Shown one piece after another: positions 1 to 25,992 of a DNA stretch of 25,992 nucleotides (positions are counted from its first letter, which is position 1; every line of letters begins with the position of its first letter). The stretch lies in the IMG/VR virus record IMGVR_UViG_3300027747_000315, positions 1 to 25,992 of that record; one strand, given 5' to 3'. Made by a program: the position numbers and the translations under genes. The stretch comes from a virus. The notes beneath the pieces are model-generated. The model did no database searches, was not told where the DNA came from, and worked only from the letters and a program-made list of their open reading frames with translations.

Positions 1-414
1 CCAGGACCAGCAACAACCGTAACAAATCACCCATCGAACCTAGCAACTAACCAGGCTATTCGCCTATTAGCTTCTTATCAGGGTGTTAACGTAAACGCAA
101 CTGGCGATACAGTTCTACCAATTTTGAATACTGGTAGCTACTCTGTTTCCAACGTTATTTTCACTAACGCATCAACAAGTTTGACAACTGCCGCCGCTGG
201 CTTGTTTACTGCACCATCCGCTGGTGGTACAGGAATCGTAGCTAACGCCGCATTGTCAGCTTTAAGTGCTTCAACTGTTGTAAGCCAACGTACTGTTGCT
301 TCAACTGCGGCACAAACCGGTCAAAACTTATACATCAACGTAGGTACTGCACAAGGTGCGGCCGCTACTATGGACGTATATGTTTACGGTTACGACTTAA
401 CTTTCCTACCTTAA
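1..414 (+). CDS. Virion-type beta-rich protein, 5'-truncated
   Basis: The reading frame is open from base 1 and stops at TAA 412-414, so the N-terminus lies outside the window; the 138 visible residues are the C-terminal part. The sequence is rich in Ala, Thr, Ser, Gly and Val with alternating polar and hydrophobic residues and almost no charge, typical of beta-structured phage surface proteins. It ends in YGYDLTFLP. It precedes a strong intrinsic terminator, so it probably closes the upstream capsid-side transcript. A capsid decoration or head-fibre role is possible from position only. The family is not recognised. Confidence 0.7.
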   Translation, partial: PGPATTVTNHPSNLATNQAIRLLASYQGVNVNATGDTVLPILNTGSYSVSNVIFTNASTSLTTAAAGLFTAPSAGGTGIVANAALSALSASTVVSQRTVASTAAQTGQNLYINVGTAQGAAATMDVYVYGYDLTFLP

Positions 415-435
415 TAGGGACTAGGAATTAGTGAG

Positions 436-468
436 GAAAGCCACCCCCATAAAGGGTGGTTTTTTTCC
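436..468 (+). terminator. Intrinsic terminator after the first gene
   Basis: The stem CCACCC (441-446) pairs with GGGTGG (454-459) around an 8-nt loop. It can be lengthened by AAG/TTT pairs on its flanks and runs into a T-tract at 460-466. It separates the truncated gene from the next virion gene. A TATAAT hexamer lies at 479-484 just downstream, but no -35 box at the right distance is visible, so I do not call a promoter. Confidence 0.8.
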
Positions 469-511
469 TTTTTACGCTTATAATTAATCATCCTCATTTA
501 AGGAAAATATC

Positions 512-835
512 ATGTCAAAAACTACTATTTGCCGTGGCAATATTCTTGCCCAATCAATAGCACAAGTAACCCTTCCATCAACAACTATTGCCGGCACAAC
601 AAGTGACGTAACAATTACTGTTCCAGGCGTTCAACCAAACGATTTTATTCAAGCACAATTTGATGCCGCTTTAGTAACTGGTATTTCTATTGGAAATGCT
701 TATTCAAATACTGCTAATCAAATTGTTGTTCGTTTAGTAAATTCAACTGGTTCTTCAGCTACTCAAACTGCTGGTACTTTGTTGGTTAAGATTTCATCTT
801 GTGAAGATAGCCCAATTCCAGCAAGCGTGGTGTAA
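512..835 (+). CDS. Small beta-rich virion protein
   Basis: This encodes 107 aa, with an AAGGA ribosome binding site a few bases before the ATG. The composition is Thr/Ser/Val/Ala-rich with few charges. The middle part (about residues 28-55, VTITVPGVQPNDFIQAQFD and following) looks like a beta-sandwich strand pattern of the kind seen in phage head decoration or fibre-base proteins. It lies between a terminator and another small beta-rich gene, both leading into the large tail fibre. I do not recognise a named family; a structural role is inferred from composition and position. Confidence 0.65.
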   Translation: MSKTTICRGNILAQSIAQVTLPSTTIAGTTSDVTITVPGVQPNDFIQAQFDAALVTGISIGNAYSNTANQIVVRLVNSTGSSATQTAGTLLVKISSCEDSPIPASVV

Positions 836-837
836 TC

Positions 838-1191
838 ATGGCCGCTACTAACGTATTACGTCCTATTGGGCCAACAACGTATGTTGCAGTAACAACCAGT
901 TCATCTACTGCGGTCACTATTAGTGCTTCAGGAAATAACCAAATGGACTATTGCGCCTTTTTAAATACAGGCACAACACCTATTGCAATTACTATTGTTC
1001 CAGTTGTAGCTGGGTCAGGAAGTGCTGGCGTTACGGCTTTCCCGTCCGATGGTGCTTCAGCAAACATAGTAGTTTTGGGTGTTTCCATGCAAATGCCAAT
1101 GGTTATTGCCGTTCCACCAGTATTTTCTGTAACTGCTAAAGGTACTGCTTCAGTTAGCTTGTATATCACCCCAGTTGGTGATCAGTCTTAA
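838..1191 (+). CDS. Small beta-rich virion protein
   Basis: This encodes 117 aa and starts 2 nt after the upstream stop, so translation is probably coupled; only a weak GTGGTG precedes the ATG. The protein is uncharged, Val/Thr/Ser/Ala-rich and has alternating strand-like segments such as YVAVTTSSSTAVTISASG and FSVTAKGTASVSLYI. It resembles its upstream neighbour in composition but not clearly in sequence. It probably decorates the head or contributes to the fibre base. No named family is recognised. The longest opposite-strand frame over the same bases has no neighbours and no Shine-Dalgarno site and was discarded. Confidence 0.65.
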   Translation: MAATNVLRPIGPTTYVAVTTSSSTAVTISASGNNQMDYCAFLNTGTTPIAITIVPVVAGSGSAGVTAFPSDGASANIVVLGVSMQMPMVIAVPPVFSVTAKGTASVSLYITPVGDQS

Positions 1192-1200
1192 AGGAAAAGT

Positions 1201-3660
1201 ATGACCAACCCATCTAATTCTGCGGTACAGAATTTATTACCAGTTCAAGCCTACTTCAATTTAGATGGGTCCTTTAATACTTTTGTTGGCCAAGGTACGC
1301 CATTTTATGCAACGGCTAACCCAGTTCAATCCGGTTTAACAATCACCAATAGCACTTTAAATAGTTCACCTATTGGCGGTACAAGCCCTTCAACGGGTGT
1401 ATTTACTAACATTGCAACAACGACCGGCACAATTACTACTGCCGCAAGCGGTCCAACTGACATTGTTAACAAACAATATGTTGACTATTTTGCCGCTGGA
1501 TTAAGCTGGAAAGCCCCAGCTTTAACTGCAACTTCTGCAAATATTACGTTGTCAGGATTGCAAACTATTAATACAGTAACCGTTGTTGCTGGTGACATTG
1601 TATTAGTTAAAAATCAAACAAATGCCGCTGAAAACGGTATTTATGTTGCATCTAGCGGTGCATGGACATATTCAGTAGGTGGTGATACTTGGGCTGAATA
1701 TGTTGGCGCAATTATATTTATTGCTTCAGGTTCATTAGCTGGAACCGCTTGGTATTGCACCGCACAACCTGGTGGAACACTTGGCGTAACTGCCATGAAT
1801 TGGTCTAATTTCAGCGTAGCTTCAAGCTATACGGCTGGAACTGGTCTAACCCTTACCGGCACTCAATTTAGCATTACTAATACTGGCGTAACTGCCACAA
1901 CTTATGGTTCTGCAACTGCAAGCCCAGTATTTGCCGTAAATGCCCAGGGTCAAATTACTAGCGTTACAAACACTACAATTACACCGGCATTAGGTTCAAT
2001 TACAGGCCTTGGAACTGGCGTGGCTACATTCCTGGCAACTCCAACTTCTGCCAATTTAGCCGCCGCAGTAAGCGATGAAACTGGTTCAGGGTCATTAGTA
2101 TTTGCCACTAGCCCAACATTAGTTACCCCAATATTAGGTACGCCACAATCAGGTAATTTTAGTTCAGGAACATTTACTTGGCCAACTTTTAACCAAAATA
2201 CTACTGGAACTGCTGCCAAAGCAACCAATTTAGTAGGTGGTGCGGCTGGTTCTTTGCCTTATCAATCTGCCGTAGATACCACAACATTTTTGGCCGCTGG
2301 TACTAATGGTCAAGTTCTTACCATAGCATCAGGTGTTCCATCTTGGGCAACTTCTACAGCAGGCACAGTAACCTCTGTAGGCGGTACAGGAACAGTTTCA
2401 GGCATAAGTTTAAGCGGTACAGTAACTTCTAGCGGAAGCCTTACCTTGGGCGGTACATTGGATCTTTCAAGCCCTCCTGCTATTGGTGGAACTACTGCTA
2501 ATACTGTTCGTGGAACAACTGTTACTGCCACTTCTAATTTTGTAGGATCTTATTTTGATGCTTCAGGATCAGGCGGTGGCGCATTAAGAAGCAATACTGG
2601 AACTTCTTGCTTGCAATGGGGTGGCGGTGGCGGTGGAAACTTAACAGTTGATGTTTCTGCTAATTTAAATGGTGCTAATGCTGCATTAAGTTTATCTCCA
2701 ACTGGAACAGGAACAGTAGCAATTTCGCCTGCTGGCGCATTAACAATTAATCCAACAACTGCTTCCACAATGAATAATGTGGTTATTGGTGGAACAACTC
2801 CTTTAGCTGGAACATTTACTACATTAAGAGTAAATAGCACTATTTCTCTTGCTGGATCAACAGGAACAAGTGGTTATGTATTAACTTCCAATGGCACTTC
2901 TGCTCCAACTTGGCAAACATTGCCATCAAGCGGAATTACCATTACAGACGATACAACTACTAATTCAACTCGTTATTTAGCGTTTACAAGCGCTACAAGC
3001 GGAACAATTACTGGTCAGAATGTAGCTTCTACAAAACTACAATTTAATCCTTCTACAGGGGTTTTAACATCAACTAGCTTTACTGGTGCAGGAACAGGAT
3101 TAACTGGAACTGCTACAAGTTTATCTATTGGCGGTAATGCTGCAACTGCAACTTCAGCAACAAATGTAAGCGGTACTGTAGCTGTAGGTAATGGAGGAAC
3201 AGGATCTACTACATTAACAGCAAATAATGTTCTGTTAGGTAATGGTACTTCTGCTTTGCAAGTTGTTGCTCCAGGAACTAACGGTAATGTATTAACTTCT
3301 GACGGTACTACATGGACATCTGCTGCTGCTGGTGGTTTAACAGGCTCTACTTCTCAACTTGCAAAGGCTTGGGTACATTTTAGTGGTTCTAATCCAGCAA
3401 CAATACAAGCATCATATAATGTAAGTTCTGTAACTTATCAATCAACTGGTAGGTATTATGTTACATTTACAAACGCATTAGCGGATGCTAATTATGCTTT
3501 CGGTGGAGCTTCATCACCATCAAATGACACTACTCAATTTATACAAACAGGGTATCAGCCTACTTACGGAACTAATACTTCTTCTGTTTGTTATTTAGCG
3601 GTTGGGCCAAGCGGTGGACTAGCGAATTCAACTTTTGTTAATGTAATATTTTTTAGGTAA
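1201..3660 (+). CDS. Large tail fibre protein
   Basis: This encodes 819 aa with an AAAGGA ribosome binding site. The protein is a long low-complexity Thr/Gly/Ser/Ala beta-repeat, as in phage side-tail-fibre shafts. Residues about 90-200 carry a fibre segment (IVNKQYVDYFAAGLSWKA, then AGDIVLVKNQ and NGIYVASSGAW) that I know from many tail-fibre proteins. Recurrent short units such as PLAGTFTTLRV and GYVLTSNGTSAPTW follow. The last ~95 residues (AWVHFSGSNPATIQASYNV to the end) look like a compact C-terminal tip domain probably facing the receptor. The downstream gene is a chaperone-like protein, as often follows a fibre. Alanine codon use changes abruptly near base 2530: GCC is common before it and absent after it. 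Confidence 0.85.
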   Translation: MTNPSNSAVQNLLPVQAYFNLDGSFNTFVGQGTPFYATANPVQSGLTITNSTLNSSPIGGTSPSTGVFTNIATTTGTITTAASGPTDIVNKQYVDYFAAGLSWKAPALTATSANITLSGLQTINTVTVVAGDIVLVKNQTNAAENGIYVASSGAWTYSVGGDTWAEYVGAIIFIASGSLAGTAWYCTAQPGGTLGVTAMNWSNFSVASSYTAGTGLTLTGTQFSITNTGVTATTYGSATASPVFAVNAQGQITSVTNTTITPALGSITGLGTGVATFLATPTSANLAAAVSDETGSGSLVFATSPTLVTPILGTPQSGNFSSGTFTWPTFNQNTTGTAAKATNLVGGAAGSLPYQSAVDTTTFLAAGTNGQVLTIASGVPSWATSTAGTVTSVGGTGTVSGISLSGTVTSSGSLTLGGTLDLSSPPAIGGTTANTVRGTTVTATSNFVGSYFDASGSGGGALRSNTGTSCLQWGGGGGGNLTVDVSANLNGANAALSLSPTGTGTVAISPAGALTINPTTASTMNNVVIGGTTPLAGTFTTLRVNSTISLAGSTGTSGYVLTSNGTSAPTWQTLPSSGITITDDTTTNSTRYLAFTSATSGTITGQNVASTKLQFNPSTGVLTSTSFTGAGTGLTGTATSLSIGGNAATATSATNVSGTVAVGNGGTGSTTLTANNVLLGNGTSALQVVAPGTNGNVLTSDGTTWTSAAAGGLTGSTSQLAKAWVHFSGSNPATIQASYNVSSVTYQSTGRYYVTFTNALADANYAFGGASSPSNDTTQFIQTGYQPTYGTNTSSVCYLAVGPSGGLANSTFVNVIFFR

Positions 3661-3664
3661 AAAA

Positions 3665-4069
3665 ATGGAACAAATAATAATTTTTACAGGATCAAATGGA
3701 AATATTAATGTGTGTGTTCCAACTGGTGAATTACCTATTGAAACAGTATTAACAAAAGATTGCCCAGTAGGAGCAATTATTTTCAACAAAGACGATTTGC
3801 CAAATGATGATTGGGATTTTTTCAATAGTTGGGAATTAGTAAACAGTAGTGTATTGGTTAATGTAAATAAAGCTAAAGAGCAAACTAAAGACAGACTTCG
3901 TGAAGAACGAATTCCGTTACTGGCCGCACAAGATGTTTTATATATGCAAGCTATTGAAAAAAATCAAGACACTACTGCAATCGTAACTGAAAAACAACGG
4001 CTTCGTGATTTGCCAACTTTGGTTAATGCTTGCACAACATTAGAACAACTTCGTAACTTAAAGCCATGA
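3665..4069 (+). CDS. Tail/fibre assembly chaperone-like protein
   Basis: This encodes 134 aa and starts 5 nt after the fibre gene. The N-terminal ~60 residues are beta-rich (MEQIIIFTGSNGNINVCVP). The C-terminal half is a charged helical segment, ending in a pattern EKQRLRDLPTLVNACTTLEQL that I associate with phage tail-assembly chaperones, whose C-termini carry 'KQxLRDLP'. The position directly after a large fibre gene supports a role in fibre folding or attachment. The opposite-strand frame over its start is a shadow. Assignment is by short motif and context, so it is moderate only. Confidence 0.55.
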   Translation: MEQIIIFTGSNGNINVCVPTGELPIETVLTKDCPVGAIIFNKDDLPNDDWDFFNSWELVNSSVLVNVNKAKEQTKDRLREERIPLLAAQDVLYMQAIEKNQDTTAIVTEKQRLRDLPTLVNACTTLEQLRNLKP

Positions 4070-4097
4070 AACAATTAACTATTAATTTTATAAAATT

Positions 4098-4409
4098 ATG
4101 ATTACCTATACATGGTCAATTTTAGAAATATTTGGAAATCAAACGATTGCCAAAGTTCGTTACTTATTGAAAGCACAAGATGAAACCAATATGGTTCAAA
4201 CTGAAGGCTACCATGAATTTACTGAAGGATTGGTCAATAAACCTTTATCGCAAGTTATTGAATCGGATTTAATTGGCTGGTTGGTATCTGACACTACCCA
4301 AGATGGTGTAAACCCTATAAAATTAAACCTAGAAAACCAACTAAAATCATTAAAAATTAACCAAAAAATTGATTTTCCTTGGGAAAAAAACACTTTTACC
4401 GTGGAATAA
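4098..4409 (+). CDS. Conserved-type small phage protein, function unknown
   Basis: This encodes 103 aa. No Shine-Dalgarno sequence is visible before the ATG; the leader is AT-rich. The protein starts MITYTWSILEIFGNQTIAKVRY, a beta hairpin-like stretch, and contains HEFTEGLVNKPLSQVIESDLIGWL followed by a basic helical segment. It sits between the fibre chaperone and the gp4-like neck protein. I have the impression of a small family found beside tail genes in phages but cannot name a function. Nothing indicates catalysis, membrane spans or metal binding. Confidence 0.6.
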   Translation: MITYTWSILEIFGNQTIAKVRYLLKAQDETNMVQTEGYHEFTEGLVNKPLSQVIESDLIGWLVSDTTQDGVNPIKLNLENQLKSLKINQKIDFPWEKNTFTVE

Positions 4410-4412
4410 ATT

Positions 4413-5405
4413 ATGCCCAAGCCAATTGACATTATTACTGGTTCTTTAAAAGACATTGGCGCATTGGCGGCTGGGGAAGCACCTACCAATGATGCGGCGC
4501 AAGATGCCCTAGAAATGTTAAATCTGATTGTTGACCAATGGTCCAACGAAAATATGATGGTTTTTAACATCCAAGAAATTATTTGGAATGTAATACCAGG
4601 CCAAGTTCAATACACTATTGGCCCTAATCACACTACCAATAACTTTATTGGTGCCCAATACACGGGTTCTATTACTGGCAACGTATTAACTGTTACGGCC
4701 ATTAGTAGCGGTGCAGTAGTGGTTAACCAGTATTTAAGCGGATCAGGCATTACTGATGGCACCAAAATCATTTCTACGTTAACTGGTGCTGGCGGTAATG
4801 TTAACGAAGTTGGTACTTATTTGCTTAATATTACTTATGCCAGCCCAGTAGCTTCCCAGTTAATCCAAGCTTACTATGCCAAGCCATTAAATATTAATTC
4901 TGCTTATGTTAGGGTTAATACTAATTCAAGTAGCCAAAGTCCCATATTAACTGGTGGTATTGATTATCCAGTAGCTTGTATTGCGCTTGAAAACTACAAT
5001 TCTATTGGCCTTAAAACGCTAAATGGACCGTGGCCTAAAGCCCTTTATTTCAATGCAAATGAAGATTCAGGTAACGTTTTTTTATGGCCAAGCCCATCCC
5101 AAGGCGAAGTTCATATGTTTGCTGAAACCCTTTTCAGAAATTATGATTCGCTTTATGACGATGCAACATTGCCACAAGGTTACACGGCCGCTTTGCGTTG
5201 GTGCCTTGCTGAACGATTAATGCCCATGTATGGCAAAACAAACCCAGTATTGCTAGGTCAAATTGGGGCTTTTGCCGCACAAGCTAAAGCTACGTTGAAA
5301 TCAACTAATATGGCGCCAATGCGTGTTTCACGTTATTCAGATGCCTTATTAATGAGCAGAGCAAAAGATGCTGGATGGATTCTTACCGGCGGTTTTAATA
5401 ATTAA
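4413..5405 (+). CDS. P22 gp4-like neck / head-completion protein
   Basis: This encodes 330 aa. The N-terminal ~70 residues (MPKPIDIITGSLKDIGALAAGE, LNLIVDQWSNENMMVF, GQVQYTIGP) match what I know of the P22 tail accessory factor gp4 family, which docks under the portal and extends the neck channel after DNA packaging. The C-terminal region (DATLPQGYTAALRWCLAERLMPMYG, then an Ala/Lys-rich helix) continues the family pattern. Residues about 79-155 are extra: a Gly/Thr/Ser-rich beta module (GSITGNVLTVTAISSG, SGSGITDGTKI, GTYLLNI) inserted between the YTIGP strand and KPLNINSAYVRV. The same module recurs twice in the next gene. The start is chosen at the ATG after GGA at -8. The next gene is gp10-like, which fits the P22 order. 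Confidence 0.8.
   Translation: MPKPIDIITGSLKDIGALAAGEAPTNDAAQDALEMLNLIVDQWSNENMMVFNIQEIIWNVIPGQVQYTIGPNHTTNNFIGAQYTGSITGNVLTVTAISSGAVVVNQYLSGSGITDGTKIISTLTGAGGNVNEVGTYLLNITYASPVASQLIQAYYAKPLNINSAYVRVNTNSSSQSPILTGGIDYPVACIALENYNSIGLKTLNGPWPKALYFNANEDSGNVFLWPSPSQGEVHMFAETLFRNYDSLYDDATLPQGYTAALRWCLAERLMPMYGKTNPVLLGQIGAFAAQAKATLKSTNMAPMRVSRYSDALLMSRAKDAGWILTGGFNN
4647..4877 (+). repeat. Inserted beta module A, copy in the gp4-like protein
   Basis: This segment encodes about 77 residues with the pattern GxxxGxxLTVTAxxSGxxxxxQxLxGxGIxxGTxI, then a Gly-rich turn and GTYxxNxxxxVxSQ. The same pattern occurs twice in the adjacent gp10-like protein. It is flanked on both sides by sequence that joins into a normal gp4-like fold, so it reads as a domain insertion. 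The function is probably a surface-exposed decoration; this is inference. Confidence 0.65.
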
Positions 5406-5413
5406 GGTCAACT

Positions 5414-7516
5414 ATGCCTGATTTTGGATTTGTTGGCCCATCGTATGAAGCCCCGTCCATCTACCAAGATGCCCAGGAATGTATTAACTTTCGCCCTGAA
5501 ATTGATCCATTAAAACAACCTGGTCAAAACGGTGTCATAGCTTTATATCCAACCCCAGGGCTAACTAACAAAGTTACTTTATTTAATACTGCCGAAGTAC
5601 GTGGATTACGTAACGTATCCGGCGGTCAATATATGGTGGCGGTTTGTGGTCAATACGTGTACGTTATTAATTCTACGTTTACCCCAACTATTGTAGGAAC
5701 GTTAAATACTTCTAGCGGAATTGTAGGAATAACTGATAACGGCCTTAATGTTTACATTGTTGACGGTACAAATCGCTATACATGGCGCATTTCTAATCCA
5801 TTAGCGGCACAATTTATTGGTTATACAAGCGGTACAACTTTAAATGTAACATCTATGAAATCCGGCACTTTAGCCGTAGGTCAACAATTATTTGGTATTG
5901 GCGTTACCCCTGAAACCGTCATTACTGCTTTAGGTAGCGGTTCCGGTGGCGTAGGCACTTACACTATCAATTTAAGCCAAACAGTAACTTCACAAACTTT
6001 AAATACTGCCGCAGTAGCGGCTAGGGTAACGGGATCTATTTCCGGTACTGTTTTGACGGTCAGCGCAGTAACTAGCGGTATCTTATATCCAGGGCAAACA
6101 ATTCAAGGAACTGGCGTAACCGCTGGAACTATTATTACTGCTTTGGGTGGTTCTGCCGCATTGTCTTTTGCCATTACAACTGGTGGAACAGGATATGCCG
6201 TAGGTGACACTATAACGGTCACAGGCGGTGTTTATAGCCAACAAGCTACATACACAGTAGCAACCGTAGCGGCTGGCGTAGTAACTGGTTTAACAACGGT
6301 TAGTAATGGTGTTTATACCGTAGTGCCAGGAACACCATCCCAAACAACAACTAGCGGTAATGGTACAGGGTTAACCCTTACATTAACGTTTGGTACTGGT
6401 ACAGGGGGCACAGGAAGCTATGTTGTCAGCACTTCACAAACTGTTTCATCAACTTCACTTTATGCCCTTAACTTTAGCGTTATGCCAGCTAATGATGGTC
6501 CTTTTACCGGGGCTGACGTTGTTGATGTGGTGGATAACTACTTTGTATATAACAGACCAAATACACAACAATTTGGTGCTTCTTCCCCTTTATCCCCTAT
6601 TTCACCATCATTAAGTTTTAGTTCAAAAGATGGCGCACCGGATAATTTGGTTTCACTTATTGTGGATCACCGGGAACTGTATTTATTGGGCGAAGTATCT
6701 AGCGAAGTTTGGGTAGATAGCGGATTATTCCCGTTTGCTTTTCAACGTATTCCAGGTACATCAACCCAGCACGGTATAGCGGCCAAGTTTTCAGTAGCTA
6801 GATTAGGTAATTCTTTTGCTTATTTAAGTAAAAACATCCGTGGTGATGGCCAAGTCATGATGATGAATGGCTATACCCCAACCCGGATTAGCACCCATGC
6901 CGTAGAAAATAGCATTGAAGGTCAATATATTGCTGATGCAAGGGCTTGGACTTACCTTATTGAAGGCCATGAAGTTTACGTTGTTAGCTTTCCAACCATT
7001 GATTTAACTTGGGCTTATGACATTGCCACCGGAATGTGGCATAAATGGCTTTGGGTAGATAGTCAAAACGTATTTCACCGTCACCGTGGTAATTGTCATA
7101 CCCATTTTCAGGGCGTAAACATTGTTGGGGATTGGGAAAATGGTCAACTTTATATGCTTGACCCAAGTAATTACACCGACAACGGTGAAGAAATTAGAAG
7201 AATTCGCCGTGCGCCCCATTTAATTAGCGATTACCAACGCCAATATTTTGCTGAATTACAAATTCATTTCCAGCCTGGCATTGGTTTGCCGGATGGTTCT
7301 GCCCCACAAGCTATGTTACGTTGGTCAGACGATGGCGGTTCTACTTATTCAAATGAGCATTGGACAACCATTGGCGTACAAGGTGCATACAAAAACCGTG
7401 CTATTTGGCGTAGATTAGGGCAATCTAGGGATAGAATATTTGAAGTAGTGGTAACTGATCCAATTAATGCCGTGATTACTGCGGCCAATCTTAAAGCTGA
7501 AGCTGGGGATAACTAA
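5414..7516 (+). CDS. P22 gp10-like tail needle-hub / packaged DNA stabilisation protein
   Basis: This encodes 700 aa with an AAGGT ribosome binding site. The N-terminus (MPDFGFVGPSYEAPS, QECINFRPEIDP, ALYPTPGL) is characteristic of the P22 gp10 family, which forms the hexameric hub below gp4 and helps retain packaged DNA. The family fold resumes after residue ~355 with GADVVDVVDNYFVYNRPNT, a beta-propeller-like stretch containing DHRELYLLGEVSSEVWVDSG and RLGNSFAYLSKN, and ends in a C-terminal domain with RWSDDGGSTYSNEHW and RRLGQSRDRIFEV. The protein is longer than usual because of a Gly/Thr-rich insertion at about 133-350, described separately. It overlaps the next gene by one base (TAATG). 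Confidence 0.85.
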   Translation: MPDFGFVGPSYEAPSIYQDAQECINFRPEIDPLKQPGQNGVIALYPTPGLTNKVTLFNTAEVRGLRNVSGGQYMVAVCGQYVYVINSTFTPTIVGTLNTSSGIVGITDNGLNVYIVDGTNRYTWRISNPLAAQFIGYTSGTTLNVTSMKSGTLAVGQQLFGIGVTPETVITALGSGSGGVGTYTINLSQTVTSQTLNTAAVAARVTGSISGTVLTVSAVTSGILYPGQTIQGTGVTAGTIITALGGSAALSFAITTGGTGYAVGDTITVTGGVYSQQATYTVATVAAGVVTGLTTVSNGVYTVVPGTPSQTTTSGNGTGLTLTLTFGTGTGGTGSYVVSTSQTVSSTSLYALNFSVMPANDGPFTGADVVDVVDNYFVYNRPNTQQFGASSPLSPISPSLSFSSKDGAPDNLVSLIVDHRELYLLGEVSSEVWVDSGLFPFAFQRIPGTSTQHGIAAKFSVARLGNSFAYLSKNIRGDGQVMMMNGYTPTRISTHAVENSIEGQYIADARAWTYLIEGHEVYVVSFPTIDLTWAYDIATGMWHKWLWVDSQNVFHRHRGNCHTHFQGVNIVGDWENGQLYMLDPSNYTDNGEEIRRIRRAPHLISDYQRQYFAELQIHFQPGIGLPDGSAPQAMLRWSDDGGSTYSNEHWTTIGVQGAYKNRAIWRRLGQSRDRIFEVVVTDPINAVITAANLKAEAGDN
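5810..6463 (+). repeat. Two copies of beta module A, the second split by module B
   Basis: Module A copy 1 spans residues ~133-198 (IGYTSGTTLNVTSMKSG, GIGVTPETVITALGS, GGVGTYTINLSQTVTS). Copy 2 spans ~203-350 and has the same order of elements (GSISGTVLTVSAVTSG, GTGVTAGTIITALGG, then GGTGSYVVSTSQTVSS). It is interrupted between ITALGG and GTGGTGSY by about 83 residues (module B, bases ~6152-6400) with the pattern GGTGYAVGDTITVTGG. Module B is a different beta unit that I know as a recurrent element of phage tail proteins. This is a domain inserted into an inserted domain. Confidence 0.65.
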
Positions 7517-7770
7517 TGGCACAAACACCAGGAAATCAGGGTGGAATTTGGACTAATACCCAAAATAACCCTTATCCACAATCACCATTACTAGATGAAC
7601 AAACCAAACGTCCAACCAGGGCGTGGCAACAATTTTTTCTTGGAATACTAAACTTTACTTCAGCTACTACGGCTACCAAAGGTGCGGCTACGCTACCAGC
7701 AAACCCAGTAGGGTTTATTAATATTACAGTTAACGGTCAACCTTTTAAAGTTCCTTATTACAATCCATGA
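7516..7770 (+). CDS. Small phage protein between neck and ejection genes
   Basis: This encodes 84 aa, and its ATG shares one base with the stop of the gp10-like gene. The first half is proline/glutamine-rich (GNQGGIWTNTQNNPYPQSP), followed by a short conserved-looking segment RPTRAWQQFFLGILNF and a beta-rich tail ending in INITVNGQPFKVPYYNP. Small proteins with an 'RAWxxFF' segment are common beside podovirus neck genes, but their function is not known to me. It is probably a minor virion component. Confidence 0.6.
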   Translation: MAQTPGNQGGIWTNTQNNPYPQSPLLDEQTKRPTRAWQQFFLGILNFTSATTATKGAATLPANPVGFINITVNGQPFKVPYYNP

Positions 7771-8174
7771 TTAATTACAAGCCGCTTTCAGAAAGTGCTT
7801 CTGACCGCCAAGCCGCTTTGGCGATGATTTATTCATCGGTAAAAGATAGATTAAACATGGAATTTGAACAATTTGAAGTTGTAATGAAAGATTGGGAAGT
7901 TACCCCATTGCAAGAACAAGGCTGGATAATTGGTGGCGTTATACAAAAAGAAAACGAAATTCACGTAGGTTATGGATTAAAACCTTCTTCTTCAATTCGT
8001 GGTCATATTAAAGATACTTTAAAAAAAATTATTGACCAATACGGTAGCGCCATTACTTCTGTTATGGAAGAAAACAAAAAAGGCCTTAATTTTTGTAAAA
8101 GACTTGGTTTTATTGAATTTAAACAGGAAAAAGGTAAAATCTACCTTAAATGTGATAGGTGTAACTATGTATAA
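7767..8174 (+). CDS. GNAT-like acetyltransferase-fold protein
   Basis: This encodes 135 aa, overlapping the upstream gene by 4 bases (ATGA). The C-terminal half carries a GNAT-like ending: a helix (SSSIRGHIKDTLKKIIDQYG), then SVMEENKKGLNFCKRLGFIEF, where 'N..GLNFCKRLGF' is the usual helix-turn-strand of the acetyl-CoA fold, then a final strand GKIYLKCDR. Acetyltransferase-fold proteins of this size are known near podovirus virion genes (for example the T7 gp13-like group). The usual acyl-CoA pyrophosphate-binding loop (Q/RxxGxG/A) is not evident, so it may be non-catalytic. Substrate unknown. Confidence 0.6.
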   Translation: MINYKPLSESASDRQAALAMIYSSVKDRLNMEFEQFEVVMKDWEVTPLQEQGWIIGGVIQKENEIHVGYGLKPSSSIRGHIKDTLKKIIDQYGSAITSVMEENKKGLNFCKRLGFIEFKQEKGKIYLKCDRCNYV

Positions 8175-8922
8175 AAAAGTCTATTTAAGCCGTGCCCAAA
8201 CAAAAGCTATGTCAGCGGAATATCCTATTGGTGATCCAACTGGTGGACCAGCTTATGGCGAAAGAAATGACCCCGTAACTGCAACAATTGTAGGTGGTAC
8301 TGCCCTTGTTGGTGGATATATGCAAAGCCAAGCGGCTGGAAAAGCGGCTGATCAATATAGTAGAAGCGCCCAACAAGGCATGGATTACAACAAACAATTG
8401 TATGGTGATGTTCTTGCTCAAAATCAACCTTACATGGATTTGGGTAAAAAAGGTGCAAATATTTATGGTCAATTAGCTGATACTGGTTATTTAACTGCCC
8501 AACCATCAATGAATGATTTAACCCGTTTAATGCCAAATTATCAGTTTGGATTAAATCAAGGCATGGGGCAATTAAATGCCCAACAAAATGCCGCTGGTGG
8601 ATTAATTGGTGGAAATGCTATTCAAGGCGCACAACAATTTGCCCAGGGCTATGCTGGTAATGCTTTAACTGATGCTTTCAATCAATATCAAGCTAACCGT
8701 ACAAACGTAGTTAGTAACGTAAATGCCTTAACCGGTGTTGGACAAAATGCTAACCAAACAGTAGCCAATATGGCTGGTGGCACTTCCGGCAACGTTAGTA
8801 ATATGCTTTCGAGCATTGGTAATGCACAAGCCGCTGGAACTATGGGCCAAGCTAATGCTTATGCTGGCGCTTTAAACAACGTTAGCAATTACGCTATGTT
8901 GTACGGAATGATGAAGAAGTAA
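8167..8922 (+). CDS. Ejection / DNA-transfer type internal virion protein
   Basis: With the ATG at 8167 this is 251 aa; an AGGTG at 8157-8161 is well spaced, and the start overlaps the previous stop by 8 bases. The frame remains open upstream, but that part overlaps the GNAT gene. A later ATG at 8209 has no ribosome binding site. The protein is rich in Gly, Ala, Asn and Gln. It has a hydrophobic Gly-rich segment (TATIVGGTALVGGYMQ) near residue 40 and a long Gln/Asn/Ala helical region with SMNDLTRLMPNYQFGLNQGM and repeated NAxQxAxG. This resembles gp7-type P22 ejection proteins, which leave the virion with the DNA to form a channel. It is the first of three adjacent genes of this type. Confidence 0.7.
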   Translation: MYKKVYLSRAQTKAMSAEYPIGDPTGGPAYGERNDPVTATIVGGTALVGGYMQSQAAGKAADQYSRSAQQGMDYNKQLYGDVLAQNQPYMDLGKKGANIYGQLADTGYLTAQPSMNDLTRLMPNYQFGLNQGMGQLNAQQNAAGGLIGGNAIQGAQQFAQGYAGNALTDAFNQYQANRTNVVSNVNALTGVGQNANQTVANMAGGTSGNVSNMLSSIGNAQAAGTMGQANAYAGALNNVSNYAMLYGMMKK

Positions 8923-8931
8923 GGAAATAAT

Positions 8932-10371
8932 ATGGCTCAATTTAGCGCAGATTTAAACCCAAAACAAACTGGTATGTCACTTGGTGACATTATGAAGGCC
9001 GGTATGTATGGCGCCGAAATGGACGTTTTGAATCGTCAGGCCGCTATTGCTAGAGAAAAAGAAAAAGAAATTCCTATTATTCAAAATTTTGCAAAAGGTG
9101 AAGGTTCTAAATTACCTGATGGCAGTTTTGATTTAAAACAATTGCCAGCATTAATGTCAATGGCACCATTGACTGGTCCTGAATTTGCTAAAAATATTAC
9201 TGATTTAACTAAAAATCATATTGAAACCAATCGTGCAATGAATCAACTTGCTATCGAGAATAGGCAACCATTTGCAACTATTTATGGCAATTATGGGCAA
9301 ATGGCGGCACAAGGACGTCAAGTATTTGCCCCTGAAATTATTGCTTCTTTTGATAGATTAAAAGAATACAACCCACAGATAGCAACGGTAGCTGATGGTC
9401 ATATTAGGGGATTGAAAGCTTTTGGTAATCAACCAATTCCAGCACAAGAATTAATGAAATACCGCAATGAATCATTAACGCCTAGAGAACTGATTGATCA
9501 ATTTAGTCCTAAAGCTGAAATGGCTAATATTGGTGGTGCTGAACGTGTTGTTGTTCGTCAACCTTCAGTAGCGGGTGAGCAACCTACTATTACTCCTGGT
9601 GGCTTTGGTGGCCAACCAGTTGGTGGCGGTACTTCTACTACAACACCTGGCACTTCCGGTTCTACTAGCGGAAAAATGCCGGAATTAATTAAGTATGGAA
9701 GCTTGAAAGCACGTGATCCTGAATTATTAAACCTTGATACTGCCCAACAAGAAGCTAGAAAAATTGGCGCACCAATGGTAGCTGATGCTCCATTAAATAT
9801 TAAAGCGGCTAAAGATATTCAGCAACCAGTTAGAAAAGTTGAAGAATTTATTAATAGTGCAAGCGGTTCTAAGCTTTACCAAACACTACAAGCAAGCGGT
9901 AAATATGCGTTTGGTAACTCTGATTTAGATTCTTTAATTAAAAACATTGCACAAGTTCAAGCTAGAAATGCTGAAGTTATGGGCTTGGCTAAAACTGACC
10001 ATATGCAAGACCTTAATGCCAAACTTTCAGGTAGCGAAAAGATTGATGCAAAAGCTTTGGCCGGTGTTATGCAACAAGTTAAAGCCGATGCCGTTGCCGC
10101 TGAAAAATACAATACTGGACTTTTAAAGTTTGTTGAAAAGCATGGTGACGTTAACGGTCAAATTCTTGCTAAAAAGTTTCAATCTGCTTGGGCAGAAAAC
10201 TATGATCCACGTATTTTTCAAATTCAAAACATTGAAAATTCACAATTATCTGAACGTGAACAAGATAAACGAATTCGTGAAATACATGGTTCAATGTCAA
10301 AAGAAGAATTTAAAGACTTGGAAAACAAATCTAAAACGTTATATCGTTTGGAAAAAGGTTTATATCAATAA
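8932..10371 (+). CDS. Ejection-type internal virion protein with ADLNPK N-terminus
   Basis: This encodes 479 aa with an AAGGA ribosome binding site. The protein is mostly helical and charged. A flexible Gly/Thr/Ser/Pro linker at about residues 222-246 (GGFGGQPVGGGTSTTTPG) separates two helical halves. No signal peptide or transmembrane span is seen. Its place between a gp7-like Gly/Ala protein and a large peptidase-bearing protein matches the ejection-protein cluster of P22-like phages, where the middle protein is gp20-like. The first residues, MAQFSADLNPKQTGMSLGDI, resemble the start of the 66-aa protein at 25593-25793 (MAFTADLNPKNSKSMDLLDL), which hints at a shared docking tag. Its stop shares one base with the next start. 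Confidence 0.6.
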   Translation: MAQFSADLNPKQTGMSLGDIMKAGMYGAEMDVLNRQAAIAREKEKEIPIIQNFAKGEGSKLPDGSFDLKQLPALMSMAPLTGPEFAKNITDLTKNHIETNRAMNQLAIENRQPFATIYGNYGQMAAQGRQVFAPEIIASFDRLKEYNPQIATVADGHIRGLKAFGNQPIPAQELMKYRNESLTPRELIDQFSPKAEMANIGGAERVVVRQPSVAGEQPTITPGGFGGQPVGGGTSTTTPGTSGSTSGKMPELIKYGSLKARDPELLNLDTAQQEARKIGAPMVADAPLNIKAAKDIQQPVRKVEEFINSASGSKLYQTLQASGKYAFGNSDLDSLIKNIAQVQARNAEVMGLAKTDHMQDLNAKLSGSEKIDAKALAGVMQQVKADAVAAEKYNTGLLKFVEKHGDVNGQILAKKFQSAWAENYDPRIFQIQNIENSQLSEREQDKRIREIHGSMSKEEFKDLENKSKTLYRLEKGLYQ

Positions 10372-12401
10372 TGGCCAACATATTAGATGATGAAATTCCA
10401 GGGTTTAAATACCGATATTCAGGCCCCGAAGCTACTCCATCATCTAAAGTTGGAGTAACGGTAAGTGCCGGGCCAACTGATGAACAATTGGCCGCCGCCG
10501 CCAAACCTAAAGTTGATTTAAGTAACCTTACGCCTGAAATTAAAGAACGGTTAGATTTACTTAACAAGCTTTATAAAGAAGATACAAAGTTAAACCCTAA
10601 AGGCGAAGATTTGCCTATTACTAGCGGATATAGAACTAGGGAACAACAACGTCAATTATATTTAGACCGACTTAAAAACCCTAATTTGGTAGCGGAACCA
10701 GGCAAAAGCCGACATGAAGGTGGTAATGCCATAGATTTGCACCCAAGGGTGCCTGATTCATTACTTGCACAAGTAGGTTTTCATCGTCCCCACGGTGCAA
10801 AAGATATGTACCACGTGGAAGTAAACCCTAATAGTGACTTTCAATTGGCACCATATGACGTAAATATGGATGAAGAAGCGCCAGGGTTCAAATTTAAATA
10901 CAACCCAACAAAAGTAACTGCCGCTGAAGAATTGGGCAGTATGCTTGAAGATGCTAAATCTTATCCAAAACGATTTGCTAAAGAAGCGGCTTCTGTTGTT
11001 GACCTTGCTTTAGGTGTTCCAATAGCCGCCGCACAATTTGTATTGCACCCAGCCGCAAAATTAGCTGATACATTTATGGGCGAACAAACCCAAGATCAGC
11101 GTGACAAATTAACTAAAGCTGCCCAAGATTTTAGCAATCCGCTAGGAAAAGCATTTAATTTGCTTGATGATCCAGTTTATAAAGGTGAAGGCGCCCGTCA
11201 AATTTTGGAATATGTTGGCGAACACGTTGATAAAGGTGCAGATTGGATTTCTAAAAATACAGGCATGGACAAACGTGATGCTAAATGGTGGATTGATGCC
11301 GCCATGGTTAAAGCCGCACCAACTGCTGGCCGTGCCGTTAAAGGTACTGCTAAAAAAGTAGCTGAAGTTGCCACCGCTGAAAACGCTGGTAATTTGCTTG
11401 CTGAAATAAGCGGCAAAATGACTAACACTAGCCCATACAATACTAAAAAAGCTTATGAAGCTGGTTTTGAAAAAAACCCAGCAATATTGGATTTTGCAAA
11501 AGAAGGTGCAGTTTCGGCACCGGAAATTGTTGGCAACGTGCGTGAAGCATTTCAATCCGTTAAAGAAAATCGCCGTCAAGCATACCAACAGGGAATTGCT
11601 TCTACCAAAGGTAATCAAGTATTTTTGGACTTTAAACCCATTCGTGAAACTTTCAATAAAACCGTTGATTCTTTAAAATCTAAAAATCTTGGTGTAGAAG
11701 CTTCCAAAGTTGGCCCTGAAACAATGGGCAAAGTTAAAGAAATTGAAACTATTCTTAATGAATGGGAAAGAAAACCTGAACTTCATACTGCCGGTGGACT
11801 TGATGATTTAAAACAACGCATTGATGACGTTTATTCACAAGGTATGACAGATCAAGCAAAACGGGTTATGACTGCTACTCGTAATGCCGTAAAAGATACT
11901 ATTGTTAAGCAAGACAAAAATTACGAAAAAACAATGGCTGATTACGAAAAAGGCCTTGAACTTGAACGTGAAATTAAAAATGCTTTAAGTCTTGGCGATA
12001 AAGTTGGAGTTGATACTACTATTCGTAAACTTGCCCAAGTATTTTCAAATAAATCTACTTTAAGTAAAGAATATCGTTTGCAACTTTTGCAAGAACTTGA
12101 AAGAGTTGGTGGTAAAGATATTATTAATAAATTGGCTGGATATGCCATGAGCCAAAAAATACCAGGTGCATTGCAATTATTGGCTGATATTAGCGTTGGT
12201 ATTGGGGCGCATATGTTTAGCCCTGAAGTTGGAGCCGCTACATTGATTAGCACAATGGCCGCACAAAGCCCAAGGTTAGCCCTTTATGGTGCTTACGGTG
12301 CTGGACGTTCTGCACGTGCCATTAGTGACGTAGGCCAAGCCGCAAAAGCCCAGGTAGAAAAAGGCAAAACCAAATTAAGTGAAATAACTTCAAGGAAATA
12401 A
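10371..12401 (+). CDS. Large ejection-type protein with M15 peptidoglycan peptidase domain
   Basis: This encodes 676 aa. Residues ~50-160 form an M15 (VanY / L-Ala-D-Glu endopeptidase-like) domain: SGYRTREQQRQLY, SRHEGGNAIDLH with H115 and D122 as metal ligands, and YHVEV with H148 as the third ligand and E150 nearby. Such domains cut cell-wall cross-links or stem peptides, here probably opening the wall locally during DNA entry. The rest is helical, with hydrophobic stretches near residues 205-235 and 615-655 (ISVGIGAHMFSPEVGAATLIS) that could contact membrane. A short motif, DExPGFKxxY, occurs just before the peptidase domain (residues 7-16) and just after it (168-177). It starts on the TAATG of the preceding gene, which suggests coupled synthesis. 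Confidence 0.75.
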   Translation: MANILDDEIPGFKYRYSGPEATPSSKVGVTVSAGPTDEQLAAAAKPKVDLSNLTPEIKERLDLLNKLYKEDTKLNPKGEDLPITSGYRTREQQRQLYLDRLKNPNLVAEPGKSRHEGGNAIDLHPRVPDSLLAQVGFHRPHGAKDMYHVEVNPNSDFQLAPYDVNMDEEAPGFKFKYNPTKVTAAEELGSMLEDAKSYPKRFAKEAASVVDLALGVPIAAAQFVLHPAAKLADTFMGEQTQDQRDKLTKAAQDFSNPLGKAFNLLDDPVYKGEGARQILEYVGEHVDKGADWISKNTGMDKRDAKWWIDAAMVKAAPTAGRAVKGTAKKVAEVATAENAGNLLAEISGKMTNTSPYNTKKAYEAGFEKNPAILDFAKEGAVSAPEIVGNVREAFQSVKENRRQAYQQGIASTKGNQVFLDFKPIRETFNKTVDSLKSKNLGVEASKVGPETMGKVKEIETILNEWERKPELHTAGGLDDLKQRIDDVYSQGMTDQAKRVMTATRNAVKDTIVKQDKNYEKTMADYEKGLELEREIKNALSLGDKVGVDTTIRKLAQVFSNKSTLSKEYRLQLLQELERVGGKDIINKLAGYAMSQKIPGALQLLADISVGIGAHMFSPEVGAATLISTMAAQSPRLALYGAYGAGRSARAISDVGQAAKAQVEKGKTKLSEITSRK

Positions 12402-12402
12402 C

Positions 12403-13170
12403 ATGGCAACGGTACTTTTATCCCCAGTTGGCAATGGCCAACAATTTTTTAACAATAATGGCTTGCCTAATGCTGGTGGATTAATCTATACCTACCAAGC
12501 TGGTTCAAGCACTTTATTGACTACTTACACTACCGTAAACGGCACGATTGCTAATACCAATCCTATTGTTTTGGATGCTTATGGCCGCACCCCAAGCGAA
12601 ATTTGGATGCAAACCGGATATAGCTATAAGTTTGTAATTCAAACTTCTGCCGCCGTTACTTTGCAAACTTTGGATAACTTATATCCAATATTGCAAAATG
12701 CCCCAGCCAGCGCACCAACCCTTCCAACTGGCGCAATTATTCTTTGGTCAGGCAGTATTGGTTCCATTCCTAGTGGTTATGTAATTTGTGATGGTGCAAA
12801 TTCAACACCGGATTTGCGTGACCGTTTTGTAATAGCGGCTGGATCAACTTATGCAGTAGGCGCAACTGGTGGTTCTGCTGATGCAATTACAGTAACCCAT
12901 ACCCATACTGCAACTTCAACTTCAACTGTTACTGATCCTACACACTTTCATTACGAAGCTTCTGCTGCTGGTGGCTCGGATAATCCAGCCGTATCAAATA
13001 CAATTATTCCTTCTGCTGGAATTGGATATACTGCTGCTAATTTTAGAACAAGTTATGCTTCTACTGGGATTACAGTAGCCACAAGCACCACTAATGCCAA
13101 TGCCGGAACAAGCGGAACTAATGCCAATTTGCCACCGTACTATGCCCTTGCATACATCATGAAAACCTAA
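12403..13170 (+). CDS. Tailspike-type protein with head-binding and collar domains
   Basis: This encodes 255 aa with an AAGGA ribosome binding site. The N-terminal ~95 residues (NGQQFFNNNGLPNAGGLIYTY, IVLDAYGRTPSEIWMQTGYSYKFVI) resemble the P22 tailspike head-binding domain that attaches fibres to the virion. Residues ~105-155 form a tail-collar domain (PTGAIILWSGSI, PSGYVICDGANSTPDLRDRFVIAAG). Then comes a His-rich fibre tip with THTHTA and HFH, resembling the metal-binding trimeric needle of short tail fibres, and the usual ending NLPPYYALAYIMKT. It is probably a receptor-binding fibre distinct from the long fibre upstream. The neighbours downstream are lysis genes. Confidence 0.8.
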   Translation: MATVLLSPVGNGQQFFNNNGLPNAGGLIYTYQAGSSTLLTTYTTVNGTIANTNPIVLDAYGRTPSEIWMQTGYSYKFVIQTSAAVTLQTLDNLYPILQNAPASAPTLPTGAIILWSGSIGSIPSGYVICDGANSTPDLRDRFVIAAGSTYAVGATGGSADAITVTHTHTATSTSTVTDPTHFHYEASAAGGSDNPAVSNTIIPSAGIGYTAANFRTSYASTGITVATSTTNANAGTSGTNANLPPYYALAYIMKT

Positions 13171-13171
13171 T

Positions 13172-13339
13172 ATGACTACCATTGACAAAAACGAAGCCGC
13201 TTTATCTGCCCACGAACAAGTTTGTGCTTTTCGTTACGAATCAATTAATGCTCGTTTAAAAAGACTTGAACAAATATTAATTGCTTCTGCTGGGTTTATG
13301 ATTTCCGTTCTTATTTCTATTGCACTTAAAATACAGTAA
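13172..13339 (+). CDS. XhlA-like short membrane protein (lysis region)
   Basis: This 55-aa gene starts 1 nt after the collar gene stop and has only a weak ribosome binding site. It has an amphipathic N-terminal helix (SAHEQVCAFRYESINARLKRLEQ) and one C-terminal transmembrane helix (ILIASAGFMISVLISIAL). This layout fits the XhlA/haemolysin-like proteins that act with holins. Location immediately before a coiled-coil anchor protein, a holin-like protein and an endolysin supports a lysis role. The assignment rests on topology and context, since such short proteins carry little sequence signal. Confidence 0.6.
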   Translation: MTTIDKNEAALSAHEQVCAFRYESINARLKRLEQILIASAGFMISVLISIALKIQ

Positions 13340-13345
13340 TGAGTA

Positions 13346-13798
13346 ATGTCAGACCCTTATGGAATAACAGAAGGAGTAAAAACTCTTTCCAGTAGCTTGG
13401 ATGCAAGCCGAGAAGCCAGTAAAGGTTTATCTAAAAGCATTGAAAACATTCAAAATGATGGATTAGATTTAGCCCAAAAACAAGCTAATGAACGTATTAG
13501 AGCCAGGCGTGAAGCAGAGTTTAAAAAAGAACAAGCATTAATAAAAGCATTAAAACAATGGCAACATAACAAACAAATAAGCGATGAAGAAGCTAAATTA
13601 AAAATAGATTTTGTAAAAAAATACGGTGCAAAAGAATGGGAAGCAGTATTAAAAATTAAAATGGATATTGAAAGCTTACGTAAAAAAGACAACGAAGAAT
13701 ACCAACACGAATTAAAAGCTATAAAACGTTTACAGTTTTATTGTTTTGCAGTTGCGGCGGTATTTGCTTGGTATTTTACTTGGGGGTACAAATGGTAG
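13346..13798 (+). CDS. Coiled-coil tail-anchored membrane protein
   Basis: This encodes 150 aa. A long charged helical region (about residues 35-128, rich in Lys, Glu, Gln and Ala) is followed by one C-terminal transmembrane segment (LQFYCFAVAAVFAWYFTW). The order is the reverse of Rz spanins, whose membrane anchor is N-terminal, so I do not call it Rz. The bulk would lie in the cytoplasm or be tethered to the inner membrane. It lies inside the lysis cassette, 6 nt after the XhlA-like gene. Function unknown; regulation of lysis timing or a virion role are both possible. Confidence 0.6.
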   Translation: MSDPYGITEGVKTLSSSLDASREASKGLSKSIENIQNDGLDLAQKQANERIRARREAEFKKEQALIKALKQWQHNKQISDEEAKLKIDFVKKYGAKEWEAVLKIKMDIESLRKKDNEEYQHELKAIKRLQFYCFAVAAVFAWYFTWGYKW

Positions 13799-13851
13799 CT
13801 TATTTGACATTTTGTTTTGTTTACTGGGGTTCATTGGCTTGTTACGCATAA
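13792..13851 (+). CDS. Possible 19-aa hydrophobic peptide
   Basis: The frame starts at an ATG overlapping the previous stop by 7 bases and encodes MVAYLTFCFVYWGSLACYA, a single hydrophobic span. It fills most of the gap before the holin-like gene and keeps the tight spacing of the cassette. There is no clear Shine-Dalgarno site and length alone is weak evidence, so this may be a chance frame. Confidence 0.25.
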   Translation: MVAYLTFCFVYWGSLACYA

Positions 13852-13861
13852 GGAATAAATT

Positions 13862-14356
13862 ATGGATTGGTTAATGAAATTAGTGCCGACTATTGCCACT
13901 TGTTTAGGTGGTCCATTAGCTGGCCTAGCCGTTACTGCGGTATCTAAAGCATTAGGTATTGATGAAGATAAAGTTCAAGATGTTATTGATAGCGGCAAAT
14001 TATCTGCTGACCAAATATCTAGTCTTAAACAAGCTGAAATTGAATTGCAACGCCAGGCCCAAGAATTAGGATTAAATTTTGAACAATTGGCCGTTCAAGA
14101 CCGTGCTTCTGCCCGTGATTTACAAAAAGAAACAAAATCTTTTATTCCCCCGGTATTGTCTATATTAGTCACCCTTGGATTTTTTGGTATTTTGGGTGGT
14201 TTAATGTCAGGCAAAATTATGACTTCTGATGCCCTAATGCTGATGTTAGGTAGCCTTGGTACCGCATGGACAGGCATTATTGCTTTTTACTTTGGTTCTT
14301 CAGCAAGCAGTCAAGCTAAAGATAATATGATTCATAATTCCACCCCAATTAAATGA
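13862..14356 (+). CDS. Holin-like protein (3-TM GTA-holin type)
   Basis: This encodes 164 aa with an AAGGA ribosome binding site. It has an N-terminal hydrophobic stretch (LVPTIATCLGGPLAGLAVTAVSKALG), a soluble helical middle with many Gln/Glu/Asp, and two C-terminal transmembrane helices (IPPVLSILVTLGFFGILGGLM and ALMLMLGSLGTAWTGIIAFYFG), ending in GSSASSQAKD. This matches the holin group with three membrane segments known from gene-transfer agents and phages. Holins open the inner membrane to release endolysin. Its stop overlaps the endolysin start (ATGA), which supports the pairing. Confidence 0.75.
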   Translation: MDWLMKLVPTIATCLGGPLAGLAVTAVSKALGIDEDKVQDVIDSGKLSADQISSLKQAEIELQRQAQELGLNFEQLAVQDRASARDLQKETKSFIPPVLSILVTLGFFGILGGLMSGKIMTSDALMLMLGSLGTAWTGIIAFYFGSSASSQAKDNMIHNSTPIK

Positions 14357-14952
14357 CTAATGATCAATTAAAAGCCCTTGGCCTTGGCGAACAATGGCTT
14401 GACCCATTAAACGAAACGTTTGATAAATACCAAATTAATACGCCACAACGTCAAGCGTGTTTTCTAGGGCAAACCCTTCATGAATCCGGTAACTTTAAAT
14501 TTATTAAAGAAAACTTAAATTATTCTGCTAAAGCATTAATGGCAACTTGGCCAAGCCGGTTTCCTAGTTTAGATATTGCAACGCAATATGAACGCCAACC
14601 TAAAAAGATAGCCAGCAAAGTTTATGTTGGCCGCATGGGAAATGAAACTCCGGAAGATGCCGCCAAATTTATAGGCCGTGGATTGATACAATGTACCGGT
14701 AAAGAAGCGTATCAGCATTGTGGTGAAGCGTTAGGCGTTGACTTGGTAGCCCAGCCCCAACTTTTAGAAGAACCCCGTTACGCCGTGTTATCGGCTGGCT
14801 GGTTTTGGAATAAAAAAGGGTTAAACGCCCTGGCTGATGAAGGCACTAAAGATGCTTTTGAAGTAATGACTAAACGTATTAATGGTGGTTTAATTGGTTT
14901 AGATGACCGTAAAACCAAAATGAACGAAGCACTTAAAGCACTAGGAGCATAA
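14353..14952 (+). CDS. GH19-family endolysin
   Basis: This encodes 199 aa, coupled to the holin-like gene by an ATGA overlap. Glycoside hydrolase family 19 features are visible: RQACFLGQTLHESGNFKFIKENLNY, where the Glu of HESG is the usual general acid, then KVYVGRMGN, DAAKFIGRGLIQCTGKEAYQ and a later GWFWNKKGLNALAD. These are hallmark segments of chitinase-like phage lysozymes that cut peptidoglycan glycan strands. No signal peptide is present, so export through the holin is expected. Length is normal for single-domain GH19 endolysins, and no cell-wall binding domain is seen. Confidence 0.88.
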   Translation: MTNDQLKALGLGEQWLDPLNETFDKYQINTPQRQACFLGQTLHESGNFKFIKENLNYSAKALMATWPSRFPSLDIATQYERQPKKIASKVYVGRMGNETPEDAAKFIGRGLIQCTGKEAYQHCGEALGVDLVAQPQLLEEPRYAVLSAGWFWNKKGLNALADEGTKDAFEVMTKRINGGLIGLDDRKTKMNEALKALGA

Positions 14953-14953
14953 A

Positions 14954-15106
14954 ATGCACAATGAAAAAAAAGAAGAAGTTGAATCAAAAGCAATGCAAAA
15001 AAAAGAAAACAAGCAAATGATTCAAATGCGTAGTGGATTGTTTGAATTAAAGCGTGAACTAAAAAAGCATGAGGGTAAGCCTATGAACAAGGCTCACCCC
15101 AAGTAA
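14954..15106 (+). CDS. 50-aa highly charged protein at the end of the lysis operon
   Basis: This frame starts 1 nt after the endolysin stop and encodes 50 residues, about a third of them Lys or Glu (MHNEKKEEVESKAMQKKENK at the start). It is helical and has no hydrophobic span. It is the last gene of the rightward late transcript, and its 3' end overlaps a hairpin that probably terminates the opposing transcript. Only weak sequence evidence exists, but the position and the polar composition fit a real small gene. Confidence 0.5.
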   Translation: MHNEKKEEVESKAMQKKENKQMIQMRSGLFELKRELKKHEGKPMNKAHPK

Positions 15107-15127
15107 TTACAAGCTTTTGTAATACTT
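15073..15127. terminator. Terminator hairpins between convergent operons
   Basis: Hairpin 1 pairs GGGTAAGCCT (15073-15082) with AGGCTCACCC (15090-15099), with one A-C mismatch on the + strand that becomes a G-U pair on the - strand. On the - strand it is followed six bases later by TTTTTT, so it should end the leftward transcript. Hairpin 2 pairs AAGT and ATTACAA (15101-15112, one bulge) with TTGTAATACTT (15117-15127) and may serve the rightward transcript. Hairpin 1 lies within the coding 3' end of the 50-aa gene. Confidence 0.6.
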
Positions 15128-15229
15128 CCATTTATCTTGATATTGCTGAAGTGCAGATGGTGGCACCCAGCCTAATTGCCGCCATCTAATGGTTATATCG
15201 GTGTAAGAAGTTGGAAAATATCGGTTCAT
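15107..15229 (-). CDS. 40-aa small phage protein
   Basis: This short - strand gene starts 2 nt after the upstream stop and has a good AAGGA ribosome binding site five bases before its ATG. It encodes MNRYFPTSYTDITIRWRQLG and a C-terminal half with WVPPSALQQYQDKWKYY. The Trp/Tyr-rich, well-formed composition and tight spacing argue that it is real. I know of small phage proteins with a 'RWxxLGWxPPS' segment but no function. It is the last gene of the leftward three-gene operon, ending directly at the terminator hairpins. Confidence 0.6.
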   Translation of the reverse strand: MNRYFPTSYTDITIRWRQLGWVPPSALQQYQDKWKYYKSL

Positions 15230-15231
15230 AT

Positions 15232-15465
15232 TTATCCTTGTGTTAAAAAAACCACAAAAACCACAAAACCAATAAACATTAAACCAGTAAAAACTTCATT
15301 AGCTATTTTTTTAAATTTTTTGATTTTGCGTTGTTTATCTTCCCAAACAAGAAGTTTGTTGTATTCCTCACGATCACCCCAACCCTTATTGGCCATGCGT
15401 TGTAAGTTTTCTTGTTTAGCCTGGTAAGCCCAAAATGCTTCTGCTTGTTGTTCTTCACGGTTCAT
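15232..15465 (-). CDS. Small tail-anchored membrane protein
   Basis: This encodes 77 aa, and its start overlaps the previous gene's stop by 4 bases (ATGA). The first ~50 residues are strongly charged and helical (MNREEQQAEAFWAYQAKQEN onward), and the end is a single transmembrane helix (VFTGLMFIGFVVFVVFL). The soluble part would face the cytoplasm. It is the second gene of a leftward operon controlled by the promoter-leader cassette at 15762-15812. The function is unknown; early expression and a membrane location would be compatible with host takeover or superinfection roles, which is speculation. Confidence 0.6.
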   Translation of the reverse strand: MNREEQQAEAFWAYQAKQENLQRMANKGWGDREEYNKLLVWEDKQRKIKKFKKIANEVFTGLMFIGFVVFVVFLTQG

Positions 15466-15740
15466 TTTGCAGTTACCTTTAAAGTAATTACGGCAGTTGT
15501 TTTAGTATATTTGGCAATCAATTCTGCTGGTACATTAGCTTCAGCATAAACGGTCTTGTTGTCAACGGTGGCACGTTGTGAAAGGGTAACGCAAGCTTTA
15601 AACAAATTGCCTTCTGTATGGCCTTCTGTTTGCTTTAATTCATTTTTAATTGCATCGGCTTGTGCTTCTAAATCAGCAATTTGAGCCATCAACATACCTA
15701 ATTGGTCAACTTTGCTTAACTGAATATCCATTGCTTTCAT
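15462..15740 (-). CDS. Small early protein with coiled-coil N-terminus
   Basis: This encodes 92 aa. It has an AAGGA ribosome binding site and is the first gene after the cassette promoter at 15762-15812. Residues ~5-40 form a coiled-coil-like helix (LSKVDQLGMLMAQIADLEAQ). The remainder is a beta-rich tail with FKACVTLSQRATVDNKTVYAE and AVITLKVTAK. The overall plan (helix pair then a small beta domain) is shared with several small phage proteins, including Gam-like nuclease inhibitors, but I cannot support that assignment. It overlaps the next gene by 4 bases. Confidence 0.6.
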   Translation of the reverse strand: MKAMDIQLSKVDQLGMLMAQIADLEAQADAIKNELKQTEGHTEGNLFKACVTLSQRATVDNKTVYAEANVPAELIAKYTKTTAVITLKVTAK

Positions 15741-15761
15741 GATGTTTTCCTTTTATTTATC

Positions 15762-15812
15762 ACCGCAACGTTGCGGTATTGATAATTTACTAAAGAAAAC
15801 TTCACTACGCAA
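15762..15812 (-). promoter_or_regulatory. Leftward promoter-leader cassette L1
   Basis: On the - strand, TTGCGT (15807-15812) and TAAATT (15784-15789) form -35 and -10 boxes with a 17-nt spacer. The spacer is filled by an 18-bp imperfect inverted repeat (15789-15806; ACTAAAGAAAACTTCACT on the + strand). Six bases after the -10 box comes the 16-nt palindrome ACCGCAACGTTGCGGT (15762-15777), which in RNA is a 6-bp stem with an ACGU loop. Then GATAAATAAAAGGA leads to the ATG of the 92-aa gene. The design is shared with cassettes L2 and L3. Confidence 0.65.
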
Positions 15813-15943
15813 GAACTATTTACTAGGTGTTTACCCTAAAAACAACAAAAAGGTGGGGCTACTCGCTACGTCTATTAGATATGCCGCTGGTAAAAAAGGC
15901 CGACATTCACCATCCAGGAATAGCATCCGCTTTCGCCCCGTTG

Positions 15944-16732
15944 TTACTTGTGATTGTTTTTTAACTGCCAAAACTCTAATAGCTTGGTAAACATAAGCCA
16001 GTAGCGGTCCAAATCATTCGCTTCATGCTCCACAACCTTAACGCCGGTGAACTGGGTAATGCCATTGACCATCTTGTAGCCAACAAATACGTTGGCACAA
16101 CGGGCTTTGGGCATATGAAAACCTTCGCGGTAAGCGGCTAATTGCATCCCATGCTCTGGATAAATTTCAGCTTTAGAAATATCTTCAGTTTCCTTGGTTT
16201 TAATGTCAATACATACGCCATCAAAATCATGCCTTGATTTAACTATTAAATCGGCCTTACCGCCGTACCCAAGGGGATGGGCAAAGGATAGTTCCGGCAA
16301 TAGCAAAAGTTCCCCAAAATGCGTTTTAATGGCTTCTTCAACGGGGCGGCATATTTGCATATGTTCCGGTATTAATGCGCCTTCAAAAAACGATTGAACA
16401 ATGGCATGAATGGTGGTGCCACGGTCAGCGGCCACCCGGCCAGTTTGCTTGGAATCCATCATTACCCGTTCAAGCCAAGATTGTTCCGGTTCCCCAGTTT
16501 CCCTAGGTAGGGTTAATGCACTTAATAGGACGTTTTGTTGTTTCCAAATATCAAGGCCTGGACGTGCCGCAACCGCAATGATTCCTGAAACGCTAGGGCA
16601 AAGGTCAAGTGATCTTGCATCCCGTAACGTTGCTTGTCGTTGCTGGCCGTTTTTTCCAATAACTGTATATGCTGGGTTTCCTTGACGATCATACCAATGC
16701 CCACTTTCCGATTGACGTTCTTTAATTATCAT
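15944..16732 (-). CDS. RecB/Cas4-like PD-(D/E)XK exonuclease
   Basis: With ATG 16732 the product is 262 aa (MIIKERQSESGHWYDRQGNP); a GTG six codons earlier would give 268 aa, but the ATG has a better GGAAG upstream and overlaps the previous gene's end only slightly. The nuclease core is visible: GYGGKADLIV (metal-binding Asp), DGVCIDIKTKE (D-x-K motif) and MQLAAYREG (Q-x3-Y motif of the RecB family). Such phage enzymes resect DNA ends for recombination. It is the last gene of a leftward operon that also encodes an SSB-like protein, consistent with an end-processing and annealing system. Confidence 0.75.
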   Translation of the reverse strand: MIIKERQSESGHWYDRQGNPAYTVIGKNGQQRQATLRDARSLDLCPSVSGIIAVAARPGLDIWKQQNVLLSALTLPRETGEPEQSWLERVMMDSKQTGRVAADRGTTIHAIVQSFFEGALIPEHMQICRPVEEAIKTHFGELLLLPELSFAHPLGYGGKADLIVKSRHDFDGVCIDIKTKETEDISKAEIYPEHGMQLAAYREGFHMPKARCANVFVGYKMVNGITQFTGVKVVEHEANDLDRYWLMFTKLLEFWQLKNNHK

Positions 16733-16913
16733 TTTTTGGTTTTCTTCCACGTTTTGGCGCTTCTTCTTGAACTGGTGTAACTACAACAACTTTGCTGGAA
16801 TATTCACCGCACCAATCGTTTTGACTTTTGTTGGCCGTTTGTGGAAAACGTTTACATACGCCATACGTATCATTGGTTTGACCGGCATACCATTTACAGT
16901 CAATACATTTCAT
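16722..16913 (-). CDS. Small Cys-rich (zinc-ribbon-like) protein with basic tail
   Basis: This encodes 63 aa. The N-terminal half has four Cys in a metal-site arrangement: MKCIDCKWY, GVCKRFP and DWCGEY. The C-terminal tail KRGRKPKNDN resembles an AT-hook-type minor-groove binding patch. Small phage proteins with this CxxC-C-WCGE arrangement are common in early regions; their role is not established to me. It sits in the recombination operon between an unknown 67-aa gene and the RecB-like nuclease, and its end overlaps the nuclease start. Confidence 0.65.
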   Translation of the reverse strand: MKCIDCKWYAGQTNDTYGVCKRFPQTANKSQNDWCGEYSSKVVVVTPVQEEAPKRGRKPKNDN

Positions 16914-17117
16914 TTAATCACCTAATGTTTTTAAAATTAAACTTCTATCTTCAGGGTCCTTTACCATACAAGCCGCTTCAGTAATTAAAGCTTTGGTAAA
17001 TTTAGACAATGCTTCATAACTGAAACCAATGATTTCAGTTTCTTCATCGTGGCCTATATCTTGAACTGTTTTCAAAGTGTAGTAATCACAAACCATAAAC
17101 TTAATCATTGGCTTCAT
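16914..17117 (-). CDS. 67-aa early operon protein, unknown
   Basis: This encodes 67 aa and its stop is immediately adjacent to the next start. The protein is acidic and helical with a Tyr/Phe-rich N-terminus (MKPMIKFMVCDYYTLKTVQD) and a C-terminal helix AALITEAAC-like (TKALITEAACMVKDPEDRSL). There is no motif I can name. It is co-oriented and tightly packed between the SSB-like gene and the Cys-rich gene, so it is probably co-expressed with the recombination functions. Confidence 0.55.
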   Translation of the reverse strand: MKPMIKFMVCDYYTLKTVQDIGHDEETEIIGFSYEALSKFTKALITEAACMVKDPEDRSLILKTLGD

Positions 17118-17125
17118 ATTGCCCC

Positions 17126-17764
17126 CTAGAATGGAATATCGTCATCAATCAATTCTGACGGTGCAGAACTAACTGGTGGCGAATTAGGTTCAAACGTATT
17201 ACGGTATTCGGCAGATTTTTTGATTACGCCTTGCATACCTTCTGACAACTTACTAAATTTATCTTGATCAAATGGATCAAGGGTAAAAATCATGGGTTCG
17301 TTAACGCCAACGGGTTCGCCTAATTTCTTTAATGCGGCTGGTATTTGGCTAATGCCAGCAATGTTGGCGTACTCTTTACCGTCATATGTTGAATGGGTGA
17401 TAGATACCATGCAACACTTGCCCAGCAAAACTTCTAGGTTAAATCCATCTAATTCTTCTTGGGTAAATGCTTTACCACGCCAGGCTTCTAAATCTTTACG
17501 CAATGTGGCTTTTTCGTCCAACGATAACGTATAGCGTTTAGATACAATTAGCGGCTTACCTTCTGCGGTTTGCAATGGCTGGCCATCGTTATCTTCACCA
17601 TGTAATTCAAACATAGTGATGATTTTGCGTTGCATCTTTTTCTTGCCCATCCATTCGGTGGTTTGGGTGCCTATATCAATAATGCGATAAAGCTTGGCAA
17701 GAAAACTGCCGGCTGGTGGTAGTTTGAAGTCACTACCGGAACTGGTTTGTTTTGCAATTATCAT
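17126..17764 (-). CDS. Phage ssDNA-binding-type protein with SSB C-terminal tip
   Basis: With ATG 17764 this is 212 aa; an earlier ATG at 17797 would overlap the upstream gene by 29 bases, whereas 17764 lies four bases after that gene's stop. The N-terminal body is beta-rich (FKLPPAGSFLAKLYRIIDIGTQ, KKMQRKIITMFELHG, PLIVSKRYTLSLDEKATLRK), compatible with an OB-type fold. A Ser/Pro-rich linker (NSPPVSSAPS) then leads to the acidic end IDDDIPF. That end equals the tip of E. coli SSB, which recruits RecO, RecQ, PriA, exonuclease I and other partners. It probably coats ssDNA and recruits host repair proteins, working with the RecB-like nuclease downstream. Confidence 0.7.
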   Translation of the reverse strand: MIIAKQTSSGSDFKLPPAGSFLAKLYRIIDIGTQTTEWMGKKKMQRKIITMFELHGEDNDGQPLQTAEGKPLIVSKRYTLSLDEKATLRKDLEAWRGKAFTQEELDGFNLEVLLGKCCMVSITHSTYDGKEYANIAGISQIPAALKKLGEPVGVNEPMIFTLDPFDQDKFSKLSEGMQGVIKKSAEYRNTFEPNSPPVSSAPSELIDDDIPF

Positions 17765-17768
17765 TTTT

Positions 17769-17969
17769 TCATTTTCCAAAAATTGTTCCAAAATCATTAA
17801 ACACTTCTGTTAATACAGGGTTTTTTCTATGGCGATTAGGTTTACCGCAAGCTTGCCGTATGCAATCAACTTGTGCCTGGGTAAGCAATTCGCCACCATA
17901 TTCCATGCAATCTAAAGCTTCTTCTAAAAATTCTTCATGTTCTAACATCAACTGGTTTAATTCATCCAT
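17769..17969 (-). CDS. Small acidic early protein
   Basis: This encodes 66 aa with ATG at 17969 and AGGAG well placed upstream; the frame is open further upstream, but that part runs through the promoter region and the divergent regulator. The N-terminus is strongly acidic and helical (MDELNQLMLEHEEFLEEALD). Two Cys in a helix (VDCIRQACGKPNRHRK) and a short C-terminal segment follow. It is the first gene of the leftward recombination operon, downstream of cassette L2. No family is recognised; acidic small first-gene products are often host-directed inhibitors, but that is only a possibility. Confidence 0.6.
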   Translation of the reverse strand: MDELNQLMLEHEEFLEEALDCMEYGGELLTQAQVDCIRQACGKPNRHRKNPVLTEVFNDFGTIFGK

Positions 17970-17990
17970 GTTTGCTACTCCTTTTTTATC

Positions 17991-18042
17991 ACGGCACCAT
18001 TGCCGTACTGACAAATGTAAAGTAAAATTTAGTTGTTGTAAA
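17991..18042 (-). promoter_or_regulatory. Leftward promoter-leader cassette L2
   Basis: On the - strand, TTTACA (18037-18042) and TACATT (18014-18019) are spaced by 17 nt. The spacer and -10 overlap the first of two 18-bp repeats (18016-18033). Seven bases after the -10 box lies the 16-nt stem-loop ACGGCAATGGTGCCGT (18006 down to 17991), directly followed by GATAAAAAAGGAG and the ATG at 17969. The hairpin and purine-rich leader match cassettes L1 and L3 in length and placement. Confidence 0.65.
18000..18028 (+). promoter_or_regulatory. Possible rightward promoter for the Cro/YdaS-like gene
   Basis: TTGCCG (18000-18005) and TAAAAT (18023-18028) are 17 nt apart. Both overlap elements of the divergent leftward promoter and the first 18-bp repeat, so the two directions would compete. 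The -35 match is weak. Transcription would start near 18035 and reach an AAGGA before the ATG at 18071. Confidence 0.4.
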
Positions 18043-18054
18043 GTAATATTTAGT
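18016..18054. repeat. Tandem 18-bp operator-like repeats, 21-bp period
   Basis: TGTAAAGTAAAATTTAGT (18016-18033) and TGTAAAGTAATATTTAGT (18037-18054) differ at one base and are 21 bp apart, two helical turns. Each is an imperfect inverted repeat (TAAA/TTTA core) related to the elements in the spacers of cassettes L1 and L3. The location between divergent genes and next to a Cro/YdaS-like gene fits binding sites for a phage regulator. Confidence 0.65.
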
Positions 18055-18070
18055 AAAAAAGGAAAAATAA

Positions 18071-18301
18071 ATGACTGATGCACAAATGATTGACCTATTG
18101 GGCAAGCCAGCAAAGGTAGCAAAGCTATGTGGCGTAACGGTCCAAGCGGTGTGTCAATGGCGCAACAACAACGCAATACCAGCCGCACCATTGATGCTAA
18201 TAGCGGCAACAATTGAACGTGAAAGCCACGGTTTAGTAAGCAGAAAAGACCTTTTTCCTGATACCTGGGCTTTAATTTGGCCGGAGTTAAGCACGGTTTA
18301 G
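18071..18301 (+). CDS. Cro/YdaS-like helix-turn-helix regulator
   Basis: This encodes 76 aa with AAGGA before the ATG. Residues ~9-45 form a compact helix-turn-helix: LLGKPAKVAKLCGVTVQAVC, with recognition helix VTVQAVCQWRNNNAIP. The following APLMLIAATIERESHGLVSRKDLFPDTW is typical of the YdaS/Cro group ('xPxxxxxxIExxTxGxVxRxDLxPxxW'). These small dimeric repressors sit at the divergent early switch of many phages. Here it diverges from the recombination operon across tandem operator-like repeats, so autoregulation and repression of the leftward promoter are likely. No CI-type partner is visible in the window. Confidence 0.8.
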   Translation: MTDAQMIDLLGKPAKVAKLCGVTVQAVCQWRNNNAIPAAPLMLIAATIERESHGLVSRKDLFPDTWALIWPELSTV

Positions 18302-18329
18302 TTTTATGATATAGTTCTAAACATTGAGG

Positions 18330-18442
18330 ACTGGAATACTCGATGAATAGGGTTTTGTAGGTATCTTTGTGGGTTTAGGAAATAAGATAAGAGGTATTTC
18401 CCAAGCCATTCCAGCATAAAGCTACCTACAAAGCCCTTTTTT
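18330..18442 (+). ncRNA. Candidate structured RNA with terminator, downstream of the regulator
   Basis: A 15-bp stem pairs 18349-18363 (AGGGTTTTGTAGGTA) with 18423-18437 (TACCTACAAAGCCCT), one G-U pair, and is followed by TTTTTT at 18437-18442, so the fold ends as an intrinsic terminator. It encloses a second hairpin pairing 18372-18384 with 18395-18407 (13 positions, one G-U, one mismatch). In addition CTGGAAT (18331-18337), upstream of the stem, is complementary to ATTCCAG (18408-18414), inside it, giving a possible pseudoknot or a switch. No coding frame of note is present. It could be a small RNA or a regulated terminator behind the Cro-like gene. The promoter is unclear; TATAGT at 18310-18315 lacks a good -35. 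Confidence 0.55.
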
Positions 18443-18455
18443 ATTGGCTTTTCAG

Positions 18456-18646
18456 TTCCCATCGTTCTGATTGGGGATTCACCACCACCAGCGGTCAGGA
18501 TAGAAGCGTTACTGGGGGATCAAGGAATGTAATAACGCATATGCCGGTGGCGAAGTTAGTGCCGGTTTCCTGAACGACTGACGGGTTAAGTGGCTCCGAA
18601 AAGCAAAACTTATTAAGGCAACCTAGGTGGGCTAGGTTCGTCCACC
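18456..18646 (+). other. Non-coding, GC-richer structured stretch ending in a pseudoknot
   Basis: This stretch has no credible gene. Hairpins seen: 18456-18463 with 18469-18477; CCACCAGC (18485-18492) with GCCGGTGG (18543-18550) enclosing GCGTTA/TAACGC (18506-18511/18533-18538); TCAGGA (18495-18500) could alternatively pair with TCCTGA (18568-18573). At the end AACCTAG (18620-18626) pairs with CTAGGTT (18632-18638), and its loop GTGG (18627-18630) pairs with CCAC (18642-18645), an H-type pseudoknot. It could be a structured RNA, a leader element or a replication origin. The rest, 18647-18711, is AT-rich with nothing recognisable. Confidence 0.4.
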
Positions 18647-18711
18647 AAAAAGCAATTCAACATAAATACAACAGTTATTAGATATTAGGGTATATCACTA
18701 GAAGATAATTG

Positions 18712-18762
18712 TTGACAACTAAAGATTACTTTAGTAATATGTATATACGGTCATATGATCGT
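18712..18762 (+). promoter_or_regulatory. Rightward promoter-leader cassette L3
   Basis: TTGACA (18712-18717) and TAATAT (18735-18740) are a near-consensus sigma-70 pair with a 17-nt spacer. A perfect 7-bp inverted repeat, ACTAAAGATTACTTTAGT (18718-18735), occupies the spacer. Six bases after the -10 box is the 16-nt stem-loop ACGGTCATATGATCGT (18747-18762; one G-U pair), followed by GGTGAAAAAAGGA and the ATG at 18783. This is the strongest of the three cassettes and should drive the rightward replication operon. Confidence 0.8.
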
Positions 18763-18782
18763 GGTGAAAAAAGGAAAACAAA

Positions 18783-18989
18783 ATGTACGAAAAAGCCCTT
18801 AAAGATTTTTATAAATTAAACACAGTCAATGACGATGACCTAGACGGCACCATTGACCATCTTGTATTTCGTGCCCAGCATGAAATTGATTTAGAAGATG
18901 AAGGCGAAAACGAATACGCAAGTTTTGTATTGCCTAAAGGCGAATACGCCAAGCTTAAAAAGTTTGTAGCTAAATGGACGGGCAAATAA
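18783..18989 (+). CDS. Small acidic early protein
   Basis: This encodes 68 aa with AAGGA before the ATG and is the first gene downstream of cassette L3. It is acidic in the middle (NDDDLDGTIDHLVFRAQHEIDLEDEGENE) with a basic C-terminal helix (GEYAKLKKFVAKWTGK), and its stop shares a base with the next start. The function is not recognised. Its place as the leader gene of the replication operon, like the small acidic first gene of the leftward operon, suggests an early regulatory or host-directed role; that is inference. Confidence 0.6.
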   Translation: MYEKALKDFYKLNTVNDDDLDGTIDHLVFRAQHEIDLEDEGENEYASFVLPKGEYAKLKKFVAKWTGK

Positions 18990-19363
18990 TGTTTGAACAG
19001 TTTTGGAAACATTACCCCAGGAAGGTAGCTAAACGTGCCGCCCTGGGGGCGTTTAACCGTTTGACTGCTGATGAACAAGCCCAGGCCGTAGAAGCCATAG
19101 AACAACACGTAGCCTATTGGAAACTAAAGGGTACTGAAATGGATTTCATATGCCATGCAACCACGTGGCTTAACCAGGGCCGGTGGGAAGATGAATTGGA
19201 TATGACGCCTAAAGAAGTAAAGCGGCCTTCATTACCTTGGTATAGTAATGATGAACTGACTTTGGCCAAGGGCCGGGAACTAGGATTAAATGCTTACGCC
19301 GGGGAATCTATGGGACAGTACCGCCAACGAATTGCCCAACAAATCGGAAAGATGGCGGTATGA
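18989..19363 (+). CDS. Replication protein (O/DnaT-like helicase-loader type)
   Basis: This encodes 124 aa with ATG 18989 sharing a base with the upstream stop (TAATG). The start MFEQFWKHYPRKVAKRAALGAFNRL is the well-known 'FWxxYPRKxxKxxAxxAFxxL' segment of phage replication proteins. It is followed by AIEQHVAYWKLKGTEMDFICHATTWLNQGRWEDEL, also family-typical. These domains occur in lambda O-type and DnaT/DnaD-type initiators that bring a helicase to the origin. Here only this domain is present and no separate origin-binding domain is fused to it. The nearby structured non-coding stretch would be a plausible origin, though unproven. Confidence 0.65.
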   Translation: MFEQFWKHYPRKVAKRAALGAFNRLTADEQAQAVEAIEQHVAYWKLKGTEMDFICHATTWLNQGRWEDELDMTPKEVKRPSLPWYSNDELTLAKGRELGLNAYAGESMGQYRQRIAQQIGKMAV

Positions 19364-19529
19364 ATGTGAAGTCAGGCAGTTACTTGTTTACCGAACCAAG
19401 TTTGGGCTTACCGGTTTTAGGAATTATTTTCTTAATCCTAAATTTGATAGCCGCCGTGAATTACTTGCAAGAAGTTTTTATGATCAATGGAAAAAAGGCA
19501 ACCGTGGTGCCTGGGGAGATTGGCGATGA
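19290..19529 (+). CDS. Small phage protein with CEVR motif
   Basis: This encodes 79 aa if the ATG at 19290 is used (AGGA four bases upstream), overlapping the previous gene by 74 bases in another frame; a later non-ATG start is possible. The convincing part is after base ~19350: ERWRYECEVRQLLVYRTKFG through YDQWKKGNRGAWGDWR. The start of that part is reminiscent of small phage early proteins carrying 'xCEVRxLL'. Function unknown. The stop overlaps the next ATG (ATGA). A competing frame at 19360-19530 is judged less likely. Confidence 0.5.
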   Translation: MLTPGNLWDSTANELPNKSERWRYECEVRQLLVYRTKFGLTGFRNYFLNPKFDSRRELLARSFYDQWKKGNRGAWGDWR

Positions 19530-19621
19530 TTGAATTAATTGTTTTATTGCTTTTAATTACTGGCGTGTTTGTATGGGGCGTAATTCTTCACGTCTTAATT
19601 AAATTTTGGATGGAAAAATGA
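19526..19621 (+). CDS. 31-aa single-span membrane peptide
   Basis: The frame begins with an ATGA overlap and ends with an ATGA overlap, linking its two neighbours without a gap. It encodes MIELIVLLLLITGVFVWGVI plus HVLIKFWMEK, one strong transmembrane helix with a short basic end. The perfect overlap on both sides is good evidence for a real small gene. Role unknown. Confidence 0.5.
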   Translation: MIELIVLLLLITGVFVWGVILHVLIKFWMEK

Positions 19622-19959
19622 AAGCAGATAGCCGGGTAGTTGATCCCAATGATTGTGTAGATTACCTATACGAATTTGCCCCTGAATACGCCAAAGCCAA
19701 GGGTGAGTTGGCGGAGTTGGAAGCCTACCGCCATTCATTACGTTCAATCATGATGAAGAAATCAAACGAACAAAGCCTAGGTGCCCAGGAACGTGAAGCT
19801 TACGCCAGCCAAGAATATCAAGAACTTTGCAAAGCTATTGGTGCGGCAACGTACAAAACAGAAATGTGGAAGTACCGTTTAGAAGCGGCAAAGCTACGTT
19901 TTGAAGCGTGGAGAACGCAAGAAGCCAGTAACCGTAACCTTGAAAGACTAACTAAATGA
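19618..19959 (+). CDS. Conserved helical phage protein of the replication region
   Basis: With ATG 19618 this is 113 aa. It is helical and charged: YEFAPEYAKAKGELAELEAY, then RSIMMKKSNEQSLGAQEREA, YASQEYQELCKAIGAAT and a C-terminal RLEAAKLRFEAWRTQEASNR. I recognise this as a family found in many phages beside replication and recombination genes ('RSxxAxLM...AQEReAYA...E.WR.QEA.NR'), with no function known to me. It overlaps both neighbours by 4 bases. Confidence 0.65.
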   Translation: MKADSRVVDPNDCVDYLYEFAPEYAKAKGELAELEAYRHSLRSIMMKKSNEQSLGAQEREAYASQEYQELCKAIGAATYKTEMWKYRLEAAKLRFEAWRTQEASNRNLERLTK

Positions 19960-20129
19960 TTGATTTTTCAACTCCATACCTTGCATTGCACAAATTAATG
20001 ATAGATTTTCATGCCGCTACCATCAAAGGTGATTTTCAAAAAGCATATGAAATATCAATAGATATTACAGACGTTTCCCAACAGTTAGAAGATATTGCTA
20101 AAGGAATGTTTAATGCCTATACAGATTGA
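19956..20129 (+). CDS. 57-aa small early protein
   Basis: The frame starts with an ATGA overlap and encodes MIDFSTPYLALHKLMIDFHA, then KGDFQKAYEISIDITDVSQQ and LEDIAKGMFNAYTD. It has an amphipathic helical character and sensible composition. It overlaps the next gene by 17 bases in a different frame. The function is unknown; the helix-rich YEISIDITDVSQQLEDIA part resembles small phage proteins seen between replication genes. It is short, but the spacing supports it. Confidence 0.55.
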   Translation: MIDFSTPYLALHKLMIDFHAATIKGDFQKAYEISIDITDVSQQLEDIAKGMFNAYTD

Positions 20130-20592
20130 ATTAGATTACCCACAAATCATGATGGGTGTGTATGCCGGCGGCGTAAGACATTTACAATTTCTTAAACGCA
20201 ACGCTAGGCCCATGTATGGAAAAGACGTATCAACCGTATGGGGTGAGCAGATAGAAGGCGCATTGTCAGAATATGCCCTAGCAAAGCATTTAAACGTGCA
20301 TTGGGAAGGCGTAGGCGAAGCTGGTGGGGATGACTTAAAGGATGAAGAAGTCAGGGTCACAACGTATGAAAACGGCAGTTTGTTATTGCACCCAGCCGAC
20401 AAAGATAACAAACGTTATTGGCTATTAACCGGTGTGAATGGAAAATACACAATTCATGGGTATATTTATGGCAAAAATGGCAAACAACAACAATATTGGC
20501 GTGATCCAGTTGGTGGCCGTCCAGCGTTTTTTGTTCCACAATCTGATTTAATCAAACCTGATAAAAAAGAAAAACATTGGTTAGATGACTAA
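20113..20592 (+). CDS. Conserved phage protein, possible nuclease-like fold
   Basis: This encodes 159 aa with ATG 20113 and AAGGA seven bases upstream. Notable segments are WGEQIEGALSEYALAKHLNV (a helix like the first helix of restriction-endonuclease folds), GGDDLKDEEVRVTTYENGSL and LLHPADKDNKRYWLLTG, ending in GRPAFFVPQSDLIKP. The order helix-Glu, then D-x(n)-EVR, then a polar strand loosely fits PD-(D/E)XK-like proteins, but a proper E-x-K is not visible. It is immediately upstream of an HNH gene with an 8-base overlap. I recognise it as a recurring phage family of unknown role. Confidence 0.55.
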   Translation: MPIQIELDYPQIMMGVYAGGVRHLQFLKRNARPMYGKDVSTVWGEQIEGALSEYALAKHLNVHWEGVGEAGGDDLKDEEVRVTTYENGSLLLHPADKDNKRYWLLTGVNGKYTIHGYIYGKNGKQQQYWRDPVGGRPAFFVPQSDLIKPDKKEKHWLDD

Positions 20593-20881
20593 ATCAGAAC
20601 GGGAACATTATGCAAAGCTGGCACGACTTGGGTGTATCTTATGCCGACAAATTCAAAGCAGAGGAATTGACAACATTGCCGATTCGCCCGTTGAAATTCA
20701 CCACGTGCGCCGGTACGGGGGCAAGCGTTCCCTGGCTCCAGCAATACCGCTTTGTGCATGGCATCATCGACTTGATCCACATACCAGCGTTCACGGCCTT
20801 GGGCGTAAAGGATTTACAAAATATTGGGGTTTCTCTGAAGAAGATTTGCTAGAAAACGTGAAAGAATTATTGAATGAGTAG
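20585..20881 (+). CDS. Ref-like HNH nuclease (RecA-dependent nuclease type)
   Basis: This encodes 98 aa, overlapping the previous gene by 8 bases. Key parts: LGCILCRQ (metal Cys pair), VEIHHVRRYGGKRSLAPAIP (His-His of the HNH core), LCAWHHRLDPHTSVHGLGRK and FTKYWGFSEEDLL. This series matches the family of P1 Ref and related phage proteins, which cut DNA at RecA-made displacement loops. It would supply a recombination nuclease. The PxxPLC-HHR pattern and the compact size fit well. RecA dependence is known for Ref and is only inferred here. Confidence 0.75.
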   Translation: MTKSEREHYAKLARLGCILCRQIQSRGIDNIADSPVEIHHVRRYGGKRSLAPAIPLCAWHHRLDPHTSVHGLGRKGFTKYWGFSEEDLLENVKELLNE

Positions 20882-21017
20882 CTGGCTAATTATTGTTACT
20901 GGATTGATTTATGCTTACATTGGCATAGAACAAGTCATTAAAGGCAATGTACCTATGGGTGTCACCTATTTATCTTACTCAACTGCAAACGTAGGTTTGT
21001 ATTACATGGCGAAATAA
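20874..21017 (+). CDS. 47-aa small membrane protein
   Basis: The ATG lies inside the end of the HNH gene (8-base overlap). It encodes MSSWLIIVTGLIYAYIGIEQ, a short polar turn VIKGNVPMG, and TYLSYSTANVGLYYMAK, consistent with two short membrane spans in a hairpin. Small proteins of the 'xYxxxAxxxxxxGxxxxGxxxxSYxxANxGL' type are common in phage early regions. It is the last gene of the rightward operon before the convergent hairpin region. Function unknown. Confidence 0.55.
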   Translation: MSSWLIIVTGLIYAYIGIEQVIKGNVPMGVTYLSYSTANVGLYYMAK

Positions 21018-21028
21018 TAAAAAGTTAA

Positions 21029-21070
21029 TGACCCATAAATAAATCCTTATGTGGGTTAAAGACCCATATA
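21029..21070. terminator. Hairpins between convergent transcripts
   Basis: ACCCATAA just after 21030 can pair with TTATGTGGGT near 21051-21060, or TATGTGGGT can pair with ACCCATATA (about 21064-21072, one G-U pair). The two pairings share the TATGTGGGT arm and exclude each other. No strong T-tract follows in either direction, so this may be a weak bidirectional terminator at the end of the rightward operon and the leftward SprT gene. Confidence 0.4.
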
Positions 21071-21077
21071 TGTTACT

Positions 21078-21431
21078 TTACAATTCCAGCGGATCAAAGC
21101 CTAGTTCGTTGGCTACCATCTTGCAACGGGTTCTAAACGGCTTTCCGTGTTGCATCCATTTATCACCTTTTTGTTTATAAAAACTCATATGTATGCACTC
21201 ATGGGCAAGAGTGGTTAAAACGGTGTAGAAATGGCTACAACGCCCTGATGATATGGTAATGGTGTGTGCATAGTCACCGCCTGTATCTAGCAGATACGTA
21301 CCCATTAATTCAGGATCAGGCGTAACAATAAATTCTATTTCTTCAGGCAATGGCATAGGCCATTTAGTAAATGGGTAAGTGCAATACAAGCTGGAATACA
21401 AATGTTTTAATGCTTCAGGCGTTAATCTCAT
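21078..21431 (-). CDS. SprT-like zinc metalloprotease
   Basis: This encodes 117 aa. The zinc motif HExxH is clear in VLTTLAHECIHMSFYKQKGD, and a third ligand may be the His of WMQHGKPFRTRCKMVANELG. The N-terminal part (KWPMPLPEEIEFIVTPDPEL) and the strand before the active helix (AHTITISSGRCSHFYTVL) follow the SprT-like order. Members include Spartan, which removes proteins cross-linked to DNA. Here the domain is short and alone. Its start overlaps the end of the upstream metallophosphoesterase gene by 17 bases, so the two are probably co-translated. Confidence 0.75.
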   Translation of the reverse strand: MRLTPEALKHLYSSLYCTYPFTKWPMPLPEEIEFIVTPDPELMGTYLLDTGGDYAHTITISSGRCSHFYTVLTTLAHECIHMSFYKQKGDKWMQHGKPFRTRCKMVANELGFDPLEL

Positions 21432-22380
21432 GTAATTTACCCCTAAAAAATACTAGCCCTTCATCTTCATTCATTACTTGGCATAATTCAGGCGGCATTA
21501 GAACGCCATCAATATAAGTCAATACTGCCCAGCCCGCACGCCAGTTGACGCTTGCGTCCTCATGGTAAATAAATTGTTCGTCTTTAACTGCGGCCATCAT
21601 TCCGGTATCAACGCCATATTTGTCGCCCGTGTAATCAGACCACGGCATTGTTTTTAAAGAATGTAGATGGCCATGGACAAAACTCATCCCCCCCTTTAAA
21701 ACATTGTTATACGAAGCATGAATACCGTTATGCCACCGGTGTTTTATCATTGTGTTGTTATTAACTACAACTGACCAGCTATATGACCAGCCTGGCAAAT
21801 GGTCAGCTAAACACATACCCATTACCCCTTCATATTGGGGTAAAACATTAGATAGCTTGCCATCAAACCTTAAATCGTGGTTTCCAATGGTGCGGTGCAA
21901 TATACAACCAGCCGGTCTAACTTTTTCAATGTCACCTAATCGGTTTTGAACTTCTTCTAATTCTTGTAAGACTGTTGGGTGTTTTTGATAACCAATACGG
22001 TTATGTTGACTAATTTGTGCAAAATCAAACAAATCGCCATTCAGAATTACCATGTTTGGCTTTAATTGTTTAATAAAATGAACAAAAGCACGGTGAGCCG
22101 TAGAAACATATTCAGGGTTATAGTGGCAATCCGAACCCACCATAACAATGCCGTTTTTTAATTCGTATTCACAACGAATTTTATTTTCAGGAATAGTAAA
22201 TCTTGGTATTCCACGATTATTGTTTGATACAAGCACAATATCGTGCTTTTTTTCTATATTTCGCCTACGGGCAATGACGCTTCTAATGTCAACTTTCAAT
22301 ATTTTGGCTACGGCCGTAGGGGACCTATGTTCTTTAAATAATGCTATAAACTCTTGTTCACTACACGCTGGTTTAGCCAT
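21415..22380 (-). CDS. Metallophosphoesterase with N-terminal helix-turn-helix
   Basis: This encodes 321 aa. All calcineurin-like metal motifs are present in order: VGSDCHYNPEY (D-x-H), VILNGDLFDFAQ (GDxxD), RTIGNHDLRFDG (GNHD) and SFVHGHLHSLKT (GHxH). Residues ~5-45 form a helix-turn-helix (EQEFIALFKEHRSPTAVAKI, then LKVDIRSVIARRRNIEKK), which implies DNA binding. Related enzymes with SbcD/Mre11-like activity process DNA ends, but several phage metallophosphoesterases have other substrates. It lies on the - strand as the first gene of a two-gene unit with the SprT-like gene. No clear Shine-Dalgarno precedes the ATG. Confidence 0.8.
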   Translation of the reverse strand: MAKPACSEQEFIALFKEHRSPTAVAKILKVDIRSVIARRRNIEKKHDIVLVSNNNRGIPRFTIPENKIRCEYELKNGIVMVGSDCHYNPEYVSTAHRAFVHFIKQLKPNMVILNGDLFDFAQISQHNRIGYQKHPTVLQELEEVQNRLGDIEKVRPAGCILHRTIGNHDLRFDGKLSNVLPQYEGVMGMCLADHLPGWSYSWSVVVNNNTMIKHRWHNGIHASYNNVLKGGMSFVHGHLHSLKTMPWSDYTGDKYGVDTGMMAAVKDEQFIYHEDASVNWRAGWAVLTYIDGVLMPPELCQVMNEDEGLVFFRGKLHEINA

Positions 22381-22437
22381 ATATAAACTTTATAAAGGTG
22401 TTGTTTACTGATATTAACAAAATTTAATTAAAAAACA

Positions 22438-22722
22438 ATGACATACGCACGAATAGACACAAATCATAAAGAAATAGTTTTGGCACTACGACAAATAGGT
22501 GCTACCGTGGTGTCACTTGCCGCCATGAAACATGGATGCCCCGACCTTTTAGTTGGTTATGCTGGCGAAACCATATTGATGGAAATTAAAAAAGATGCCA
22601 AAGCCAAGTTTACGCCTGATCAATTAGACTTTATAGGCAAATGGCGTGGCGGTCCAATTAGCCGTGTGGATAGTGTGGATGCCGCAATAAGAGCATTAGG
22701 CGTAACAAGAAAAATCTTATAA
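22438..22722 (+). CDS. VRR-NUC domain nuclease
   Basis: This encodes 94 aa, a stand-alone VRR-NUC module: NHKEIVLALRQIGATVVSLA, the core GCPDLLVGYAGETILMEIKK with the PD and E-x-K catalytic residues, then FTPDQLDFIGKWRGGPISRV. VRR-NUC proteins are PD-(D/E)XK enzymes, and phage members can act as structure-specific nucleases, some on Holliday junctions. It is divergent from the metallophosphoesterase gene across 57 AT-rich bases. No Shine-Dalgarno is visible, so the message may be leaderless or weakly translated. It lies 8 nt upstream of the polyvalent-type gene. Confidence 0.8.
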   Translation: MTYARIDTNHKEIVLALRQIGATVVSLAAMKHGCPDLLVGYAGETILMEIKKDAKAKFTPDQLDFIGKWRGGPISRVDSVDAAIRALGVTRKIL

Positions 22723-22730
22723 AATAAGCT

Positions 22731-25301
22731 ATGGCCTACGAAGAATACGATTACTACAATGAACCATCACCGGTTTCGCTAAAGGAATCGTTGTATAACA
22801 TTTTGCATGGCTTGACTAATGAAAAAAATTTACGAGAAGCTGGTACAAGTTTTAAAGAAGCTTTACAACTAACGCCAAACGTTACAGAATCATTAGGCCG
22901 TGGTGGCGTTGCCCAAGCAATAGGCACAAGTGGTGATTTACGTGATTTAAGCAATACTATTAATAGTTATTTGCCAAAAAGTGTACGTAACTTTACCAGG
23001 GCCGCAGAATTCCTTGCTAATCCTTACGCAACCGCAATTCAACAAACCGCCCCAACAACTGAAGAAACATTAGACTTTGTACCCCGTGCTACGGCCCCGT
23101 ATGAAGGCTACAAGCAACACGAAACCTTAGGTGAATACGTTGCCCCATCTTTAGGTTATTTTGGCGGTAAAGCCGCTAAAGCTTATGGTAATTATGTTGG
23201 TCCTACTGCATACAAAGCGGTAGAAGATTACTTGACTAAAACCGGTGGAATACTAAACGCAGTAGAACCTGGTGAAGCCAAAAAAATACAAGAAGTTGCT
23301 TCTGCAATAGATGAATTAGGGTTTCATTCCCCATTAGAAAACGCCATATTAAAGATTCAGCAACCTAAAGGTACTGGTGATCAATTCTTAAAACAATTGG
23401 AAAAGACCCCAGGCGTAAAGACTGAAGAACTTGATGTAACAGGAGTAAAGCAATATTTACTTGACCACCCAACCGTTACCAAACAAGAACTTTTAGATTA
23501 CATGGGTGAAAGCCGGTTAAAGCTAGAACAAAAAGTGCTTGGCGAACCAACCGGTGATATTTATGATGAATACCGTTTACAAGGCGGTGACGTATATCAC
23601 GATGACGAATATATACGTGGATTAGCTGACGATTTGCATTACGACATGAAAAATGATCCGGTAATACGTGATCAAGAACGGCAAGCATTGTTAGAAGCTG
23701 ACCCTGAACGTTATGCAGATTACGATACAAACCCATATTCCCAGGCTAGATTAGAAGAAGATATTGACGGTGTTTTGTATGAAAACGCCAAACAACAAGC
23801 CAATGATATGTATTACGAAAATCCAATACATAGTTATTACGATGACTATGGATATGAAATATACGGTAACGATGAAATGGGGTATTCATTTAAAGACCCA
23901 AACGGCGGTTTTTTAGACATTGGCGGTAATAGGGGCGTTTATGATTTAGGTGATGCAGAAGCCGCAATGCAGAATTATCATCTTGAACAAGGAAATCTAG
24001 ATATAGAAAATACAGGCGGTGTCAAATACGAAGATTACACACTACCTGGCAAATACACTAATTACCGGGAATTGCTAACAACTTTGCCGCCACAAAAATT
24101 AAATTATTCAAATTCAATTCGTGAATTGACTGGTGAAGATAAAGCACGTTTAGGAGTAAATGAAGGAGTACTAGCCAAAGTAAAAGATACTTGGGGGTAT
24201 TATCCAAGTAGAGAAATTGCCGAAATGCAATTAAGCAGTAGGCTTCCTCAATATTCATCTAGCCATTTTGACGAACCCAACATTCTTGCCCATACAAGGC
24301 TAAATGACCGCATTATCAATGGCAAAAAGACTTTGATGGTAGAAGAAATTCAATCAGATTGGCACCAAGCTGGGCGTAAAAAAGGTTATCAAGGCGGTAG
24401 AACGGTACACGAAATTGATAAAGACCTTGATGCCGTTGTCAATGAATTGCGTTCTAAACCTAATGTTCAATATGCTCCAAGTGAAGAAGATTGGGCAAGA
24501 TACCCTGAATTGACTGCTAGACATGATGCTTTGTATGCTGAAAGAGCCAGCGCACCAACAAAAGATGCGGTACCCAATGCCCCATTTAAGAAAAACTGGC
24601 ATGAATTAATGATGAAACAGATTCTTAATGAAGCAGTTAAAGGTGATTATGATGCCATAGCATTTACCACCGGCAAACAACAAGCTGAACGTTATAGTCT
24701 TTCCAAGCAAATAAATGAACTTACATACAATCCTGAAACTAAACGGTTATGGGCTTATAAAAAAAATGAACATTATCCAGTTATAAGTAAAGAAGTAAAA
24801 CCTGATGATTTACCTGATTTAATCGGTAAAGAAGCCGCTAAAAAATTATTGGAAACCAAATTAATTCCATATAGTTCAGTACATGGTGAATTAATGGTTC
24901 ATGAATTAAAAGGACAAGAATTAGATGTAGGCGGCGAAGGCATGAAGGGCTTTTACGACAAAATATTGCCGGACTTTGTTAATAAATACACCAAAAAATA
25001 CGGCATGGGCGTTAAAAAAGAACATCTTACGCCACCGGACAATGACAGATTTATGAACTTTAAAGATTGGGCAAATCAAAAAGACCCATCTTTAAACGAT
25101 ACATTTTTAAAACATTCATGGGCAAATCAAGATGATTTATATAAAGAATTTCTTAATGCCGATAGAAATGGACCTGAAATTCATTTTGTAGAACTTACTG
25201 ATGCCGCCAAAAAAGATATTAAATCCAAAGGCCAACCATTGTTTAGTGGCATAGGTTTAGCGGCACCACCCTTGCTAATGGATAATGAAAAAGATAATTG
25301 A
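22731..25301 (+). CDS. 856-aa polyvalent-type phage protein
   Basis: The N-terminal ~200 residues are helical with hydrophobic Gly/Ala stretches (GEYVAPSLGYFGGKAAKAYG). The middle part (about 270-420) is very acidic and Tyr/Asp-rich. The C-terminal half has the recognisable series YRELLTTLPP, SSHFDEPNILAHTRLNDRII, VEEIQSDWHQAGRKKGYQGG, APFKKNWHELMMKQILNEAV, AIAFTTGKQQAERYSLSKQI and DVGGEGMKGFYDKILP. I know this series from large phage polyvalent proteins and their associated domains, thought to be injected with DNA. The catalytic role, if any, is unknown to me. No Shine-Dalgarno is seen; the start is the first in-frame ATG, after an AAATAAGCT leader. Confidence 0.7.
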   Translation: MAYEEYDYYNEPSPVSLKESLYNILHGLTNEKNLREAGTSFKEALQLTPNVTESLGRGGVAQAIGTSGDLRDLSNTINSYLPKSVRNFTRAAEFLANPYATAIQQTAPTTEETLDFVPRATAPYEGYKQHETLGEYVAPSLGYFGGKAAKAYGNYVGPTAYKAVEDYLTKTGGILNAVEPGEAKKIQEVASAIDELGFHSPLENAILKIQQPKGTGDQFLKQLEKTPGVKTEELDVTGVKQYLLDHPTVTKQELLDYMGESRLKLEQKVLGEPTGDIYDEYRLQGGDVYHDDEYIRGLADDLHYDMKNDPVIRDQERQALLEADPERYADYDTNPYSQARLEEDIDGVLYENAKQQANDMYYENPIHSYYDDYGYEIYGNDEMGYSFKDPNGGFLDIGGNRGVYDLGDAEAAMQNYHLEQGNLDIENTGGVKYEDYTLPGKYTNYRELLTTLPPQKLNYSNSIRELTGEDKARLGVNEGVLAKVKDTWGYYPSREIAEMQLSSRLPQYSSSHFDEPNILAHTRLNDRIINGKKTLMVEEIQSDWHQAGRKKGYQGGRTVHEIDKDLDAVVNELRSKPNVQYAPSEEDWARYPELTARHDALYAERASAPTKDAVPNAPFKKNWHELMMKQILNEAVKGDYDAIAFTTGKQQAERYSLSKQINELTYNPETKRLWAYKKNEHYPVISKEVKPDDLPDLIGKEAAKKLLETKLIPYSSVHGELMVHELKGQELDVGGEGMKGFYDKILPDFVNKYTKKYGMGVKKEHLTPPDNDRFMNFKDWANQKDPSLNDTFLKHSWANQDDLYKEFLNADRNGPEIHFVELTDAAKKDIKSKGQPLFSGIGLAAPPLLMDNEKDN

Positions 25302-25362
25302 CAAAGTCGTAAAATAGGCGAAAATGTAATTTGTATTCCCCCATAACATAGGAGAACTAATC

Positions 25363-25590
25363 ATGGGCAAAATGGATTCAATGAAGGGCGTACCTTCAAC
25401 AACTGGCGCAACCCCACCAAAAGGTGCTGATTCTTCAGATACTTCCGGTGAACGCATGGGCAAGATTGTCAATGGCGTTGCTATGGGCAAAGAAGATATG
25501 ACCGGTGCTGACAAACAGTTCAACACAGGCCGTACAGAAGGCGTTTGCTACACGCATACCCGTGAGTGCTACCAACCCTGTAACGATTAA
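25363..25590 (+). CDS. 75-aa protein with Cys/His C-terminus
   Basis: This has AGGAGAAC before its ATG. The first ~55 residues are Gly/Lys/Asp/Ser-rich with little predicted structure (MGKMDSMKGVPSTTGATPPK). The end, GVCYTHTRECYQPCND, holds three Cys and one His within 14 residues, suggesting a metal site or disulfides. It is located between the polyvalent-type gene and a small protein with a virion-like N-terminus, so a virion role is possible. The family is not recognised. Confidence 0.6.
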   Translation: MGKMDSMKGVPSTTGATPPKGADSSDTSGERMGKIVNGVAMGKEDMTGADKQFNTGRTEGVCYTHTRECYQPCND

Positions 25591-25592
25591 TC

Positions 25593-25793
25593 ATGGCTTT
25601 TACCGCTGATCTAAATCCAAAAAATAGCAAGTCTATGGATTTGCTTGATTTAGTGAAAATGGAAGATTATTTAGGCCGCAGACCTACAAAGTTACCGGCT
25701 AAAGTAAATAACATGGTTAAAAGTAGTGCTGATGATAAAGGCGTTGAATTTAAGTTCAACTCTAATCAGAACGCTAACGATACAACTGGATAA
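25593..25793 (+). CDS. 66-aa protein sharing the ADLNPK N-terminus of the ejection protein
   Basis: This starts 2 nt after the previous stop. Its N-terminus MAFTADLNPKNSKSMDLLDL resembles MAQFSADLNPKQTGMSLGDI of the ejection-type protein at 8932-10371. The remainder is basic and polar (GRRPTKLPAKVNNMVKSSAD, then KGVEFKFNSNQNAN) with no hydrophobic span. It is followed by a terminator. A common docking tag for virion proteins would explain the likeness; chance cannot be excluded for such a short match. Confidence 0.6.
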   Translation: MAFTADLNPKNSKSMDLLDLVKMEDYLGRRPTKLPAKVNNMVKSSADDKGVEFKFNSNQNANDTTG

Positions 25794-25796
25794 AGC

Positions 25797-25834
25797 GAAA
25801 AGCCCTAGCACGTGAAGGTAAACTAGGGCCTTTC
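25797..25834 (+). terminator. Intrinsic terminator before the co-chaperonin gene
   Basis: GCCCTAG (25802-25808) pairs with CTAGGGC (25823-25829) around a 14-nt loop. The stem can extend by GAAA/TTTC on its outside with one mismatch, and a short T-run follows. It ends the polyvalent-gene transcript. Confidence 0.65.
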
Positions 25835-25862
25835 TAACCACACAAGTAATCGGAGAACTTGC

Positions 25863-25992
25863 ATGGCTGATGTAGATTTTATATTAAAACCTTTGGGGGA
25901 CAAGATAGTTGTTCGCCCGGATAAACGCATTTTAAGTTCCACCATCATTGTTAATAACAAAGAAGTGGACAACATGGGCACGGTAGTAGCCG
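25863..25992 (+). CDS. groES: GroES-like co-chaperonin, 3'-truncated
   Basis: The ATG at 25863 is preceded by GGAGAAC, and the frame is open to the window end, giving 43 residues. The start DFILKPLGDKIVVRPDKRIL matches the GroES beta-strand 'xxPLGDRVxVxP', and DNMGTVVA fits the 'xxGxVxAVG' that follows the mobile loop. Between them, where GroES has its mobile loop ending in a GGIVL-like contact, this protein has SSTIIVNNKEV, so the loop is short and the hydrophobic contact may be IIV. GroES caps GroEL, and phage versions such as T4 gp31 help fold capsid proteins. The rest of the gene, and the capsid genes it might serve, are outside the window. Confidence 0.8.
   Translation, partial: MADVDFILKPLGDKIVVRPDKRILSSTIIVNNKEVDNMGTVVA

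Follow-up and report, generated by a model that had tools for sequence, protein, structure and literature searches.

The 25,992-nt stretch of the virus record IMGVR_UViG_3300027747_000315 that we analysed (the window) belongs to a freshwater phage and raises the question why three promoters with different genes behind them carry the same promoter–leader cassette, and what this cassette does. By reading the sequence directly we could show that the cassettes L1, L2, and L3 are present where the original prediction had placed them (Table 1). Each has sigma70-like −35 and −10 boxes with an operator between them, a hairpin 6–7 nt past the −10 box, and then a Shine–Dalgarno (SD) sequence and an ATG. 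The −35/−10 spacer is 17 bp in all three, and the distances of 29, 29, and 27 nt reported between the edge of the repeat and the hairpin are correct. An 18-bp inverted repeat is likewise found in every cassette, but only that of L3 is a perfect palindrome, the others having two mismatches to ACTAAAN6TTTAGT.

Table 1. Features of the three cassettes and of the Cro-like gene (window positions)
Feature	Position	Strand	Sequence or size	Remark
L1 upstream imperfect inverted repeat	15823..15838	−	TAGGG-N-CCTAG type	
L1 −35 box	15807..15812	−	TTGCGT	17-bp spacer
L1 operator	15789..15806	−	AGTGAAGTTTTCTTTAGT	within promoter spacer
L1 −10 box	15784..15789	−	TAAATT	
L1 leader hairpin	15762..15777	−	ACCGCAACGTTGCGGT, 16 nt	at predicted +1
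L1 SD	15748..15752	−	AAGGA	
First gene behind L1	15462..15740	−	92 aa	weak match to C-terminus of RecE-like PHROG
L2 second operator	18037..18054	−	ACTAAATATTACTTTACA	21 bp upstream of first
L2 −35 box	18037..18042	−	TTTACA	
L2 operator	18016..18033	−	ACTAAATTTTACTTTACA	within promoter spacer
L2 −10 box	18014..18019	−	TACATT	
L2 leader hairpin	17991..18006	−	ACGGCAATGGTGCCGT, 16 nt	at predicted +1
L2 SD	17978..17983	−	AAGGAG	
First gene behind L2	17769..17969	−	66 aa	operon head
Cro-like repressor gene	18071..18301	+	76 aa	divergent from L2, adjoins both L2 operators
Candidate Cro promoter	18000..18028	+	TTGCCG-17 bp-TAAAAT	inferred from sequence only
L3 upstream imperfect inverted repeat	18685..18701	+	TTAGGGTATATCACTAG	
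L3 −35 box	18712..18717	+	TTGACA	
L3 operator	18718..18735	+	ACTAAAGATTACTTTAGT	
L3 −10 box	18735..18740	+	TAATAT	
L3 leader hairpin	18747..18762	+	ACGGTCATATGATCGT, 16 nt	at predicted +1
L3 SD	18771..18775	+	AAGGA	
First gene behind L3	18783..18989	+	68 aa	followed by replication-initiation-like gene 18974-19363

The upstream inverted repeat at L1 and L3, the second operator at L2, and an Rfam small RNA (RF02932) upstream of L3 had previously been overlooked. The L1-type upstream repeat is found in 14 of 18 L1a cassettes with its centre 27–28 nt upstream of the operator core. RF02932 probably stems from the work of Weinberg in 2017; short SD-like complementarities between this RNA and the leaders were seen by eye only. 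The L2 operon also holds a gene for an ssDNA-binding-like protein (17126-17797) and an exonuclease gene (15944-16750), and the protein of its first gene has no relative among GenBank phages.

The combination of an operator with at most two mismatches, hairpin, SD, and ATG is hit three times in the window and never in 60 dinucleotide shuffles. The 18-bp pattern by itself, with three mismatches allowed, is not above chance (38 occurrences against 30 expected), and therefore the signal lies in the combination of the parts and in their conservation. Such conservation in fixed order, which had been proposed as a check, is indeed found: in IMG/VR phages related to this one, 143 distinct cassettes stand ahead of about 25 unrelated small genes, in line with the original argument that homology of the coding regions does not account for the likeness. 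The spacer is 17 bp in 138 of these 143 cassettes and the hairpin starts 6–7 nt past the −10 box in all of them, with 4–10 nt from hairpin to SD and 5–9 nt from SD to ATG. When 13 records were scanned for hairpin–SD–ATG leaders without regard to the operator, 44 distinct leaders were obtained, 39 of which have an operator 11–14 nt upstream; the reversed sequences used as a control yielded one leader in total. The architecture extends to phages whose Cro is only 35–53% identical, and in these distant lineages promoter, operator, hairpin, and SD are in place while the hairpin sequence is different. In Podoviridae sp. ctn9Y15 (MW202674) and Myoviridae sp. cta1H496 (MW202520), too, a Cro-like gene points away from a promoter that has an operator, a hairpin at +1, and an SD, but their hairpin and operator sequences are unlike those of the window; their leftward operon is annotated with erf and ssb, and the cassette itself is unannotated there. 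A shared promoter–leader regulon is thus strongly supported. When the region was used as query against GenBank phages at the DNA level, there was no match, and a Cro search of 84,980 species genomes returned only a 43%-identical fragment from a Chloroflexi MAG, so that neither a prophage copy nor a host was found.

The original prediction had seen a phage-specific regulon design. While the shared regulon is borne out, the repeat is not private to this phage but is a P22-type Cro operator, and the promoters seem to be of the sigma70 kind and not specific to the phage. The L1 and L3 operators have no mismatch to the form ANTNAAG-N4-CTTNANT, all annotated OR sites of P22 fit this same 18-bp form, and the L3 operator ACTAAAGATTACTTTAGT differs from P22 OR2 ACTAAAGATTCCTTTAGT in one base (17/18 identical). 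Both L2 operators have two mismatches to this form, which counts against the Cro-operator model. The product of the Cro-like gene matches the families P22_Cro (PF14549, 31.2 bits, cut-off 30.2) and YdaS (PF15943, 33.7 bits, cut-off 30) as well as solved Cro proteins, and is the likely regulator of the cassettes. Its candidate promoter has the −35 box inside the DNA of the L2 hairpin and the −10 box inside the operator.

The likeness to the P22 immunity region (C2/Cro, OR/OL, PR) comprises the 18-bp operators inside early promoters, the P22_Cro-family protein encoded here, and the P22-like virion genes carried by the nearest named relatives of this phage. In contrast, P22 has OR/OL triplets and a downstream nut site, whereas here three or four scattered operons have one or two operators each and a 5′-terminal hairpin takes the place of the nut site. 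A further difference is that we found neither a C2-type repressor nor an integrase or HTH_3 protein: the families PF00589 (integrase), PF00717 (S24), and PF01381 (HTH_3) are absent from 13 records, with positive controls. As neither a CI/C2-type repressor nor an integrase was found, we regard the system as similar to a Cro arm and do not file it as a lambdoid switch. It appears to be a regulon of the Cro type in which no CI is recognised, although a C2/CI-like repressor may exist in other families or in parts of the genome that the records lack.

RNA-level control, which had also been proposed, holds only in so far as covariation reveals a conserved RNA stem–loop at the predicted 5′ end. In the stem 98.7% of cells are paired, and double-sided changes occur in 18 cells compared with 4.2 in shuffles. 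The covariation score of 0.448 (0.179 in shuffles) was reached by none of 500 shuffles and was lost when the partner strand was slid. One-sided departures in the six outer pairs of 22 distinct hairpins are all G·U or U·G and never A·C; two A·C cells sit at the loop-closing pair. Folded one sequence at a time, the leaders reach z-scores of only about −1.2 to −1.6, so that folding energy alone would miss the hairpin. The SD is mostly single-stranded in the predicted leader folds.

We suggest that L1–L3 probably serve as early promoters in a regulon with a Cro-type autorepressor and protective 5′ hairpins in a virulent or CI-less podophage with a P22-like virion. Upon infection the host sigma70 RNA polymerase would initiate each early operon, and the Cro-like protein would bind the operators between the −35 and −10 boxes and, as it accumulates, turn off all three cassettes and probably also the divergent promoter from which it is itself expressed. 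The transcript is predicted to start with the 16-nt stem–loop or no more than about one base away from it; behind the stem–loop, the SD and the start codon would lie in a short A/U-rich stretch free of pairing. By analogy, the most likely function of the terminal stem is to protect the message from RppH and RNase E, which require single-stranded 5′ ends (PMC3997798); this argument is borrowed from E. coli and may not hold for the host of this phage. Since the stem would leave the ribosome site open, a short burst of transcription could still yield much early protein.

The position of the hairpin at the predicted start of the transcript fits a 5′-terminal stabilising stem–loop of the T7 gene 10/ompA type. 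The leaders of T7 gene 10, ompA/papA, and T4 gene 32 likewise have a short stem–loop at the 5′ end (here predicted) and an unpaired A/U-rich spacer with SD and start codon close behind, but in our case the hairpin is a constant component of the repressible cassette that recurs before many unrelated genes. In the betaproteobacterium C. necator the T7 gene 10 stem–loop upstream of the SD increased expression 1.5–3-fold and also raised mRNA abundance, and A/U-rich spacers likewise helped expression (PMC6146998). However, protection of the 5′ end cannot be the only role of the hairpins, as a few hairpin–SD leaders sit inside operons without a cassette promoter.

The hairpin might instead be recognised by a phage RNA-binding protein, as a translational operator (compare T4 gp43) or an antitermination loading site of the nut/put type. 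Most tetraloops are of the type A-Y-G-K, and TA..GTG at the base of the stem hardly varies, a degree of sequence conservation that pairing by itself does not require; moreover, the hairpin is present in every early cassette as a coordinated element would be, and a GGCAAT core is kept in the L2 leaders even in distant lineages. We nevertheless hold this explanation to be rather unlikely, as loop and stem sequences differ among L1, L2, and L3 and are fully changed in ctn9Y15 and cta1H496, a boxA-like sequence occurs in none of the 143 leaders, the put sites of HK022 are far larger than the cassette hairpin, and no candidate RNA-binding protein was identified. We also consider unlikely an early regulon of two layers, in which Cro would repress transcription at the operator in the spacer, and the 5′ hairpins would be read by a dedicated factor of the phage, either a protein or the RF02932 RNA encoded beside L3, that acts on all early messages at once by switching their translation, stability, or termination.

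Palindromes just past +1 are commonly repressor sites, and the hairpin could act as DNA, either as a second palindromic operator from +1 to +16 or as an element of the divergent Cro promoter. The other strand at L2 reads TTGCCG-N17-TAAAAT toward Cro, and TTGCC is retained in most L2 hairpins. Yet L1 and L3 lack a divergent gene at that position, the sequence is exchanged while the pairing is kept, and the restriction of one-sided changes in the outer pairs to G·U and U·G is what one would expect to see in RNA but not in the half-sites of a DNA element; a role as DNA appears very unlikely to us. That the likeness merely goes back to a single promoter segment which was recently duplicated or recombined, its parts being free of selection, is hardly credible. 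The cassettes within one genome are very alike, and the first gene behind L3 is swapped for other genes in relatives, which makes recombination at the cassettes likely, but the compensatory stem changes, the constant spacings, and the retention at 35–53% Cro identity need selection.

Apart from these explanations, some known systems were considered and rejected. The hairpin is not a lambda-type nut antitermination site, as a boxA-like match upstream of it is found in 0/143 leaders, and not a hairpin promoter of the N4 virion RNA polymerase, as it lies downstream of canonical −35/−10 boxes with 17-bp spacing. The SAS/ESAS elements of Cluster K mycobacteriophages are also conserved elements with an inverted repeat before the start codons of many phage genes; SAS is a 13-bp asymmetric sequence, GGGATAGGAGCCC, over the SD, is accompanied by repeats of 17 bp, and has no known promoter (PMC3203893). 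Here the leaders read ATAAATAAAGGA or similar, and the unit includes sigma70 boxes and a Cro operator.

The proposed Cro regulon with protective hairpins thus looks like an undescribed combination of known parts that joins a repressor to a stable message. Its signature, a P22-type operator in a 17-bp spacer, a hairpin at +1, and AAGGA, picks out early operons in freshwater phages that have not been cultivated, and marks the hypervariable small genes that follow the cassettes as early genes with a possible role in host takeover or counter-defence. In addition, it suggests that 5′ stem–loops have a natural use in a phage regulon open to repression, and that a repressor of the Cro type is at work there, apparently without CI.

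Direct reading of the linear fragment (IMG/VR virus, 25,992 bases) bears out the original prediction of three promoter-leader cassettes: L1, L2 and L3 each have a -35 box, a 17-bp spacer with the operator, a -10 box and, 6-7 nt on, a 16-nt stem-loop, followed by an A-rich AAGGA(G) stretch and an ATG. The distances of 29, 29 and 27 nt from repeat edge to stem-loop are correct as well. An 18-bp inverted repeat had been assigned to each cassette; the operator is indeed present in all three, but it is a perfect palindrome at L3 only. That description lacks two further elements: at L2 another operator, 21 bp upstream of the first, and in its place at L1 and L3 an imperfect inverted repeat. The latter repeat recurs upstream of the operator core in many relatives and is possibly an activator site.

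Upstream repeats and RNA elements in the window
Feature	Position	Strand	Remarks
TAGGG-N-CCTA-type imperfect inverted repeat (L1)	15823-15838		centre 26-28 nt upstream of operator core
TAGGG-N-CCTA-type imperfect inverted repeat (L3)	18685-18701		centre 26-28 nt upstream of operator core
Long imperfect hairpin	18346-18446	+	26-nt arms, 85% complementary, then T-run; just downstream of Cro
Rfam RF02932, Betaproteobacteria-1 RNA	18464-18586	+	87.3 bits, E 3.9e-15

A scan for operator (at most two mismatches), hairpin, SD and ATG yielded exactly three matches in the window, namely L1, L2 and L3, and none in 60 dinucleotide shuffles. When the window was scanned together with 12 relatives, 11 of which are whole records of 34.1-35.9 kb, for hairpin, SD and ATG irrespective of the operator, 44 distinct leaders were found, 39 of which have an operator 11-14 nt upstream; reversed sequences gave one leader altogether. 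Each relative has 2-5 copies of TAAAGN4CTTTA, and none contains the reversed pattern.

Searches with Cro and the single-strand-binding protein gave about a hundred related contigs, bearing in mind that IMG/VR records may be incomplete. The L2 region is kept in ~50, the L1 region in 18 and the L3 region in 7 distinct sequences. The conservation expected in related phages was thus found, with 143 distinct cassettes of fixed order and spacing, counted as distinct sequences and not as independent events. The spacer is 17 bp in 138 of them and the hairpin starts 6 or 7 nt past the -10 box in all; hairpin and SD are 4-10 nt apart, SD and ATG 5-9 nt. The first genes form 28 blastp clusters (roughly 25 once tiny or spurious ones are allowed for), and the identical hairpin TACGGCAACGGTGCCGTG precedes many unrelated proteins. 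The original argument that the cassettes do not owe their similarity to coding homology therefore holds. At the L3 position of relatives the promoter is constant and the gene behind it is swapped. In the related contig L133 a cassette fronts a 378-aa ORF starting MNYLSVCSGIEAATVAWHDLGWKPLGFSEIEKFPSELLAH, which by eye looks like a DNA cytosine methyltransferase.

The annotated OR region of P22 includes ACTAAAGATTCCTTTAGT, the L3 counterpart being ACTAAAGATTACTTTAGT. The three P22 OR sites, the first P22 OL site, L1 and L3 match ANTNAAG-N4-CTTNANT without mismatch, and both L2 sites with two mismatches. At P22 PR the OR site ACTAAAGATTCCTTTAGT lies between -35 and -10, the same arrangement as in L3. 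The 76-aa protein encoded directly divergent from L2 scores above the Pfam thresholds of both P22_Cro and YdaS and matches solved Cro proteins (E about 5e-4); in prophage CP-933P, YdaS is regarded as the counterpart of Cro (PMC9986795). Integrase, S24 peptidase and HTH_3 profiles found no match in 13 records; control genomes gave matches. Given the Cro-family gene, the P22-type operators and the lack of matches to these profiles, we interpret the system as a regulon of the Cro autorepressor type with no recognised CI, in which Cro would bind the operators. In a lineage with Cro 40-53% identical, the operators change to a TTAAG-type half-site, still within the promoter.

Perfect TAAAGAAAACTTTA sites without a cassette recur at a conserved place (G003:C1:7412, G005:C1:28833, G007:C1:11625, G008:C1:7419 in related records) inside an apparent coding region (reading ..MAKENFRKMYPD..); coding constraint and stoperator-like sites are candidate readings. 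The RF02932 RNA is encoded in the stretch separating the Cro gene from L3; six of the 12 relatives have it too, with two copies in G002. Judged by eye, a pseudoknot could form between its UUC-A-CCACC and GGUGG-C-GAA. The family name of this RNA is the sole hint at the host. The long hairpin downstream of Cro is probably a strong terminator or a small RNA.

Across 22 distinct leader hairpins, all equally long, 98.7% of the cells of the seven-pair stem are paired. Stem cells changed on both sides number 18 versus a shuffle mean of 4.2, and the covariation score of 0.448 (0.179 shuffled) was reached by none of 500 shuffles; sliding the partner by 1-3 columns lowers pairing to 24-56%. The six outer pairs show standard pairing in every variant, including G.U and U.G and never A.C, and the only two unpaired cells, both A.C, are at the loop-closing pair. 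This preference for G.U over A.C would not be expected of a DNA palindrome. The stem reads TTAGGC..GCCTAA in the distant lineages L154-L157, ACTAGC..GCTAGT in phage ctn9Y15 and GTAGCA..TGCTAC in phage cta1H496, the latter two named metagenomic phages with the stem still 6 nt past the -10 box. Hence, structure and position are retained while the sequence changes. In predicted folds of the leaders the SD is mostly single-stranded. Strong hairpins of the GGCCCCTACGGGGGCC or GGGGCGAAAGCCCC types also stand immediately ahead of an SD within operons, where this promoter is absent (G008:C1 near 32301, L023, L029, L154, L155, L158), often preceding the L3 gene or a replication gene.

Transcription by sigma70 starts 6-7 nt past the -10 box. 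As the hairpin lies at this distance, early messages should begin at its stem. A 5' structure is known to stabilise messages because RppH and RNase E require single-stranded 5' ends (PMC3997798), and T4 gene 32 mRNA is described as stabilised by a 5' hairpin (cited in PMC8948821). In the betaproteobacterium Cupriavidus necator, placing a T7 gene 10 stem-loop ahead of the SD increased mRNA abundance and gave 1.5-3-fold higher expression, and A/U-rich spacers were beneficial too (PMC6146998); the natural cassette unites a stem-loop, an A/U-rich spacer and an SD. Classical nut sites are ruled out by the absence of boxA in the leaders. The hairpin may possibly act as a specific RNA-recognition element, since A-Y-G-K is the prevailing loop sequence and the TA..GTG at the base of the stem hardly varies. 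The best explanation, in our view, is that the cassettes are early promoters which Cro would repress and which would produce protected messages. Of the proposed combination of transcriptional and RNA-level control, the P22-type operators in the promoters and the covarying RNA stem stand, and a regulatory role of the stem is possible.

The original observation is thus confirmed and its interpretation supported with refinement. In the open-access literature, which misses most subscription papers, we found no description of an operator-plus-hairpin cassette. Both kinds of component are known, and their joining is a new variant: as judged from sequence, P22-type Cro control appears to be coupled to a 5'-terminal hairpin leader in a reusable early-gene cassette of freshwater podophages.
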